Source of the DNA: Rhizobium leguminosarum
Lineage (GTDB): Bacteria > Pseudomonadota > Alphaproteobacteria > Rhizobiales > Rhizobiaceae
Assembly (NCBI RefSeq): GCF_017876795.1
Contig: NZ_JAGIOR010000001.1
Location: forward strand, 2,692,501-2,756,500
Length of the DNA stretch: 64,000 bases
Reading direction: 5' to 3'
A model generated the notes under the pieces. It saw only the letters and a program-made list of their open reading frames with translations, did not search any database and was not told the origin of the DNA. The position numbers were made by a program, and so were the translations under genes. Each line of letters starts with the position of its first letter. Position 1 is the stretch's first letter. Below, piece after piece: positions 1-64,000 of this stretch.

Positions 1-228
1 CTCGACAAGAGCTTCATGGCCGAGGTCGAAACCAGCCCCCAGTCAAAGGCGATTGTCCGCGCCATCCTGGCGCTCGGCCGCAGCCCGGAAGTGCCGGTGC
101 TGGCGGAAGGCGTGGAAACACAGGCGCAGCTGGACACGCTCTCTGAAGAACAGTGCGACGAGGCGCAGGGCTATCTGCTCGGAAAGCCGCAGGCAATGCG
201 GGAGCCGCCGATCGAAAAGGCGGCTTGA
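1..228 (+). CDS. C-terminal end of an EAL-domain (c-di-GMP phosphodiesterase) protein, partial
   Basis: The reading frame is open from the first base of the window, so only the last 75 residues are visible. They carry the end of an EAL domain: the AEGVET motif that holds the conserved catalytic glutamate region, a Cys-Asp-Glu stretch, and GYLLGKP, the usual QGY(L/F)xxKP end of the fold. EAL domains hydrolyse cyclic di-GMP to pGpG in the cytoplasm. Whether a GGDEF or sensory domain precedes it cannot be seen. The 70-residue internal start at base 16 is not a real start because homology continues upstream. It is a different gene from the GGDEF-EAL protein at 12.0-13.7 kb. Confidence 0.8.
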   Translation, partial: LDKSFMAEVETSPQSKAIVRAILALGRSPEVPVLAEGVETQAQLDTLSEEQCDEAQGYLLGKPQAMREPPIEKAA

Positions 229-296
229 GACGCAAACCGCCTGCGCGCCAGGTTTTGGGTTTGACATACGCCTGTCCGGTTCGCACCGATAACTGC

Positions 297-430
297 CCCT
301 CACCCTAACCCTCTCCCCGTAAGCGGGGCGAGGGGACGTGCCATGCGAGACGCTGGCGAGGGACGGAGAGGTCGCGGCTATCCCCCTTCGCCCCGCAAGC
401 GGGGAGAAGGTGGCGGCAGGCGGATGAGGG
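297..430. repeat. Two GC-rich rhizobial hairpin repeats (229-578 gap)
   Basis: The 350-base gap between the EAL gene and the next gene holds no convincing ORF. It contains two similar imperfect hairpins, with CCCCG/CGGGG cores at 315-328 and 391-404, each flanked by CTC or CTTC arms. They are of the 'ccctctccccgc..gcggggagaggg' kind scattered between genes in rhizobia. A transcript from the EAL gene would fold here, so they may also act in mRNA 3' end protection. Confidence 0.6.
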
Positions 431-471
431 GCTGCCCCCTCTCAGACCGTGTTCTGCACCCGAAATTGCTC

Positions 472-518
472 AAAAAAATAGAGCATTTCCGCTACTTAGA
501 CAAAGACGGAAATGCTCT
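472..518 (-). terminator. Rho-independent terminator of the glycine-rich protein gene
   Basis: A perfect 12-bp inverted repeat (480-491 with 507-518, core GAGCATTTCCG) is followed on the minus strand by a run of seven T (A-run at 472-478 on the plus strand). It lies about 60 bases beyond the stop codon of the minus-strand gene ending at 579, where an intrinsic terminator is expected. Confidence 0.8.
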
Positions 519-578
519 CGTAGTTTAGTGCGGAGCGCCACCACTGGGCGCTTCGCACCGCCTGCACCTCACTAGCGG

Positions 579-1238
579 CTATTCATCGAGAGTCGCCGGA
601 GCGGCGTTCTCAAGCGAGGTGCGGATTTGATCGATCTTTCCATTCGCGTCGCCAACGCCGAGAATGGTCTTGGCTTCTTCCAGAACGGCTGGGCTGACCT
701 GACCGGTTTTCGTTGCCGAAGCCAATGCGTCCTCAAGCGCCTGATCCCCCAACAAAGGGTCATCGGCCGCGGGCTCGATTCCATTGTCGAGTTCATACTG
801 GGCATAAGCCACGGCATAGGCCGAAATGGCAGTCATGCGTGGGTCCGATGTATGCATCAACGCCCTGTAGTTCCGCTTCAAGGAGTTGAGGCCCGCAAGC
901 TGCGCCGACAGGTTCTTTTCTTTCGTGCTGGTCTTGGTCTCGTCTGCTTTCGCGGACTTGGACTTGCCCGCCGCCTCGCCGGATTTGCCTCTCACGCCTT
1001 GAGAGTTGGAGTTGCCATGGGTCGAACCGCTGCTCTGGTTGCCGCCGCCATGGTTGCCGCTGTTTCCATTGCCGCCACCATGACCTCCGCCATTGCCTCC
1101 GCCATTTCCACCACCATTGCCGCCGCCGTTTCCACCGTCCTTTGCCAGTGAGGCCATGTCGAGCCCGGCAATCGTTACCGGGCTTGCTGCAAGCGCCAGC
1201 GAAAGCACCGCCAAGGACGCTAAGGTTGCTATCCGCAT
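579..1238 (-). CDS. Exported glycine/asparagine-rich hypothetical protein
   Basis: The product is 219 residues. The start at 1238 is preferred over the longer frame because GGAGAA sits just upstream and the protein then opens with MRIATLASLAVLSLALAAS, a good Sec signal peptide. After cleavage there is a low-complexity block of GGGNGGGN-type repeats (about residues 35-70), a Ser/Asn/Gly section, then a Lys-rich segment and a helical C-terminal domain of about 110 residues (SLKRNYRAL, AQYELDNG, SPAVLEEAK). I do not recognise the domain. The Gly-rich part could be a flexible or surface-binding linker. It is a single gene with its own intrinsic terminator, located in the periplasm or outside the cell by inference. 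Confidence 0.7.
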   Translation of the reverse strand: MRIATLASLAVLSLALAASPVTIAGLDMASLAKDGGNGGGNGGGNGGGNGGGHGGGNGNSGNHGGGNQSSGSTHGNSNSQGVRGKSGEAAGKSKSAKADETKTSTKEKNLSAQLAGLNSLKRNYRALMHTSDPRMTAISAYAVAYAQYELDNGIEPAADDPLLGDQALEDALASATKTGQVSPAVLEEAKTILGVGDANGKIDQIRTSLENAAPATLDE

Positions 1239-1562
1239 CGTTCTTCTCCGTATCAGACCGTCAGGAGCCGTGCAGGGCACGACGTGAGCAGATATGAAAG
1301 TTTAGACGGTGATCGTCCGATGCGCATCGGGCCGAGGTCTGATGCAGAGCCCCGGCTATAGTCTTAGAGGAACCGCTGGCCAGGGTGGGCCTCGGCCTCG
1401 TCGGCGCCCAGCCGCTCCTGAGCGCCGGCGTGTTGGTGGCCAATCCGGTGAGGTCGGAGTTGGAGGATTGATGGGGGAAAGTGGCATGTTCTCCAACCAT
1501 ATGAGCGGAAGATTGGGCGGGGACACCACCTCACCCTCCCTCAATTCCTGTCCTCGGGCTTG
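1239..1562. other. Intergenic stretch with a possible gene remnant
   Basis: No convincing gene is present. A plus-strand stretch around 1366-1471 reads as an uninterrupted, coding-like sequence (EPLARVGLGLV...NPVRSELED then stop) but has no start codon and an upstream in-frame stop, so it could be the eroded C-terminus of an unknown gene. The left half of a split palindromic repeat begins at 1544. Confidence 0.35.
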
Positions 1563-2902
1563 CCCCCATAGGCGCTAACTTAGCTGTCGATGTGCGATGG
1601 CGCGTCGTCTTCGCGGTGGCTCGCGCAGCCGATGAAGCAGCTGGCCGATGGCGATCGGCCTGACGGTCGCGTGCAAGACGGCGATAGAGATGTTGGTAAT
1701 GGCGATGGCAACAAGACGCCAGATCGGCAATGTGGATCGGTTCAAGCCGCCAGGGGGAGAGAGTCCGGCGCCTCGGGATCGAGGGCCGGCAGGTCGTCTT
1801 CGGCCAGCAGCGCGGCGAGCAAGGCGATGTTGATCCACAAGCGGGCCAGGTCAGCGTCCTTGGCGCGCAGGCTTTCCAAACCGATCAACGACTTCATGCG
1901 TTTGAAGGCCAGTTCGATCTGCCATCGCAGCCGATAGGTCGAGGCGAGCCGCTCCGGCGGCCAGTCGTCGGCTGCGAGCGAAGTCAGCAGCACCAGGTAG
2001 CCGGCCATCTCGATGCCGGCATCGCTAGGCTTGTATCGCGCCTTGGCCGCCAACCGGCGTGCCGCTCGCCTGGCTTTTGCGGCGGCCTCAGGCGGTAAAG
2101 GTAAGATCACCACCCGTGCCGCCACCTCGATCTTGGACTTGCCGTCCTGGATCCTCACGGACCGATCAAGCACACCCTTGTCGCCCGCTTCGCGGCAGAG
2201 CGCCAAGCGATCCAGCAGGTGGCCGTCGCCATCCAGCAAGCGCGGATAGCTGGAAGGGGCGCGGACCAGAAAATCAGCCCCAGCCTTGACCACTGTAGCC
2301 AGATCGGTCGCCTTGGCATGGGCACGGTCGGCGATCCGAAGCTCGCCGGCCTTGACGCCGCGCGACAGCCGTTCGGCTTCACGACGATCGGTGACTTCAA
2401 CCGAACAGAGCTTCAGCCGTGAAAGGTCGAACACCGTATGCACCATCCAGTAGGCCCGCTTAGGCCCAGGCGGTGCAACGACCGTGGCGTCAACCGCCAT
2501 CAGCCGCAGGTCACTACGCATACCGGCGAAGGCTTCGGGGCAGCGCTCGGCAAGCAACTCCGAAACCAGATAGCCCACCCAATCGGCGCTGGCCTTCAGA
2601 CGCTTAAGCATAGCCACGTCGGACATCGACGCGAGCCCCCGCTGATCGGCCCAGGCCGCCAAGGTTCGAAGCGAAAAACCACCAAGCACATAGGCGAAAC
2701 ACAATCGCAGCAGGTCGGCCGCGCCGCCCACCTGCCGTTTGCGAAGCAGCGCCCCGGCCTCGCGTGCGCTCGCCTCCAGCTCTTCCGCCGAGCCTAGCCG
2801 TTCCACTAGGTCGTCCCAATCCACTGCTTGTAACGAATCGCTCATGACCAAGGTGAATCACCCGCGATCATCACCGTCAAGACTAAGTTAGCGCCTATGG
2901 GG
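1563..2902. mobile_element. IS4-type insertion sequence, about 1.34 kb
   Basis: A 20-bp perfect terminal inverted repeat is seen: 1564-1583 begins CCCCATAGGCGC and its complement occupies 2883-2902. Directly outside both ends is CTTG (1559-1562 and 2903-2906), read as a 4-bp target duplication. One transposase gene runs right to left inside and there is no passenger gene. Left and right ends differ by one C/G in the outermost run, so the exact border may be off by one base. The transposase is uninterrupted, so the element may be active. Confidence 0.85.
1742..2851 (-). CDS. IS4-family DDE transposase
   Basis: The protein has 369 residues, full length for the family. It has the RNase H-like DDE fold order: an MAVDATVV segment with the first Asp, ADRAHAK for the second Asp, and near the C-terminus the YRLRWQIELAFKRMKS signature (Y-x2-R-x3-E-x6-K, YREK) that gives the catalytic Glu and defines IS4-type transposases. 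An N-terminal helical region (residues 1-100) would bind the terminal repeats. The first codon could also be Met3 (MSDSL). It sits wholly inside the inverted repeats and no frameshift is visible. Confidence 0.85.
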   Translation of the reverse strand: MVMSDSLQAVDWDDLVERLGSAEELEASAREAGALLRKRQVGGAADLLRLCFAYVLGGFSLRTLAAWADQRGLASMSDVAMLKRLKASADWVGYLVSELLAERCPEAFAGMRSDLRLMAVDATVVAPPGPKRAYWMVHTVFDLSRLKLCSVEVTDRREAERLSRGVKAGELRIADRAHAKATDLATVVKAGADFLVRAPSSYPRLLDGDGHLLDRLALCREAGDKGVLDRSVRIQDGKSKIEVAARVVILPLPPEAAAKARRAARRLAAKARYKPSDAGIEMAGYLVLLTSLAADDWPPERLASTYRLRWQIELAFKRMKSLIGLESLRAKDADLARLWINIALLAALLAEDDLPALDPEAPDSLPLAA

Positions 2903-4019
2903 CTTGACCCGAGGGATGCCACAGGAATCCAGTGCGCCAAGTCCTTGGGCACGAAAGACTTTCTCGGTAAGCGATGTGCTAGGCGCAACTTGACGACATC
3001 ACCGCAGGGATTTGATACGCAATACCGTTAACATCAACAGCTCTCGTAGATGGTTACGTTCGCGGCGCTTCACTGGGATGACGAAACGTCAGGAAGAATC
3101 CAGGTTTTGTTGAACAGCGCCTTCTCAGGTCCGTAAAGCCTGAACAGCACTTCGAAGCTCGCCCCCGCCTTCGTGGGTATCCAATTGTTCTCACCGACGG
3201 TTGGGGCGGTAGGCCCGAAGTAGATGTCGACGGAGCCATCGGCATTCGTCTTGATGCCGGGAGTGTTTGATGCCCTGCTGAAGCGGTCGACATCGCGGAT
3301 CAAGGCGTGCGTGACATTGTCATATACCGTTGCCGACCAGTATTGCTTTGCCGGGGCCTTGGCAGGGACGGTCAAGCGGTATGCCTGCGCGCCATCCAGT
3401 GGCTTTCCGTCCTTGTCTCTCATGCTGAACAGATAGAATTGCCCGGCCCCAAGGTGCTTGATGCCGACATAGCCCATCGAATAGGTCAGCGCTCGGGCGT
3501 CTATCGGATAAACGTCGTTCTTGGCAAAATTGTCTGACTGCCCTTCGACAACCTCCGGAGTACCAGGAACGACCCAATGTGCTCCCTCGAAGTAGATCGG
3601 GAATCCGGCCTCACGTTTGTACTCCAGCCAAGCCTTCGCCTCGCGAGCACCGGTAGCAAGGGCGTCGGTGGTCGGCGCGTCAGGCGCAAAGTCCTTGCCC
3701 TTTTCAATGCCGAGCGACTTGAGCATATCGATCATGGCGCGATCCCGCTGTAGCCATGGCTCGGTCTGGACGACGCGGTCGAGCGCTTTAAAATACTCGA
3801 CGCTGTAGGGAATGGTCGCGTCGAATACCGTGTCGATGACGTCCACGAACCTGGTTTCCGGTGGCTTGTGTGCTTCCGACAGCGGATAGAGCTTCACGCG
3901 CTTGCCGTAGGCGACGGCCTTTGCCACATCCTCAGCGCTGCCAGACTTGGGTGTCGAGCGGATGAGAGCAAAACCAGTGTAGGTGTCGGAGCGGAGCGCA
4001 ATGTAATCCTTGGACACTT

Positions 4020-5562
4020 CTTTCGATTACCCACATCCTGCAGACGAGGTTGCATCCGATGAATCGTCTGTGATTCTGTCTGTGACGCCGAATCACGGAG
4101 GCGTCGCAGATGAACGAGGATATGGGAGCTGGCGAAGCGGGCTGGCTTGCCGATGAGATCATTTCATCAGGTCTGCCAGACAAACGCCTGGCGCGCCGGA
4201 TGCACCGACTTCTTGACCAGATGACGTCAGCACCTGGTCACCCTATCCCGGCGGCGTGTGGCGACTGGGCTGCGACGAAAGCGGCCTACCGGTTCTTTGA
4301 CAATCCACGGGTTACAGAGCACGGCGTGCTGGCTGGCCATTTCGCTGCGACCGTCAGGCGCTGCGCAGACAGTGAAGGTCCGATCCTGATCGTGCAGGAC
4401 ACCACAGAGTTCACTTACAGCCGTACGCGGCTGGGCAAGATCGGCTTCACCAAGACCATTAACGCCGGGGCTTATAAGGCAGGGCGATCCTACCCGGTAA
4501 CGTTGTGTGGAATGTTGATGCATTCGAGCCTGGCGTTAACTCTGGAAGGCACGCCGCTTGGGCTGACTGCAGCGAAATTCTGGACGCGTACGAAGTACAA
4601 GGGAACCTGGACGCTCAAGCGCCATATCAATCCCACACGCGTTCCGATCGAGACGAAGGAAAGCTATCGTTGGCTGGAGAACCTGCGCCAGTCAATGGCG
4701 CTGATCGGAACACCGGAACGCTGTGTGCATGTGGCCGACCGCGAGAGCGATATCTACGAACTGTTCTGCCTCGCGCAGGATCTCGGCACGCGCTTTCTGG
4801 TGCGGGTGCAGACCAACCGATTGGCGGCCGAGCCGCCCGGCTGCGAGCCGAAACCGGGATCGCATCGGGTCTTCGCCCAGCTCTCGGCAGAGCCTTGGGT
4901 AGGATGTCATTGTGTCAAGATCGGCCAGCACGAAACCGCGCGCCTGCATGTGAAATTTGCCACCATCGAAACCCTACCGCCCAAAGGCAAGCGGAAGCGC
5001 TACGCACCCCAGCTTCTCACCTACATCCATGCTCTTGAGATCGATCCGCCGGCGGACCGTGCGCCGATCGACTGGAAGCTGGTGACCAATCTGCCTGTCG
5101 AGGATATCACCGCCGCCATCGAGAAACTTGAATGGTACGCCTTGCGCTGGAAAGTCGAGGTCTTTCATAAGGTGATGAAATCCGGCTGCGGCGCCGAAAA
5201 GGCAAGGCTCGAGACCGCAGATCGATTGGCGAAGTTCCTCGCCCTCATTGCGGTGGTCAGTTGGCGGATATTTTTCCTCACCATGTCTGCACGGGAAAAG
5301 CCCGAGGCGGAGCCGGAGACAGTTCTTACCCCGGCTGAAATCGCGACACTCGACAGCATCGATGCAGCGCGCCCTACGCCGCGCATCCTGCGCAGGACCC
5401 TTGCCTCCTATTTGCTACAGATCGCCATGCTCGGTGGCTACCTCGCTCGCAAGCACGATCCTCCTCCCGGCAACATGGTCGTATGGAGAGGGCTGACCCG
5501 CCTCAATGACATCGCATTTGGCATCTCCATCGGAACGCGCCGACAATGTGGGTAATCGAAAG
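4020..5562. mobile_element. IS50/Tn5-like IS4-family element, about 1.54 kb
   Basis: Ends are 17-bp perfect inverted repeats: CTTTCGATTACCCACAT at 4020-4036 and its complement at 5546-5562. A 9-bp direct repeat TGGACACTT lies outside each end (4011-4019 and 5563-5571). Nine-base duplications are typical of the Tn5/IS50 branch of IS4. The element carries one transposase gene whose stop codon lies inside the right repeat. Perfect ends, intact ORF and identical target duplications point to a recent insertion. Confidence 0.9.
4110..5555 (+). CDS. Tn5-like (IS4-family) transposase
   Basis: The product is 481 residues, the same size as Tn5 transposase. It shows the Tn5 layout: an N-terminal DNA-binding region with GDWAATKAAYRFFDN, the first catalytic Asp in VQDTTEF, the second in VADRESDIYE, and the YALRWKVEVFHKVMKSG signature (YREK, catalytic Glu) near residue 350, followed by the helical C-terminal dimerisation region. 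The start has GGAG about ten bases upstream. The ORF ends within the right terminal repeat. It performs cut-and-paste transposition of the element that disrupts the DUF1254 gene. Confidence 0.9.
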   Translation: MNEDMGAGEAGWLADEIISSGLPDKRLARRMHRLLDQMTSAPGHPIPAACGDWAATKAAYRFFDNPRVTEHGVLAGHFAATVRRCADSEGPILIVQDTTEFTYSRTRLGKIGFTKTINAGAYKAGRSYPVTLCGMLMHSSLALTLEGTPLGLTAAKFWTRTKYKGTWTLKRHINPTRVPIETKESYRWLENLRQSMALIGTPERCVHVADRESDIYELFCLAQDLGTRFLVRVQTNRLAAEPPGCEPKPGSHRVFAQLSAEPWVGCHCVKIGQHETARLHVKFATIETLPPKGKRKRYAPQLLTYIHALEIDPPADRAPIDWKLVTNLPVEDITAAIEKLEWYALRWKVEVFHKVMKSGCGAEKARLETADRLAKFLALIAVVSWRIFFLTMSAREKPEAEPETVLTPAEIATLDSIDAARPTPRILRRTLASYLLQIAMLGGYLARKHDPPPGNMVVWRGLTRLNDIAFGISIGTRRQCG

Positions 5563-6202
5563 TGGACACTTTGCCTTGGTAACCAGGAGGCAAAATGAGG
5601 TATTTTCCGCCCTTGCCTTTGTCTGCACCCGAAGGCCCGGCGTCTTCCAGAGCGACCTGCCAGACGTTGTCGATATTGGCGGTTATTGATCCGCCATCGG
5701 CAGGCGGAACCTCCAGCACCATCGGCCCGACTTCCTTCGTGTTGAAGAAGGGGATCAGGTAGACCGTGTCCGGATTGGGTGTCAGCGTCTGGTTCTTCCA
5801 GGATGGAAGGCGCGACCACAAGGCAATCTGATTATCCTGGCCCCCGGCTCTGAGGAAGGCCTGTCGCATCAATTCGGTATTGACGGCGGGCATGCTCCAA
5901 ATCGTCGCCTCGACGGCACGGCGTTCGAGGCTACTCTTGGTGATATCGTCCATGGAAAAGGCAAATTGAGAGCTGCTAAACGCGAGAGCGGCTGCTGTAA
6001 TGCATACAGTCCATCTCATGACTATCTCCGTAGCCCCTAGCGACAATAGGAAACTAATTGCAACCTATATAAATGCAAGGAGCGAGCGGCAACTCACACC
6101 GATCATCACTCCGGTCGCGAGCTATCATCGCATTGGACACGTAGTTCCATGGCAGGTCAGTGCGATTTGGTTTGTTCACGGCGCGGACGCGCCGTGGCTG
6201 GA

Positions 6203-6223
6203 TTCCTGTGAGGAGCACAGGAA
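6203..6223. repeat. Intact copy of the ATTCCTGTG palindrome
   Basis: TTCCTGTG (6203-6210) and CACAGGAA (6216-6223) flank a 5-base loop. It is preceded by GCCGTGGCTGGA, and a related, degenerate copy occurs at about 48441-48473. This is the same repeat family as the palindrome split by the first IS. Confidence 0.6.
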
Positions 6224-6246
6224 GAGGAGAGGTTCCTCGGCTCAAT

Positions 6247-6297
6247 TCACGCCAAGCGCAAATCGAGAAGCGGATGCAGCTTTTTGAGATTCAGGCC
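6247..6297 (-). pseudogene. Duplicated C-terminal remnant of a STAS-domain gene
   Basis: Read on the minus strand, this stretch encodes NLKKLHPLLDLRLA followed by TGA. That is identical over 14 residues plus the stop to the end of the STAS protein at 7020-7358, with several synonymous differences. The similarity stops a few codons further upstream. The rest of the 6020-6408 gap holds only the palindrome above and no gene. It is best read as the scar of an old tandem duplication or deletion involving the STAS gene. Confidence 0.65.
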
Positions 6298-6408
6298 GGA
6301 CTTTCGGGCTGGCCTACCGTTGGGCGCACGCGTCGCAAACTGGTGGAGATCACCCGCACGGGATTTGCGCCGATTGCGGAGAAAGGCGTGAAGAGGATCG
6401 GTCAGCCT

Positions 6409-6834
6409 TCAGAAGTGAACCTCGATAACCTCTGGAGGTTCTCTAGTAAAATCTGAATATCGTATCCAACGAGGACTAACCCTGAAAATCACAGCACCCT
6501 TCTCGACAAATTCTCTCTCAACTGGAACGCTTTTAAGATGGGCTTCCTGGTATCCCGCAATATCGGAAGCAGAAACCTTCATCGCATCGCCCTCATACTG
6601 AACCGAAATACTGTCGTCCCAGCCGACGACGAGTGCGACGCTGCTCCGCTCCGAAAGATTTATAAATTTGCGAGTGTGTTCAAAGGTATCGAACACGATT
6701 TCGAGGTTGTCGCGGACTGAAAAGTCGATGGCCGCGGCTTCAGGCGTGCCATTGCGATGAGATGTCGCGATCACAGCCAACGAGTGCTTCCTCAGGAATT
6801 CGAGGATCATTCGTTTGGATTGAACGTCGTCCAT
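6409..6834 (-). CDS. Pyridoxamine 5'-phosphate oxidase-like flavin-binding protein
   Basis: The protein has 141 residues from the ATG at 6834, chosen because GAGGA lies about eight bases upstream; the longer frame to 7086 overlaps the STAS gene and has no domain. The sequence LAVIATSHRNGTPEAAAIDF matches the start of the split beta-barrel of PNPOx-like proteins, followed by EIVFDTFEHTRKFINL and VALVVGWDD, the usual flavin phosphate-contact region. Family members bind FMN, F420 or haem, and the exact substrate cannot be told. It follows the signalling operon after a 185-base gap on the same strand and may be its last member or an output gene. Confidence 0.7.
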   Translation of the reverse strand: MDDVQSKRMILEFLRKHSLAVIATSHRNGTPEAAAIDFSVRDNLEIVFDTFEHTRKFINLSERSSVALVVGWDDSISVQYEGDAMKVSASDIAGYQEAHLKSVPVEREFVEKGAVIFRVSPRWIRYSDFTREPPEVIEVHF

Positions 6835-7019
6835 CGCTTCATCCTCGTGGATGGCTCGGAGAGTTACCGGCAGGATGCGAACACGCGGTTTCCTTCCGAT
6901 GCAGCGTGACACAGCAACGGAGGGTGTCAAGGTGATCGAATAAATGGCATCGATCATGCGGCGATCTGGAAGGTGCGGCCAAACACCGTTTACGGTGATT
7001 AGCCTTCGCCGAAGGAGAA

Positions 7020-7358
7020 TCAAGCCAAACGCAAATCGAGAAGGGGGTGTAACTTTTTTAAGTTGGGCAGGGACTTCGCTTGCCAAGGGTATTGGTGAGT
7101 GCCTTTGACGACGAGCAGCAGGTCGTCCATCTTTCTGGCTTCAATGGTCAACTTGGCCAGGAGATTTATGCCGGAGGAATTGAGGAACTCGAGACCGGTC
7201 AGATTGAAGGTCACTTGTTTGTGCCCGCCGTGGAGCAGGCCAGATATCAGTGAGTAGATGGGCGCATAGGCGTCCGGTCCGGCCAGCCGGAATACCCCAT
7301 CGAAATACACTTCGTTTTGTTCCGCCCATACGCGGAAGTTTTCGTCGCTGATTTCCAT
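7020..7358 (-). CDS. STAS-domain protein, anti-sigma-factor-antagonist type
   Basis: The protein is 112 residues and consists of one STAS-like domain. The segment VTFNLTGLEFLNSSGINLLAKL contains the N-S-S-G-I motif, where the serine in SpoIIAA/RsbV-type proteins is phosphorylated by a partner kinase and dephosphorylated by a PP2C phosphatase. It lies seven bases behind a GHKL-like regulator and just past a PP2C phosphatase, the classical partner-switch trio. It is inferred to be the phosphorylated switch protein of this operon. Its last 14 codons are duplicated at 6247-6297. Confidence 0.75.
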   Translation of the reverse strand: MEISDENFRVWAEQNEVYFDGVFRLAGPDAYAPIYSLISGLLHGGHKQVTFNLTGLEFLNSSGINLLAKLTIEARKMDDLLLVVKGTHQYPWQAKSLPNLKKLHPLLDLRLA

Positions 7359-7365
7359 TCTTCGC

Positions 7366-7926
7366 TCACGGATTGGAGGAGGGCGGCATCGCCACGGCTG
7401 CAGTCGTCGTCAGTATGATACGCTCACCTTCATTCTCTTCGAATGCCCATGCCATTTTTGCGTCGTAATCGCTCAGGAGCGTGAGTAGCCCCAAGCCTGA
7501 ACCGCTTGCTGTCGATATGGCGTTGGTTTCGATTTGCTCAAGAAGAAGTTCTCCTGGGTCCCTCGATTGGAGGCGATGCAATAGTTGCTGAAAGCGAGCG
7601 GATGTCACGCCATCGATCGTGTTCTGCACCCTTATCAAAAACGATCCGTCGAATATGCCGGCTTCAATAAGGATCTCACCAGGCTGTCGAAACTTCACGG
7701 CGTTTTCGATCAGTTCGTTGCTGAGGTATCCGATGTCATGATGCGCCTGCATGTAGCCCTTCCTGGAGCCCGAATACCGCAGAGCCATGACTTCCGCTAT
7801 GAAGTCCGAGGTCATTCCCGAGTGCTTCCATCCAAGCTGAAGGGGGCCATCCGTTAAGGTCAGGCGAGTGCCCGAATCCAGACTTATGCCGGCCAAAGAT
7901 TCGACGCCGTATACCGTTGGCCTCAT
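7366..7926 (-). CDS. GHKL-like regulator (RsbW/SiaB-like kinase candidate)
   Basis: The product is 186 residues. It has an N-box (YLSNELIENAVKF, about residue 68) and, further on, a glycine motif SGSGLGLLTLLSDY resembling the G2 box of GHKL ATPases, followed by a strand-rich end. This suits a small serine kinase or anti-sigma-like protein that phosphorylates a STAS partner, as RsbW or SiaB do. The lid region between the boxes is short, so ATP binding is plausible but not certain. It is three bases downstream of the phosphatase and seven bases upstream of the STAS gene, so the three are almost surely co-translated. No membrane segment is present. Confidence 0.65.
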   Translation of the reverse strand: MRPTVYGVESLAGISLDSGTRLTLTDGPLQLGWKHSGMTSDFIAEVMALRYSGSRKGYMQAHHDIGYLSNELIENAVKFRQPGEILIEAGIFDGSFLIRVQNTIDGVTSARFQQLLHRLQSRDPGELLLEQIETNAISTASGSGLGLLTLLSDYDAKMAWAFEENEGERIILTTTAAVAMPPSSNP

Positions 7927-7929
7927 CTC

Positions 7930-10287
7930 TCACCTGTGCCGCACTGCGAGCAGCGTGATGTCGTCGTAAATCTTCTGCGATCCGATAAAGTGCATGAGTG
8001 TCGCGACAATTTCGGCAACGATTTTCTCGGCGCTCAGATCCTTCAAGCGAACTGCTTCGCGGCACAGGCGTTCCATGCCAAACAGTTCTCCGGCATCATT
8101 TTCGGCTTCGGTTACGCCGTCCGTATGCAGGAGGATGAAGTCGCCTTTTTCGAACGCTATTTCACGGGTTTTGATGAAGGCGGAGATATCGGCTTCCAGC
8201 CCGATCGGAATACCCAGATCCATGGTGTCTATACGCTCGACCTCGCCGTTCGCCCGCACGACGACAACTTCCTCGTGTTGTCCCGACAGGATCATCTCTT
8301 TTCCGTCGTAGTCAAGAAACGCCAGCGTGAGGTGCTTATCGATTTTCGTCCTGACTATATTTTTAAACAAGGCGCTGTTCAGGTTGGTGAGAAATTCAAC
8401 TGCATCGGTGTTTCCGGCTTCCTGCAGGGCGCGGGCGACGGACTGAACCATCAACATCAACACGCCGCTTTCCAGCCCGTGTCCGGTAACGTCGCCGATG
8501 CCGATCTTCAACCGCCCTCCGTTCTTCAATACGTCGTAATAATCGCCGCCGACTTCTTCCGCCGGTCTCATATAGGCTGCGATCTCCAGGGCCTGAAACT
8601 CCTCAAGCTCCTGATCCAGCGGAAGCACCATGAGCTGCATCCTCTCGGCGACGGCGAGCTCCGTTCCAAGACGTCGATTTTCTCGCTGAAGTTGTGCGTT
8701 CAGCGTCGAAATCTCTTCCTTTGCATCTTCGATTTGCGCGGTTCGCTCTTCGACGAGTTGCTCGAGATTTTCCGTGTGATAGCTGATCTCTTCGGCCATC
8801 CGATTGAATGCTTCGCCGGCTTCGCCGACCTCATCCTTGCTTCGTATGGCCACCCTGACCGAATAATCCTTCGCTTGGATCCGCTTGGCGGCACCTGCAA
8901 GCGCGCTGATTCCGCTGGTTATTCGTTTCGAGGCCGCAAATACCGCGATCGTCACAATCAGCAGTGACATCAAGATCGCCAGAATTTGGTAGAGCACGAT
9001 CCGGTTCGTCGCGTCGGAAATTTTGGCCTGGGCGGCATAGAGCGAGGCATCGATTTCTCGCTCCGGCACAACCACTCCCAGCGACATCGCCTCCTGCCGA
9101 ACCGGGCCACTGGACCAGAGATTGGTGGCAGGCAGTTTCTTGACGATAACGATATAGGGGATCTCGTTGCCGTCCTGCTGCAACAGCAGATGTTGGATGC
9201 CCTGTTCGCGGTCCAGGGCCAGTTTGGCGATCGCGGGCTGGGAGCTTCCCTTCAGAGAGCGCTCCAGGCCGGTCACGCCGGTTCCGCTCGCACCGCTGGC
9301 GGCACGCAGGCCGAGGGTTTTTTCGCCCGTGCTGTTGATCGCGACGACATTGCCGTCGGACATTGCCAGAAACCCAAAGCCGGATTGCGCCACTTTGACA
9401 TTTTCAACCGTCTGCGCCAGCTGGTCGAGTGTGATATCGGCGCCGGCCGTCCCGGCGACATCCTTTCTGTCGACTGTCCATAGCGGATGAAAGAAACTGA
9501 CGATCAGCTTTCCGGTGATGGCATCCGTATAGGGCGCTGTCTGGGTGATATCATCAGCGACCGGCCGCGTCTTCATATCCTTGGCCCAGCCCTGCCAGGA
9601 CTCGTAAAGTCCCGGGAAAAAGAAGTCCCAGAAATTCGCCTCGTTGTGGCCCGGATAAAGCCGGTCGAAGGTCTGGGCCTGATCGGTATAGGGCGCCGTT
9701 CGGAAGATCGGCCGTTCTTTCGAGCCGATATAATACATCTGCAGCTTCGAGGCACCGTGCCGCAGCAGGCTCGGCGCAACAAGATCCAGAACCGCGCTCG
9801 TGCGGATATCATTCTCGACGTCGGGTCTTGGCTTCTGGTCTTGTCCGAGCAAGTAACCCCAGACGCTCACCACCGAGAGCGAGCCGGGAGCGTTCTGGGA
9901 CCACTTGCCCTGCTGATCGTAGGAAAGGCTGACGCTGGGGGGAGATGTGCGGGCGATGGCAGCGCCGACGTCCGAATTGCGCGCGGGATCGTCGATCTGC
10001 GCCTGGAGCACGCCTGCGAGCGTACTGACGTCGCTATGAACCTGCCGCAGCAGCAAACTCACCTGTGCCGCGGTCGAGTCAGCATAGGTGCGGATGTATT
10101 CCTGGCTTGCCGCTTCAAGACCCTGGCCGACCTCGAGGGTTGCGTCACGCGACAGCCTTTGAACGTTCCAAAGCGCCAGCCCGCCGCTGACCAGCAAGTC
10201 GAAGAGCACAGCTCCGCCGACGACCAGGATGAATTTTGCCCGAAAGCCTATTCCTGCCGGTGTCTTCGGTGATCTCACGTCCATCAC
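7930..10287 (-). CDS. Membrane sensor phosphatase: Cache-HAMP-coiled coil-SpoIIE (PP2C)
   Basis: The protein has 785 residues. A transmembrane helix at about 15-40 is followed by a large periplasmic region of roughly 370 residues that resembles a double Cache sensor, with VSVWGYLLGQDQKPRPDV and FFHPLW. A second membrane helix lies at about 430-450, then a HAMP domain, a coiled coil (about 510-560) and a SpoIIE-type PP2C domain. Metal-binding signatures are all present: GGDYYDV, GDVTGHG, HTDGVTEAE and YDDITLL. It should dephosphorylate a Ser/Thr-phosphorylated STAS protein in response to an extracellular ligand. SiaA of Pseudomonas has a comparable architecture. The start overlaps the previous gene by four bases. 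Confidence 0.85.
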   Translation of the reverse strand: MMDVRSPKTPAGIGFRAKFILVVGGAVLFDLLVSGGLALWNVQRLSRDATLEVGQGLEAASQEYIRTYADSTAAQVSLLLRQVHSDVSTLAGVLQAQIDDPARNSDVGAAIARTSPPSVSLSYDQQGKWSQNAPGSLSVVSVWGYLLGQDQKPRPDVENDIRTSAVLDLVAPSLLRHGASKLQMYYIGSKERPIFRTAPYTDQAQTFDRLYPGHNEANFWDFFFPGLYESWQGWAKDMKTRPVADDITQTAPYTDAITGKLIVSFFHPLWTVDRKDVAGTAGADITLDQLAQTVENVKVAQSGFGFLAMSDGNVVAINSTGEKTLGLRAASGASGTGVTGLERSLKGSSQPAIAKLALDREQGIQHLLLQQDGNEIPYIVIVKKLPATNLWSSGPVRQEAMSLGVVVPEREIDASLYAAQAKISDATNRIVLYQILAILMSLLIVTIAVFAASKRITSGISALAGAAKRIQAKDYSVRVAIRSKDEVGEAGEAFNRMAEEISYHTENLEQLVEERTAQIEDAKEEISTLNAQLQRENRRLGTELAVAERMQLMVLPLDQELEEFQALEIAAYMRPAEEVGGDYYDVLKNGGRLKIGIGDVTGHGLESGVLMLMVQSVARALQEAGNTDAVEFLTNLNSALFKNIVRTKIDKHLTLAFLDYDGKEMILSGQHEEVVVVRANGEVERIDTMDLGIPIGLEADISAFIKTREIAFEKGDFILLHTDGVTEAENDAGELFGMERLCREAVRLKDLSAEKIVAEIVATLMHFIGSQKIYDDITLLAVRHR

Positions 10288-11456
10288 AGTGGCTTTCGTC
10301 CGGAAGCCGCCCAGATCGGCCAGCCTGCATAACCTTTGGGGTGAAGGGCGGCAAAGACGTGATCCTTGAACCCTTGCCGGAACCTGCGGATAAAATCCAA
10401 GGAGTCGCCACGCCGAACCGCCATCTCACCGGCGTAGACATTTTCCCAGGCTTCGATGATGTCGGCGAAGTCCTGAGGGTCCCCGTCAAGGTTCGTCACC
10501 ATAAAGCAATCGACCTTGATTGTGTCGAACCCGGCATCGGCAAGGAGATGGCGGCTTTTCGGCCCCATCTCGACATCCATGTCGAAGTGCTTGAACAGTT
10601 TGGCGACCTCCTCGTAAGTCCATTTTATCGTTTCCGCGTGCGGCTCGCCCAGGCAATGCGAATTTTTTTCGTTGGTGATGTAGACACGGCCGCCGGGCTT
10701 GCAGATGCGGTAAAGTTCCCGCAGCAGCATCTCGGGACGGTTGAAAATCTGCAGCGAATGCCGGCAGGTCACAAAGTCGAACTGATTGTCCCGAAGCAGC
10801 ATCTGGGAAGCGTCCCCATAGGTGTACTCTATCCCCTGCAGATCGAAGTCGGCAGCGACCTTGCGAGCATATTCGAGGCTGCGCACGGAATGATCCAGCG
10901 CGACAAGCCGCGCGGGTTTGAATTCCCGTTGAACCAAGGCGGCGAAATCACCAATTCCGCAACAGATATCCGCCATGACAAGGCCGCTGCGCAGACCGTG
11001 GTGAGGCAGGAGTTCCCGCTCGTGCCTCCATGTCATTTTCGTCTGGGTGCGGAGAATGGGAATGAAACTCTCATCCTCGACAAAGCTCTGGCCTGGGTAA
11101 AATGACGAATCGTAGACTTCGACCGACAGGTTTGGTTGTGATGCCGCCAACGTTTGGAACAACGAGGTCGACCACGCCACCACGCTGGACGTGATGATGA
11201 CAATCTTCCGTTCCGGCCTGGTCCGGCAGCTCGCCGTCAGTATATCGGACAGAGCTGAAAAGGCGGTCATGTTGATGTGCGTCAGCCGTTTGACGTTCAG
11301 GTAAACCACGCCGCTGTACCTTTCCAAACTTTGCCGCACCAGCTTGAGGGCATCGGCAATCTCGCTTGCACTTTCCGGCCGCATCTTGCCAGACAGCAAC
11401 AGCTCCTGATTTGTCGGATCAAAACGGACGGTGAAGGGTAGGACAAGCAGGTTCAT
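10284..11456 (-). CDS. STAS domain fused to a SAM-dependent methyltransferase
   Basis: The protein has 390 residues in two parts. Residues 1-115 look like a STAS domain (SGKMRPESASEIADAL, YLNVKRLTHINMTAFSAL), with Thr where the phosphorylatable Ser usually lies. Residues 150-390 form a class I methyltransferase with motif I ADICCGIGDFA, an acidic residue after strand beta-2 (VALDHS), GDASQMLLRDNQFDFVTCRHSLQ, and ELYRICKPGGRVY. A free STAS next to a PP2C phosphatase suggests that phosphorylation of the STAS part controls methylation of an unknown substrate. It overlaps its neighbours by four bases on both sides. The fusion itself is the most unusual feature of the operon. Confidence 0.8.
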   Translation of the reverse strand: MNLLVLPFTVRFDPTNQELLLSGKMRPESASEIADALKLVRQSLERYSGVVYLNVKRLTHINMTAFSALSDILTASCRTRPERKIVIITSSVVAWSTSLFQTLAASQPNLSVEVYDSSFYPGQSFVEDESFIPILRTQTKMTWRHERELLPHHGLRSGLVMADICCGIGDFAALVQREFKPARLVALDHSVRSLEYARKVAADFDLQGIEYTYGDASQMLLRDNQFDFVTCRHSLQIFNRPEMLLRELYRICKPGGRVYITNEKNSHCLGEPHAETIKWTYEEVAKLFKHFDMDVEMGPKSRHLLADAGFDTIKVDCFMVTNLDGDPQDFADIIEAWENVYAGEMAVRRGDSLDFIRRFRQGFKDHVFAALHPKGYAGWPIWAASGRKPL

Positions 11457-12016
11457 TGGAAGTCCTCGGCCGAAGGGAAATCCGCGATGATCTGGATCCC
11501 GCGGGTGCCGTCTTTCTCAATTCGGATAGCGGCGCGGAATATTGTTGCCAGATCTCGGAGCAAAATCGTCCCGTCGGCGTCCGTGACCATATCGGAGCCG
11601 GCGTCCGCGACAGGATGGCGTTCACTTGATCTTGCACCCGTGTGCTCGCGGCCAAATGCTTCCTCGCGGGCAAACGCAATTTTCAGCCGGTTGATCGTCG
11701 TGCTCCGATAGAGACGGAAACTTATCCTTCCCGGCTCACCCGTCGAACGGAAAGCAAGTTCGATGAGCTCATTGGCCGCGACGGAAAGAAAATTCGAATA
11801 TCGCGCGGGATCGCTGTGGCCTTGGCCGAGAATGTCTGAGAGATATTCGGTAATCCTGTCGCAAAACTTCCACTGAGATTTGAACATCGCAACGTTCAGT
11901 TCCAGCGATACCATCGGCGCCAATGCACGGTCATCGAAGCTTGATGCTTCCTCTTCCAATACAGCCTCCATCAGTTTGCCTGGAGCCTCGGGTTGATGCA
12001 TGCCCGCTAAAAACAC
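11453..12016 (-). CDS. Degenerate GHKL-like protein, first partner-switch component
   Basis: The product is 187 residues from a GTG at 12016; ATG codons at 12001 and 11971 are alternatives and none has a strong ribosome site. The middle, SNFLSVAANELIELAFRS followed by GRISFRLYRS, parallels the N-box region of the regulator at 7366-7926. The later glycine boxes are not recognisable and a charged linker (REHTGARSSERHP) occupies that place. It may be a non-catalytic relative that binds the STAS-methyltransferase encoded just downstream with a four-base overlap. It is cytoplasmic. Confidence 0.55.
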   Translation of the reverse strand: MFLAGMHQPEAPGKLMEAVLEEEASSFDDRALAPMVSLELNVAMFKSQWKFCDRITEYLSDILGQGHSDPARYSNFLSVAANELIELAFRSTGEPGRISFRLYRSTTINRLKIAFAREEAFGREHTGARSSERHPVADAGSDMVTDADGTILLRDLATIFRAAIRIEKDGTRGIQIIADFPSAEDFQ

Positions 12017-12036
12017 GGCGAAAAATCGGTTGCCTG

Positions 12037-13689
12037 CTATGGCAGCGCGTGGCTTACGGATGTTTCCACCCGGGTAATGAACTCACTGATCGCCTCGACC
12101 GGAAGCGGCCTGCTCACCAGATAGCCTTGAAGCCTGTCGCAGCCGACACGGTGCAACCATTCCGCCTGACCTGGCGTCTCGACGCCTTCGGCCGTCACCT
12201 GCATGTCGAGACCATGTGCGAGGTTCACGATGCAGCGGACGATCGTCTGGCTTTTCGGATCGCTTTCCAGATCGGTGATAAAGTATTTGTCGATTTTGAT
12301 CGTGTCGAAAGGGAAGGTCTTCAGATAGCTCAGGGAAGAATATTCGGTCCCGAAATCATCCAGCGAGATCCGTATCCCCAGCACGTTGAGCGTGTTCAGC
12401 GTGTCGATATTGTTGACGGTCCGCTCAAGCAGGACGCTTTCAGTTATCTCAAGCTCCAAACGCTCGGGCGAGAATCCGATCAGGTCGAGCGTCTGGGATA
12501 TCCGGTCAGTGAGGCCGCTGGTCAGGAATTCAGCCGCCGACACATTGACTGCAACGACGTAGTTCTCCGGCCAATTCATCGCCTCGCGGCATGCCTGCTC
12601 CAAAACCCATGCACCTATATCAGGCATCATTCCATCGGCCTCGGCCATCGGAATGAATGCCGCCGGTGGAATTTTTCCAAGCAGCGGATGGTGCCATCTC
12701 AGCAATGCTTCGAAGCCGACAACGCAGCCGCCCTCGGCGATGGGTTGATATTCGACAAAGAATTGCTGTTGGATCAAGGCCATGCGCAGGCTGCGGCGCA
12801 GCAGTTCGCGTTGTTCCAGCGACTCAAGCATTGAGGCATCAAACGCGGCTGCTCGACCGCGCCCCTCTTTCTTCGCGGCGTAGAGTGCAACGTCGGACGC
12901 CTTCATAAGCTGTTCCGGACTGGTTCCATCCGGCGGAGCTGTGGATATGCCGATGCTGGTGCCGACAAAGACCGCGATGCCATCGATCGTGAAGGGTTTT
13001 TTGAATGCGGCAACCAAGACTTCTGCTAGCCGGTGCGCTTTGGCCGGCTGTCCCGAGCCCGTGGAAATGACGGTGAATTCGTCACCAGCCAGTCGATAGG
13101 CTCTGTCATCACCCGTCAGGCAGTCTTGAATACGTTTTGCCGCAAATTGGAGAAGCTTGTCGCCCGCCGGATGCCCAAGCGTGTCGTTCACCGGCTTGAA
13201 ATCGTCAAGGTCGAGCTGCATCAGGGATAGAGTCTCGTTCGAGCCTGCGGTCTCCCGCAGCAATTCAGTGAGGTCCTCGCTGAATTGGCGTCGGTTCGGC
13301 AGTCCCGTCAGCGGATCGTGGGTCGCCAGATGCAAAAGCGTTGCGCGCTCGTCGTCGGCGAGCTCCTCCGACCGGACCACGGCAAACAGAACGCCGATCC
13401 GATAGATCGTCAGCCCGTGCGACCCAGACCCGCCAAGATCGCCCGATACCCGCAAAGGCTTGCCGCTGTCATCCAATGAGCGGAAAGCAAGCGTAATCGC
13501 CGATTTGTCCAGCTCTGGAAAATGCTCCCAAAGTGACGCTGCCGGTTTGACAGATGCCGGCAGCTCATTGCCCAGCAAATTCTCGACGGGATTGAAATCG
13601 CGGTCAAAGAACAAAAGCCGGTCGATTGAACTCGAAGCTTCTGGCTGTGTTTGTCCGAGGGCCGGGCTGGCCGCACGAATTTTCCGCAT
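12037..13689 (-). CDS. PAS-like GGDEF-EAL c-di-GMP turnover protein
   Basis: The protein has 550 residues. The ATG at 13689 is preferred over a TTG at 13695 because GAGAGG lies at proper distance. Residues 20-110 look PAS-like. The GGDEF domain follows (LMQLDLDDFKPVNDTLGH, then RLAGDEF in place of GGDEF, a variant that can still be active). The EAL domain is complete: FEALLRWHHP, VNVSA, LELEITES, DDFGT, IKID, AEGVET and QGYLVSRP. It should be a competent phosphodiesterase, possibly with cyclase activity. It is the first gene of the signalling operon, 20 bases before the next. No transmembrane segment is present, so any signal is intracellular. Confidence 0.85.
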   Translation of the reverse strand: MRKIRAASPALGQTQPEASSSIDRLLFFDRDFNPVENLLGNELPASVKPAASLWEHFPELDKSAITLAFRSLDDSGKPLRVSGDLGGSGSHGLTIYRIGVLFAVVRSEELADDERATLLHLATHDPLTGLPNRRQFSEDLTELLRETAGSNETLSLMQLDLDDFKPVNDTLGHPAGDKLLQFAAKRIQDCLTGDDRAYRLAGDEFTVISTGSGQPAKAHRLAEVLVAAFKKPFTIDGIAVFVGTSIGISTAPPDGTSPEQLMKASDVALYAAKKEGRGRAAAFDASMLESLEQRELLRRSLRMALIQQQFFVEYQPIAEGGCVVGFEALLRWHHPLLGKIPPAAFIPMAEADGMMPDIGAWVLEQACREAMNWPENYVVAVNVSAAEFLTSGLTDRISQTLDLIGFSPERLELEITESVLLERTVNNIDTLNTLNVLGIRISLDDFGTEYSSLSYLKTFPFDTIKIDKYFITDLESDPKSQTIVRCIVNLAHGLDMQVTAEGVETPGQAEWLHRVGCDRLQGYLVSRPLPVEAISEFITRVETSVSHALP

Positions 13690-13890
13690 CTCCAAGCCTC
13701 TCCCAGTCGAATGTCCTTAACCAGATATCGTAGCAAATTAACTGTCTCACAACTTGTGCACGTCAAGATTTACATTAGGCATATCTGATTCACAATCCCA
13801 AACCTTCGCCAACACGCTTACCGTGTGAGTTCACACTACACTGATCTAGCAGGTGGATTTCCATGATTGGAATGCCGATATATGGGGGAT

Positions 13891-14721
13891 TCAGGCTGTG
13901 GCAGCCCACAGCCCACGCACCATCTGCCGAAGCGCCAGGGCCTCCGCCCACCGGTCCGTCTGGTCGTTGCCGTCCCCGCCCGTGATCGCATAGGGTTTGG
14001 GACCCAACTCACAGATAAAGACCAGCTCGGCGTCATCGCCGGCGCGTGATCGCCAGTTGCGAAAACCGTACTCCCACCACTCGAGGAAGAGATCGACCCA
14101 AGGCCGGTGATGCGGGAAGGAGATTTCGATCTGCACCTGCTCGCTCGAGGCGACCCGGCCGTGAAATGCATGGGCATTCTGCAGGATGCGTCGGATGAGA
14201 GCGTGGTTCTCCTCGTCGACCGGAAAGGCGAATTCGCGGCTGACCAGGAAATGCGACAGGTCGGCCAGCAGCGGTAGTTCGGGACGCTGATCCAGCAAAT
14301 CCAGCGTAAAGAACAGGTCCGCGGTCATCCTGTCGCGATGCGTTTCGATGAACACGGGAATGCCGGCATCTTCGGCGAGCCGCATCCAGCCATCGAGAAG
14401 CGCCAGGCAGGCATCGATGCGGCGCGGGCGGATATCGGGTTGCAGGTTGATGTGGCTGACCGGAAATTCCGCGGCCAGTTCCAACGGCAGACGTAGATCC
14501 TCGACGCAGCGAGGAAACCAGACGCCCTCGATCTTCAAGCCGGTGCCCCGGATGGCCTCGTTGAGGGCAACGACATCCCGGCGGTTGGTGTAATGCGCGC
14601 TGATGCCGTCGAAGCCGGCTTCGGAGATCATCACGATGTTTTCGTCGAGTGTGCGCTCGAACCCATCGGTGTGCCGGCGCTCCATGGCCCAGAGCGATTG
14701 GAAGATCAGCAGCTTCTGCAT
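13891..14721 (-). CDS. Sugar phosphate isomerase/epimerase-like TIM-barrel protein
   Basis: The protein has 276 residues from the ATG at 14721, which shares one base with the stop of the preceding gene (TGATG), a translational coupling arrangement; a GTG at 14724 is the alternative. The sequence fits the xylose isomerase-like TIM barrel (AP endonuclease 2 family): ISEAGFDGISAHY, GVWFPRCVEDL, HINLQPDIRP, GIPVFIETHRDRMTAD, LPLLADLSHFLVS, VQIEISFPHHRP and FICELGPKPYA, with His, Glu and Asp positioned as metal ligands. Such enzymes isomerise or epimerise polyols and keto-sugars. It is the last gene of the hydroxylase operon. Confidence 0.75.
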   Translation of the reverse strand: MQKLLIFQSLWAMERRHTDGFERTLDENIVMISEAGFDGISAHYTNRRDVVALNEAIRGTGLKIEGVWFPRCVEDLRLPLELAAEFPVSHINLQPDIRPRRIDACLALLDGWMRLAEDAGIPVFIETHRDRMTADLFFTLDLLDQRPELPLLADLSHFLVSREFAFPVDEENHALIRRILQNAHAFHGRVASSEQVQIEISFPHHRPWVDLFLEWWEYGFRNWRSRAGDDAELVFICELGPKPYAITGGDGNDQTDRWAEALALRQMVRGLWAATA

Positions 14722-15926
14722 CACGCGGCCCGTGCGCCTTTCAGCAGCGTTTTGAGGTTCACACGAGGGTCGGCAATTTCCCCAGGCTCCGGGCTAATAC
14801 CTGCGGCAATCAGCATCTCGGCGAGCTTGATGTCCCTGGCCAGGCCATTGCCGATGCCAAGGCCGGCGGCTGCCACGAGGCGGCCATCGTCCAGATAGAA
14901 TTCGAGCTCGCCATCCGTGGCCGAACGCAGGACGATCTGATGGGTGGAGTGGGGCATCCCCACCACCTGGAGGCCAAGATCGTATTGGTCGGACCAGAAC
15001 CAGGGGAGGGCGCTGAAGGTCTCGGCGGCACCTGCCATGTTTCGCGCCACGGTTTCGGCCTGCGTCCTGGCGTTCCACCAGCTTTCATAGCGAAAATGTC
15101 CGCCGCCGGGCTGGGCCACCGCCGCGCAATCGCCTGCCGCGAAAACGTTCGGCGCGCTGGTGCGAAGACAGGTATCCGTCAGGATCCCATTGCCTGTGGC
15201 CAGTCCCGATGCTTCGGCCAAAACGATGTCAGGCAGGACTCCGATGGCGCCGACGACAAGGTCGGCATGCACCACGCTGCCATCGGTCAGGGTGACGCCG
15301 TCGTCACTGATCGCCGCCACGCCCCGGTCGAGGTGAAAGCGCACACCTTCCGCAGCATGTCTGGCGTGCAGCTTTTCGGCAAAGCGGGCAGGGACGGCGC
15401 GGCCCAAAGGTTTCGGTGCGGCTTCGATCACGCTGACCGCGACGTCCTTCCCTCGGAGGACCGATGCGAGTTCCATCCCGATCAGACCGGCGCCGATGAT
15501 CGCCACGTTCCGGCCCGGCGCAACACGGGAGAAGATCGCTTCGGCGTCGGCGTGGGTACGGAAGTCGAGTGCGCGCGCTGCACCTTGACATGTAAGCCGT
15601 CTCGGCCGCGCGCCGGTGGCCAGAAGCAGCTTTTCGTAACGCAGCACCCGCCCATCGCTCAAACCAACCGTTTCGGCGCCGGCATCGAGCTTGGCGGCCG
15701 ACAGGCCTTTGAGATAGGTGATGCCGGCCGCCTCCAGCGCTTCTGCCGCGCAGATCAGCTTCATCTGCACCGCACCGTTCACGGTCTTCGACAAGGGAGG
15801 CCGTTCATAGGGCAGATGCGGCTCGGCTCCGACCAGCGTGACGGATCCGCAATAGCCTGCTTCGCGCAGGGCAAAGGCTGCCCGGGTGCCGGATTCGCCC
15901 GCACCGATGATGACGATACCGTCCAT
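14721..15926 (-). CDS. FAD/NAD-dependent ferredoxin (rubredoxin-type) reductase
   Basis: The protein has 401 residues. It starts with the FAD dinucleotide fold IVIIGAGESGTRAAFAL and PYERPPLSK, the usual opening of oxygenase-coupled ferredoxin reductases such as the BphA4/AlkT type. A second NAD-binding fold follows (VAIIGAGLIGMELASVL), then NVFAAGDCAAVAQP, which contacts FAD. It should pass electrons from NADH to the Rieske ferredoxin encoded upstream and on to the diiron hydroxylase. It starts about 140 bases after the Rieske stop, with a strong hairpin in between. Confidence 0.85.
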   Translation of the reverse strand: MDGIVIIGAGESGTRAAFALREAGYCGSVTLVGAEPHLPYERPPLSKTVNGAVQMKLICAAEALEAAGITYLKGLSAAKLDAGAETVGLSDGRVLRYEKLLLATGARPRRLTCQGAARALDFRTHADAEAIFSRVAPGRNVAIIGAGLIGMELASVLRGKDVAVSVIEAAPKPLGRAVPARFAEKLHARHAAEGVRFHLDRGVAAISDDGVTLTDGSVVHADLVVGAIGVLPDIVLAEASGLATGNGILTDTCLRTSAPNVFAAGDCAAVAQPGGGHFRYESWWNARTQAETVARNMAGAAETFSALPWFWSDQYDLGLQVVGMPHSTHQIVLRSATDGELEFYLDDGRLVAAAGLGIGNGLARDIKLAEMLIAAGISPEPGEIADPRVNLKTLLKGARAA

Positions 15927-16021
15927 GTTTTCTCCGTGGAAAGAACGGCCGGCGCTCGTGAGGAGGAGACGCCGGCCGGGGAGGATCAGTCGCTCAGATT
16001 TTGATTCATGCGTCGCGCATT

Positions 16022-16070
16022 ATGCATGTCGTTATCCCGGAACCGCTTCACACTTCCGGGCGACATGCAT
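16022..16070. terminator. Long intercistronic hairpin after the Rieske gene
   Basis: ATGCATGTCG (16022-16031) and CGACATGCAT (16061-16070) form a perfect outer stem. Inside it, CCCGGAA pairs with TTCCGGG. The motif resembles a palindrome frequently seen between rhizobial genes. No T-run follows, so it may stabilise or process the mRNA rather than terminate. It touches the stop codon of the Rieske gene. Confidence 0.6.
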
Positions 16071-16382
16071 TAGCCGAGGGCCACACGAACCTCTCCATCG
16101 ACCACTTCGGCCTTATAGGTTTTCAGGTTCTCGCAGGCCGGAAGCCTGAGGGCTTCGCCGGTGCGATAGTCGAAGGCGCCGGAATGCTTTGGACAATTCC
16201 ACCTCGAAATCCATGACCAATCCGTCGGCGAGATGGATCGCCTCGTGGGTGCAGAGGCCGCCGGTGCAGTAGACGCTGTCATCCGGACCACGGTAGATCG
16301 CGTAGGTGCGCCCGCCATGGTCGAAGCGGATGGCGCCTTCCTGTTCGATGTCGTCGAGTTTGCCAGCTGAAACCCAGGTCAT
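16070..16382 (-). pseudogene. Rieske [2Fe-2S] ferredoxin gene with a single-base frameshift
   Basis: From the ATG at 16382 the frame reads MTWVSAGKLDDI...YCTGGLCTHEAIHLADG, containing the first Rieske box (CTH). It then loses the family sequence after MDFEVE. The second box, CPKHSGAFDY, continues in another frame to the stop at 16070. One extra A near 16195-16196 on the plus strand explains the shift; without it the product is about 103 residues with the spacing CxH-x16-CxxH usual for Rieske ferredoxins. The ATG overlaps the stop of the hydroxylase gene. No slippery sequence is evident, so it is a mutation or a sequencing error. Confidence 0.75.
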
Positions 16383-17413
16383 TCGGCGGCCCCCCCGACT
16401 TCCAGGCGGGCCTTGCGGGCCGCCAGTTTTTCCTTCCGTCTGCGGTAGCGCTCCTGCATCTGAGCCTCGCCTTCGGGGGAGCCGTCGTGCCAGGTGCCGA
16501 ACCATTTATCGAGCGGGATCAGCGCGTCGCCGTAGTTCACCTCGAAATATTTGTGGTGGAGGTAATGCGCATAGGCGTGGCTATCGACCAGTTTCTCCTT
16601 GCCGATCTCGACCTTGTCGAAGCCGACATGGCCTGGAATGGCCCCGAAGCCGGCATAATGCAGTTGGTAGAGCATGATGATCGGGTTGGAGGGCAGGAAC
16701 AGATGGTAGAACGCCGTGCCGAAATAGAGCAGGTGCTCGATCGGATGCATCGACAGCGACGACCAGGGCGAAGGGTTTACCGAATTGTGGTGGACCGAGT
16801 GCACCCATTTGTAGAGGAGAGGCGTGTGGATCAGCCGGTGTATGCAGAAAAAGTGGAACTCGTGAATGATCGGCACCACGAGCGCGACGAGTGCCAGCGT
16901 CCATGGGTTTTCCGCAAAGCTCAGCCACGGCGCGTAACCATTGGCATAGGCCCAGAGCATGCCGACCTCGACGGCGGTCCAGATAGTCACGCCTGACAGG
17001 AAGGTGCGAAGAATATTGTCGAGGTTCTGGCGTTCGAACCAGAAGGCGTTGTTCCTGTGGTCGGCCGGGAACTTGCCATTGTACTTGAAGCGGTTTTGCT
17101 GCCGCTTCAACACGTAGAGATGCAGTTCGAAGGCGCCGTAGAACAGGAAGACCGCAATGGCGTTCACCGCATAGAGCCGTGCGATCCAGCCAAGGCTCAG
17201 CGTCTGCATCGTGCCGACCGGGGGAATGACCCAGGCCCAATAGGCGAGCGCAGAAACCGCAAAAAGCAGGTTCCAGGGAAGGAAATAGTGCGGCAGCCAT
17301 TTCAGGACCGCCGTCAGCCGCGGCGGAAAGGCGAAAAGCGGCGCGGTCTCGGCCGGCTGGTCCGGCGCCCAATCGCCGCGCTTGTTGCGCTTGCCGAATT
17401 TCAGATCATCCAT
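16379..17413 (-). CDS. Membrane diiron hydroxylase, fatty acid hydroxylase/sterol desaturase family
   Basis: The protein has 344 residues; the ATG at 17413 is chosen because GAGGAG lies six bases upstream. About four membrane segments are visible (around 42-62, 78-98, 135-150, 165-185). The eight-histidine iron-binding pattern is complete: HEFHFFCIHR, HSVHHNS, and HAYAHYLHHKYF. These enzymes insert oxygen into or desaturate lipids and other hydrophobic substrates. Downstream genes supply a Rieske ferredoxin and a reductase, so a three-component oxygenase is inferred. The substrate is unknown. The isomerase-like gene and LacI regulator hint at a polyol or sugar-linked substrate rather than a sterol. 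Confidence 0.8.
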   Translation of the reverse strand: MDDLKFGKRNKRGDWAPDQPAETAPLFAFPPRLTAVLKWLPHYFLPWNLLFAVSALAYWAWVIPPVGTMQTLSLGWIARLYAVNAIAVFLFYGAFELHLYVLKRQQNRFKYNGKFPADHRNNAFWFERQNLDNILRTFLSGVTIWTAVEVGMLWAYANGYAPWLSFAENPWTLALVALVVPIIHEFHFFCIHRLIHTPLLYKWVHSVHHNSVNPSPWSSLSMHPIEHLLYFGTAFYHLFLPSNPIIMLYQLHYAGFGAIPGHVGFDKVEIGKEKLVDSHAYAHYLHHKYFEVNYGDALIPLDKWFGTWHDGSPEGEAQMQERYRRRKEKLAARKARLEVGGAAE

Positions 17414-17506
17414 TGGCATCTCCTCGGGACGCCGGATGTTTCCCAGTCGCCCACATATCTCTGCTGACTGGAAATTAGCAGGGGCGCTGGTGAATGCCGA
17501 AGCCTT

Positions 17507-17528
17507 CTTTGATCTGATTAGATCAAAG
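17507..17528. promoter_or_regulatory. Perfect 9-bp inverted repeat at the lacI stop, possible operator or hairpin
   Basis: CTTTGATCT (17507-17515) and AGATCAAAG (17520-17528) flank a 4-base spacer. It overlaps the stop codon of the LacI gene and lies about 95 bases upstream of the hydroxylase start. It could be the operator of the upstream regulator or a small intercistronic hairpin. LacI operators usually have a central CG, which is absent here. Confidence 0.45.
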
Positions 17529-18524
17529 CCCTTCCTTAGTGATGGTGATGAAACGGATCGGTGCCTGGTCCGGTTTGATATCGGTCAAGCCGATTCTATT
17601 CAGAACGAGATCGAGCGCGCGCCGCGCCTGCGCTTCGGGCGCCTGATCCAGCACCACATCCATGATGCCGTCCTGCAGGGCCGCTCGGGTGTAATCGGTC
17701 AATTCGTGCCCGACGAAAAACACGTCGCGGCCGCGCGGATGCCGGCGAAGCACTTCGATCAGGGCGGCGTTGGCGCCGCCGGCATTGTAGAGCCCGGCAA
17801 GGCCGGAATACGTTTCCAGCGCCGACCACAGGAGATCGGCGCTAAGACGCTCCTCATCGCCGCCAAATCCCAGCCATTCGAAGCTGGAGGCGCCGGGATA
17901 ATCACGAAAGTAATCGGAAAAGCCGCGGATCCGGTCGCGATGCACCTGATAGATGGGGTGGCAGATTGCAACGACAGGCCCGGTCCGCGGCGCCATTCGG
18001 CTGATGTAGAGTGCGGCCGTCCGGCCGGCAGCGTGATTGTCGATGCCGATGAATTCTCCGACGCGCTCGGACGCGCGAGTGACGACGTGGACGACCGGCA
18101 GGCCCTGTGCATTGACCTTTTCTACCGCCGCCCCAATCACCGGGCTGCTCGGCACGGCCAGGATCAGCCCGGCCCGTGAAAGGTCGGTGGACAGGATGCG
18201 TCGTGCAATTCCCTCTGCGTTCATCTCGTCGGTGAAGCTGCGATGCACGACGACCAAAGGATCGAGGGTGGCGGCAATTCTCTCGAAAGCATGGGAAAGA
18301 CGACGGTAGAAGCTGGTCTCCGGTCGAACCATCAGCACTTCTATCCTGAGGAGGCCGCGATGGGTCTCGGGAAGCTTGCGCGGATAATCCAGGCGACGTG
18401 CGGCGGATATGACCTTCTCCACAAGTTCGGGGCGAACACCCCCACGCCCGTTCAGCACCCGCTCGACCGTTGCAGTTCCCACACCGGCATCGCGGGCGAT
18501 GTCCCGATAATTCGGCTTGCTCAC
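17523..18524 (-). CDS. LacI-family transcriptional regulator
   Basis: The product is 333 residues. The N-terminus YRDIARDAGVGTATVERVLNG is a LacI helix-turn-helix followed by the hinge. Residues 65-330 form the periplasmic-binding-protein-like sensor (AGLILAVPSSPVIG, IGIDNHAAGRTAALYI, GLYNAGGANAALIEVL, VFFVGHELT). The usual Ser in 'TVSRVL' is Glu here (ATVERVL), as found in a ROK-neighbouring subgroup. It is the first gene of the hydroxylase operon on the same strand and probably controls it in response to a sugar or polyol. Confidence 0.85.
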   Translation of the reverse strand: MSKPNYRDIARDAGVGTATVERVLNGRGGVRPELVEKVISAARRLDYPRKLPETHRGLLRIEVLMVRPETSFYRRLSHAFERIAATLDPLVVVHRSFTDEMNAEGIARRILSTDLSRAGLILAVPSSPVIGAAVEKVNAQGLPVVHVVTRASERVGEFIGIDNHAAGRTAALYISRMAPRTGPVVAICHPIYQVHRDRIRGFSDYFRDYPGASSFEWLGFGGDEERLSADLLWSALETYSGLAGLYNAGGANAALIEVLRRHPRGRDVFFVGHELTDYTRAALQDGIMDVVLDQAPEAQARRALDLVLNRIGLTDIKPDQAPIRFITITKEGL

Positions 18525-18749
18525 ATCCCAGGTCCCTTGCGCGCCCTCGTTGATCTCTGCGCGTCAGATCTTCTCTTCTTACATCTTCGCTTCAATTCTC
18601 ACAGATGGTATTTGGAGAGCTCTGACTTGTGTCGCGGGGGCGACCGATCTATGATTTCTCCAGTTCAACATGAGATTGCAGGCCGTATTTCACCGTAAAC
18701 CGGATGCGGAAGGTTTTGTCCTCCGGCCGGACCGAAGGAGCTGGGCAAA

Positions 18750-19442
18750 ATGAAAATTCTCATGGTTCTCACATCGCATGATCAGCTGGGAAACACCGGC
18801 AGGAAAACGGGCTTCTGGCTCGAGGAACTCGCTGCTCCTTATTTCGTCTTCCGTGACGCCGGGGCCGAGATCACACTCGCTTCGCCGAAAGGAGGCCAGC
18901 CTCCGCTCGATCCGAAGAGCAACGAGCCGTCGTTTCAGACGGAAGATACGAGGCGATTTGAACGAGACCCGGCCGCGACGGCTGCGCTCGCCAACACTTT
19001 GATGCTGCCTGACATTGATCAGGCGGATTATGACACCGTTTTTTTCCCCGGCGGCCACGGCCCGCTCTGGGACCTGACGAACGACCGCAATGCGCACTCG
19101 CTGATCGAGGAGACGCTTGCAGCGGGAAAGCCGCTGGCGCTCGTCTGCCATGCGCCGGGGATACTGACCAATGTCAAGGCGCCGGACGGTGGACCGATCG
19201 CCAAGGGGCGGACGGTGACCGGCTTCACCAATTCCGAGGAGGCGGCCGTGCACCTCGTCGAGATCGTGCCTTATCTGCTCGAAGACGTGCTGAAAGAGCA
19301 GGGGGCGAAGTTTTCGGCGATAGAGGACTGGGCCGTGCATGTCGTCCAGGACGGGCTGCTGATTACCGGACAGAACCCGGCCTCGTCGAAACAGGCCGCC
19401 CGCCTTCTGCTCGATGCGCTCGGCAAGCAGGCCGCAGCCTGA
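18750..19442 (+). CDS. DJ-1/PfpI (type 1 glutamine amidotransferase-like) protein
   Basis: The protein has 230 residues. The nucleophile elbow LVCHAPGIL contains the conserved Cys-His, preceded by FFPGGHGPLWDL. An Hsp31-like insertion (YFVFRDAGAEITLASPKGG) marks the branch that includes glyoxalase III/chaperone-type proteins. AAGGAG sits nine bases upstream of the ATG. Members detoxify methylglyoxal or repair glycated proteins, and the exact role is not settled. It faces the LacI operon divergently. Confidence 0.85.
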   Translation: MKILMVLTSHDQLGNTGRKTGFWLEELAAPYFVFRDAGAEITLASPKGGQPPLDPKSNEPSFQTEDTRRFERDPAATAALANTLMLPDIDQADYDTVFFPGGHGPLWDLTNDRNAHSLIEETLAAGKPLALVCHAPGILTNVKAPDGGPIAKGRTVTGFTNSEEAAVHLVEIVPYLLEDVLKEQGAKFSAIEDWAVHVVQDGLLITGQNPASSKQAARLLLDALGKQAAA

Positions 19443-19492
19443 CGCCCGCAGGCGGCCTTGAGCATTTCAACACCAGATGAGAGGTGCCTGGC

Positions 19493-19906
19493 ATGAGCAG
19501 GAAATATATGGGGAAATGCGCCTGCGGCGCGGTGCAGTTCGCCTTCGATACCCATCCGACCTTCGTCGCCGACTGCCATTGCCTGGATTGCAAGAAGGCC
19601 TCGGGCGGCGAGGCCGCCACCTTCTTTGCCGTGCCGCAGGACGATTTCACCCTGACCGCCGGCAGCCCGAAGGCGTTTCATTATATCGCCGATTCCGGCA
19701 AGGGTCTCGACCGCAATTTCTGCCCAGATTGCGGCGCGAGGTTGTTCAGCAGCAATCTGGAGAGCTTCCCTGGCCTCGTCTTCGTCACCCTCGGCAGCCT
19801 GGATCGGCCCGAGCTGATACAGCCGGGGGTCGAGATGTTTATCAAACGGCGGCTTGCCTGGGCAACGCCGCTCCACCTTCCGCAGTTCGAAGGCATACCG
19901 GGCTGA
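19493..19906 (+). CDS. GFA-family (glutathione-dependent formaldehyde-activating-like) zinc protein
   Basis: The protein has 137 residues; the ATG at 19493 has AGAGG eight bases upstream, better than a GTG at 19484. The metal-binding cysteines of the GFA fold are present: GKCACGAV, ADCHCLDCKKASGG and FCPDCGARLF. The family is related to Gfa, which promotes the glutathione-formaldehyde adduct, but most members are uncharacterised. It lies 50 bases behind the DJ-1-like gene and could be cotranscribed; both fit aldehyde or carbonyl stress. Confidence 0.85.
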   Translation: MSRKYMGKCACGAVQFAFDTHPTFVADCHCLDCKKASGGEAATFFAVPQDDFTLTAGSPKAFHYIADSGKGLDRNFCPDCGARLFSSNLESFPGLVFVTLGSLDRPELIQPGVEMFIKRRLAWATPLHLPQFEGIPG

Positions 19907-20012
19907 CGGGCGATTCCGCTCCGAGCGAAGAAAAGATCGATCCCGTGTCGGATCAGCCAAACCTTATCCGTCCTTAGCTCGTCCATTCCGTCCATTTAAA
20001 AGGATCACGAAC

Positions 20013-20456
20013 ATGCCGAACACCATACGCCTGCACCGCGTTCTGGCGACCACCCCGGACAAGGTTTATCGCGCATTCATCGAGGCGGACGCGCTTGCCA
20101 AGTGGCTGCCGCCGAACGGCTTTCTCTGCACCGTGCATCACCTGGAGCCGAGCGTTGGCGGCACGTTCAGAATGTCTTTCCGCAACTTCACGACCGGCAA
20201 CAGCCATGCTTTCGGCGGCGAATTCCGCCAACTCGTCCCGGGCGAACTTGTCCGCTACACCGACAAGTTCGACGACCCCAACCTGCCGGGCGAAATGGAA
20301 GTGACCGTGACGCTGAAGAAGGTCTCGGTCGGCACCGAGGTGGATATCGTCCAGGCAGGCGTGCCCGACGTCATCCCGCCCGAGGCTTGCTATCTCGGCT
20401 GGCAGGAGTCGTTGAAAAACCTCGCGAGGGTGGTTGAACCCGATATCCAGGAATAG
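20013..20456 (+). CDS. SRPBCC/AHSA1-domain protein
   Basis: The product is 147 residues from the ATG at 20013, which has AAGGAT upstream; the longer frame overlaps the GFA gene and has no homology. It shows the START-like fold typical of AHSA1: HRVLATTPDKVYRAFIEADALAKWLPP at the start, GGTFRMSFRNF, and a C-terminal helix with GWQESLKNLARVVE. These proteins bind hydrophobic ligands in a deep pocket. The function is unknown. It follows the GFA gene in the same direction after about 100 bases. Confidence 0.8.
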   Translation: MPNTIRLHRVLATTPDKVYRAFIEADALAKWLPPNGFLCTVHHLEPSVGGTFRMSFRNFTTGNSHAFGGEFRQLVPGELVRYTDKFDDPNLPGEMEVTVTLKKVSVGTEVDIVQAGVPDVIPPEACYLGWQESLKNLARVVEPDIQE

Positions 20457-20518
20457 GTTCGTTCTAGCAGCCTGTCCGGAGCGGATCGCACAGGCTGGCG
20501 CCGACACCCAAGATCTCA

Positions 20519-20560
20519 CTCTGAGGCGCCCCGTAAGGGGCGTCGAAGGGCGAGGCGGGT
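20519..20560. repeat. Dispersed repeat copy (CTGAGGCGCCCC..GAAGGGCGAGG)
   Basis: Short GC-rich palindrome-like sequence of the dispersed family found many times in this window, here with GCGCCCC and GGGGCGTCGAAGGG arms. Confidence 0.45.
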
Positions 20561-20597
20561 GCGCGGACGCCTGACGAATGCAGCGACCAGCGAGAAT

Positions 20598-20771
20598 TCA
20601 ATTGCTCCCGTCGTTCGGTCTCGCCTTAGCGCTGTCGTTGCTGCTGTCCGAGGTGGTTTTTCCATCCGGCTGCTGACCGAAATAGGTGCCGCCGAGATGG
20701 CCGCCGGCGCTGGTGTTTTTGACCTGCTGTTCGGCGCGTTTCTGAAGTTCACGAGCGTTGGTCTTGCTCAT
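20598..20771 (-). CDS. Small hydrophilic hypothetical protein
   Basis: The protein has 57 residues beginning MSKTNARELQKRAEQQVKN. The ATG at 20771 has a clean GGAGC seven bases upstream, which is the main reason to accept the gene. It is rich in Lys, Asn, Ser and Gln, with no membrane segment and no recognised domain (GGHLGGTYFGQQPDGK in the middle). Similar small unannotated proteins occur in rhizobia. The following 293 bases (20772-21064) contain a GC-rich hairpin at 20928-20950 but no gene. Confidence 0.5.
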   Translation of the reverse strand: MSKTNARELQKRAEQQVKNTSAGGHLGGTYFGQQPDGKTTSDSSNDSAKARPNDGSN

Positions 20772-21064
20772 TTTCGGCTCCATTGTCTGGGGGATCATCT
20801 TCTGAAAACCGATAGGGGACGACACTGTTCCATATTTTTAAATAGGACGGTCCCTTCGCGCTGCACCAAAACAACCTGCCCGGTAAGACGAAGCCTGGAG
20901 ACATTTCGATATTCCGGTTTGAGTTGACGGCAGCCAGATTCCGGCTGCCGGCGCTGCACCAGCGTTATCGATTTTTCCACGCCGCAGCGGACCTTAGGAT
21001 CTGACGCCATATAAGCACTGCATATTTTGACAAACCGGTGTCTGGCTTATGTCCGGATTGAAGG

Positions 21065-21406
21065 TCAGTAGTTGCGACCGTTTTGCTGTTTGAGCTTCTT
21101 GATACGGTGCCGTTGATAGGCGTCGATTTGCCGGAACGGCGGCATCCGTTTGTTAAAGATGAGATGCGTGATGGAGACGATGCAGGGGGTTTTGGTTTCC
21201 GGTCCGCCGATGTCCAACGCGCACACAATCCCGCCCTCTTCTCCCATGTAGAAAAGGCTTGTCACGTTGCAACCATCGGGGATCTCGAGATCCGGGGATT
21301 GCTTGGTCAGCGTTATTTTAAGCGTTTGAGACAGCCTCGTTTCGAGGGGAAGTGACGCCTCGAGTTCACGAACAAGGTGATCGGTTTTCTCAGGATCATC
21401 GATCAT
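21065..21406 (-). CDS. Accessory ORF overlapping the ISAzo13 transposase
   Basis: The protein has 113 residues starting MIDDPEKTDHLVREL. Its ATG lies inside the last codons of the transposase gene (11-base overlap in another frame), suggesting translational coupling. The middle, GCNVTSLFYMGEEGGIVCALD, and the end, PPFRQIDAYQRHRIKKLKQQNG, are compositionally normal for coding DNA. I do not recognise the domain. Its position suggests either a real IS passenger or a host gene whose 5' end was captured next to the IS. Confidence 0.55.
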   Translation of the reverse strand: MIDDPEKTDHLVRELEASLPLETRLSQTLKITLTKQSPDLEIPDGCNVTSLFYMGEEGGIVCALDIGGPETKTPCIVSITHLIFNKRMPPFRQIDAYQRHRIKKLKQQNGRNY

Positions 21407-22643
21407 CGGCAACACTCTCGGCGATAGCGCTATCGGACACAACGGAGGTGGGCGAAATCGTGTAGTTCCACTCACCGTGGAAGGGATCACGATCAATATT
21501 GATTGCATTCATTTCAGCATCGGTGATCTTGATGGCCTTGGGATAGTCATTTTCGTCGAGGCAACATTGAACGTCGAGCCCGTTGGCCGTCGTCGTGGCC
21601 CCGATCAGTTGAACGATGACCTCATGACTGACGAGGGGCTTGCCGCGCCAATTCTGTGTGATGAATGCAAATAGCCGGTGTTCTATGCGGTTCCATTTGC
21701 TGGTCCCCGGCGGGTGGTGAGCGACCGTGATAGCTAACCCAGTTTCATTGGCGAATGATTGAAGCTCGCGCTTCCACAGTCGCACACGGGCCCCGTTGCT
21801 GCCACCGCAATCGGCGGTAATGAGTAGACCGGTTGAACCAGGATAGCGGCTCTTTCCCAAGACATTCCACCACCGTCGAATGCTCTCTACGGCAAAGGCG
21901 GCGGTGTCATGATCGATGCCGACATTCACCCAACCCGAGTTGTTGGTGATGTCGTAGACGCCGTAAGGTGCGACCTTGCCGAGTTCGGGTATCTTGAAGT
22001 CGTGAACGCGCACGGGTTCGGGGCCGCCTTTGGGACGCAGCTCACGCCCGCCGTTCTTGAAATCGCCAACCAGCTCCTTTTTCTTTGTGTCGACCGAAAT
22101 GGCGGCCTGGCCGGCCGCCTGGAACTGCTTGATCTTCTCGTTGATGTGTTCGAACTGGGTGTCGCGGTCAGGATGAGACGCCCCCTCCAAGGTCTTCTTG
22201 TTGGCCTGGAGGCTGAAGCCAAGCTTGCGCAGCAGCCGACCAACCAACTTCTGGCTGGCCGTAAAGCCGCGTTGTGCCAATGCGCCGGCAAGGTGGCGCT
22301 GGCTTCTGCTCACCCACAACAATGCTGCTTCAGGATCGCCACGGATCGCCGATTGAACCAATTCTTCAAGTGCAGCCAAGAGGCCCGGCTCAGTCTCGAT
22401 CTTTGGCCTGCGGCCGCCGCCCGGCCGCCGAACCCGGCGTTCCAGTCGTGCATCTGCGGTCCGCAACTCCGTAAGACCGCGCCCGATCGTACTGCGCGCA
22501 ACGCCGGTCGCCGCCGAAACCGCCGTCACTCCACCCCGGCCCGCCGCGCGAGCCTCGGTTGCCGCCAACAAACGCCGTGCCCGCTCATCGAGATAAGGCG
22601 CAAGCGTCTCAAAGCGAGCTTTGATCGCCGCGATATCAATCAT
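21396..22643 (-). CDS. ISAzo13-family transposase
   Basis: The protein has 415 residues. The N-terminus has a helix-turn-helix (GGVTAVSAATGVARSTIGRGL) followed by PGGGRRPKIE. The catalytic core reads ISVDTKKKELVGDFKNGG (first Asp), LITADCGGSNGARVRLWK (second Asp) and HHPPGTSKWNRIEHRLFAFI (catalytic Glu after the PGTSKWN motif characteristic of ISAzo13). Codon use is like that of its neighbours. It has no frameshift, so it may be functional. Confidence 0.85.
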   Translation of the reverse strand: MIDIAAIKARFETLAPYLDERARRLLAATEARAAGRGGVTAVSAATGVARSTIGRGLTELRTADARLERRVRRPGGGRRPKIETEPGLLAALEELVQSAIRGDPEAALLWVSRSQRHLAGALAQRGFTASQKLVGRLLRKLGFSLQANKKTLEGASHPDRDTQFEHINEKIKQFQAAGQAAISVDTKKKELVGDFKNGGRELRPKGGPEPVRVHDFKIPELGKVAPYGVYDITNNSGWVNVGIDHDTAAFAVESIRRWWNVLGKSRYPGSTGLLITADCGGSNGARVRLWKRELQSFANETGLAITVAHHPPGTSKWNRIEHRLFAFITQNWRGKPLVSHEVIVQLIGATTTANGLDVQCCLDENDYPKAIKITDAEMNAINIDRDPFHGEWNYTISPTSVVSDSAIAESVADDR

Positions 22644-22764
22644 CCAGGTCGCTCAAATTCATTCGCCCACTGAATCAGAAAGTTTAACCTCCGTCCAGCA
22701 TCGCTCATCTCTACACCAAGTAATCTACCAAGATCTAACGAATCGTTTGTTCCGTCTCAGGCCC

Positions 22765-23655
22765 TTACCCTCCGAAATAGGCCGAATGGTCAATATCGGC
22801 AATGAGGCCGGGCTGGGTCGGCTGCCAGCCCAGCAGCGCGCGGGTATGTTCGCTGGAAGTGGGCACATCGAAGCCGGCGAACATGGCAAACCAGCCGAAA
22901 TGCTCTGCGGCCTCTTCCCGTGACAGCGAGACGGCGGGGACGTCGAGCCGCCGGCTGATGACGTCGGCGATCTGCCTGAATGGCACACCGTCTTCGGCGA
23001 CCGCCAGGAAAGGGCCGCCGACGGCGCCGCGTTCCAGCGCCAGGCGATAGATGCGGGCGGCATCGAGCCTGTGCACCGCCGGCCAGCGGTTCTGGCCTTC
23101 GCCGATATAGGCCGAAACACCCGTTCGCCGGGCGAAATCGATCAGCATCGGCACGAAGCCGTGGTCGCCATGGCCGTGCACCGAAGGCGGGAGCCGGACC
23201 GTGGAGGCGCGCACGCCGCGCCCGACAAGCGATACCGCAGTGATTTCGGAGGCGCGGGGATAGGTCTCGGTGGTCGGCATGGGCGGGTCCTTTTCGGTGC
23301 CGACGCGGCCGGGCGCATGGCCGAGGCCTGCGGTGACCAGCAGCGGGCGGCGGGAGCCCTGGAGAGCTTCGCCGAGCGCCTCGATGGCGCGCCGGTCGAG
23401 GGCGCAGTTTGGGGCGAACTTCGAGAAATCATGATTGAAGCCCGTGTGGATCACGCCGTCGGCTTCGGCCGCGCCGCGCTTCAGGCTTTCCAGATCCTCG
23501 AGCGTGCCGCGATGGACCTCGGCGCCGACGGCCGATAATTCTTCAGCTCCCTTGTCTGAGCGGGTGAGGCCAAGCACTTGATGGCCGCCAGCGATCAATT
23601 CGCTGACGACGGCCGAGCCGACCCAGCCTGTGGCTCCGGTGACGAATACGCGCAT
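22765..23655 (-). CDS. NAD(P)-dependent epimerase/SDR-type protein
   Basis: The protein has 296 residues from the ATG at 23655, preceded by GGAGATATC. It starts with the Rossmann motif [15 protein letters not shown] and continues as an extended atypical SDR ([52 protein letters not shown]). The usual YxxxK is not evident, as in several atypical SDRs. The substrate is unknown. It is transcribed divergently from an XRE-type regulator 79 bases away that probably controls it. Confidence 0.8.
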
Positions 23656-23733
23656 GTCGATATCTCCGTTTTGATGGAGACAGATATCGACCGCTACTGT
23701 ATCCTGGTAAAGGAGTGAGTTTATCATAGTATA

Positions 23734-24570
23734 ATGGCTAACAGGATGAGTGAATTCGTCACTTCTGAAAACCGGCTGGGTGCCTATCTCAGGGATCGCC
23801 GCGCAAAGCTGGATCCTGCCGCCTTCGGCTTTGCCGGCGATCGCCGCCGTACCCCCGGCCTGCGCCGCGAGGAGGTAGCAAACCGCGCCAATATCAGCCC
23901 CACCTGGTATACCTGGCTGGAGCAGGGCCGCGGCGGTGCGCCGTCGGACGACGTGCTCGACCGGATTTCGCGGGCGCTGATGCTGACCGATGTCGAGCGT
24001 GAGCATCTGTTCCTCATCGGCCTCGGCCGGCCGCCCGAGGTGCGCTACCGCAGGCAAGCGGGCGTGACGCCCAGGCTGCAGGGCGTGCTCGATGCACTGG
24101 ACCCGAGCCCGGCCCTGATCCGCAACGCCATCTGGGACGTGATCGCCTGGAACCGGGCGGCAACCGTGCTGCTCACTGATTACGGCGCGCTGCCGCCCGA
24201 GGAGCGCAACGTGCTGCGGTTCATCTTCCTCGATCCACGCGTGCGCGCCGCCCAATATGACTGGGAAAGCGTCGCCCGCTTCGTCGTCGCAGCCTTCCGC
24301 GTGGACGCGGCCCGCGCGGGCGCAGCCGCCGAGGTCGAGCCGCTGGTCGACGAGCTCTGCCGCAAGAGCCCAGAATTCCTGGCGATGTGGCGCGACAATG
24401 ACGTGCGCACCCATGGCGAGGGCGCGAAACACATCAAGCACCCGGTGCTTGGGCTGCTCTCTTTCGAGTATTCGGCCTTCCAGGTGGACGGGCGGCCGGA
24501 TCTCAGCATGGTGGTTTATAACCCGGCGACGGAAGCGGATGCGGAGAAGATTAGGGCGGCGGTGGGGTGA
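23734..24570 (+). CDS. XRE-family regulator with MmyB-like ligand-binding domain
   Basis: The protein has 278 residues. The N-terminal helix-turn-helix is clear ([30 protein letters not shown]), and the C-terminal part ([19 protein letters not shown]...[14 protein letters not shown]...[21 protein letters not shown]) matches the MmyB-like domain, which may bind fatty-acid-type ligands. The start could also be Met5. The intergenic region with the SDR gene is short and probably holds both promoters. Local repression or activation of the SDR gene is inferred. Confidence 0.85.
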
Positions 24571-24603
24571 GAGTTCTAGTCGGGGTCTAGGTGCGGGACG
24601 GAT

Positions 24604-24672
24604 GCGACGCGCACCGCCTCGTCCTTCGAGGCTCCAGCCTTCGGTTTCCGCGCTTCAGGATGAGGCTCTCTT
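24604..24672. repeat. Dispersed rhizobial repeat copy
   Basis: CTCGTCCTTCGAGGCTCCAGCCTTCGG...CAGGATGAGG, one of the clearest copies of the family described in the findings. The arms CTCGTCCTTCGAGG and CAGGATGAGG are recurrent. Confidence 0.6.
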
Positions 24673-24819
24673 GAGCGTTGGCGCCCGGTAACCTCCTGCG
24701 GCATGACAAAATTGTAAAAAGCTAAAATGCCACTTTTGCTAGAAAATAATTTGACCTTCCCCTGCAATGGCTGTTTCCTCCCAATCGACCAAGGCGAATG
24801 GATCTTGAAGGAGATATCC

Positions 24820-26346
24820 ATGACAGTGTTTGCAAAACCCCTGGCGGTCGATGATTACCACACCGTCTACGAGAGCGACGTTATTTCGGGCAATCTGCTG
24901 GATAACGATATAGCCGCGGCCAACGGCAACATGTTTCTCAACTTCTTCGACGGCGAGAGGGTTCTCGCCAAGCAGAGTGGTCAGGTCACCGATATCGAGG
25001 GTGAATATGGCACGTTTCACGTCAAGGCGGACGGCTCATACACCTATACGCTGAACGAGGCCGCCAAGGAGGGCTTCCTTGACGGAATGACGCTGAGAGA
25101 AATGATCGGCTACAAGATTTCCGATGGCGCCGGCAATACCGATGTCGGGCATTTTACGCTGGACATTCACGGGGTCACGAGCCCGCCGGTCGCGGTCGAC
25201 GATGCCTTTACCTTCCGCGAAGGCGGCGCGATGGCGGGCAACGTGCTTGCCAACGACATTGGCGGGGAGGCGGGTCATCTCTTTCTGCGCTCAGTCGAGG
25301 GCATCAGCGTAAGCGCCACGCGGAGCACCGACGTCGCCGGTGAATTCGGCACCTTCCATTTTTCGGCGGACGGAGGCTTCACCTACGATCTCGATCCGGC
25401 CGTGAAGGCGGGTCTCAACGATGGCGAGCATGTCACGGAGACGCTTCAATATTACAAGGTCTCCGACGGCGCCGGTCACGCGGATGCCGGCGTGATCTCG
25501 CTGATCGTCGACGGCGTGACAGACGGCAAGTCGTTGAACACCCATCATGTCGAGGCACAGGCGGATGTGGTGCGCCCCTTCCTGGACCATTACGAACTCC
25601 AGGGGGTCGCGGTCGATCCGCAAACGGGCAAATTTTACGTCAGCTCCGGCCATGGTTTCCCGGATGATTCCATGGTGAGCATTTACGACAACGCCTCCGC
25701 ATTTGAAACCGACAACGCCAGCGGCGCCATTTCTCTTGGCGAATATGACCGTGGCGAATATGACATCGGTGGAACCTATTTTACGGTCCGCGGCGGCGAG
25801 ATCATCGGAAGAACCAACGAGGTCAAAGGCGAAGGCCCTTTCCCCGATCAGACCTATCTCGCAAAGTGGGATGCCGCAGACGGTTCGCTCGATCAGCAGG
25901 GCGACCCGATTCCCGGCCTTATCGGCGAGAATGGGGCGGGCACGTTCGACTGGGGTGGATTCACGGCCGTCAATACGATGCAGGATTCCACAGGCATCTA
26001 CGTCGTCGGCCGCATCGATGATGCGACCTGGCAGGTCTCCAAAATCGATCCCGACACGCTAAACCCGATCGAATCCAAGACTTTCGCCGCCGGTGGGCTG
26101 GGATACGGCTTTGCCGTCGACGGCACGTTCTTCTTCGGCGATTCCTTCGGCAGCGAGCATATCGGCACGGCATTCGATTTCGAAACCGGGGTCAAGACAG
26201 CAATCGATGTCAAGATCGCCATATCGGGAGACGACTCCACCACCAACGTGGTCTATGACGCGGCGGCGGATTCGATCTACATCACCAACTCTCAGACCGA
26301 CGAAATCTCCGTGGTGCACAACATCTCGGACATATTGTTTGTCTGA
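24820..26346 (+). CDS. VCBS-repeat secreted protein with beta-propeller-like C-terminus
   Basis: The protein has 508 residues. The ATG at 24820 has AAGGAG eight bases upstream. It has no N-terminal signal peptide. Two VCBS/cadherin-like repeats occupy about residues 5-125 and 125-235, each with a GN(L/V)L(D/A)NDI start, a GEFGTFHFSADGGFTYDL core and a YKVSDGAGH end. The remainder resembles a repeated propeller (QGVAVDPQTGKFYVSSGHG, NVVYDAAADSIYITNSQ). Rhizobial proteins of this build are often exported by the type I PrsDE system without a cleaved signal, which fits here. It shares its repeats with the two beta-helix proteins at 54.6-58.1 kb. Confidence 0.75.
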   Translation: MTVFAKPLAVDDYHTVYESDVISGNLLDNDIAAANGNMFLNFFDGERVLAKQSGQVTDIEGEYGTFHVKADGSYTYTLNEAAKEGFLDGMTLREMIGYKISDGAGNTDVGHFTLDIHGVTSPPVAVDDAFTFREGGAMAGNVLANDIGGEAGHLFLRSVEGISVSATRSTDVAGEFGTFHFSADGGFTYDLDPAVKAGLNDGEHVTETLQYYKVSDGAGHADAGVISLIVDGVTDGKSLNTHHVEAQADVVRPFLDHYELQGVAVDPQTGKFYVSSGHGFPDDSMVSIYDNASAFETDNASGAISLGEYDRGEYDIGGTYFTVRGGEIIGRTNEVKGEGPFPDQTYLAKWDAADGSLDQQGDPIPGLIGENGAGTFDWGGFTAVNTMQDSTGIYVVGRIDDATWQVSKIDPDTLNPIESKTFAAGGLGYGFAVDGTFFFGDSFGSEHIGTAFDFETGVKTAIDVKIAISGDDSTTNVVYDAAADSIYITNSQTDEISVVHNISDILFV

Positions 26347-26362
26347 CGGGCCTTAACCGCAT

Positions 26363-26398
26363 GACGTCGCCCCGTGCGTTGTTGTTCCGGGCGACGTC
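26363..26398. terminator. Shared hairpin between the converging VCBS and ftsZ2 genes
   Basis: GACGTCGCCC (26363-26372) and GGGCGACGTC (26389-26398) form a perfect 10-bp stem with a 16-base loop. It lies between the stops of two converging genes, 17 bases past the plus-strand stop and 13 bases past the minus-strand stop, so it can serve both. No T-run is present. Confidence 0.6.
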
Positions 26399-26410
26399 CA
26401 AGCGGCGGCG

Positions 26411-27433
26411 TTATTGCAGCGTGCGCGTCTGGATCTGCTCTGCGGCTGGTTGAGAAGCGGAGGCGGGCACAGCGTCGCCTTCCAGGCCGGTTGCCACGAC
26501 CGAGACGCGGAACCTGCCGTCAAGGCTGCGGTCGAAGATGGCTCCGACGACGATATCGGCGTCTTCCTGCACCTCGTCGCGAATGCGGCTTGCCGCTTCG
26601 TCCACTTCGAACAGCGTCATATCCGAACCGCCCGAGATCGAGATCAGCACGCCCCTGGCGCCCTTCATCGAGATATCGTCGAGAAGCGGGTTGGCAATTG
26701 CCGCTTCCGCGGCCTTCATTGCGCGGCTTTCACCGGAGGCTTCGCCAGTGCCCATCATGGCGCGGCCCATGCCGCGCATAACCGATTTCACATCGGCAAA
26801 ATCGAGGTTGATCAGGCCTTCCTTGACGATCAGATCGGTGATGCAGCCAACGCCGGCATAGAGCACGCGGTCGGCGGTCATGAAGGCATCGGCGAAAGTG
26901 GTTTTCGCATCGGCGATGCGGAAGAGGTTCTGGTTGGGGATGACGATGACCGTATCGGCCGCCTGGCGAAGCGCCTCGATGCCGATTTCCGCCATTCTCA
27001 TGCGGCGGTTGCCTTCGAAGGTAAAGGGTTTGGTCACGACGCCGACCGTCAGGATGCCGGCGGCACGCGCGGCTCGGGCGATGACGGGTGCTGCGCCCGT
27101 GCCCGTTCCGCCGCCCATGCCGGCGGTGACGAAGCACATGTGCGAGCCGGCCAGGTGATCCATGATTTCATCGATCGATTCCTCAGCAGCTGCATGACCG
27201 ACCTCCGGCAGGGAACCGGCGCCGAGACCCTCGGTCACATTGGCGCCGAGCTGGATGCGGCGCGTCGCCTTGGAGGTGGCGAGCACCTGAGCATCCGTAT
27301 TTGCGGCGACGAATTCGACGCCTGCCAGGTTTTCGGCGATCATGTTGTTGATCGCATTGCCACCACCACCGCCGACGCCGATCACAGTAATGTGCGGCCG
27401 CAGTCCCGAAATGCCGCCCTTGGCGTCCGTCAT
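26411..27433 (-). CDS. ftsZ2: Short FtsZ paralogue (FtsZ2-like)
   Basis: The protein has 340 residues from the ATG at 27433, which has GGAGAG upstream. It is a full tubulin-like GTPase domain: [27 protein letters not shown], the GTP signature [15 protein letters not shown], and the T7 loop [11 protein letters not shown]. It ends soon after the globular domain ([13 protein letters not shown]) and lacks the long linker and the conserved C-terminal peptide that binds FtsA and ZipA. Sinorhizobium meliloti has a similar truncated FtsZ2 beside the essential FtsZ1. It can probably polymerise but not anchor itself to the membrane. It is not in a division gene cluster here. Confidence 0.85.
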
Positions 27434-27685
27434 CGCGCTCTCCTTTGATGCTTCGTTCACGCCACGCCCTCGTTGCGGATAGCGAATCGGCGCACAGGAT
27501 AGCCGCCCAACAAGGCAGAGGCGAGGCGAAAGACGCCTCGAGGCGACACTCCTGTGATCGCCGCCTTCGTCGGGATCGTGGCCATGGCCTTTGCTGATTT
27601 CGCTCACGAGCCGACGGGGCATGAACCAAAGCCGCGCTGCGGTGTTTACAGACGTGCTTCTTATTTCCGGCAAAGGAACGTTTCC

Positions 27686-28117
27686 ATGCAAAGACTTCTC
27701 CTCTCAGGGCTTGCTCTTGCCGCACTGGCCGGCACCGCCTTCGCCCAACAACCGCCAGCCGCCGAGACTCCGCCCACAGCGGCCGATTCGGCCTCGCCAT
27801 CGCCGCCGCCTCCGCCACCGAATCCGCCTGCTTCTGGTAATGACGAGCGGATGACGGTCGAGTCGGATGCGCGGCCAGGAGATCGCCCCGATGACCGGTG
27901 GCATGGATCGAGGGGCGACATGGGTTTTCGCGACGACAGGGGTTTCCGCGGTTTCCGTGGTCATCGCCCGCCACCGCCGCCGCCGTCCAAGGCCGCCCAT
28001 TTCCGGATCGAGGATGGCAACACCCGGATCGATCTGAAATGCGCCGAGGATGAACCGATGAAGGCCTGTGCCGACCTGCTGCTCCAGGTCATGGACCGCC
28101 TGCAGGGCCAGGACTGA
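27686..28117 (+). CDS. Exported proline-rich hypothetical protein
   Basis: The protein has 143 residues from the ATG at 27686, with AGGAACG upstream. The signal peptide [20 protein letters not shown] ends in an AxA cleavage site. Two proline-rich blocks (PPPPPPNPP and HRPPPPPPS) frame an Arg/Gly/Asp-rich section ([14 protein letters not shown]). The C-terminal 45 residues ([34 protein letters not shown]) look globular with two cysteines. It may be periplasmic. The function is unknown. Confidence 0.7.
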
Positions 28118-28282
28118 CCTTGGACACCCCGGCATAGCCAGGACACCATACGATGATGCAGCCGCCCGCCTGCTCTCGCGCGCGGTTTTGCAGCTTCCAG
28201 AAAGGCGATCGTCTCCCGCAGCGGCCGTTCGTCTCCTCCAGAAGCATTGACGACGCCCCGTTTTGTCTTTAGCTGTGACGCC

Positions 28283-28339
28283 ATGAAAATCGCATTGGTT
28301 CTGGCAGTGGTGATGGGGCGCATGGGCAGGATGGTGTAA
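28283..28339 (+). CDS. ilv-type leader peptide
   Basis: An 18-codon ORF reads MKIALVLAVVMGRMGRMV. Seven of the first ten codons are Ile, Leu, Val or Ala (I, L, V, L, V, V), and GTG/GTT codons recur. The stop lies within the first pairing structure. It has no plausible function as a protein and fits a regulatory leader. Confidence 0.75.
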   Translation: MKIALVLAVVMGRMGRMV

Positions 28340-28371
28340 CCATCCGGCGAAAGCACCCATGCGCGGTAAGC

Positions 28372-28395
28372 AGGCTCCTGACGGGGCCTTTTTTT
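28372..28395 (+). terminator. Attenuator terminator
   Basis: AGGCTCC (28372-28378), a TGAC loop, and GGGGCCT (28383-28389, one G-T pair) are followed by six more T. It lies about 70 bases upstream of the acetolactate synthase start. Confidence 0.8.
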
Positions 28396-28464
28396 ATGCC
28401 CTGAATCCGGGGCGGGCCTCGTCGGACTTTCCACACATCATCACACTGATCAAGGAACGGAACC

Positions 28465-30189
28465 ATGAGATCCCGTCATTCCATCGACACCCCGCGCGCG
28501 CAGATGACCGGCGCGGAAATCGTTCTCCAGGCGCTGAGAGACAATGGCGTCAAGCATATATTCGGCTATCCCGGTGCTGCCGTGCTGCCGATCTACGACG
28601 AGCTTTTCCAGCAGGAAGACATCAGCCACATTCTGGTTCGCCATGAACAAGGAGCCGGCCATGCCGCCGAGGGATATGCCCGCTCGACGGGCAAGGTCGG
28701 CGTCATGCTGGTGACCTCAGGCCCCGGCGTCACCAACGCGATCACGCCCCTTCAGGATGCCCTGATGGATTCCGTGCCGCTCGTTTGCCTGTCCGGCCAG
28801 GTGCCGACGACGCTGATCGGGTCCGATGCCTTTCAGGAGTGCGATACCGTCGGCATCACCCGAGCCTGCACGAAACACAATCGGCTGGTCGGCGACGTCA
28901 ACGACCTCGCGGCGGCCATCCATGAAGCCTTTCGCATCGCCGGATCAGGCCGGCCCGGACCCGTTCTGGTCGACATGCCCAAGGACGTGCTGTTTGCGAG
29001 CGGCAATTATATGCCGCCTGAGGCTGTCGCCCCGAGACCGAGCTGCCAGCCGGATGGCTGCTGCGACATCAGCGAGATCGAGGCTGCGATCGCTCTGATG
29101 GCGACGGCACGCAGGCCGGTTATCTGCGTGGGCGGCGGCGTCATCAATTCCGGCCCTGAAGCGGTAAAACTGCTGCGCGAGCTGGTGGATCTCACCGGCT
29201 TTCCCGTCACGTCGACGCTGATGGGGCTCGGAGCCTATCCGGCTTCCAGCCCGAACTGGCTGAAGATGGCCGGGCTTCAAGGCTCCCATGAGGCCAACAT
29301 GGCAATGCACGACTGCGACCTCATGCTCTGCATCGGCGCGCGATTCGACGGCGGGCTTGCCTCCGGCGTCGATGGTTTCTCACCGAATTCTTGGAAGATT
29401 CAGATCGATATCGACGCTTCCTCGCTCAACAAGACTGTGCGCGCCGATATCGGTATCCGCGGTGATGCTGCCGACGTGCTTGCCGAGCTCGTTCGCCTGT
29501 GGGGGGCGCTGCCGCAGGCGCCGGACCGGGCGCGGCTGGCCGAGTGGGGGAGCACGATTGCGGGCTGGCGGGCACGGCGATCGTTTTCCTACGCGATGCG
29601 CGAGGACGTCATCATGCCCCAATATGCCATCGAGCGGCTTTATGAACTGACGAAGGATCGGGATACCTACATCACGACGGAGGTCGGCCGGCATCAGATT
29701 TGGGCCGCGCAGCATTACGATTTCGAGCAGCCGAACCGCTGGATGACGTCAGGCGGCCTGGGGACGATGGGATACGGGCTGCCCGCCGCCCTCGGCGTGC
29801 AGATCGCCAATCCTGGCAGCCTTGTCATCGACATCGCCGGCGATGCCTCCGTGCAGATGACGATGAAGGAAATGTCGGCCGCCGTGCAGCACAACGCGCC
29901 AATCAAGATCTTCATTCTCAACGGCAGCGATCAGGGAACGGCTCGGCAGCGGCAGCACGGAAACCCGGATTTCGTGAGACTTGCCGAAGCTTATGGCGGA
30001 CACGGCATTCGCTGCGAGAGGCCGGCCGAACTCGACGATGCGATCATGGAGATGATCGCGGTGAACATGCCTGTTCTGTTCGACTGCCGCGTCGCCGAAC
30101 TCGCCGATCGCCTGCCGACGATGGGGGCGGGAAGGGCGTATCATGAGATGCTGCTGCCCGGCGAAGTTGGCGGAGAGGGGTACGTCTAG
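28465..30189 (+). CDS. Divergent acetolactate synthase large subunit
   Basis: The protein has 574 residues. It aligns with AHAS large subunits throughout: FGYPGAAVLPIYDELF, VRHEQGAGHAAEGYARSTG (catalytic Glu), SGQVPTTLIGSDAFQECDTVGIT, ARFDGGL, and the C-terminal ThDP domain SGGLGTMGYGLPAALG. The ThDP/Mg signature is altered: canonical GDG..NN is GDASVQMTMKEM...ILNGSDQG, and about a dozen residues after it, where AHAS has a Trp-containing loop, are missing. The Pro of ITRPCTKHN is Ala. No ilvH-type small subunit lies nearby. It may be a paralogue with another keto-acid substrate or low activity. An attenuator upstream links it to branched-chain amino acid supply. Confidence 0.8.
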   Translation: MRSRHSIDTPRAQMTGAEIVLQALRDNGVKHIFGYPGAAVLPIYDELFQQEDISHILVRHEQGAGHAAEGYARSTGKVGVMLVTSGPGVTNAITPLQDALMDSVPLVCLSGQVPTTLIGSDAFQECDTVGITRACTKHNRLVGDVNDLAAAIHEAFRIAGSGRPGPVLVDMPKDVLFASGNYMPPEAVAPRPSCQPDGCCDISEIEAAIALMATARRPVICVGGGVINSGPEAVKLLRELVDLTGFPVTSTLMGLGAYPASSPNWLKMAGLQGSHEANMAMHDCDLMLCIGARFDGGLASGVDGFSPNSWKIQIDIDASSLNKTVRADIGIRGDAADVLAELVRLWGALPQAPDRARLAEWGSTIAGWRARRSFSYAMREDVIMPQYAIERLYELTKDRDTYITTEVGRHQIWAAQHYDFEQPNRWMTSGGLGTMGYGLPAALGVQIANPGSLVIDIAGDASVQMTMKEMSAAVQHNAPIKIFILNGSDQGTARQRQHGNPDFVRLAEAYGGHGIRCERPAELDDAIMEMIAVNMPVLFDCRVAELADRLPTMGAGRAYHEMLLPGEVGGEGYV

Positions 30190-30397
30190 GAGCTCTCGGG
30201 CACGGTTTGAAAACGTCAGTCGCGGCAGTGGATGCTGCGACCGACGCTGAAGCCATCAGGCTCCGGCTTTACGGCAGGCTCGGTGAAATCTACACCGCCG
30301 TCGAGATTAAACGTCGCCGCGCGAATTGATCGAGCCCTAGGCATGGGGATTTACTGTCGGTGATGGAAAGCTTGGCGTGGGCGGCGTGATGGCGGAG

Positions 30398-32409
30398 CTA
30401 TTCTGGTAGCCCCGCCATCCTGAGAGCCTCGATATATCGATTGCGATCGTCCGGCCGCCGGAACGGTGGCAGCACATCGGCGAGATTGGAAAGCCGGAGG
30501 GCGGGGTCCATCAGGCACAGCCGAGCGGTCGTTTCCCGGGCGTCTGCAAGGCGACCGGCCATGGCTTGGCCCGCCGCCATGACGCGCATCGCGCTCGGGT
30601 AGTTCGGCTGGTGCCGCAGCGATTTTCCCGCCCAGGCGGCAGCGTCATCATAATCGCCGGCGCAAAAGTGAGCGAGCCCGGTGTTGAACTGCCAGGCAAA
30701 CAGGCGTGGATCCAAAGGGCTCAAGCGCATGGCAAGTGCGGCGTGTTCGACGGCCTTGTCAGGTTCGCCCAGGCACACCTTTACCCAGCTGCTGACACCG
30801 AGAGCAGCGGCCAGGTTCGGGTTGAGAAAGACAGCGCGGTCAATGCAGGCCGCACTGCCGTCGAGATCACCGCCGACATAACCGAGGACGTATCCACCGT
30901 AGGAGAGCGTAACCGCATCGTCCCAGCCGAGTTCGACGGCTCTCCTCGCCAGTCGGGTGGCTTCGGCGGTTTCCTCTGCGGGATTGACCATCCAGCCGTT
31001 GCTCTTTCGGGTGGCGTAGCACCGCGCGGCCCGGGCATGGGCTATGGCGAACTCCGGGTCACGCTCGATCGCCTTCATGAACAGCCGCAAGGCTTCGTCA
31101 ATGACCGATCTGTTGGTGACTGTCCGGTCGAATGCCGCCAGGCCGCGGAGATAGTAATCGTAGGCGTCGAGGCTCTCGGTCGGCTTACGTTTGGCACGCT
31201 CGATCTCGGCCTCCTCCACTTTCGGCGCTATGGCGCCGACGATGCTCGAGGCGACTCGATCCTGAAGATCGAGAACATTCGCCAGAGTTCCGTCGAAACG
31301 ATCGGCCCAAAGATGCGCCCCGGTCGACGTGTCGATGAGCTGCCCGGCATGCGCACGCGGTCACTCGTCCGACGCACGCTTCCCTCGACCACATAGCGCA
31401 CGTCCAAATCGCGGCCAACCTGCTTTATGTCGACGGCCTGACCTTTGTAGGTGAAGCTCGAATTCCGCGCGATGACGTAGAGATGGCGGAATTGAGCAAG
31501 CGCGATGGTGATGTCCTCGACGATGCCGTCGGCAAAATATTCCTGCTCCGTATCGCCGCTGAGATTCTGAAACGGCAACACCGCAACCGATGGCCGATCA
31601 TGATGTTTCGACGGGGTTGGGAAGACCGGCGGCCGGGAGGCGACGTCGAGGCGAGGCGCCGTTCGCTGACGTTCGGATACCTGCCGCGATTGCAGCGAAG
31701 CGGCGAGGGCGGAGGTCTCTGCCTCGGGTTCGGCGCGAAGATGCGTCTTCAAGAGTGCTCGACAGGCTTCGAACTGGCGCAGGGCCGCGTTTTCGTGGCC
31801 CCTCAGAGTGTGGATCCGCATCAAAGCCCGGTGGGCAGCCTCCATGGTCGGGTCTACCGCGAGCAACCTTTCGGCGAGCCCTTCGCAGGCCGGTTCCTCG
31901 CCGGTGCCCGGCTCGGAGAGCGCGAGGCTCAACCGCTCCACAAGCTGCAGCGCCTTGCGTTGATATGTGCTCTGGTAAGGCCCAAACCACTGATCAAGCC
32001 CGTCCGGAATGGCCTCGCCCGCAAGCACTTCGCCGCGGTAGAGATCGGCGGCGAAGGCGAGATCGGCGGTCCGGCCCGCCTCCAGTTTACGGTCGAAGAT
32101 CGAAATGTCCGCCTCTTCAGGACCGGCAATCAGCGCGACGGTCTCCTGATCCCCGTCAATGTAGACGGTGGCATCCCCGCCAGCTGGGAACGATCGTCTA
32201 ATATCGACCAGCGCCTGCCGCAGGCTATTTCGGGCCTGCTCACTGCTTCGTCCCGGCCAGAAGGCTTCGGAAAGCAATTCCCTGCGATGGCCGCGGCGGC
32301 CTGCGAGCACCAGGGCAGCAAAGAGCAGTGATGTCTTGCGCGTGGTAAAGCGAACTTGCCGGCGCTCCCAAGACGTCACTTCGAGGCCACCCAGCAACCT
32401 GATACGCAC
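30398..32409 (-). pseudogene. BTAD-TPR transcriptional regulator with a frameshift
   Basis: Two frames make one protein of about 670 residues. The first (32409 down to about 31345) encodes an OmpR-like winged helix (VRFTTRKTSLLFAALVLAG, SSEQARNSLRQALVDIRR), a BTAD domain, and a TolB-like segment (RPSVAVLPFQNLSGD, ARNSSFTYKGQAVDIKQVGRDL). It derails after DRVRMPG. The other frame continues with LIDTSTGAHLWADRFDGTL, VASSIVGAIAPKVEEAEIERAKRK and TPR-like repeats to 30398. One missing base at about 31342-31347 restores the family sequence. Such proteins are usually annotated adenylate cyclase-like or SARP-type regulators. It is either a pseudogene or a sequencing artefact. Confidence 0.75.
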
Positions 32410-32584
32410 AGATCGTCTCCCAGATTTCGACCGCCGCCGCAGAATAGCATCTCGGCAGATAGATTTAACACCGATTTAGCGGCGGTTTGTCGAAGTTTTC
32501 CTGGCTGTTCACGCTTGGCCGAACAGCGCGAGAACGCTGGCGTGACAGGCTCCCACTCGCAAATCTCACAAATGGGAGACTGAA

Positions 32585-32827
32585 ATGGCTCACACGGAAA
32601 CTCACGCTGGCGTCCACGCGCCGAACAGACAGTTGTTCAAGTCCAGGCCGAATAGTGCAGCAATCATCATCGTTGCCCTGAGGGCGTGGCGGCGGACTGC
32701 CGCGAGGCGGAAGGCACTGGCAAACTTGACGCCCGATCAACTGAGGGACATCGGTCACCCCGAAATCGATCGACCCGTGCTCGAAATTGAGGCCGGTCTG
32801 ATGACGAAGTTGATGTCGATGCGGTAG
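32585..32827 (+). CDS. DUF1127 small protein
   Basis: The protein has 80 residues with GGGAG seven bases before the ATG. The C-terminal half WRRTAARRKALANLTPDQLRDIGHPEID is the DUF1127 motif (basic stretch followed by L-x-x-L-T-P-x-Q-L-x-D-I-G). Short DUF1127 proteins in Agrobacterium and Brucella bind RNA or control phosphate and carbon metabolism, with the Arg-rich helix critical. The N-terminal extension of 45 residues is Ser/Asn/His-rich and not recognised. It is divergent from the regulator pseudogene. Confidence 0.7.
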   Translation: MAHTETHAGVHAPNRQLFKSRPNSAAIIIVALRAWRRTAARRKALANLTPDQLRDIGHPEIDRPVLEIEAGLMTKLMSMR

Positions 32828-32976
32828 CCGGAAATCCCAACTGCGCTGAAACGTCAGCTCCAGCCAATGCGGGGATCCGAGGTGCAAGGTTTGCGCCAGC
32901 GTAAATGAGGGGCAGCCCCGCCAGGTCAGGGGCTATTGATTTGGGGTTCACTCTTCTGCATCCACCGCGAGGAGCA

Positions 32977-33507
32977 TCATCTCGACGCCAACCCGATCTC
33001 ACTCAATATCTCCACGGGCGGAAACTGGACACAATCCGCTGCATCGAAATTCACCGTGAACTGCGTCCGGTTCTTGTCGGCCCAATCGATCGCTGCCTTC
33101 GATTTCACCTTCGGCACCTTGGCGGCAATGGTGCAGTGAGGCACCCAGTTGCCGGGCCGATAGTGCTCATGACAATAGGCAGGGTCGATCTCTCGATCGA
33201 GAACTGCGTGCAGCTGAAAAAGCGCGTCGCCTGCGATCGGCCGCGCCCAAAAGACGAGGAACTCGTTCTCGAAATAACCGACACCCGAAAAGCTTACGGT
33301 GACGGCCGAACGCCTGCGGAAGACGCGTTCAAGCGCCGCGGCCAACCGATCAGAAGCAAACTCGTCATAAACTGCGAGGGTGAGATGCGGAGGATAATTC
33401 AAAGCCTGCATTGAAGCCGCCTCTTCAAATGCCGCGGCTTCATCCCAGAGTTTGAAAACCGGCGATGCGGTCTCGTTCAGACATTTGAGGCTGATCCCGT
33501 AAGGCAT
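32977..33507 (-). CDS. 2'-5' RNA ligase-like (LigT/2H phosphoesterase) protein
   Basis: The protein has 176 residues. The two catalytic HxT motifs of the 2H superfamily are present: PHLTLAVYDE (about residue 41) and PHCTIAAKV (about residue 125). The core strands around AVTVSFSGVGYFENEFLVFW fit the family. Members hydrolyse cyclic phosphates or ligate RNA ends, and the true substrate of most bacterial copies is unknown. It is a single gene whose neighbours point away. Confidence 0.75.
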   Translation of the reverse strand: MPYGISLKCLNETASPVFKLWDEAAAFEEAASMQALNYPPHLTLAVYDEFASDRLAAALERVFRRRSAVTVSFSGVGYFENEFLVFWARPIAGDALFQLHAVLDREIDPAYCHEHYRPGNWVPHCTIAAKVPKVKSKAAIDWADKNRTQFTVNFDAADCVQFPPVEILSEIGLASR

Positions 33508-33684
33508 TTGCGAGCGTTATCCAGTCCATCGCGCCTGGATCTTAGGCCGATATCGTTGCTGATGTCGAGCGGACGCGGCCGGAAGGAGCTCATGGCGGCT
33601 GGTGACATAACCAGATATCGGGTGGGTTTTGTCTATTTTTCCGCCGCGGGGATTCGACTATCATGGGATGCTTGAACGATAGAG

Positions 33685-34074
33685 ATGCACGGCATGATCG
33701 ATCATATCACCATTGCTGCCAGTGACCTCGAAAAGAGCAAGGTGTTCTATGAACGCGCCTTCGACACTCTTGGCTATCGCCGCGCCTTCGGGAAAGAAGG
33801 TGTATTCTGGGCCTTTGATGTCGGCGGCAGTCTGTTCGAAATCCAGCACACTGACGACAAGCCGCCGCTGACCCGTTTGCACGTTGCGTTCCGGGTCCGA
33901 AGCAGGGCGGAGGTCGAGGCGTTTTATCGCGCAGCACTCGAAGCCGGTGCAAGGGACAATGGTGCGCCCGGCCCGCGGCCGGAATATGCCGACAACTATT
34001 ATGCCTGCTTCGTTCTCGATCCCGACGGATACAATATCGAGGCGATGCTCAATGAGCCGCCGCTGCACGAGTGA
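33685..34074 (+). CDS. VOC (glyoxalase/bleomycin resistance-like) family protein
   Basis: The protein has 129 residues, with an alternative start at Met4 (33694). The motif MIDHITIAASDLEKSKVFYERAF starts the first beta-alpha-beta module of VOC, and the end HVAFRVRSRAEVEAFYRAALEAG, YYACFVLDPDGYNIEAM completes the second, with Glu and His residues in the usual metal positions. It fits a lyase or dioxygenase-like or binding protein. The cupin gene follows after 45 bases on the same strand, so the two are probably cotranscribed. Confidence 0.8.
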   Translation: MHGMIDHITIAASDLEKSKVFYERAFDTLGYRRAFGKEGVFWAFDVGGSLFEIQHTDDKPPLTRLHVAFRVRSRAEVEAFYRAALEAGARDNGAPGPRPEYADNYYACFVLDPDGYNIEAMLNEPPLHE

Positions 34075-34119
34075 CGACGCAGGCTCTGCCCAAAGAATGC
34101 AATCGAGGGGGAGGTGGAT

Positions 34120-34593
34120 ATGTCGAGTTTCAGGAGCGCCGTTGTTTCCTTGCCGGGCAAGGAGCGCGTGGCGAGGACACCCTTTGGCGCGAGGATCGTC
34201 ATCCATGCCACGGCCAAAGAGACCGGCGGCGCGTTCGGGATGTGGGAAACCTTCACCCCGCCGGGTCATGGTCCGGCCCCGCACACGCATACGCGGGAGA
34301 CGGAAGTCTTTCGGGTCATCCATGGGCTCTACCGATTTCAATGCGGTGACGAGGAGTTCGATGCACCCGCGGGAAGCGTCGTCGTTCTGCCGCCGCATGT
34401 CCGGCACAGCTGGCGAAACATAAGCGACGAACCCGGTCAGATGTTCGGCATGGTGACGCCGGGCGGCTGCGAGCAAATGTTCATCGATATCGAGGCATCC
34501 GGCGCCGATACGGCTGCGAAAATCGCGGTGATCGAAGCGCGATTGGGGATCATCAACGACATGACGCTGGCGCTCGGATTGAAGAGCCCATGA
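34120..34593 (+). CDS. Cupin-domain protein
   Basis: The protein has 157 residues from the ATG at 34120, with GAGG six bases upstream. The cupin motif 1 is GPAPHTHTRETEVFRVIHGLYRF (two His and a Glu as metal ligands), followed by motif 2 GSVVVLPPHVRHSWRN. The C-terminal tail is helical (AAKIAVIEARLG). The function is unknown; many such cupins are isomerases, dioxygenases or ligand sensors. It is probably in one unit with the VOC gene. Confidence 0.75.
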   Translation: MSSFRSAVVSLPGKERVARTPFGARIVIHATAKETGGAFGMWETFTPPGHGPAPHTHTRETEVFRVIHGLYRFQCGDEEFDAPAGSVVVLPPHVRHSWRNISDEPGQMFGMVTPGGCEQMFIDIEASGADTAAKIAVIEARLGIINDMTLALGLKSP

Positions 34594-34909
34594 TGGGCTG
34601 ATCGACCATCCGCGGCCTTGCGTAAGATTGACCAACGGACCTTATGGGGCCGCGGCGTCCTCCAACGCTCCTCATCCTGCTGTGCGAAGCCCACAGGGCG
34701 GAGCCTCGAAATGCTCGATGGCGTCGTCATCGTCGGTGTCAGCGCCATGCATGCGGAGATCAAACAGGGCGCAGCGACGCTGTCGTTTTGACTGGCTGCG
34801 CCGGGCCGGGCGAGGATCGGGAGTGTCTGCGCCTGCATTTACCGGCCCGCGGCCGGCGCGAAGGAACGCCAAGCGGCTATTCTTGCGCTCGGCAATATAC
34901 TTGTGAGAT

Positions 34910-34942
34910 TGTATCGATATACATGCGATACTGCATGATGCA
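34910..34942. promoter_or_regulatory. AT-rich palindromes upstream of blh, possible repressor operator
   Basis: TGTATCGATATACA (34910-34923, 5-base arms) and CTGCATGATGCAG (about 34931-34943) lie 20-50 bases upstream of the blh start in an AT-rich, promoter-like stretch. In Agrobacterium and Xylella the blh operon is repressed by the ArsR-type BigR binding AT-rich palindromes at the promoter. The sequence match to the known operator is only general. Upstream, 34594-34900 holds no gene except a fragment resembling the dispersed repeat at 34670-34710. Confidence 0.45.
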
Positions 34943-34960
34943 GGTAGCGTGAGGGCTTCG

Positions 34961-36241
34961 ATGACATCCGTGAGGGTCAATGAGCTGATATCGGTGGCGG
35001 CGCAGCCCGATGCCGCAGGCTTTGCCGCTTTTGCGGCAGCCGGCTTTGCCGGCGTCATCAATGCCCGGCCGGATGGCGAGGAGCCGGGGCAGCCCGGCAA
35101 TGCGGCGGAAAAGGCGTCCGCCGCCGCCGCGGGGCTCGCCTACAGCTTTGTGCCGGTGAAAGGGGCCGAGATCACCGAGGCCGACATCCGCGCCTTCCAG
35201 CTGGCGATGACGCAAGCGAAGGGGCCGGTCGTCGCTCATTGCAAGAGCGGCACACGGGCGCTGACGCTCTATGCGCTGGGAGAGGTGCTCGACGGGCGGA
35301 TGCAGCCCGGGGATGTCGAGGCCTTCGGTCAAAACCTCGGGTTCGATCTTGCCGGCGCGCGCCGCTGGCTGGAAAAACGGGCAGGGCAGGCGGCGGGTGT
35401 GAAGGCCTTCTTCGAGCCCCGCACCTGCAGTGTGCAATATGTAGTCGCCGACCCGGCGACAAAACGCTGTGCCATCATCGACCCGGTGCTCGATTTCGAC
35501 GAGATGTCGGGCGCGACGGGAACGGCGAATGCCGACGCCATCCTCGCTCATATCGACAGCGAGGGGCTGACGGTCGAGTGGATCCTCGACACGCATCCGC
35601 ATGCGGATCATTTCTCCGCCGCGCACTACCTCAAAGGAAAGACCGGCGCGCCGACGGCGATCGGCGCCCATGTCACCGACGTGCAGGTGCTCTGGAAGGA
35701 AATCTACAACTGGCCGGCACTCGAAACCGACGGCTCGCAATGGGACCGGCTGTTTGCCGATGGCGACACCTTCGAGATCGGCGGGCTTAAAGCCCGCGTG
35801 ATGTTCTCGCCCGGCCACACGCTTGCCTCGGTGACCTATGTGATCGGCGACGCCGCCTTCGTGCACGACACCGTGTTCACACCGGATTCCGGCACGGCGC
35901 GCACGGATTTTCCCGGCGGCAGCGCGAGCGCCCTCTGGCACTCGATCCAGGCCATCCTGTCGCTGCCCGAGGAGACCCGGCTCTTTTCCGGCCACGACTA
36001 TCAGCCTGGCAGCCGTCACCCGCGCTGGGAAAGCACGATAGCCGCCCAGAAAAGCGGTAATCCGCATATATCAGGCATCGACGAGGCCGGCTTCGTGGCG
36101 CTGCGCCAGGCGCGCGACCGTACGCTGCCGAAGCCGAAGCTGATGCTGCACGCGCTGCAGGTGAATATTCGGGGAGGCAGATTGCCGGAGCCGGAGGGAA
36201 ATGGGCGGCGGTATCTGAAGATACCGCTGGATGCGTTGTAG
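34961..36241 (+). CDS. blh: Blh: bifunctional sulfurtransferase-like/persulfide dioxygenase
   Basis: The protein has 426 residues; the ATG at 34961 has GAGGG five bases upstream. Residues 1-110 are the DUF442/phosphatase-like domain with a CKSGTRA loop (HCKSGTRALTLYALGEVLDG), where the catalytic Cys lies. Residues 145-380 form a metallo-beta-lactamase-fold dioxygenase (DTHPHADHFSAAHYLKG, SPGHTLASVTYVIGD, GHDYQPG) like ETHE1. In Agrobacterium and Xylella, Blh oxidises H2S-derived persulfides under hypoxia. No adjacent bigR or membrane partner is present, so the usual operon is reduced to this gene. Confidence 0.85.
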   Translation: MTSVRVNELISVAAQPDAAGFAAFAAAGFAGVINARPDGEEPGQPGNAAEKASAAAAGLAYSFVPVKGAEITEADIRAFQLAMTQAKGPVVAHCKSGTRALTLYALGEVLDGRMQPGDVEAFGQNLGFDLAGARRWLEKRAGQAAGVKAFFEPRTCSVQYVVADPATKRCAIIDPVLDFDEMSGATGTANADAILAHIDSEGLTVEWILDTHPHADHFSAAHYLKGKTGAPTAIGAHVTDVQVLWKEIYNWPALETDGSQWDRLFADGDTFEIGGLKARVMFSPGHTLASVTYVIGDAAFVHDTVFTPDSGTARTDFPGGSASALWHSIQAILSLPEETRLFSGHDYQPGSRHPRWESTIAAQKSGNPHISGIDEAGFVALRQARDRTLPKPKLMLHALQVNIRGGRLPEPEGNGRRYLKIPLDAL

Positions 36242-36265
36242 CCAACGCAGGGAGCAGCGTTGCGG

Positions 36266-36425
36266 CGCGTGCTTCGAGGCTCCGCCCTCGCGGGCTGCGC
36301 ACCTCAGCATGAGGGAACTTGGCGGATGCCGCGCCCACGACAGCGGGAACGGGAGAAAGTGGCGCCAACGCTCACGAGCGCCGCATCTTGAGGTGCGTAG
36401 GGTGTCGGCCGAAGTCTCGAAGGAC
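36266..36425. repeat. Dispersed repeat copies between blh and the next gene
   Basis: GTGCTTCGAGGCTCCGCCCTCGCGGGCTGCGC...CAGCATGAGGG (36268-36317) and a shorter piece TTGAGGTGCG...CGAAGTCTCGAAGGAC (36385-36425). Both belong to the family described in the findings. Confidence 0.55.
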
Positions 36426-36488
36426 TAGACGGGGGTGTTCCAGTGGCTGCAAGCGGCGAAAAACGCCACGCGCGGTCTCGCCTGTCCG

Positions 36489-36812
36489 TCACTGATACCC
36501 CATCGACCGCAGCATCATATCCATGCCGAAGAAGCCGGCCAAAGCGACGATGCCAATCAGCACGCACAGCGTCCAGCCGACGGGCGTCAGCGTCTGCCGC
36601 TCCACGTTGCGATAGGGATGCCGATTGCCCGTTGCCAGGAAATAGATGCCGAAAACCAGGCACAGCCCGATGACGACGGTGGCGCGTGGCATCCAGGTGA
36701 TCATATCGGCGCCGAGACTTGCATCATGCAGCGGCAGCCAAACCGCCTGCCAGGTGATCGCGCAGGCCAAGAGCAGGCAAAAGACGCCGCCGATCCTGTA
36801 TCTTGTTTCCAT
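36489..36812 (-). CDS. Small three-helix membrane protein
   Basis: The protein has 107 residues from the ATG at 36812, preceded by GGGGAAG. Three hydrophobic helices are visible: IGGVFCLLLACAITWQAVW, ATVVIGLCLVFGIYFLATG and VGWTLCVLIGIVALAGFFG. The size and layout resemble TctB-like small subunits of tripartite tricarboxylate transporters, but no TctA lies near and the match is not strong. The function is unassigned. Confidence 0.55.
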   Translation of the reverse strand: METRYRIGGVFCLLLACAITWQAVWLPLHDASLGADMITWMPRATVVIGLCLVFGIYFLATGNRHPYRNVERQTLTPVGWTLCVLIGIVALAGFFGMDMMLRSMGYQ

Positions 36813-36930
36813 GGAAACTTCCCCGTTGTGACATCCAAAGTCCCGCTTCAGCTTATAGGCCGATTTTTGCAAGGAGTGGTAGCAGGAATGGGAGGGTCGT
36901 GGTTACGTTCAGAACCTGTGGAACGACTTG

Positions 36931-37890
36931 ATGATCAGTCTCGCCGTTTCGATCGGCGAGATCGTGATCCCGCTGGCGACGACGGCGGAGGCGGTCTCCA
37001 ACCGGCTGTTGGGAACGGATTTCGAGCTTAGCCGCATTCACGAGGGCATCGTCTGGGATTATCGGCTGAGCCGGGCGCTGGTTGCCGCCAGCGCCGGCAC
37101 GTCGCTCTCGCTCTGCGGCGCCGTCCTGCAGGCGCTGCTGCGCAATCCGCTGGCCGAACCCTATGTTCTCGGTATCTCCGCCGGCGCCTCGACGGGAGCC
37201 GTCTGCGTGATGATCCTCGGCTTCGGCTACGGTGTTCTCGGCCTGTCGAGCGGCGCCTTCATCGGCGCCGTCATCGCCTTTCTGCTGGTCGGCTTCCTGG
37301 CGACGGGTGCGGGGGGAACCGGCGAGCGCATCATCCTGTGCGGCGTCGCCGGCTCGCAGCTCTTCAATGCGCTGACCTCCTACATCGTGACGACATCGGC
37401 GAATGCCGAGCAGGCGCGCGGCATTCTGTTCTGGCTTCTGGGTTCGCTCAGCGGTGTGCGCTGGCCGGATGTCTATCTCTCGGTGCCGATCGCGCTCGCC
37501 GGCTTTGCCGTCTGCATGGCCCACGTCAGAGAGCTCGACGCCTTCGCCTTCGGCACGGATGCGGCCGCCTCGCTCGGCATTGCCGTGCGCCGCGTCCAGA
37601 TCCTGCTGTTCGGCCTGACGGCGGCGATGACGGCAAGTGTCGTCAGCATGGTCGGCTCGATCGGCTTCGTCGGCCTGGTCATTCCGCATGCCGCCCGCTT
37701 CCTCGTCGGACCGGGCCATCGGCGGCTGCTGCCGGCAACGGCACTCGGCGGCGCGATCTATATGGTCGGCGCCGATATCATCTCGCGCATCATCATCCCG
37801 CAGCAGGTCCTGCCGATCGGCGTCGTCACGGCGCTCTTCGGCGCGCCCGCCTTCGCCGTCATCCTCTATCGCGTGCGGAGAAGTGCATGA
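36931..37890 (+). CDS. FecCD-type ABC permease, N-terminally shortened
   Basis: The protein has 319 residues. The FecCD signature is clear: EGIVWDYRLSRALVAASAGTSLSLCGAVLQALLRNPLAEPYVLG, and further on GSIGFVGLVIPHAARFLVGPGHR. About nine membrane segments are seen. The usual first helix before SIGEIVIPL is missing: only MISLAV remains and there is an in-frame stop 48 bases upstream. A TTG at 36928 is the only extra start. Such permeases import iron-siderophores, haem or B12 with a periplasmic binding protein, for which no gene lies nearby. The shortened end and missing partner suggest a damaged or rearranged importer. Confidence 0.75.
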   Translation: MISLAVSIGEIVIPLATTAEAVSNRLLGTDFELSRIHEGIVWDYRLSRALVAASAGTSLSLCGAVLQALLRNPLAEPYVLGISAGASTGAVCVMILGFGYGVLGLSSGAFIGAVIAFLLVGFLATGAGGTGERIILCGVAGSQLFNALTSYIVTTSANAEQARGILFWLLGSLSGVRWPDVYLSVPIALAGFAVCMAHVRELDAFAFGTDAAASLGIAVRRVQILLFGLTAAMTASVVSMVGSIGFVGLVIPHAARFLVGPGHRRLLPATALGGAIYMVGADIISRIIIPQQVLPIGVVTALFGAPAFAVILYRVRRSA

Positions 37891-38651
37891 GCCTTATCAT
37901 CGACGCGGTGAGTTTCGCCGCCGGCGACACCGTCATCGTCAACGGCGTCAGCCTGACGTTGGCAAAGGGCAAGGTGCTCGGCCTGCTTGGGCCGAACGGC
38001 TCCGGCAAATCGAGCCTGCTGAGGCTGATCTGCCGGCTGCGCAAGGTCCGCAGCGGCGTCATCCGGCTGGGCGAAGACGATATCGCTTCTCTGTCGCGCG
38101 CAGCCCTTGCGCGGCGCATCGCCTTCGTCGAGCAGCAGTCGACGACCGATACGCAGCTGACGGTGCGCGACGTGGTGCGGCTCGGCCGCACGCCGCATCG
38201 CGGGCTGCTCTCGCCCTGGGGCGCGGAGGACGATGCCGCCGTCGACGAGGCCTTGTTGCGGGTAGCCATGCGCGACCGGGCGGGCCAGCTCTGGCAGACG
38301 CTGTCGGGCGGCGAGCGCCAGCGTGTCCATATTGCGCGCTCGCTGGCGCAGGCGCCGAGCGAGTTGCTGCTCGACGAACCGACCAATCATCTCGATATCC
38401 AGCACCAGCTCGACATTCTCCAGCTGATCTCGAAACTCGGAATCACCTGCATCGTCGCGCTGCACGATCTCAACCTGGCGGCGATGTTCTGCGACAGCCT
38501 GGCGGTGCTGCAAAAGGGCGAGGTCGTCGCCTCGGGCGCACCGGAGGATGTGCTGACGGAGGATATGATCGCCCGGGTTTTCGGCGTGCGCGCCCATGTC
38601 CAGAAATCGGCCGTGCATGGCCGGCATCATATCCAATACGTCATAGATTGA
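37887..38651 (+). CDS. ABC transporter ATPase (siderophore/haem/B12 type)
   Basis: The protein has 254 residues. The ATG overlaps the permease stop by four bases (ATGA). Walker A is GPNGSGKSS, the signature is LSGGERQRV, Walker B is ELLLDEPTNHLD, with a switch His in ALHDLNLA. The N-terminus and spacing match the FecE/BtuD-type importer ATPases. Partner of the permease above. Confidence 0.85.
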   Translation: MSLIIDAVSFAAGDTVIVNGVSLTLAKGKVLGLLGPNGSGKSSLLRLICRLRKVRSGVIRLGEDDIASLSRAALARRIAFVEQQSTTDTQLTVRDVVRLGRTPHRGLLSPWGAEDDAAVDEALLRVAMRDRAGQLWQTLSGGERQRVHIARSLAQAPSELLLDEPTNHLDIQHQLDILQLISKLGITCIVALHDLNLAAMFCDSLAVLQKGEVVASGAPEDVLTEDMIARVFGVRAHVQKSAVHGRHHIQYVID

Positions 38652-38753
38652 ACGGCCGGGAATTTCGTTCTCAGGGGGAGGCTTACTGGCCTTTTTCCAG
38701 GACTGGCGTATGATTTCCTGGGGCGCATGCGCCCGGTCGAACGGAGTTTCGCG

Positions 38754-39317
38754 ATGCTCGAAAGAAATCAGTTTCCCCTGCGCCCGGTCGTTCCCGGCTT
38801 CGCTGTCGCCTGGGTCGTCATCATTTCAGGTGCGAGCGTCGCTCTCAGCCTGCTTTTTGCCTGCGTCACGCCCTTCGTGGCCTTGGCGGCGGTATCGGCG
38901 GTCATTCTTCCCCGGCCGATTGCGGTGACGGCGGTTCTGCTGGCCTGGCTCGCCAACCAGATGGTCGGATATCTCGTGCTCGGTTATCCCGAGACTTGGG
39001 ACAGCTATGCCTGGGGTCTGGCGATCGGCATTGCCGCATTCGCCTCCCTGGCTGCAGCGCTCGGAGTGCTTCGTCTTGCGGCCGACCTCACCGTCACCAT
39101 GGCTGGCGCCTTCATGGCCGGCTTCGTTGCCTATGAAGGCGTGCTCTTTGCCGCAACGGCGATGCTTCCGTCAGGCGAGGGCGCGTTTTCGGCATCGGTG
39201 GTGGCAAATGTTCTGCTGATCAATTCTATTGCCGCGATCGGGCTCATCTGCCTTCATGCCGGCGCGGCGGGTGGCCGTGCGCTGGTTGCAAGACCGCCGG
39301 GACCGGCGCTGTCTTAG
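38754..39317 (+). CDS. Polytopic hypothetical membrane protein
   Basis: The protein has 187 residues from the ATG at 38754, with GGAG eight bases upstream. Six hydrophobic helices are visible (for example VAWVVIISGASVALSLLF, ATAMLPSGEG between helices). There is a Glu/Asp pair in a membrane-proximal loop (YPETWDSYAWG). I do not recognise the family. It starts about 100 bases after the ABC ATPase and could be linked to the same importer. Confidence 0.55.
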   Translation: MLERNQFPLRPVVPGFAVAWVVIISGASVALSLLFACVTPFVALAAVSAVILPRPIAVTAVLLAWLANQMVGYLVLGYPETWDSYAWGLAIGIAAFASLAAALGVLRLAADLTVTMAGAFMAGFVAYEGVLFAATAMLPSGEGAFSASVVANVLLINSIAAIGLICLHAGAAGGRALVARPPGPALS

Positions 39318-39431
39318 GCCTTTGTCGTAATGCACGTAGTCATCCATAACCGCTGCGCAGCACCTGCATCGCGTTTCGAAAGAGCAAAGAAAACCGCACC
39401 GACCACAGCAGCTTAATAGCCTCTGAGACCG

Positions 39432-39623
39432 ATGACCCTCTCACTGGCGGCTCTCGCGCGCAGCCACCGGGCGCCTGTCGCTCGCAAACTCAACGAGCAG
39501 GAACTGGCGGCGGTCGGCACTGAGCTGGCTGAAATGCACCAGGGACGGGTTGAGATCGTCGCCGGCAACGGCTATCTGGTTCCGACCCGCAAGCGGACCC
39601 TCCGCGAACGACAAGGTGCATAG
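39432..39623 (+). CDS. Small hypothetical protein, doubtful
   Basis: The ORF has 63 codons (MTLSLAALARSHRAPVARKL...). The distance to the next gene is only five bases, which would allow coupling. It is rich in Arg and Ala, has a weak ribosome site and no recognised domain. It could be a real small gene or chance. Confidence 0.3.
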   Translation: MTLSLAALARSHRAPVARKLNEQELAAVGTELAEMHQGRVEIVAGNGYLVPTRKRTLRERQGA

Positions 39624-39628
39624 CTCCC

Positions 39629-40552
39629 ATGATCCCCGATTTCCTCGTCACCCATTCCGGTGGCTTCCATGCCGACGAACTGCTGTCGAGCGTTATCCTG
39701 ACCCGGCTTTTCCCGCAGGCGCGCATCGTCCGCAGCCGGGCGTCGGAATGGATCACGCCGGGCAAAGACCGGATTATCTACGATGTCGGCGGCGTCTACG
39801 ACCCGGATGCCGGGATATTCGACCACCACCAGCGCGGTGCGCCGTTGCGCGACGATGGCCAGCCCTACAGCTCATTCGGCTTGATCTGGAAGCATTACGG
39901 CCGTGATTATCTCGCAGCCTCCGGCCTTCCCGAAACACATGTCGAGGTGGTGCATGGCTCTTTCGATGCCGGCTTCGTGCTGCCGATCGATCTGACCGAC
40001 AACGGTGCGCTCAGCCCCTCGGGACCGCTGGCGGGGCTGACGCTGCCGACGCTGCTGGAGACCCTGAAACCGGTTTTCGACGAAGGAGACCCCGAGGCCG
40101 ACGATCGCGCCTTCCATGCGGCTCTTGCCATTGCCCGCGGTTTCGTCGAGGCGAGGATTGCCCAGAGTGCTGCAAAATTGCGGGCCGAGGCGATGGTGCA
40201 TCGGGCAATCGAGGCTGCGGGGCAAGGGCGTGTTCTGGAATTGCCAAGAGGAATGCCCTTCCGTCCTGCCATCGTCAAGGCGGGCGCCGATCACCTGCTG
40301 TTCGTCGTCCACCCGCGCGAAAAAGATTGGTGCGTGACCGGCATCCGGCGTGCCGAGGAGGGCTTCGAGCTCAGGGCCGATCTGCCGGCAGCCTGGGCCG
40401 GTCTTGTCAACGGAGAGCTGGAGGCGGTTTGCGGCATAGAGGGTGCGACCTTCTGCCACAACGGCCGCTTCATCGCCGCCGCGAGAACCCGCGAGGCGAC
40501 GCTTGCCATGGCCGAGTTGGCGGTCAAGGAAGCGCTTTCGACCGGGGTGTAA
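39629..40552 (+). CDS. MYG1-family protein (UPF0160, putative exonuclease)
   Basis: The protein has 307 residues. The N-terminus FLVTHSGGFHADELLSSVIL and IIYDVGGVYDPDAGIFDHHQRG contains the His/Asp pattern of the DHH-like MYG1 fold (H-x-x-x-x-H-A-D and D-H-H). The C-terminal part ends with CHNGRFIAAARTREATLAMAELAV. In eukaryotes MYG1 is a 3'-5' RNA exonuclease of nucleus and mitochondria; the bacterial role is not established. Single gene. Confidence 0.8.
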   Translation: MIPDFLVTHSGGFHADELLSSVILTRLFPQARIVRSRASEWITPGKDRIIYDVGGVYDPDAGIFDHHQRGAPLRDDGQPYSSFGLIWKHYGRDYLAASGLPETHVEVVHGSFDAGFVLPIDLTDNGALSPSGPLAGLTLPTLLETLKPVFDEGDPEADDRAFHAALAIARGFVEARIAQSAAKLRAEAMVHRAIEAAGQGRVLELPRGMPFRPAIVKAGADHLLFVVHPREKDWCVTGIRRAEEGFELRADLPAAWAGLVNGELEAVCGIEGATFCHNGRFIAAARTREATLAMAELAVKEALSTGV

Positions 40553-40731
40553 TGGCAGATATCCGCGTCGGGTCCACCTGGTATCAGATGCGTTCAGGTG
40601 ACTCCAAATGTGGAGGCGATTGACTTGCATCCGCGAAGGACTAAGCTTTGAGCGATAACAACCACCACCCACACGCGAGAGATAATGGACGGTGTGAGTG
40701 GCTGGCGACCTTGAGGAGGATGAGGTTTGCC

Positions 40732-41121
40732 ATGGATTACCGTGTTGTTCTGCTGATTGGTGCAGCTGTGACTGCCCTTTTGTCCGGTAACGCCGGGGCG
40801 CAGGAGGGTGATGCGACGGCGGGCGCTACCGTTTTCAAAAAATGTGCGACCTGTCATGTCGCCGAGTCCGATACGAACAAGGTCGGTCCGTCGCTGAACA
40901 AGCTGTTCGGCAGGAAGGCGGGAACACATCCTGATTTCGCCTATTCGGCCGGCATGAAGGCGGCCGGCGAAGGCGGTCTCGTCTGGGACGAGACGGTGCT
41001 GCGTGACTATCTGCACAATCCGAGAGCGAAGGTGAAGGGCACGAAGATGGCGTTTGTCGGCCTGAAGGACGACCAGGAGATCACCGATCTGATCGCCTAT
41101 CTCAAGCAATATTCCCAGTGA
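40732..41121 (+). CDS. Exported class I cytochrome c
   Basis: The protein has 129 residues from the ATG at 40732, with GAGG six bases upstream. The signal peptide MDYRVVLLIGAAVTALLSGNAGA is followed by EGDATAGATVFKKCATCHVAES with the CxxCH haem motif, GPSLNKLFGRKAGT, and the axial Met in GTKMAF. The layout is that of cytochrome c2/c550. It precedes the oxidase operon by 145 bases in the same direction and probably feeds electrons to it. Confidence 0.85.
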   Translation: MDYRVVLLIGAAVTALLSGNAGAQEGDATAGATVFKKCATCHVAESDTNKVGPSLNKLFGRKAGTHPDFAYSAGMKAAGEGGLVWDETVLRDYLHNPRAKVKGTKMAFVGLKDDQEITDLIAYLKQYSQ

Positions 41122-41266
41122 GGTTGAATACTCCAAGTGACGGGTCGCGGCCGACGGCGCATGCTTAAATTGCGGTAATTGCCGATATTTTCTATCTGTG
41201 CGATAATAAACACGGTCTTTTTGCGGAATGCGGTTTCACGGTCAACCTGCTCGAGGAGGAGCGGAA

Positions 41267-42085
41267 ATGGCTGTCGTGCTGATCCTCGTCCTGATTGTCG
41301 TCGGCTCCGTGCTGTTCCATGTGCTGAGCCCGTGGTGGTGGACGCCGATCGCGTCCAACTGGACCTATATCGACAGTACCCTCGTCATCACCTTCTGGAT
41401 CACCGGCATCGTTTTCGTGGCGGTGATTTCGTTCATGGCCTACTGTGTGTTCCGCTTCCGCCACAAGCCTGGCAACCGGGCGCACTATGAGCCCGAGAAC
41501 CGCCGGCTGGAATTGCTGCTGGCAGGGGGAACGGCGGTCGGCGTTGCGGCGATGCTGGCGCCCGGCCTCATCGTGTGGAACCAGTTCATCACGGTGCCCG
41601 CCGATGCCGCATCGGTCGAGGTCGTCAGCCAGCAGTGGCTGTGGAGCTTCCGCCTGCCGGGCGCGGACGGAAAGCTTGGCCGTGCGGAGACGCGCGACGT
41701 CACTGCTGACAATCCGCTCGGCCTCGACAAGAACGACGCAAGCGGCCTCGACGACGTCATCATCGAAGGCGGCGAGCTGCATCTGCCGATCGGCAAGCCG
41801 GTGCACATATTGCTGCGCTCCGTCGATGTGCTTCACGATTTCTACGTGCCCGAATTCCGCGCCAAGATGGACATGATCCCCGGCATGATCACCTATTTCT
41901 GGCTCACGCCGACGCGGACGGGAAGCTTCGAGATCCTCTGTGCCGAACTCTGCGGCGTCGGCCATCCGCAAATGCGCGGCACCGTCGTCGTCGACGAGGA
42001 AGCGGACTACCAGACCTGGCTCGGGCAGCAGCAGACGTTCACCCAGCTTACGGCGTCATCGGGAGAGCCGCCGCCGGCAAACTGA
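41267..42085 (+). CDS. coxM: Cytochrome c oxidase subunit II (CoxM-like)
   Basis: The protein has 272 residues from the ATG at 41267, with GAGGAGGAG upstream. Two N-terminal membrane helices (MAVVLILVLIVVGSVLF and TLVITFWITGIVFVAVISF) are followed by the periplasmic cupredoxin domain. The CuA site is complete: VDVLHDFYVPEF, CAELCGVGHPQM. The loop between GAD..TADNPLGL is longer than in canonical CoxB, as expected in the second-oxidase branch. First subunit of the coxMNOP-type operon. Confidence 0.85.
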   Translation: MAVVLILVLIVVGSVLFHVLSPWWWTPIASNWTYIDSTLVITFWITGIVFVAVISFMAYCVFRFRHKPGNRAHYEPENRRLELLLAGGTAVGVAAMLAPGLIVWNQFITVPADAASVEVVSQQWLWSFRLPGADGKLGRAETRDVTADNPLGLDKNDASGLDDVIIEGGELHLPIGKPVHILLRSVDVLHDFYVPEFRAKMDMIPGMITYFWLTPTRTGSFEILCAELCGVGHPQMRGTVVVDEEADYQTWLGQQQTFTQLTASSGEPPPAN

Positions 42086-42122
42086 ACCGGCCGGAGGCCG
42101 CAAGCCGGTTTGGTTAACCCCG

Positions 42123-42141
42123 CAGCGGTCGTAGACCGCTG
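42123..42141. promoter_or_regulatory. Intercistronic hairpin between coxM and coxN
   Basis: CAGCGGTC (42123-42130) and GACCGCTG (42134-42141) form a perfect 8-bp stem with a 3-base loop, 22 bases before the coxN ATG. It could balance mRNA stability between the subunits. No T-run, so it is not a terminator. Confidence 0.5.
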
Positions 42142-42162
42142 GAAGGAAAGGGAAGAGAGATC

Positions 42163-43941
42163 ATGGTCGAGATTCCGTCCGGAAGCGCAGGCGCCATCCC
42201 CTCCGCCGAAGTCGAGGATGTCGAGCTTTATCATCCGAGAAGCTGGTGGACGAAATATGTGTTCAGCCAGGATGCCAAGATCATCGCCGTGCAATATTCG
42301 ATCACCGCCATCTCGATCGGCCTGGTGGCGTTGGTACTCTCCTGGCTGATGCGGCTGCAGCTTGCTTTCCCCGGCTATTTCGCCTTCATCGACGCCGATC
42401 ACTATTACCAGTTCATCACCATGCACGGCATGATCATGGTGATCTATCTGCTGACCGCGCTCTTCCTCGGCGGCTTCGGCAACTACCTCATTCCGCTGAT
42501 GGTCGGCGCGCGCGACATGGTATTCCCCTACGCGAACATGCTCAGCTACTGGATCTATCTGCTCGCGGTGCTGATCCTGGTTGCGGGCTTTTTCGCCCCC
42601 GGCGGCCCGACCGGGGCTGGATGGACGCTTTATCCGCCGCAATCCGTTCTCTCCGGCACGCCCGGCGGCAAGGACTGGGGCATCCTGCTGATGCTCTCCT
42701 CGCTGATCGTCTTCATCATCGGCTTCACCATGGGCGGCCTGAATTATGTGGTGACCGTGCTGCAGGGGCGGGCGCGCGGCATGACGCTGATGCGGATGCC
42801 GCTCACCGTCTGGGGCATCTTCACCGCCACCGTGATGGCGCTCTTGGCCTTTCCCGCGCTCTTCGTCGCCTGCGTCATGATGCTGTTCGACCGCGTGCTC
42901 GGCACCAGCTTCTTCATGCCCGCCATCGTCGAAATGGGCACGCAGCTGCAGCATGGCGGCGGCAGCCCGATCCTGTTCCAGCACCTGTTCTGGTTCTTCG
43001 GGCACCCGGAGGTCTATATCGTCGCACTGCCTGCCTTCGGCATCGTGTCGGACCTGATCAGCACCCATGCGCGCAAGAACATCTTCGGCTATCGCATGAT
43101 GGTCTGGGCGATCGTCATCATCGGCGCGCTCAGCTTCGTCGTCTGGGCGCACCACATGTATGTCAGCGGCATGAACCCGGCCTTCGGCTTCTTCTTCGCC
43201 ACCACGACGCTGATCATCGCCGTCCCGACGGCGATCAAGGTCTATAACTGGGTGCTGACGCTGTGGCGCGGCGACATCCACCTGACGCTGCCGATGCTCT
43301 TTGCGCTCGCCTTCATCGTCACCTTCGTCAATGGCGGCCTGACTGGGCTGTTCCTCGGCAACGTCGTCGTCGACGTGCCGCTGTCGGATACGATGTTCGT
43401 CGTCGCGCATTTCCACATGGTCATGGGTGTGGCGCCGATCCTCGTCATTTTCGGGGCGATCTATCACTGGTATCCGAAGGTGACGGGACGCATGCTGAAC
43501 GACATGCTCGGCCAGATCCACTTCTGGATCACCTTCCTCGGCACTTATGCGATCTTCTTTCCGATGCATTATCTCGGCCTGCTCGGCGTGCCGCGCCGCT
43601 ACTACGAGCTCGGAGAGACGGCCTTCATTCCGCCTTCGGCCCATACGCTGAACATCTTCATCACGGTCATGGCGCTGATCGTCGGGGCCGGGCAGATGGT
43701 CTTCCTTTTCAATCTGGTCTGGAGCCTTTTCCGGGGCCGGGAGGCCGGCGGCAATCCATGGCGGGCGACGACGCTCGAATGGCAGACGCCGCAGACGCCG
43801 CCGGCGCATGGCAACTGGGGCAGGGACCTGCCCGTCGTCTACCGCTGGGCCTATGATTACAGCGTGCCGGGGGCGGCCGAGGATTTCATTCCGCAGAATG
43901 TGCCGGCAAGCGATGGCGTCACCCGGGAGGTTCCGGCGTGA
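42163..43941 (+). CDS. coxN: Cytochrome c oxidase subunit I (CoxN-like)
   Basis: The protein has 592 residues with about 12-14 membrane helices. Haem and copper ligands are visible: YQFITMHGMIMV (low-spin haem His), WFFGHPEVYIVALP (CuB His and cross-linked Tyr), WAHHMYVSGM (CuB histidines), and HFHMVMG (high-spin and low-spin haem histidines). The site reading ARDMVFPYANMLSY differs from the PDMAFPRMN of canonical aa3 enzymes, in line with the alternative branch. It catalyses O2 reduction and proton pumping. Overlaps coxO by four bases. Confidence 0.9.
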   Translation: MVEIPSGSAGAIPSAEVEDVELYHPRSWWTKYVFSQDAKIIAVQYSITAISIGLVALVLSWLMRLQLAFPGYFAFIDADHYYQFITMHGMIMVIYLLTALFLGGFGNYLIPLMVGARDMVFPYANMLSYWIYLLAVLILVAGFFAPGGPTGAGWTLYPPQSVLSGTPGGKDWGILLMLSSLIVFIIGFTMGGLNYVVTVLQGRARGMTLMRMPLTVWGIFTATVMALLAFPALFVACVMMLFDRVLGTSFFMPAIVEMGTQLQHGGGSPILFQHLFWFFGHPEVYIVALPAFGIVSDLISTHARKNIFGYRMMVWAIVIIGALSFVVWAHHMYVSGMNPAFGFFFATTTLIIAVPTAIKVYNWVLTLWRGDIHLTLPMLFALAFIVTFVNGGLTGLFLGNVVVDVPLSDTMFVVAHFHMVMGVAPILVIFGAIYHWYPKVTGRMLNDMLGQIHFWITFLGTYAIFFPMHYLGLLGVPRRYYELGETAFIPPSAHTLNIFITVMALIVGAGQMVFLFNLVWSLFRGREAGGNPWRATTLEWQTPQTPPAHGNWGRDLPVVYRWAYDYSVPGAAEDFIPQNVPASDGVTREVPA

Positions 43942-44651
43942 ACGTCATCCTGCTCTTCCTTGCCGCAGTCGGCGCCATCATCTTCTGGTGGCTTTCCAGG
44001 CAGCGGCTGACCTCGAAGCCCTGGCTGGAAACCGGGTCGGTGCAGCTGCCGGATCATCATAGCGCCGACCGGCAACCCGTGCCGGCGGTGAAAATCGGCC
44101 TGTTCGTGTTTCTCGGCGTCGTCGGCGCGCTCTTCAGCCTTGCTGTCAGCGCCTATTTCATGCGCATGGCGTCGGCGGACTGGTGGGGGATGCCGTTTCC
44201 GCGCCTCCTCTGGGTGAACACAGCAGCACTTGCCTTGAGCAGCGCCGCGCTGCAATGGGCCAAACGAGAAGCGCGACACGGCCGCATGGAAGCCCTGCGG
44301 CCGGCGCTTGTGACGGGACTTGCGCTTGCGGTCTTCTTCCTCGTCGGACAAATCCAGGCTTGGCGGGAACTGACGGCAGCCGGCTATGTGCTGGCCGACA
44401 ATCCCGCCAACAGCTTCTTCTACATGCTGACCGGTCTGCACGGATTGCATATCCTCGGTGGGCTTGCCGTGCTCTCGCACACGACCGTCAGGGCATTCTC
44501 AACCGACGTCGCGCCGGACAGGCTACGCCTCAGCGTCGATCTTTCCGCCATCTATTCGCATTTCATGCTCGCCGTCTGGCTCTTGCTTTTCGCGCTTTTT
44601 GCCGGGTGGGCGAACGATTTCGTCGATCTCTGTCGCACATTGCTGAAATAG
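43938..44651 (+). CDS. coxO: Cytochrome c oxidase subunit III (CoxO-like)
   Basis: The protein has 237 residues. The start overlaps the coxN stop by four bases. The family features include YFMRMASADWWGMPFPRLLWVNTAALALSSAALQWAKR, FYMLTGLHGLHILGG (conserved His of subunit III) and an end with LAVWLLLFALFAGWANDFVDLC. An N-terminal membrane helix (VILLFLAAVGAIIFWWL) makes six to seven segments. A second subunit III-like gene follows. Confidence 0.8.
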   Translation: MNVILLFLAAVGAIIFWWLSRQRLTSKPWLETGSVQLPDHHSADRQPVPAVKIGLFVFLGVVGALFSLAVSAYFMRMASADWWGMPFPRLLWVNTAALALSSAALQWAKREARHGRMEALRPALVTGLALAVFFLVGQIQAWRELTAAGYVLADNPANSFFYMLTGLHGLHILGGLAVLSHTTVRAFSTDVAPDRLRLSVDLSAIYSHFMLAVWLLLFALFAGWANDFVDLCRTLLK

Positions 44652-44696
44652 GGGCCGAAATAGGGGCTGAACCAGGGCCGAATGAGGAGGTTGCAG

Positions 44697-45416
44697 ATGG
44701 CACAGACTATCGAGACGCACGGCGAGCCGGATCTCAGGCCGGTCGGTCTGCGCGGTATCGCCGCCGATTTCAGCTCGGATCAGCGCGCCTTCAAGACCGC
44801 GTCCTGGGGCAAGGCGATGATGTGGATCTTTCTCCTTAGCGACACCTTCGTCTTCGGCTGTTTTCTGATCGCCTATATGACAGCCCGCATATCGACGCCC
44901 GTCGCATGGCCCAATCCGAGCGAGGTTTTCGCGCTCCATATCGGGGGCGAGGATGTTCCGCTGATTCTGATCGCAATCATGACCTTCGTGCTGATCTCAA
45001 GCAGCGGCACCATGGCGATGGCGGTCAATTTCGGCTATCGCCGCGACCGCCACAAGACGGCGATGCTGATGCTGCTGACCGCACTTCTCGGAGCATGTTT
45101 TGTCGGCATGCAGGCCTTCGAATGGACGAAGCTGATCACCGAAGGCGTGCGCCCCTGGGAGAACCCGTGGGGGGCAGCACAGTTCGGATCGACATTCTTC
45201 ATGATCACCGGCTTTCACGGCACCCACGTGACGATCGGCGTCATCTTCCTCCTCATCGTCGCCCGCAAGGTCTGGCGGGGCGATTTCGACGAGGAGCGGC
45301 GCGGCTTCTTCACCAGCCGGAGAGGGCGCTACGAGGCCGTCGAGATCATGGGCCTCTACTGGCACTTCGTCGACCTGGTCTGGGTCTTCATCTTCGCGTT
45401 TTTTTATCTGTGGTGA
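44697..45416 (+). CDS. coxP: Second cytochrome c oxidase subunit III-like protein (CoxP-like)
   Basis: The protein has 239 residues; the ATG at 44697 has GAGGAGG seven bases upstream. It begins with a hydrophilic stretch (TIETHGEPDL) then helices typical of subunit III: MMWIFLLSDTFVFGCFLIAY, QAFEWTKLITEG, FFMITGFHGTHVTIGV (conserved GxxHG.H) and YWHFVDLVWVFIFAFFYLW, the classical end of subunit III. It looks more like canonical subunit III than the gene before it. Two subunit III genes in one operon are the hallmark of Bradyrhizobium coxMNOP. Confidence 0.85.
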   Translation: MAQTIETHGEPDLRPVGLRGIAADFSSDQRAFKTASWGKAMMWIFLLSDTFVFGCFLIAYMTARISTPVAWPNPSEVFALHIGGEDVPLILIAIMTFVLISSSGTMAMAVNFGYRRDRHKTAMLMLLTALLGACFVGMQAFEWTKLITEGVRPWENPWGAAQFGSTFFMITGFHGTHVTIGVIFLLIVARKVWRGDFDEERRGFFTSRRGRYEAVEIMGLYWHFVDLVWVFIFAFFYLW

Positions 45417-45423
45417 GGTCGTC

Positions 45424-45801
45424 ATGAACGAGACAACGGCGCATGCACACATCCAAACGGCGCATGCACAAACACCGCATTCACAAGCCCCGGGACAGCA
45501 GCACCCGATCCGGCTCTATCTCTTCGTCTGGGGCCTGCTCTTCGTGCTCAGCGCCTGTTCCTACATGGTCGATTATCTCGGCATCCAGAGCTATCTCAGG
45601 TGGACGCTGATCCTTGTGTTCATGATGCTGAAGGCCGGGCTGATCGTCGCCATCTTCATGCACATGGCCTGGGAACGGCTGGCGCTGGTCTACGCCATTC
45701 TGCTGCCGCCGGTGCTGGTGCTGGTTTTCGTCGCGCTGATGGTATCGGAGGCGGACTATACGATCTTCACCCGGCTCGCCTTCTTTGGGGCTGGGCCGTA
45801 G
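45424..45801 (+). CDS. Cytochrome c oxidase subunit IV-type small protein
   Basis: The protein has 125 residues. The first 35 residues are rich in His, Gln and Ala (AHAHIQTAHAQTPHSQAPG), possibly metal-binding. Three membrane helices follow (RLYLFVWGLLFVLSACSYMV, WTLILVFMMLKAGLIVAIFMHM, LLPPVLVLVFVALMV). The MLKAGLIVAIFMH core is the signature of prokaryotic subunit IV/CyoD-like proteins, which assist CuB assembly. It is seven bases after coxP and ends the operon. Confidence 0.8.
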   Translation: MNETTAHAHIQTAHAQTPHSQAPGQQHPIRLYLFVWGLLFVLSACSYMVDYLGIQSYLRWTLILVFMMLKAGLIVAIFMHMAWERLALVYAILLPPVLVLVFVALMVSEADYTIFTRLAFFGAGP

Positions 45802-45858
45802 GCCTCGGTCATCGGCTCCGAATTTTTATTGAATAGACTATTTCAACCGGAAGCAATT

Positions 45859-46440
45859 ATGGCCGAGATTTTGCTGTTCCATCACGCACAAGGGCTGACC
45901 CCTGGAGTGCGCGCCTTCGCCGACGAGATCAGGGCAGCCGGCCACATCGTGCACACGCCTGATCTGTTCGACGGACGCATATTCCACAGCATCGAGGAGG
46001 GGCTTGCTCATATTGGCAAGATCGGATTCGACGCCATCAGGGAGCGCGGCGTCCGGGTCGCTGACGAACTGCCTCCCGAACTGGTCTATGCCGGGTTCTC
46101 CTTCGGTGTGCTGCCGGCGCAGAAGCTGGCACAAACACGGCGGGGCGCCCGCGGGGCCCTGCTTTTTTACTCCTGCCTGCCGATCAGCGGCGAATGGGCT
46201 TTTGGACCTTGGCCGAACGGCGTCGCGGTTCAGATCCATGGTATGGACAACGATCCGATCTTTGTCGGCGAGGGTGACATCGACGCCGCCCGCGAGATCG
46301 TGGCGAAGGTCGAGGACGCAGAGCTTTTCCTCTATCCCGGCGATCAGCACTATTTCGCCGACAGTTCGCTGCCGTCCTATGACGCGGATGCGACCGCGCT
46401 CCTCACCACCCGTGTACTTGAGTTCCTGCATCGCCTCTGA
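45859..46440 (+). CDS. Dienelactone hydrolase-like alpha/beta hydrolase
   Basis: The protein has 193 residues; the ATG at 45859 is preferred over the upstream start because GGAAG precedes it and the family sequence begins there. Features: ILLFHHAQGLTPGVRAFADEIRAAGH, the nucleophile elbow AGFSFGVLPA (Ser where true dienelactone hydrolases have Cys), and the acid and base in YPGDQHYFAD. It is cytoplasmic. The substrate is unknown. It is about 60 bases after the oxidase operon in the same direction but probably separate. Confidence 0.8.
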   Translation: MAEILLFHHAQGLTPGVRAFADEIRAAGHIVHTPDLFDGRIFHSIEEGLAHIGKIGFDAIRERGVRVADELPPELVYAGFSFGVLPAQKLAQTRRGARGALLFYSCLPISGEWAFGPWPNGVAVQIHGMDNDPIFVGEGDIDAAREIVAKVEDAELFLYPGDQHYFADSSLPSYDADATALLTTRVLEFLHRL

Positions 46441-46566
46441 TCTTGGCGTCGGCGCTGCCTTAGGTGTGTCCTCCGTCAGATATCTTCGTCGGCGCACGAT
46501 GAGGAGGCGATGTTCCGGCGATTGAACGGCCCCTTCCCGGCGTCACCCTGTCGCTCATCGAGCAAA

Positions 46567-47484
46567 TCAATCCGCATGCAGCAGCGGCGAGGCCCTCAGC
46601 GTCTCGACCATGTGGTCGATGAAGGCGCGAACGCGATGGGGGATGGGGCCGCCGGCAACGTGGACGGCGTGAATCAGTTCCAAGTCTCCCGGGTTGCAAT
46701 CTTCCAGCAAGGCGACAAGGCTTCCCGCGGCAATTTCGGCCGCGACGTGGAACCGACCGAGACGGGCGATGCCAGCGCCGGCAAGCGCCATCTGCTTCAT
46801 CGTCTCGCCATTGTTGACCACAAGGCTTCCCGACACCGGCTGTTCGATATCCTTGCCGTCGCAGCGGAAGGGCCATGACGGCCGGGTGCGGCGGAAGCTG
46901 AAGGTCAGGCAATCGTGATGTTCGAGATCTGCCGGGATCTGCGGCTGCGTCTTCAGTGCAAGGTAGGATGGCGAGGCGCAGACGACGCGCCGGGCCTGGC
47001 CGAGCTTGCGGGCGATCAGGCCGCTATCCGGAAGGTTTCCTATGCGAATGGCGACGTCGGTCTTCTCTGCGACCAGATCGACGATGCCGTCGGTGAGGCT
47101 GAGCTCGACGATTAGATCGGGGTTGCGGGCGACGAAATCAGGCATGGCGGGTGCGACGAACATTGTTCCGAGGGGCACGGTGACGCTGACGCGCAGCCGG
47201 CCGCGAACAGCGCCGCCCGCCGCTTCCTCATCGGCGTCGTTCAGATCCTGCAGGATTCTGAGTGCCGCGCGATGATAGGCTTCGCCTTCCTCCGTCAACG
47301 TCAGGGCGCGCGTGGTGCGCAGCAACAGGCGCGTTCCGAGCCGTGCTTCCAGCCGGGCAATCAGTTTGCTGACGGCGGACGGAGTGATTTCGAGGCTGCG
47401 GGCTGCGGCCGAGAAGCCGCCCTCCTGGACGACGCGGGCGAAGACTTCCATCTCGCCTGAACGCTCCATCAGAACGCGCATCAT
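46567..47484 (-). CDS. LysR-family transcriptional regulator
   Basis: The protein has 305 residues. The winged helix EVFARVVQEGGFSAAARSLEITPSAVSKLIARLEARLG is typical of the CrgA/DsdC-like LysR branch. The effector domain follows from about residue 95 (GRLRVSVTVPLGTMF, DVAIRIGNLPDSGLIARKL, AGAGIARLGRFHVAAEI). It is divergently transcribed from an SDR gene 95 bases away, the usual LysR arrangement, and probably regulates it. Confidence 0.85.
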   Translation of the reverse strand: MMRVLMERSGEMEVFARVVQEGGFSAAARSLEITPSAVSKLIARLEARLGTRLLLRTTRALTLTEEGEAYHRAALRILQDLNDADEEAAGGAVRGRLRVSVTVPLGTMFVAPAMPDFVARNPDLIVELSLTDGIVDLVAEKTDVAIRIGNLPDSGLIARKLGQARRVVCASPSYLALKTQPQIPADLEHHDCLTFSFRRTRPSWPFRCDGKDIEQPVSGSLVVNNGETMKQMALAGAGIARLGRFHVAAEIAAGSLVALLEDCNPGDLELIHAVHVAGGPIPHRVRAFIDHMVETLRASPLLHAD

Positions 47485-47579
47485 TGAGGAATCTCATTCA
47501 CAGGTGCATGTCCATTTTAGGCAATAGTTCTTTGTCTTCTCAGATCATAAATTGATCCAGAACGCAATTTGGAGACCGG

Positions 47580-48374
47580 ATGATGGACTTGAAACTGACC
47601 GACAGGACTGCACTCGTCACCGGCGGCACCGCCGGCATCGGGCTGGAAATCGCCCGCGCGCTCGCCGCCGAAGGCGCACGCGTCGTCATCACTGGCCGCG
47701 ACCGGGGTAAACTCGACGCTGCCATTGCCGATATAGCGGCATCGGGCGCCAAGGGCGTCAGCGGGATTTTGGCCGATGCCGGTACCGGTGAGGGGGTTGA
47801 CGAGATCGCCAAGGCGGCGCCCTCCATCGATGTCCTCGTCAACAATCTCGGGATCTATGAAAGCAAAGCATTCAACGACATCAGCGACGCCGACTGGAGC
47901 CATCTCTTCGAAGTCAATGTGATGAGCGGGGTGCGCCTGTCACGCATCTATCTGCCCGGCATGCTGGAGCGGAACTGGGGCCGGATCATCTTCATCTCGA
48001 GCGAATCCGCGCTCGCCATCCCGCAGGATATGATCCACTACGCCACCACCAAGACGGCACAGCTTTCGATTTCACGTGGATTGGCACAGTTGACGCGCGG
48101 CACCAACGTCACCGTCAATTCGGTGCTGCCCGGGCCGACCCGATCCGACGGCATCGAAGCCTTCCTGCGCGGCCAGGCGAGCGATCCTTCCGCGCCGATC
48201 AAGCAGATCGAGGCCGAATTCTTCGCAACCGCACGCTCCGCCTCGATCCTGCAGCGCATGGTGGAGGCCGAGGAAGTGGCAAGCCTGGTCGCTTATCTCG
48301 CGAGCCCCCGGTCCTCCGCTACCAATGGCGCGGCACTCCGGGCCGAAGGCGGCCTCGTCAACACCATCTCATAA
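47580..48374 (+). CDS. Short-chain dehydrogenase/reductase
   Basis: The protein has 264 residues. Classical SDR motifs are visible: TGGTAGIGLEIARAL for the cofactor, NNLGIYESKAF (variation of NNAG), FISSESALAIPQDMIHYATTKTA with catalytic Ser and YxxxK, and PGPTRSDG. The start ATG has GGAGACCGG directly upstream. It is likely NADP-dependent given TGRDRGK. The substrate is unknown. Regulated by the divergent LysR gene (inferred). Confidence 0.85.
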   Translation: MMDLKLTDRTALVTGGTAGIGLEIARALAAEGARVVITGRDRGKLDAAIADIAASGAKGVSGILADAGTGEGVDEIAKAAPSIDVLVNNLGIYESKAFNDISDADWSHLFEVNVMSGVRLSRIYLPGMLERNWGRIIFISSESALAIPQDMIHYATTKTAQLSISRGLAQLTRGTNVTVNSVLPGPTRSDGIEAFLRGQASDPSAPIKQIEAEFFATARSASILQRMVEAEEVASLVAYLASPRSSATNGAALRAEGGLVNTIS

Positions 48375-48510
48375 GGGATGGCGTGACCGACACACCGCTG
48401 ATGATCACAGCCGTCACCTTGCCGAACGGAGCAAGGCGGCGGCCGTGGCTGGATTGCTGAGGAGCACCTGATGACCACGGAGAGGCGGGGCCAAAAATCC
48501 CTACCTAAAA

Positions 48511-48526
48511 CACGTTCTAAAACGTG
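48511..48526. promoter_or_regulatory. CACGTT..AACGTG inverted repeat, possible operator
   Basis: CACGTT (48511-48516), CTAA, AACGTG (48521-48526), 70 bases upstream of the AraC-type gene start. It could be a hairpin or a protein-binding palindrome. The preceding 48441-48475 resembles the ATTCCTGTG palindrome family in degenerate form. Confidence 0.35.
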
Positions 48527-48595
48527 ATGGAGGTCGCTTCGGGCGAGGATCTCGGCAATGATGGACGTCTTTCGTCACTCCGATCCTGCCAGGTC

Positions 48596-49603
48596 ATGCT
48601 GTTTATTCCGCTTCCTTTCGCCGTTGCCCTTCTGCTGCTTGTCCTCTTCGTCGCCGTTCTCAGGCGGGACGAGGAGGCGACGCCGAACCGGCCGTTTCTG
48701 GCTCTCATCCTGCTTGCCGCGCTGCAATCGGTGCTCTCCGGCCTGCGCTGGGGATATGGGGTGCAGACGGTGGGGATGGTCGCGCCGGTCATCGCGGCGT
48801 TGGTGCCGCCGCTTGCCTATGCCGGCGTTTCCGGGCTGGTGAGGACGAGCCGGCGGCCGCTGCCGGCGCGCTTGGCCCTGCATGCCGTACCCGCCGCGCT
48901 TATCCTGCTGCTGATGCCGTTTTGGCGGGATGCGATCGACATCGCGCTGGTGCTTGTTTTCGTCGGGTATGCCCTGGCGATCCTGCTTCTGATGCGCCCG
49001 GGCGCCGATGCGTTGCGGCTGGCGCCCTTCGAAGGGGCGGTGCCGGCCTATCGGGCGATCATATTTACGGCCGCCGCCCTGTGTCTCTCGGCCGCGGTCG
49101 ATACCTTCGTCTTCCTCGACCTTGCCTCGGCACACAGCGAGCGCGCGCTGACGCTGATCAGTATCGGAAATCTCTCCGTCCTCGCCATCCTCGGTATCGC
49201 GGCGGCCGCCGCCAGCCGAAGCCGGGCGCCGGCCGAGATGGTGGAGACAGCCCTGCGGCCGGAGACGAGCGAGGATAAGGAGACGATCGCTGCGGTCGAT
49301 GCGCTGATGGAGGCCCGCAAACTCTATCGCGACGCCAATCTCAATCTCGACCGACTGGCCCGCAAGGCCGGCATCCCCGCGCGGCAGATCTCGGCAGCGA
49401 TCAACCGGGCGATGGACAAGAACGTCTCGCAATATGTCAATGATTACAGGATCGCCGAGGCCTGCCGGCTGCTTGCCGCTACAGAGAAATCGGTGACCGA
49501 GGTGATGTTCGAAGTCGGCTTCCAGACCAAGTCCAATTTCAACCGCGAATTCCGCCGGGTGACTGATATGACGCCGGTTGAGTGGCGGCAGAGGAAGGGT
49601 TGA
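48596..49603 (+). CDS. Membrane-anchored AraC-family regulator
   Basis: The protein has 335 residues from the ATG at 48596; an upstream ATG at 48524 would add 24 residues without homology. The N-terminal 210 residues contain about six to seven hydrophobic helices (PLPFAVALLLLVLFVAVL, IDIALVLVFVGYALAILLL, and so on). The C-terminal 110 residues form an AraC double helix-turn-helix (LDRLARKAGIPARQISAAINR, ACRLLAATEKSVTEVMFEVGFQTKSNFNREFRRVTDMTPVEWR). The gene thus encodes a sensor in the membrane and DNA-binding in the cytoplasm. The ligand is unknown. Confidence 0.8.
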   Translation: MLFIPLPFAVALLLLVLFVAVLRRDEEATPNRPFLALILLAALQSVLSGLRWGYGVQTVGMVAPVIAALVPPLAYAGVSGLVRTSRRPLPARLALHAVPAALILLLMPFWRDAIDIALVLVFVGYALAILLLMRPGADALRLAPFEGAVPAYRAIIFTAAALCLSAAVDTFVFLDLASAHSERALTLISIGNLSVLAILGIAAAAASRSRAPAEMVETALRPETSEDKETIAAVDALMEARKLYRDANLNLDRLARKAGIPARQISAAINRAMDKNVSQYVNDYRIAEACRLLAATEKSVTEVMFEVGFQTKSNFNREFRRVTDMTPVEWRQRKG

Positions 49604-49683
49604 GGGGCAGTTCAGCCTGATTCTTACGGTCCGGGGCAGCCTCTAGGCATAGCGGTGATGGCTGCCAGTGAGCCAAGCCGCGA

Positions 49684-49735
49684 CCTCTCTCCGCCCTCAT
49701 CCTGAGGCACTGCAGGGCCTCGAAGAACGAGGCCG
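49684..49735. repeat. Dispersed repeat copy
   Basis: CCGCCCTCATCCTGAGGCACTGCAGG..CCTCGAAGAACGAGGCCGG. It is translated as the start of the longer frame of the next gene (PHPEALQGLEERGR), which is the reason to place that gene's start downstream. Confidence 0.6.
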
Positions 49736-49811
49736 GCCACGGCCACGTACACAATCGCGATCGAGGACTCCCTGGATCGTGTTCGAGGTCGCGATTTCTG
49801 CCGGGCCGGCG

Positions 49812-51017
49812 ATGTTGGCCGGCGTGAACACGACATCAGAACATGACCGAGACCTCGCCGCCAAGCTCAGATCGCTTTCGAGCGAGCCCGCGGCCTTCAA
49901 GACGGAGCCGCCGAAGCCTCATGCCCGGCGGCGCGCGATCCCTGGCGCAATGCTCGTCCTTGCGGCGACGGCATCGCTGGCCGCGGTTCTCTTCAATGGA
50001 CCTGAGACGCTGCGGCGCATCGAGACCGCGCTTGCGGGATTTTCGGGCAGCGATCTTGCGATATCCGCCGATGGGATGGAGGAGGGGGGCGCTATCGCTG
50101 TTGAGGGAGTGCGGACCCCGACCGAGGATGGAGTGAAGAGCACGACTGCGCCTACCCAGGAAATCACCGGCTCCGGTTATGTCGTCGCACCCGTTATCAC
50201 CACTGTCTTTTCCAAATATGAGGGCCGGATCGTCGCGGTCGGGGTGGAGGCGGGTGATAGCGTCGTCGCGGGGCAGGTGCTGGTGCGGCTTGACGATGCC
50301 GGCGCCCAATTTGCGCTTCGGGGTGCAGAGATCGCCGGGCGGGCGGCGGCCTTGGCACTTGATGCCAGGAATATCGACCTTGTGCAGGCGCGGTCGTCGC
50401 TTGCGCGCGCCGAGCGGCTTGCCGGGCGCGATGCCATGTCGGCGCAGGCGCTGGAGGAGGCGAAAACGGCTGTCGACAAGGCCGAGAATGCCGCCCTGCA
50501 GGCAAGACAGGATGCCGAAAAGGCGGAGCTCGATATCGACAAGGCGCGTGAGCAAGTGGACGCGCTGACCGTGCGGGCGCCGATCTCCGGCACTGTCACG
50601 CGGCTCGACGCGCATATCGGCGACACGGTGCTGTCGCGCGAGGACAGCGTGCGGGAGGATGAAAGCCTGCTCGTGATTGCCGATACGGCGAGCCTGGTCA
50701 TCGATGCCGATGTGGCCGAAGCCAATATCGCGCTGATGCGGCCGGGCTTGTCAGGCGAGGCGGTGCTCGACGGTTTTCCCGGCAAGCCCTTTGCGGTCGA
50801 GGTCTCGAAGATCGCGCCTGTCATTTCGCGGGAGAAGGGGACGGTGACGCTGCGCCTGTCGCTCACCTCGCCGCCGCCAGGCATGCGGCCTGCCATGGCT
50901 GCGCGCATCCGGCTTGTGGTGGGTGAGGGGGCGGGTGTGGGTGCGTCGGCCGTGGGTGCCCATCACCCGCCCCCGTCCTTCGAGGCTCCGGCCTTTGGCC
51001 GGCGCACGTCAGGATGA
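49812..51017 (+). CDS. HlyD/RND-type membrane fusion protein of a MacB-like ABC system
   Basis: About 401 residues from the ATG at 49812 (weak ribosome site; GTG at 49824 is an alternative). The upstream frame to 49668 merely translates a repeat. A membrane anchor (AIPGAMLVLAATASLAAVLF) is followed by a lipoyl-like part (SKYEGRIVAVGVEAGDSVVAGQVLVRLDD), a coiled coil (about residues 160-240), and DALTVRAPISGTVTRLDAHIGDTV. The last 18 residues come from another copy of the dispersed repeat, which supplies the stop codon. The gene's product links the inner-membrane transporter encoded downstream with an outer-membrane partner not seen here. Confidence 0.75.
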   Translation: MLAGVNTTSEHDRDLAAKLRSLSSEPAAFKTEPPKPHARRRAIPGAMLVLAATASLAAVLFNGPETLRRIETALAGFSGSDLAISADGMEEGGAIAVEGVRTPTEDGVKSTTAPTQEITGSGYVVAPVITTVFSKYEGRIVAVGVEAGDSVVAGQVLVRLDDAGAQFALRGAEIAGRAAALALDARNIDLVQARSSLARAERLAGRDAMSAQALEEAKTAVDKAENAALQARQDAEKAELDIDKAREQVDALTVRAPISGTVTRLDAHIGDTVLSREDSVREDESLLVIADTASLVIDADVAEANIALMRPGLSGEAVLDGFPGKPFAVEVSKIAPVISREKGTVTLRLSLTSPPPGMRPAMAARIRLVVGEGAGVGASAVGAHHPPPSFEAPAFGRRTSG

Positions 51018-51020
51018 GAG
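50965..51020. repeat. Dispersed repeat forming the 3' end of a coding gene
   Basis: CGTCCTTCGAGGCTCCGGCC..GGCGCACGTCAGGATGAG. It overlaps the end of the membrane fusion protein gene, whose stop codon TGA lies within it. A second, shorter piece, CCTCATCCTGAAGTGCCCCATAGG, lies at 51118-51142. Confidence 0.65.
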
Positions 51021-51183
51021 GGCTGGTCGTTCTGCCCGTGTGGCTGAAGCGCTGATCGTGTGCCGTGTGCCGTGCGGCGGTGGCTTCCGGTGCGTGCGGC
51101 AGATCGCAGCTTCTCTCCGACCTCATCCTGAAGTGCCCCATAGGTTACCGGCCGCAGATCAACCAACCGCCAAGGAGCAAAAC

Positions 51184-51882
51184 ATGACCGACACTCAAGA
51201 TCCCTATATCGCGCTTGCCGGCGTCAGGAAGGCGTTCCGGATCGGGGCGGAGACGATACCGATCTTCTCGGGGCTCGATCTCTCCATTCCGCGCGGCGAT
51301 TTCGTCGCGGTGATGGGGCCGTCGGGTTCGGGCAAATCGACGCTGCTGAATATGCTGGGCGGTATCGAAAGCGCTGACGCCGGTGAGATCCGCATCGGGC
51401 GCAGCCATCTCGAGCAGATGGGCGAGGGGGCGAGAGCCGCCTGGCGGGCGCACAGCATGGGCATCGTCTTCCAATTCTACAATCTGCTGCCGATGCTGAA
51501 TGCGGCGGAGAATATCGAGCTGCCGCTGCTGCTCAAGCCGCTGGGGCGCAAGGAGCGGCGGGCGCGCGTCGATACGGTCATGGATCTTGTCGGGCTTACC
51601 GGGCGGCAGCGGCAGTTTCCGTCGAGCATGTCGGGCGGGCAGCAGCAGCGCGTCGGCATTGCGCGCGCCATCGTCTCCGATCCCGATCTCATTCTCTGCG
51701 ACGAGCCGACCGGCGATCTCGACCGGAAATCGGCCAATGATATCCTGGAGATGCTGGGCTTCCTCAATCGCGAGCTTCAGAAGACCATCATCATGGTCAC
51801 GCACGATCCCGCGGCCGCCGCCTTTGCCCGGCGCACGCTGCATCTCAACAAGGGCGAATTCGTCGAGGGGGAAAGCCGATGA
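51184..51882 (+). CDS. ABC transporter ATPase, MacB/LolD type
   Basis: The protein has 232 residues; the ATG at 51184 follows GGAGC. Walker A is GPSGSGKST, the Q-loop is IVFQFYNLLPML, the signature MSGGQQQRVGIARAI, Walker B LILCDEPTGDLDRKS and H-loop TIIMVTHD. The FQFYNLLP and GDLDRKS forms are typical of the MacB/LolD group. The gene overlaps the first permease by four bases. Confidence 0.9.
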   Translation: MTDTQDPYIALAGVRKAFRIGAETIPIFSGLDLSIPRGDFVAVMGPSGSGKSTLLNMLGGIESADAGEIRIGRSHLEQMGEGARAAWRAHSMGIVFQFYNLLPMLNAAENIELPLLLKPLGRKERRARVDTVMDLVGLTGRQRQFPSSMSGGQQQRVGIARAIVSDPDLILCDEPTGDLDRKSANDILEMLGFLNRELQKTIIMVTHDPAAAAFARRTLHLNKGEFVEGESR

Positions 51883-53018
51883 CCTTCTTCCAGCTGATGC
51901 AGCGCAATGCCTGGCGCAAACGGCTACGCGCCGTGTTGCTGATGTTTTCGGTCGGCATCGCCTTCCTGATCTACGGGCTGACGGCGAGTTTCGTCAACGG
52001 CAGCCAGAGCGCGGCCGATGCCAGCGACAACCTGCTCGGCGTCTTCAACAAATCGGGCCGGGGGCTGCCGCTGCCCTTTGCTTATCTCAACCGGATCGCG
52101 GCGGAGGGAGATGTCGCGGCCGTCGCCTATACGGCACGGATGCGAGGTTTCGTCGAGGTCGAGAAGAATGTCGTGGCCGTCAGCGCGGTCGATCCGCAGG
52201 CGATTGCCGCCGCCAATGGCGCCGAACTCGGGTTGACGCCAGAGCTGATCGCGGCGCTGGAAGAGGGTCGCGACCGGGTGCTCGTCGGCAGGGCATTGGC
52301 TGAGGCGCAGGGCTGGTCGGTCAGCCAGCGTATCGGCGTCACCAGCCAGATCATGAAGACCGACGGCAGCCGGAACTGGAACCTCACCGTATCAGGCATC
52401 TTCGAGGGCGCCGATGCCAGCACCGACACCTATTTCATGCTCGCCCGCTACGACATGGTCAATGCCGCCCGTGCGAGGGACAAGGATACGGTCGACGCCT
52501 TCGTGGTGCGCCCGCGCGAAGGTGTCGCCCCAGGCGTGCTGGCGGCGCGCATCGACGCGCTTTTTGCCAATTCGGCGGCGCAGACCCGGACGCAATCGGA
52601 AAAGCAGTTCCTCGAAGCGTTTCTGCGACAGTTCGCCGATGTCGGGCTGATCGTCAGCCTCGTCGTCGGCGCCGCCTTCGTGACGATCCTGATGATCTCG
52701 GTCAACACCATGCTGTTTGCCATCCGGGAGCGCCGCTTCGAGATCGGCGTGATGAAGGTGCTCGGCTTTTCCCGCGGGGCGATCATGGCGCTCATTCTCG
52801 GCGAGACGCTGTTCATCTTCGCCGTCGGTGGCGCCGGCGGGCTCCTCGTCGCCAAGCTCGCGACTCTCTCGATCGGGCCGGAATTCGGTCTCGTCTTCAG
52901 CTTTGAGGTACTGCTTAAGTCCGCCGCGATCGTTGCGGGGCTTGGCCTGCTGACCGGGCTGTTGCCGGCCGTGAACGCCATGCGCCTGCCAATCGTCAAC
53001 GCCTTCAGAACGAGATAA
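51879..53018 (+). CDS. FtsX-like ABC permease, first
   Basis: The protein has 379 residues: an N-terminal membrane helix (VLLMFSVGIAFLIYGLTASFV), a MacB-like periplasmic domain of about 230 residues, and three C-terminal helices with the FtsX core IREVRRFEIGVMKVLGFSRGAI-type sequence (RRFEIGVMKVLGFSRGAI). It forms a heterodimeric transporter with the next permease and the ATPase. Overlaps the ATPase stop; five bases before the second permease. Confidence 0.85.
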   Translation: MTFFQLMQRNAWRKRLRAVLLMFSVGIAFLIYGLTASFVNGSQSAADASDNLLGVFNKSGRGLPLPFAYLNRIAAEGDVAAVAYTARMRGFVEVEKNVVAVSAVDPQAIAAANGAELGLTPELIAALEEGRDRVLVGRALAEAQGWSVSQRIGVTSQIMKTDGSRNWNLTVSGIFEGADASTDTYFMLARYDMVNAARARDKDTVDAFVVRPREGVAPGVLAARIDALFANSAAQTRTQSEKQFLEAFLRQFADVGLIVSLVVGAAFVTILMISVNTMLFAIRERRFEIGVMKVLGFSRGAIMALILGETLFIFAVGGAGGLLVAKLATLSIGPEFGLVFSFEVLLKSAAIVAGLGLLTGLLPAVNAMRLPIVNAFRTR

Positions 53019-53022
53019 TCCA

Positions 53023-54231
53023 ATGTCATCAGCACTCAAGCAGACCTTTCTCATGATCAGAGTCAACCTCGGAAGCCTGCCGCGGCGGCTGTGGATTTCG
53101 CTGTCGATGGTGCTGTCGGTCGCCCTCGTGGTGGCGGTGCTGGCAGGCTTTTTGGCGATGGCGCGCGGCTTCGAGGCCGCCCTTGCCGGCGCCGGCTCGC
53201 CCGATATCGCCATCATCCTCGGTGGCGGCACCAATCAGGAGACCGGCTCGGACGTGCCGGCCGATGCGATCCGCAGCCTGACTGCCATGAGCGGCGATAC
53301 CGGGATTGCGCGCGATGGCGCCGGCGGGCTGGCGCTGTCGCGCGAGACCATCGTGCCGATCGATGTAAGGGGACGCGACGGCGCCGAGCAGACGTTGTCG
53401 CTGCGGGGCATGGACCGGGCCGGGATCGATCTCCGCGGCCGCGCCCAGCTTTCGCAAGGGCGGCTGTTTGTACCAGGCGCGCGCGAGATCGTCGTCGGCG
53501 CCCGTATCGCAGCGGCTTTCCCCGGCTTTGGCGTCGGCCAGACGGTGCGGTTCGGCGTTGTTGATTGGACCGTCGCCGGTCATTTCACCGCCGGCGGCGG
53601 CGCCTTCGAATCCGAGATCTGGGCGGATCTGGACGCGGTGCAATCGGCCTTCGACCGGCAGGGGCAGGTGCAGAGCCTGCGCGTGCAGCTTGCCGGCGTC
53701 GACCCCGCAATAGCGTTGGCGGCGCTGCGCCAGCGGCTGTCTGATATATCGGGCACGCCGCTCGCCGCGATCTCGGAGGCCGATCTCTATGCCGCGCAGG
53801 CCGCGCGCACCGAGAGGCTGATCCGTTTGTTCGGCTGGCCAATCGCGCTGCTGATGGCGATCGGCGCGACGGCGGGTGCCTTGAACACGATGATGAGCTC
53901 GGTCTCCGACCGCGGCGTCGAGATCGCCACGCTGCGCCTGCTCGGCTTTTCCCGCCTGCCGGCCTTCGCCGCCACCTGGTTCGAGGCGGTGCTGCTTTCC
54001 GTGGCTGGCGCCGGTTTCGGCATCCTCGCCTCCCGCCTTGCCTTAGACGGCTGGCAGGCGAGCACGATGGGCGCCAACAACACCCAAATGGCGTTCCAGC
54101 TCGATGTGACGCTCGACGTGATCTTGACGGCGGGTTTGTTGGGGCTGGGGATCGGCATCCTCGGCGGGGCCTTGCCGGCGCTGGCGGCTGCCCGGCTGCC
54201 GCTGAGTACGGCGTTGCGGGCGAGGGGGTAG
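53023..54231 (+). CDS. FtsX-like ABC permease, second
   Basis: The protein has 402 residues. An N-terminal helix (LWISLSMVLSVALVVAVLAGFLAM) and a periplasmic domain with GGGTNQETGSDVPADA precede three helices including EIATLRLLGFSRLPAFAATWFEAVLLS, the FtsX motif. It ends with PALAAARLPLSTALRARG. Second half of the transporter. Such MacB-like systems with separate permeases and an HlyD protein usually export lipids, peptides or lipoproteins. No outer-membrane factor or substrate gene is in the window. Confidence 0.85.
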   Translation: MSSALKQTFLMIRVNLGSLPRRLWISLSMVLSVALVVAVLAGFLAMARGFEAALAGAGSPDIAIILGGGTNQETGSDVPADAIRSLTAMSGDTGIARDGAGGLALSRETIVPIDVRGRDGAEQTLSLRGMDRAGIDLRGRAQLSQGRLFVPGAREIVVGARIAAAFPGFGVGQTVRFGVVDWTVAGHFTAGGGAFESEIWADLDAVQSAFDRQGQVQSLRVQLAGVDPAIALAALRQRLSDISGTPLAAISEADLYAAQAARTERLIRLFGWPIALLMAIGATAGALNTMMSSVSDRGVEIATLRLLGFSRLPAFAATWFEAVLLSVAGAGFGILASRLALDGWQASTMGANNTQMAFQLDVTLDVILTAGLLGLGIGILGGALPALAAARLPLSTALRARG

Positions 54232-54247
54232 GAGGCGCCGTGATTAT

Positions 54248-54300
54248 TACCCGCCCTCGTCCTTCGAGGCTGCGGCCTTGGCCTACGCGCATCAGGATGA
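54248..54300. repeat. Dispersed repeat copy (54232-54581 gap)
   Basis: CCGCCCTCGTCCTTCGAGGC..GCATCAGGATGAGGGCGG, the clearest copy, with terminal arms CCGCCCTC and GAGGGCGG. The 350-base gap beyond it, up to 54581, shows no gene. Confidence 0.7.
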
Positions 54301-54581
54301 GGGCGGTGTGCTTTCCCGCCCAGCGTTTACAGAACCGGACGACGCCGTCGATTCATGCAATTACAGACCTGGATATTTTTCGGATAAGTTGCATCTTTCC
54401 AATATCTTAGGTGAGCGAGGCATTTGCCTGTGAAGAAGGCCCGCGAACCTCCTCGCTGCCGCATTGACAACATCTTGTCGCCTTCTTGCCGTGGCCGGTT
54501 GCCCCCGCTGCGTCGGATCGACCGATCCCGATTCGATTCTCGCGGCTCATAGCGATCCGACCAACAAGGCAACACGGCGAT

Positions 54582-56054
54582 ATGACAACCTATTATGTGA
54601 ATTCAGCAATCGGCTCCAATCAGAACAGCGGAACGAGCGAGAAATCAGCTTTCGCGACATTATCCAAAGTGGAATCTTTGACGCTAAAAGCCGGCGACAG
54701 CGTGCTTCTCGCCAAGGGCGGTGTGTTCAACGAGCAGTTCGATATCAAATATTCCGGCAGCGCGAGCGCGCCGATCAAGATCGGCAGTTACGGGACGGGG
54801 GACGCACCTGTCATCCATAGCGGCGGCGACGGTATCCACAGTCTTTATGCGTCGAACATCGTCATCGAGAACCTGAAGATATCGAACACCGGCGGTGCGG
54901 CCATTTATGGTGGCGATGTCACCAACTGGACGGTCCGTAATGTCGAGATCGCCAAGTCCGGAATGTCGGAAAACGCCGGTGCCGTCACCTTCAGGAACAG
55001 CAAGAACGTCACGATCGAAGACAGCAAGATATCGGATGTCAAAGGCGACGGCTTCTGGATCGAAAAGGTCAGCGGCGTCAAACTTCTCAACAATACCGTT
55101 ACCAGCGCCAATGGCTCGACGGCCGATGCCGTGCAGGTCAACGACAGCAGCAATGTTCTGATCAAGGGCAATCATCTCGACCAGACTGATGCCAGCAGCC
55201 CGAAGGGGGTGATCGCGCTGGTGCGGGCCACCGACGCCGTGGTCGAGGACAATACGCTCACCGGGGGTGGCTTCGGCATCAGTGCGCCCGCGGGCAAGAA
55301 TGTCGCCATCCGCGACAACGACATATCCGGATTTCACGGTTACAGCTGGTCCTTCGCCGTCGGTCTCGGCGATCAGGGCAGTGCGCGAGATTACGACATA
55401 TCGGGCAACCATATTCACGACGGCGCCTGGGGCGTTGCCGTCAGCGGCGCCAGCTATACCCTCACGAATATCAAGGTCCACGACAATGTCTTCGACGACC
55501 TCACGCAGTCAGCGCTGAAAGTAGACCGGCCGGCATCGGGCACGTTCTACAACAATACCATCGAGAGCGGGGTCAATGCCACCAGCCTCTCGCCCGCCGT
55601 CGTTGACGCGCACACCTTTTCCGTCAGTAACAACCATACGGTCGCAAATGTCGAGACGGCGCTTGCAAGCACGAATACCAAGGCTGCCGCAGTGACGGAC
55701 GCGGATCCGGCGATTGCCGCTGTTCATGACAACCTGAAGATCCTGACCGATACGGGCGCCGCCCATCATGGCAATCTTCTCGAAAACGACAGTTCGGACA
55801 ACGGCACCCTGGTGCTTCGCCGCTTCGGAGACGAAAGCGTGGGCAAGCACGGACTGACTCTGACCGGGGACTATGGTTCCATCCACGTGGACAGAGAGGG
55901 CAACTATGCCTACACGCTGGATGACACGAAGCTCCCCGACCATAGCGGACATGTGAGCGAGTCCTTCAGCTACGGTGTCGAAGATGGAACCTCGCATCAT
56001 AGCGACGCGGATACGCTGACCGTCTTCATCCATATGGACGGCTTGGTGAGCTGA
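54582..56054 (+). CDS. Right-handed beta-helix protein with VCBS C-terminus, first copy
   Basis: The protein has 490 residues, with the ATG at 54582 (MTTYYVNSAIGSNQNSGTSE). There is no signal peptide. Residues 1-380 are parallel beta-helix repeats resembling pectate lyase-like/DUF1565 proteins (IGSYGTGDAPVIHSGGDG, NIVIENLKISNTGGAAIYGG, NVTIEDSKISDV). Residues 410-490 are one VCBS-like repeat (GNLLENDSSDNGTLVLRR, GSIHVDREGNYAYTLDD). The first 25 residues and overall size equal the paralogue 560 bases downstream. The lack of signal and presence of VCBS repeats fit type I export by a PrsDE-like system. The substrate is likely a polysaccharide, but no catalytic site is recognised. Confidence 0.8.
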   Translation: MTTYYVNSAIGSNQNSGTSEKSAFATLSKVESLTLKAGDSVLLAKGGVFNEQFDIKYSGSASAPIKIGSYGTGDAPVIHSGGDGIHSLYASNIVIENLKISNTGGAAIYGGDVTNWTVRNVEIAKSGMSENAGAVTFRNSKNVTIEDSKISDVKGDGFWIEKVSGVKLLNNTVTSANGSTADAVQVNDSSNVLIKGNHLDQTDASSPKGVIALVRATDAVVEDNTLTGGGFGISAPAGKNVAIRDNDISGFHGYSWSFAVGLGDQGSARDYDISGNHIHDGAWGVAVSGASYTLTNIKVHDNVFDDLTQSALKVDRPASGTFYNNTIESGVNATSLSPAVVDAHTFSVSNNHTVANVETALASTNTKAAAVTDADPAIAAVHDNLKILTDTGAAHHGNLLENDSSDNGTLVLRRFGDESVGKHGLTLTGDYGSIHVDREGNYAYTLDDTKLPDHSGHVSESFSYGVEDGTSHHSDADTLTVFIHMDGLVS

Positions 56055-56079
56055 GGGTAGGGGACGGCCTCTCGCCGCC

Positions 56080-56335
56080 CTCACCCTCAGGTGCCCCGCA
56101 GGGGGCCTCGAAGGGCGAGGGCGGCCACCCCCGGTGCTATCATATATTTCAAGATGGAGTTAGGGGCGCTCAGCCATCCGCCCTCGTCTTTGGAGGCTTC
56201 GCCCCGCTGGCTAGATACCGCAAGGGTGAGGGCTGACCGGTGTGCCTTCTAAATGGTGCATCGATTGGTAAGCCACACCTTCTCTCCGGCCCCATCCTGA
56301 GGGCCCCCCGGGCGCCGAAGGGCAAGAGCTGCCAC
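56080..56335. repeat. Cluster of three dispersed repeat pieces between the beta-helix genes
   Basis: 56080-56133 (CGCCCTCACCCTCAGGTGCCCCGCAG..GGCCTCGAAGGGCGAGGGCGG), 56178-56237 (CCGCCCTCGTCTTTGGAGGC..GCAAGGGTGAGGGC) and 56280-56330 (TCTCCGGCCCCATCCTGAGGG..CGCCGAAGGGCAAGAG). No gene was seen in the 56055-56615 gap apart from these. Confidence 0.65.
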
Positions 56336-56615
56336 CGATGAGAGGTGTGCTGCTGGCTACCTCGCCTGATCGTCAACAAAAGGTGCGTTACCGTTCATTC
56401 ACCTTTCGGTCGTTGTTTTGTAGATTATTTACGTTTAAGTTGTATTGTTGAAGATGCAGCCACCGCCAGGCTTCTCGGGAGCAAGACAGGCCGCCAAAGG
56501 CCTGTCTATCGCCGCATGGCAATAGAAGGCCCTCCGGCCTTTCGCCCCGACCGCATCCGATCCACTCGTCGCCGCTCATCCAGAGGGCTGCGCGACAATG
56601 CGAGAACAAGGCGAT

Positions 56616-58106
56616 ATGACAGTCTATTATGTGAATTCGGCAACAGGGGCCAACAGCAACAGCGGAACGAGCGAGGACGCGCCTTTTTCGTCCTTCTGGG
56701 CGGTGGAGAATTTGAAGCTGCAGCCCGGCGACAGTGTGCTGCTCGCTGCCGGTAGCGTTTATAACGACCAGCTCGACCTCAAATATTCCGGCACCGTCAG
56801 CGCCCCGATCACTATCGGCAGCTACGGGGTCGGCGATGCGCCGGTCATCCACAGTCCCGGCGACGGCATTCACAGCCTTTATGCCTCCAACATCGTCATC
56901 GAGAACATCAAGATTTCGGATACCGGTGGTGCAGCCATCTATGGCGGCAGTGTTTCGAACTGGACGGTGCGTAATGTCGAGGTCGATCACACCGGCTTGG
57001 CAGGCAAGGCCGGTTCCGTCACCTTCCGAACCGGCTCGAACATCACCATCGAAAACAGCACGATCAACGACGTGAACGGCGACGGCATCTGGATCGAGAA
57101 GATCAACGGCGTCACCCTCATCAACAATACCGTCACCAACGCCCATGGCACTGCGGCAGACGCTGTGCAGATGAACGATAGCAGCAATATCCTGATCAGC
57201 GGCAATGTTCTCGACCAGACGGGTGCCATCAGTACGAAGGGCGTGCTGGCGCTCATCCGGCCTGTGAATGCGGTGATCGAGGACAACACGCTGGTTGGCG
57301 GCGGCTTCGGGGTGAGCGCTCAGGCGGGCACGAATATTGCCATCCATGACAACGACATTTCGGGATATGGCGGTTACAGCTGGTCCTACGCCATCGGTCT
57401 CGGCGACCAGGGCGATACGCGGGACTATGATATCTCGGGCAATTATATCCATGACGGCGTATGGGGCGTGGCGGTCAGCGCTGCCGGGACCACCAGTTAT
57501 GTTCGTGAAGATATCGATATCCATAACAACGTCTTCGACGACCTGTCGCAGGCGGCGCTGAAGGTCGACAGGCCTGCATCCGGAGCCTTCCACGACAATA
57601 TCATCGCCAGCGATGTCACGCCCTACAGCATATCCCCTGCCATCATCGCTGCGAACACCTTTCCCGTCAGCAACAACACGACGCTCGAAGAGGCTGACGC
57701 CCTGTTTGTGAGCCTTGATAGCCACGCTGCCGGTGATACAGCGCATGTGGACACCGCCCCGACAATCGTCGCGGCCCATGACAGCTTGAAGATCTCGGCC
57801 GACACGGATAGCGCCCATCATGGCAATCTCCTCGAAAATGACAGTTCGGCCAATGGGGTCCTGCTGCTTCGCCGCTTCGAGGGCGAAGTCGTCGGCAAGA
57901 ACGGTCTGACGCTGACCGGCCAATACGGCACCATCCATGTCGACGATCATGGCGACTACAGCTACACGCTCGACGCGGCGAAGCTTGCCGGGCTTAGCGG
58001 AGATGTGAGCGAGACGTTCTATTATAAGATTTCGGATGGGGCCGCGCATCATTTCGATACGGATACGCTGAACATCTCCATCGATGTGGACGGTGTGCTG
58101 ACCTGA
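56616..58106 (+). CDS. Right-handed beta-helix protein with VCBS C-terminus, second copy
   Basis: The protein has 496 residues from the ATG at 56616 (MTVYYVNSATGANSNSGTSE), with the same AAGGCGAT context as the first copy. The architecture is the same: beta-helix over about 1-390 (IGSYGVGDAPVIHSPGDG, NIVIENIKISDTGG, TNIAIHDNDISGYGGYSW), then a VCBS-like repeat (GNLLENDSSANGVLLLRR, GTIHVDDHGDYSYTLD). It is clearly a tandem duplicate of the gene before. The conservation of the helix core and the divergence of the loops suggest that both are in use. Confidence 0.8.
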   Translation: MTVYYVNSATGANSNSGTSEDAPFSSFWAVENLKLQPGDSVLLAAGSVYNDQLDLKYSGTVSAPITIGSYGVGDAPVIHSPGDGIHSLYASNIVIENIKISDTGGAAIYGGSVSNWTVRNVEVDHTGLAGKAGSVTFRTGSNITIENSTINDVNGDGIWIEKINGVTLINNTVTNAHGTAADAVQMNDSSNILISGNVLDQTGAISTKGVLALIRPVNAVIEDNTLVGGGFGVSAQAGTNIAIHDNDISGYGGYSWSYAIGLGDQGDTRDYDISGNYIHDGVWGVAVSAAGTTSYVREDIDIHNNVFDDLSQAALKVDRPASGAFHDNIIASDVTPYSISPAIIAANTFPVSNNTTLEEADALFVSLDSHAAGDTAHVDTAPTIVAAHDSLKISADTDSAHHGNLLENDSSANGVLLLRRFEGEVVGKNGLTLTGQYGTIHVDDHGDYSYTLDAAKLAGLSGDVSETFYYKISDGAAHHFDTDTLNISIDVDGVLT

Positions 58107-58126
58107 CAGGGATAGCGGCAGCAGAC

Positions 58127-58408
58127 TTATCGGCCGCCGAGCAGGACCCTGGTGACGTCGATTTCGATTTCCGCGCAGATGATCTCGTATTCGGCGACGA
58201 TCGCCGGGTCGGCCGACATATCCTTGCGCATCCGATCGAGAACGGCGCAGGCCTCGCCATAGGCTCCGCAAAGTTCGTAAAGATGGGGCTGGCTCGCCGC
58301 GGCGGCTCTGATAGTTGCCCGCGTTGCGGGCAGCCTCATCATCAGCCTGGCCAGCCCCTGTTCGGCGACTTGCCGGATTATGTGTGCTACGCCTTCTTTC
58401 CTGACCAT
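58127..58408 (-). CDS. Small helical hypothetical protein
   Basis: The protein has 93 residues; the ATG at 58408 follows AAGGGC. It is mostly alpha-helical (VAHIIRQVAEQGLARLMMRL, ACAVLDRMRKDMSAD) with one hydrophobic helix end and no signal. I do not recognise the family. It converges on the second beta-helix gene with 20 bases between the stops. Confidence 0.5.
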   Translation of the reverse strand: MVRKEGVAHIIRQVAEQGLARLMMRLPATRATIRAAAASQPHLYELCGAYGEACAVLDRMRKDMSADPAIVAEYEIICAEIEIDVTRVLLGGR

Positions 58409-58573
58409 GCCGTCAGCCCTTGCTGCCTGTATTCCGCTGTCGAGAGTTAGTACGCAGGAATGCTGCATCTGGTTTCATGCCGGATGCAAAGTCGCCGTTT
58501 AAAAACTCGATGATGGAGGAAGTCCGGCAAGGCCAGCCCTTGGTGATTGGCGGCTTTCTCCTGCGCTATCGGC

Positions 58574-59350
58574 TCAGGAAGAGAGGCCGATCGTGATAGT
58601 GGCGGACAGCACGCCGCCGTCGAGCTTCTCGAAGTCGAATATGTGATCGGCGGCATCCTTCGGGATGATGCCGTCCGCTTCATTGCGGGTATCGCGGGGA
58701 GGGCGTCCAAGGTAGTCCGGATGCTCGCCATAGATGATGTCGCTCAGCGTATCGTCGAAATAGATCTGGCTGACCAGGAGCTCCTTGCCTTCGACGAGGA
58801 TGCGGCAGTGAACATGCGGCGTGCGGCCCCTGTACCATCCGGGATAGGCCGTCAGGAAGCTTGCCTGCCCCTCAGCATCCGTCAGCTGGCGCCCGCGAAA
58901 GGCGAGCCCGCCGACTGCCTCGGCGTCGCCGAGTGTACACATCTCGGCCGCCTCGCGGCCGGAATAGACGCCGCGATGATCGGTGTGCCAGATCTCGATA
59001 TCGGCATTTTCGACCGGCCGACAATCGGCGGCATGGACGATGCGGACGGCCAGCCGCAACGGCAGCCCGGTCATTCCTTCCGAGACGTCCTGACGGGCCG
59101 GAATATTGTTGACATGGCAGGGGCCAAGGGTCTGGGCGGTGGTCACGACGCAATTCGGACGGGTACGGAAGAGCGGCGCAGGCAGCTTTTTCAATACGAC
59201 CGACTTTGTGCCGCCGCTCAGGAAATCCGTCCCCTTCCAGTCGAATGTCCTGGCGGCAATGGTGATATGCCGCCGTGGCCAGATCGCCGCAGCAGCCACG
59301 GTTGAAGCCGCAATGGCTGCACCTCCAAGCACCAGAGTTCGCCTTTTCAT
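58574..59350 (-). CDS. Exported intradiol ring-cleavage dioxygenase-like protein
   Basis: The protein has 258 residues from the ATG at 59350, preceded by GGAAG. It begins MKRRTLVLGGAAIAASTVAAAAIW, a twin-arginine-type signal or anchor. The core matches intradiol dioxygenases (protocatechuate 3,4-dioxygenase type): TLGPCHVNNI, AVRIVHAADCRPVENADIEIWHTDHRGVYSG (first iron Tyr), YPGWYRGRTPHVHCRI (second Tyr, two His) and SQIYFDD. An exported form is uncommon, since the catabolic enzymes are cytoplasmic. It stands alone, without catechol or protocatechuate genes. Confidence 0.8.
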   Translation of the reverse strand: MKRRTLVLGGAAIAASTVAAAAIWPRRHITIAARTFDWKGTDFLSGGTKSVVLKKLPAPLFRTRPNCVVTTAQTLGPCHVNNIPARQDVSEGMTGLPLRLAVRIVHAADCRPVENADIEIWHTDHRGVYSGREAAEMCTLGDAEAVGGLAFRGRQLTDAEGQASFLTAYPGWYRGRTPHVHCRILVEGKELLVSQIYFDDTLSDIIYGEHPDYLGRPPRDTRNEADGIIPKDAADHIFDFEKLDGGVLSATITIGLSS

Positions 59351-59568
59351 AGGTCTTCCTTTCCCGAAGACGCAGCGTGTAAGGAGGATGCGCAGGAAAC
59401 TCCAATTAAATCCAGGCAATGATTGAGGGCAGAGAGAGCCAAAGTCTCCAAACTTGCCATTCCCAGTCCCGCAGCCTTTATAGCGCAGCCGTCTTTTCAG
59501 ATGCGCGAGGTGGCTGTAACTCTTTGCGACGGGCATCCGATCTTCGTTGCTGAGCCAGGGCAGGGCAC

Positions 59569-61128
59569 ATGGAACCAACCCACTTATTCGAGCTTGTTAT
59601 CGCGATGTTTCTAGCGATCATCGCGCTGCACTATGCTGCCCACAGGCTCGGACTGCCGCCGTCCGTCGCGCTGCTGACCGGTGGTGCTTCGTTGGCCTTT
59701 GTGCCGGGGCTGCCGGCGATATCAGTCGATCCCGAGCTGGTGCTGGTCATTTTCCTGCCGCCGCTGTTGATGGATGGCGCCTGGTCCATCGCGTTGTCGC
59801 GGCTGCGGCGCCATATGATCGGGATCGCCTCTCTTGCCGTCGGCGCGGTACTTTTCACCTGCGCGGTCGTGGCCGTTGTCGTCCATCTTATCTTTCCATC
59901 ACTTCCCTGGGCCGCCTGCGCGGCCCTTGGCGCGATCGTTGCGCCGCCGGACGCGGTTTCGGCGCGCGCTGTTCTGGAGCGCGTCAGGCTGCCACGGCGG
60001 CTTCAGATTCTGCTGGAAGGCGAGAGCCTGCTCAACGATGCGAGCGGCCTGGTTCTCTTCCGTTTTGCCGTTGCCGCCGCCGCAACGGGAGCCTTCAGCG
60101 CCGGGGAGGCGGTTGGTAATTTCTTCGTGCTGGCGCTCGGCGGCGCCATCGTCGGCATCGTCATCGCAGCCGCATGGGTCAAGCTTATCCGGCACCTCGG
60201 CGACGACTATCTGATCATCGCGGCCACCGTGTTGCTCGGCTGGATTTCCTATCTGTTTGGCGAACTGCTGCATGTTTCCGGCGTCATCGCCACCGTTACC
60301 ACGGGCCTGATCGCTTCCTGGCACCAGCACACTGTATTTTCAGCGGCGACGCGCATGCGAGGCACCTCGTTCTGGACGGTGATGATCTTCTTGATGGAGG
60401 CTGCGGTCTTCACATTGATCGGGCTGTCGCTCCGGGATGTCGTCGAACGCGGCGGCGGCTTTACCACCGTGATCGCGACAATGGGACTGCCGATGCTGGC
60501 AATCCTCGTGACACTCGTGGCCGCGCGGTTTGCCTGGGTCTTCGCCTCCGATCTCGTCATCAAGTCATGTGCAGCTCTGGGGTTCACGCGTGCCCGGCCG
60601 CTCGGAGCAGGCGGGGCGACCGTTTTAAGCTGGGCCGGCGTGCGCGGCGTGGTCACCCTCGCCTTGGCGCTGAGCCTGCCCGAGGGTTTTTCGGGCCGTG
60701 ACTTGATCCTCGCCACGTCCTTCGCCGTCATTCTCGGAACTGTGCTTGTGCAAGGCACGACATTGGGGCGGGTGATTGCCTGGGCGCGGCTGGCGCCGGA
60801 GACGGAAAGAGCGCGCCTGACAATGAGCCAGGCCGAAGCCGCCATGGCCCAGGTGCAGCTCGGGATCGTCCAAAACCTGGCATATGACGCGGAGGGACAG
60901 CTCATCCACCCTCAATTGCTGGAGCGCTATCAGCGCAGAGCGACAGCCATCGTCGACTATGCCGAGAGAACCGATGCTCATTTTGACGTCGTTCTCGAAG
61001 CGGTTGCGACAGGGCGACGGGAACTCATTCGTCTCCACCGCGTCGGCGACATTGATGACGAGACGCTGGATGAGCTGGAACGCGATCTCGATCTCGAGGA
61101 ACTGAGCGCGATCTCGGCCAAGGCCTGA
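59569..61128 (+). CDS. CPA1-family Na+/H+ antiporter
   Basis: The protein has 519 residues with about 11-12 membrane helices in the first 400. The family signature GESLLNDASGLVLFRFAVA is present, together with GAIVAPPDAVSARAVLERV and SWAGVRGVVTLALALSLP. The last 120 residues are cytoplasmic and helical (LTMSQAEAAMAQVQLGIVQNLAYDAEGQL...). It exchanges Na+ for H+ across the inner membrane. Divergently oriented to the dioxygenase gene. Confidence 0.85.
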   Translation: MEPTHLFELVIAMFLAIIALHYAAHRLGLPPSVALLTGGASLAFVPGLPAISVDPELVLVIFLPPLLMDGAWSIALSRLRRHMIGIASLAVGAVLFTCAVVAVVVHLIFPSLPWAACAALGAIVAPPDAVSARAVLERVRLPRRLQILLEGESLLNDASGLVLFRFAVAAAATGAFSAGEAVGNFFVLALGGAIVGIVIAAAWVKLIRHLGDDYLIIAATVLLGWISYLFGELLHVSGVIATVTTGLIASWHQHTVFSAATRMRGTSFWTVMIFLMEAAVFTLIGLSLRDVVERGGGFTTVIATMGLPMLAILVTLVAARFAWVFASDLVIKSCAALGFTRARPLGAGGATVLSWAGVRGVVTLALALSLPEGFSGRDLILATSFAVILGTVLVQGTTLGRVIAWARLAPETERARLTMSQAEAAMAQVQLGIVQNLAYDAEGQLIHPQLLERYQRRATAIVDYAERTDAHFDVVLEAVATGRRELIRLHRVGDIDDETLDELERDLDLEELSAISAKA

Positions 61129-61196
61129 CGTTCAGTGTCTCACGCGTGGAGCTCGCGAAGCGGGCCGACTGTCGTAGCTCTCTTCGCTGCCACGCT

Positions 61197-63098
61197 CTAA
61201 ATGGCAACCTGTTCACCGAGCTCGACGACACGGTTCGAGGGCAGGTTGAAATAGTCGGAGGGATCGATTGCCAAGCCTTCCAGCGCCATGAATATGCGCT
61301 CCTGCCAGCCGGGTAGTCCGGTGTTCGGCGTCCTGACGAGGTTCCGGCGGCCGAGGTAGAAGGAGGTCTTCATGATCTCGAACTTGAACCCGCCCTCCCG
61401 GCAGAGGGCGAGCGCTCTGGTGACATCGGGGTCGTCCATGAAGCCGAAGGTGAGATCAAGGCGCACAAAGCGCGGCGAGAGCTGGCTGATCTTGATGCGG
61501 CGGCTGTCCGGAACATAAGGTTCGTCTTCGGTCCAGACGCTCAGGATGACGTTCTGTTGGTGGAGCACGTGGTTGTGCTTGAGATTGTGGAGCAGAACAT
61601 TCGGCGTCCGATCCGGAACGCTGGTCAGGAAAACCGCCGTTCCCGGAACGGTGACCGGCGAATGGTCCGACTTTCGTTCGATCGACCTTATGAAGGAATC
61701 GAGCGGGATCTCGTTGTTGGCACGCAGCCGCTTCAGATAGGCCTGCCCTCGGGTCCACGTCCACATCAAGATCATGATCGCCAGCGCAAGGGCGACCGGA
61801 ACCCAGCCGCCATCGTAGATTTTCAAGAGGTTGGCCGCCAGGAAAAGGACTTCGATGAGGAAGAGCGGCAGCAGCACGACGCCGGCGAGCACGAGGGAGT
61901 AGCCCCAGACGGCTCGGAGGAACTGGAAGACCAGCATGGTCGAGATGACCATGGTTCCGGTCACCGAGATGCCGTAGGCCGTCGCCAGCGACTCGGAGTC
62001 GCGGAAGGAAAAGATCAGCATCAAGACGCCGACCAGCAGGAGAATATTGACGCTCGGCACGTAGATCTGGCCGGTATTGGTCTCCGACGTGAACTTGATC
62101 CGCAACCGCGGCAGGAAGCCGAGGTGAACCGCCGAGCGGGCCAGCGAAAATGCGCCGGTGATGACAGCCTGGCTGGCGATGATCGTCGCCATCGTCGCGA
62201 GCAGAACCACCGGCAGCAAGGCCCAATCGGGATACATCAGAAAGAACGGATTGGCCGCCGTTTCGGGGTGGGCGAGAACCAGCGCGCCTTGGCCAAGATA
62301 GTTGAGGAGCAATGCCGGAAAGACGAGCACGAACCATGCCGTCTGGATAGGGCGGCGGCCGAAATGCCCGAGATCGGCATAGAGCGCTTCGCAGCCGGTG
62401 ACGGTCAGAAAGACGGCGCCGAGCACGATGAGGCCGACGGTGCCGGCATGGGTGAGGAACAGGAATGCATTGATCGGATTGAGCGCCTCCAGAATTGTCC
62501 AGTCGTCACCGATATGGATCAGCCCGCCGGCCGCCATGGCCAGAAACCACAACACCGTAATCGGCCCGAAAAACATCGAGACGGCAGCCGTTCCCCTCGA
62601 CTGGACGCCAAACAGAACGATCATGATCGCAGCCGAGGCAAGCGGCACGTATTCGGCAAAGGCCGGTGTGACGAGCTTCAGGCCTTCGAGCGCCGACATG
62701 ACCGACAGAGCAGGCGTGATCATCGCATCGCCGATGAAGAGAGCCGCTCCGATCAGCCCGGCGAAGAAGAGCACGGGCACGTTTCGGCCCATCTTCTTCA
62801 TCAGCAGGGCGAGAAGCGAGAGCGTGCCGCCTTCGCCGTCGTTGTCCGCTCTGAGAAGGAAGAGCACGTATTTGAAGGTCACAATGATCGTCAGCGTCCA
62901 GACCATCAGCGAAATGAGGCCGACGACCTCGGCCTCGTGGACGCCATCGGCTGCAAAGGGCCTCAGCGCCTCACGAAGGGCATAGAGCGGGCTGGTGCCG
63001 ATATCGCCATATACGACGCCGATCGCGCCGACGACCAGCCCGACAAAGCCCTTTCGGCCGGCACCTTCACCCGTTTTGTCTGCATGTGTCGACGTCAT
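61197..63098 (-). CDS. kup: Kup-family potassium uptake protein
   Basis: The protein has 633 residues from the ATG at 63098, preceded by GCGGGGAA. It opens with [24 protein letters not shown], the Kup/HAK/KT signature. About 12 membrane helices reach to residue 450 and the C-terminal 170 residues are cytoplasmic ([31 protein letters not shown]). It takes up K+ with H+. The converging antiporter gene next to it suggests a shared ion-homeostasis role. Confidence 0.9.
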
Positions 63099-63725
63099 GG
63101 TTCCCCGCTCATGCCACATGGCCATGGACACAAACATATGCCGCATTGCAGAACGGCAAGTAAATTGATGTGGTGTGCGATTTATTTGTGAGAGGTCAGG
63201 ACGCCCGAACCGGTGCAACCATACGGTTGACCCGCGCGCCGGCTGTCCATTGTCGGGGGGCATTCACGTCCGCAACCGGCAGGGGCGATCACCGGCTTTT
63301 GCTGGGTAGTTGGAGCTAGGCGCGCTGTATTTCCCGTCGCATCTAAGTATTATTCATGGTTATCTGAAATATAGCTCGTATAGGTGATGGCCTAACGTGG
63401 CGCGGTGTCGTCAACTCTTTCGCGAATGATCTTGCTGCTCAAGCACTTGCGGGTGCGGGCCATCTCCTCTGAACGAGCCTGGTGCGGATTAGCCCCTCTT
63501 GCCTGCAAAATATGCGTTCTGCTGGGTTTGCGATGGTCGCGTCCGCCCGAGATTGATGGCTCGCCTGGGTGAATTGTGGCCTCGTTTCGGACAAATTCTT
63601 GCCGCCAAAATGCCAGTATTAGTTGTTTCTAAATCACGCCATAATTGGCACCTACGTTGCCGCGCCTGATTTATTCTTTGCCACATTTCGGAATTTCAAC
63701 ATTATACAAACAATGGTGGGTAACT
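63099..63725. other. Intergenic region with no gene seen
   Basis: About 630 bases between kup and the last gene. It is more AT-rich around 63340-63420 and probably holds promoters for both neighbours. I see no conserved ORF, RNA gene or strong hairpin; the longest reading frame (63489-63686, minus) has no supportable features. Confidence 0.5.
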
Positions 63726-64000
63726 ATGAAGGTTATTCTCGTCATCGTCCTCACGGTGCTTGCCGTGCCCTGTGAGGCGGACATGCTGGGCACGGCATCC
63801 AAGTACAAGAGCATGCACGAACGCTCCATCTCCTTCCTCAGCATCAATCCCCGCAGGGTATCGTGGTGCGGGGCGTTCCTGGCCTTTGTCGCCAAGCGAT
63901 CTTCGCGGGAGCCGCCGCCCAACCCCAATATGGCGGCGTCCTGGAGGAAATTCGGCAAGCCGGTATTCTTCCGCGCTGCCCGACGGGGTGATGTCGTGGT
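63726..64000 (+). CDS. TIGR02594-type exported protein, partial
   Basis: The first 91 residues are visible and the gene runs off the window. The signal peptide MKVILVIVLTVLAVPCEA is followed by LGTASKYKSMHERSISFLSINPRRVSWCGAFLAFVAKRSSREPPP and FRAARRGDVVV. The WCGAF and R(P/R)GDVVV parts match TIGR02594 proteins, related to NlpC/P60-CHAP peptidases, with the Cys in WCGAF as nucleophile. Such proteins are often amidase or endopeptidase-like. No phage genes surround it. Confidence 0.65.
   Translation, partial: MKVILVIVLTVLAVPCEADMLGTASKYKSMHERSISFLSINPRRVSWCGAFLAFVAKRSSREPPPNPNMAASWRKFGKPVFFRAARRGDVV

What the first reader, a model, noticed from the sequence alone, without database searches (positions are those of the whole stretch)
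7020..13689. Compact partner-switching operon combining c-di-GMP turnover, PP2C phosphatase, two GHKL-like proteins and two STAS proteins
Seen: six same-strand genes with overlaps of 4 bp or gaps of 3-20 bp. Known: PP2C phosphatase, GHKL kinase and STAS protein form partner switches (SpoIIAA/AB/E, RsbU/V/W), and SiaABCD in Pseudomonas couples one to a diguanylate cyclase. Inferred: here the switch has two kinase-like and two STAS-like parts and ends in a GGDEF-EAL and a methyltransferase, a combination I do not know as described. It could be a two-level switch in which an external signal sensed by the Cache domain sets both c-di-GMP level and a methylation event.
Basis: partly seen in the sequence, partly recalled or inferred. 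Interest (0 to 1): 0.78.

Follow-up and report, generated by a model that had tools for sequence, protein, structure and literature searches.

The report
Doubled signalling switch fused to methyltransferase
A conserved gene cluster of nitrogen-fixing soil bacteria carries two related on/off protein switches, one apparently working and one whose kinase looks dead and whose switch protein is fused to a methyl-transferring enzyme, next to an enzyme that may make or break the signal molecule c-di-GMP.

Summary
The six-gene minus-strand operon (7020-13695, Rhizobium) is real. It holds two paralogous GHKL-STAS pairs. Pair 1 (7366-7926, 7020-7358) passes the NCBIfam slr1658/slr1659 cut-offs and keeps the expected motifs (kinase Asn and NSSG each 110 of 110 rows). 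Pair 2 is degenerate: its GHKL protein (11453-11959, start corrected) has an RsbW/SpoIIAB-type predicted fold but the ATP-site Asn in 0 of 112 rows, and its STAS domain is fused to a class I SAM methyltransferase. In 108 of 112 examined loci the core (GHKL2, STAS-methyltransferase, Cache-like PP2C, GHKL1, STAS1) is complete; the other 4 are cut by contig ends. The GGDEF-EAL gene is optional: 90 loci have it, 18 instead carry a divergent soluble PP2C, none has both, 4 show neither (one at a contig end). Most likely mechanism (inferred): a SiaABC-like phospho-switch acting on a second, phosphorylation-independent switch that sets methyltransferase and perhaps c-di-GMP output. My searches of the held papers found no description. 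New variant of a known kind; substrate, signal and contacts are untested.

The parts
12037..13695 (-). GGDEF-EAL protein, first gene (TTG start; in-frame ATG at 13689). GGDEF about 12856-13326, EAL about 12106-12795. Optional sixth part of the locus
   Evidence: Pfam GGDEF 7.3e-45, EAL 7.7e-71; motif AGDEF 91 of 91 rows, EAL motif 90 of 91, catalytic K, E, E, Q columns 91 of 91; present in 90 of 112 loci
11453..11959 (-).
11747..11773 (-). GHKL2 N-box: NELIELAFR where GHKL1 has NELIENAVK; the Asn position (11756-11758) is Leu
   Evidence: L/M/V/I/F/T in 112 of 112 rows, never Asn
10284..11456 (-). STAS-methyltransferase fusion, 390 aa
   Evidence: Methyltransf_11 8e-19; N-terminal part matches NF047705 (slr1659 superfamily) E 7.4e-10; profile match to STAS1 E 5.4e-9
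11112..11435 (-). STAS domain of the fusion; the SpoIIAA-like position (Thr64) lies at 11265-11267
   Evidence: model shows STAS-like strand/helix order over residues 8-115; T in 86 of 91 GGDEF-EAL-type rows, V/I/L in 21 of 21 others with letters
10947..10970 (-). SAM-binding motif I DICCGIGD
   Evidence: invariant in A1 (16 sequences); invariant or 90% and more in A3 (36 sequences)
7930..10287 (-). Membrane sensor phosphatase: Cache-like domain, HAMP, coiled coil, SpoIIE-type PP2C (catalytic domain about 7936-8520)
   Evidence: SpoIIE 1.9e-38, HAMP 1.1e-11, dCache_1 1.8e-6 below cut-off; the five Asp positions checked are Asp in 110 of 110 rows that have letters there
7366..7926 (-). GHKL1: slr1658-superfamily kinase-like protein with intact N-box (Asn75 at 7702-7704) and G2 box SGLGL
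   Evidence: NF047703 163.7 bits against cut-off 100; Asn 110 of 110, SGLG[LI] 109 of 110 rows
7020..7358 (-). STAS1: slr1659-superfamily STAS protein; NSSG site, Ser61-Ser62 at 7173-7178
   Evidence: NF047705 121.3 bits against cut-off 100; NSSG 110 of 110 rows

Best explanation
This is a duplicated partner switch in which one copy has become the output device. Shown by sequence: two paralogous GHKL-STAS pairs lie in the same order on either side of a membrane HAMP-PP2C phosphatase; pair 1 keeps kinase and phospho-site motifs; pair 2 has a GHKL protein without the catalytic Asn and a STAS domain fused to a SAM methyltransferase. Inferred: GHKL1 phosphorylates STAS1 at NSSG; an outside ligand makes the phosphatase remove that phosphate; unphosphorylated STAS1 changes partners, as SiaC does. 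GHKL2 no longer phosphorylates and serves as a docking partner of the methyltransferase's STAS domain, so that methyl transfer is switched by protein contact, through competition among STAS1, GHKL1 and GHKL2. In the GGDEF-EAL lineage the same switch may also reach c-di-GMP turnover. Methyl acceptor, direction of control and signal are unknown.
Against: No contact or activity was measured. Thr is kept at the fused STAS position in 86 of 91 GGDEF-EAL-type rows, so it could be phosphorylated there, perhaps by GHKL1. Some outlying GHKL2 rows keep a G2-like remnant (GIGL, IGLL), so nucleotide binding is possible. The fold-search rows shown for the fusion are methyltransferases, so its STAS domain rests on profile matches and the model's strand/helix order. 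Distance covariation is ambiguous: GHKL2 goes best with the fused STAS (0.29; 0.36), but the fused STAS goes at least as well with GHKL1 (0.34; 0.38), the pair expected to be coupled, GHKL1-STAS1, is weak (0.15; 0.18), the two halves of the fusion do not covary (-0.05; -0.16), and in the 15 other-type rows GHKL2 went best with STAS1. GHKL2's nearest folds are anti-sigma factors, so a sigma factor could be its partner.
Confidence: 0.45

Rival explanations
1. SiaABCD-like circuit: the true output is the GGDEF-EAL protein, bound or activated by STAS1; the GHKL2/STAS-methyltransferase pair is a side branch.
For: SiaC-SiaD precedent (PMC8457831, title and abstract start seen in the listing only); a GGDEF gene lies next to slr1658-like, slr1659-like and PP2C genes in L150; GGDEF-EAL motifs are conserved.
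Against: 18 loci have a second PP2C instead of GGDEF-EAL and 3 have neither although their upstream region was held; their core is complete except at contig ends, so GGDEF-EAL is dispensable. (That the methyltransferase is always there cannot be claimed, since loci were collected by it.)
Confidence: 0.2
2. Two independent working phospho-switches: GHKL2 phosphorylates Thr64 of the fused STAS domain and a PP2C removes the phosphate.
For: Thr at the position in 86 of 91 GGDEF-EAL-type rows; a second PP2C with all five Asp positions checked conserved (18 of 18) stands beside this pair in 18 loci.
Against: GHKL2 lacks the ATP-site Asn in 112 of 112 rows; where the second PP2C exists the position is Val, Ile or Leu in 18 of 18 rows, the reverse of what this model predicts.
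Confidence: 0.1
3. Feedback loop: the methyltransferase makes or alters a small molecule or lipid that the phosphatase's Cache-like domain senses.
For: The methyltransferase domain and the phosphatase sensor half show the strongest pairwise distance covariation in both sets after controls (0.60; 0.64); solved relatives include phosphoethanolamine and natural-product methyltransferases.
Against: Both parts evolve slowly and shared rate effects may remain; no ligand is known; class I methyltransferase folds do not predict substrates.
Confidence: 0.1
4. GHKL2 is an anti-sigma factor and the locus controls transcription through a sigma factor encoded elsewhere.
For: Best fold matches are UsfX, SpoIIAB and RsbW entries.
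Against: No sigma-factor family among the matches of the six operon proteins or of eight neighbouring ORFs (the rest of the genome was not searched for one); the fused enzyme offers a nearer output; any RsbW-type protein would match by fold.
Confidence: 0.1

Closest known systems
SiaABCD of Pseudomonas aeruginosa
   Different: Two GHKL and two STAS parts, one GHKL inactive-looking, one STAS fused to a methyltransferase, and a GGDEF-EAL instead of a GGDEF-only cyclase; no protein passes a Sia cut-off
NCBIfam slr1658/slr1659 superfamilies (Synechocystis Slr1658, iron-limitation recovery)
   Same: GHKL1 and STAS1 pass the superfamily cut-offs
   Different: The cyanobacterial gene is known to me only through a mutant phenotype, called a putative two-component gene (PMC7555055 passages; the 2018 source paper was not seen)
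SpoIIAA/AB/E and RsbU/V/W partner switches
   Different: No sigma factor gene seen; duplicated pair; enzyme-fused STAS
UbiE/MenG-like class I methyltransferases
   Same: TIGR01934 E 2.2e-17 over the core
   Different: 63.1 bits against a cut-off of 158.35; STAS domain in front, long conserved C-terminal part; substrate unknown

Membership tests
SiaABCD system | Family scores of SiaA, SiaB, SiaC, SiaD | tested here: not met
   phosphatase 113 of 700 bits (SiaA), GHKL1 21.5 of 85 (SiaB), GGDEF-EAL 101.7 of 290 (SiaD); fused STAS 13.2 of 24.5 on Pfam SiaC
Partner switch (PP2C, GHKL kinase, STAS protein) | All three parts in one operon with catalytic and phospho-site residues | tested here: met
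   Phosphatase, GHKL1, STAS1: Asp residues, Asn and NSSG each 110 of 110; core complete in 108 of 112 loci
Partner switch (PP2C, GHKL kinase, STAS protein) | Reversible phosphorylation and exchange of partners | not testable with these tools
   needs purified proteins
Second working partner switch (GHKL2 with the fused STAS) | N-box Asn of the GHKL ATP site | tested here: not met
   0 of 112 rows
GHKL fold (GHKL2) | RsbW/SpoIIAB-like fold | tested here: met
slr1658 superfamily (NF047703), GHKL1 | Score over cut-off 100 bits | tested here: met
   163.7 bits
slr1658 superfamily (NF047703), GHKL2 | Score over cut-off 100 bits | tested here: not met
   19.3 bits in the window, 28.9 to 44.5 in five relatives: a distant paralogue, not filed as a member
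slr1659 superfamily (NF047705), STAS1 | Score over cut-off 100 bits | tested here: met
   121.3 bits
slr1659 superfamily (NF047705), fused STAS | Score over cut-off 100 bits | tested here: not met
   39.1 bits
STAS domain on the methyltransferase | STAS fold | tested here: inconclusive
   profile match to STAS1 E 5.4e-9 and STAS-like strand/helix order, but the rows shown by the whole-model fold searches are methyltransferases; the domain was not modelled alone
UbiE/MenG methyltransferase | TIGR01934 cut-off | tested here: not met
   63.1 of 158.35 bits
dCache_1 sensor | Pfam gathering score | tested here: not met
   28.1 of 45 bits; a Cache-like fold remains likely but unproved

The most novel reading that the evidence does not exclude
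A partner switch whose output is a methyl transfer reaction: a GHKL pseudokinase that has lost catalysis holds or releases a STAS-tethered methyltransferase, a phosphorylation-free slave switch set by the neighbouring phospho-switch; and between two lineages the slave switch's own PP2C and a GGDEF-EAL enzyme were exchanged once, tying methylation to c-di-GMP in one of them.
Probability: 0.3. Interest if true: 0.75.

Novelty: new variant of a known kind. Interest (0 to 1): 0.52.

Why it matters
Partner switches are known to steer sigma factors and, in SiaABCD and HsbA/HsbD, diguanylate cyclases (HsbA/HsbD recalled). A conserved locus in which the STAS part is fused to a methyltransferase and its GHKL partner has lost its kinase site would extend the outputs to methylation and show how a kinase turns into a docking partner. 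It occurs in many legume symbionts, including Sinorhizobium meliloti 1021 pSymB, a genetically tractable laboratory strain. The single exchange of a phosphatase and a c-di-GMP enzyme gives a natural experiment on wiring.

Tried and rejected
Rejected: (1) GHKL2 as a wrong ORF or unrelated small protein: found in 111 of 112 loci, the one miss being at a contig end; fold confirmed. (2) GHKL2 start at 12016: the upstream frame carries stops in some relatives. (3) The second PP2C moved elsewhere in GGDEF-EAL genomes: at E 1e-30 it is found in 0 of 15 GGDEF-EAL-type and 0 of 3 neither-type genomes, and in 8 of 8 PP2C-B-type ones (the type of two of the 15, G234 and G329, was checked afterwards on short loci). 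(4) Thr64 and GGDEF-EAL as repeated co-gain: GGDEF-EAL is one side of one branch (SH-aLRT 99) and Thr changes at least 5 times on the 71-row tree, so the association has essentially one deep event behind it. That tree used 71 of 113 rows (close relatives thinned; L139 and L140, pieces of one genome, dropped), quick method, no bootstrap, with long end branches for L135, L136 and L182.

Led nowhere: promoter and terminator scans gave no more than shuffles (3 against 3.4; 7 against 7.5). Distance covariation was ambiguous. Of the three 'neither' loci with held upstream DNA (L174, L175, L178), L174 and L178 were scanned: peptidase, transporter, HTH-PBP, NMO and AMP-binding matches, nothing recognisable as a switch part. 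Paper searches for the operon, for the slr1658/slr1659 and Sia family names, for S. meliloti gene names that I recalled for this stretch, and for STAS plus methyltransferase or SpoIIE found no paper that describes it (judged from listings and a few passages); subscription papers are mostly not held. The EAL lysine was first read at the wrong column and corrected. In a STAS review the words methyltransferase, fused, SiaC and GGDEF do not occur (PMC8256260, find only).
Full report
What is there. The window lies on contig C1 (5.09 Mb) of a 7.58 Mb genome in 9 contigs; the best protein matches are named Rhizobium. In transcription order they are a GGDEF-EAL protein, a GHKL-like protein (GHKL2), a STAS-methyltransferase fusion, a membrane PP2C with a Cache-like domain and HAMP, a GHKL protein (GHKL1) and a STAS protein (STAS1). 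Genes overlap by 4 bp or are a few bases apart, except that GHKL2 most likely starts at 11959, which leaves 77 bp before it.

Two paralogous pairs. GHKL1 and STAS1 pass the cut-offs of the NCBIfam slr1658 and slr1659 superfamilies (163.7 and 121.3 bits against 100). GHKL2 and the STAS part of the fusion match the same two families weakly (E 5.9e-4 and 7.4e-10 in the window; GHKL2 of five relatives 1.1e-11 to 6.5e-7). Profile comparison gives GHKL2-GHKL1 E 1e-8 and fused STAS-STAS1 E 5.4e-9, against 0.031 and 0.12 for the crossed pairs. Each GHKL gene stands directly before its STAS gene, as expected from a duplicated GHKL-STAS unit.

Conservation of the locus. One scan of genome contigs confirmed 277 relatives of the fusion; the best 80 were returned with flanks. 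I added 32 loci from genome searches: 13 of the 22 genomes with a match (one of them in two pieces), G075, two of the seven, nine of the 15 and the six new ones of the seven. In 108 of these 112 loci GHKL2, fusion, PP2C, GHKL1 and STAS1 are all present on one strand; the remaining four (L092, L134, L139, L140) are cut by contig ends. Since loci were collected by the fusion gene, this shows that the fusion was not seen without the rest, not the reverse. Frequency: 22 of 199 genomes drawn from the family, 2 of 190 from the class, 15 of 347 from the order (with a different query), 7 of 28 in another order; these samples overlap. GHKL2 relatives occur in 117 of 148 genomes of the genus at E 1e-5, about half of them only about 27-47% identical and, beyond the loci above, not checked for neighbours. 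The fusion is encoded in 120 plasmid records, among them S. meliloti 1021 pSymB.

An exchanged gene. Upstream of GHKL2, 90 loci have GGDEF-EAL on the same strand, 18 have a divergent gene for a soluble coiled-coil SpoIIE phosphatase (PP2C-B), none has both and 4 show neither (one of these, L139, at a contig end). The five Asp positions checked in PP2C-B are Asp in 18 of 18 rows. PP2C-B is absent genome-wide at E 1e-30 in 15 of 15 tested GGDEF-EAL-type genomes and 3 of 3 neither-type ones, and present in 8 of 8 tested PP2C-B-type genomes. On the tree of 71 fusion proteins GGDEF-EAL is one side of one branch (SH-aLRT 99). The tree is not rooted by an outgroup, so direction is inferred: a locus with two phosphatases, two GHKL and two STAS parts looks like the older, symmetrical state, with one later replacement.

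How it may work. The simplest reading is a SiaABC-like cycle (sensor PP2C, GHKL1, STAS1) whose unphosphorylated STAS1 competes for partners with the STAS domain on the methyltransferase, GHKL2 acting as a docking protein without catalysis. The catalytic part of the fusion is the most conserved part of the locus (82% mean identity to the window) and GHKL2 the least (39%). Covariation of distances, after cubic control for the other parts (76 rows; 61 GGDEF-type rows), pairs GHKL2 best with the fused STAS (0.29; 0.36), the fused STAS with both GHKL proteins, STAS1 best with the PP2C domain (0.26; 0.44), and most strongly the methyltransferase domain with the PP2C sensor half (0.60; 0.64). Against the method: GHKL1-STAS1, a pair that should be coupled, gives only 0.15 and 0.18, the two halves of the fusion give -0.05 and -0.16, and in the 15 other-type rows with linear control GHKL2 went best with STAS1. 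I treat all this as a lead only.

GGDEF-EAL. The GGDEF motif reads AGDEF in 91 of 91 rows; the EAL motif is intact in 90 of 91 and the other catalytic columns checked in 91 of 91. Whether it makes or degrades c-di-GMP is open. A paper on S. fredii reports a protein there that is a cyclase with a silent EAL domain (PMC8546604, passages); I could not tell whether any protein of that paper is this one.

Comparison with what is known. The parts and the logic are those of partner switches, with SiaABCD closest, but no Sia cut-off is met. In L150, from another Pseudomonadota family, a GGDEF gene, slr1658-like and slr1659-like genes, a periplasmic-binding-type ORF and a PP2C gene stand together, with no match to the fusion in the 16 kb held, so a Sia-like core occurs alone. 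The duplicated pair with a dead-looking GHKL and a STAS-methyltransferase is not described in any paper that my searches brought up.

Noticed in passing
window 3070-6046: A transposase gene (4110-5555, plus strand; Tnp_DNA_bind, DDE_Tnp_1 and Tn5-dimerisation matches) lies between a DUF1254 piece (5438-6046) and a DUF1214 piece (3070-4017) on the minus strand; these domains usually sit in one protein (recalled), so the insertion probably split that gene.
   Followed up: partly
L141 5492-5998; L189 6471-6989: Public annotation calls the GHKL2 gene 'ubiquinone biosynthesis methyltransferase UbiE', a name that its sequence does not support, perhaps taken from its neighbour.
   Followed up: yes
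L131 12500-13897: A further SpoIIE phosphatase with a cyclic-nucleotide-binding domain lies beside PP2C-B.
   Followed up: no
L150 4488-9353: Compact cluster of GGDEF, slr1658-like, slr1659-like, periplasmic-binding-type ORF and PP2C in another Pseudomonadota family: a simpler relative of this locus with a possible binding-protein sensor.
   Followed up: partly
window 10284-11456 and 7930-10287: Methyltransferase domain and phosphatase sensor half covary in distance more than any other pair (0.60 and 0.64 after controls); may be a rate effect or a hint of a shared ligand.
   Followed up: partly
L141 1-650 and 1859-2818; L189 2165-4426: In Rhizobium sp. CCGE531 curli-type genes and an HD-GYP gene lie just upstream of the operon; in S. 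meliloti RCAM1750 sugar-acid genes do, so flanks differ between these two.
   Followed up: no
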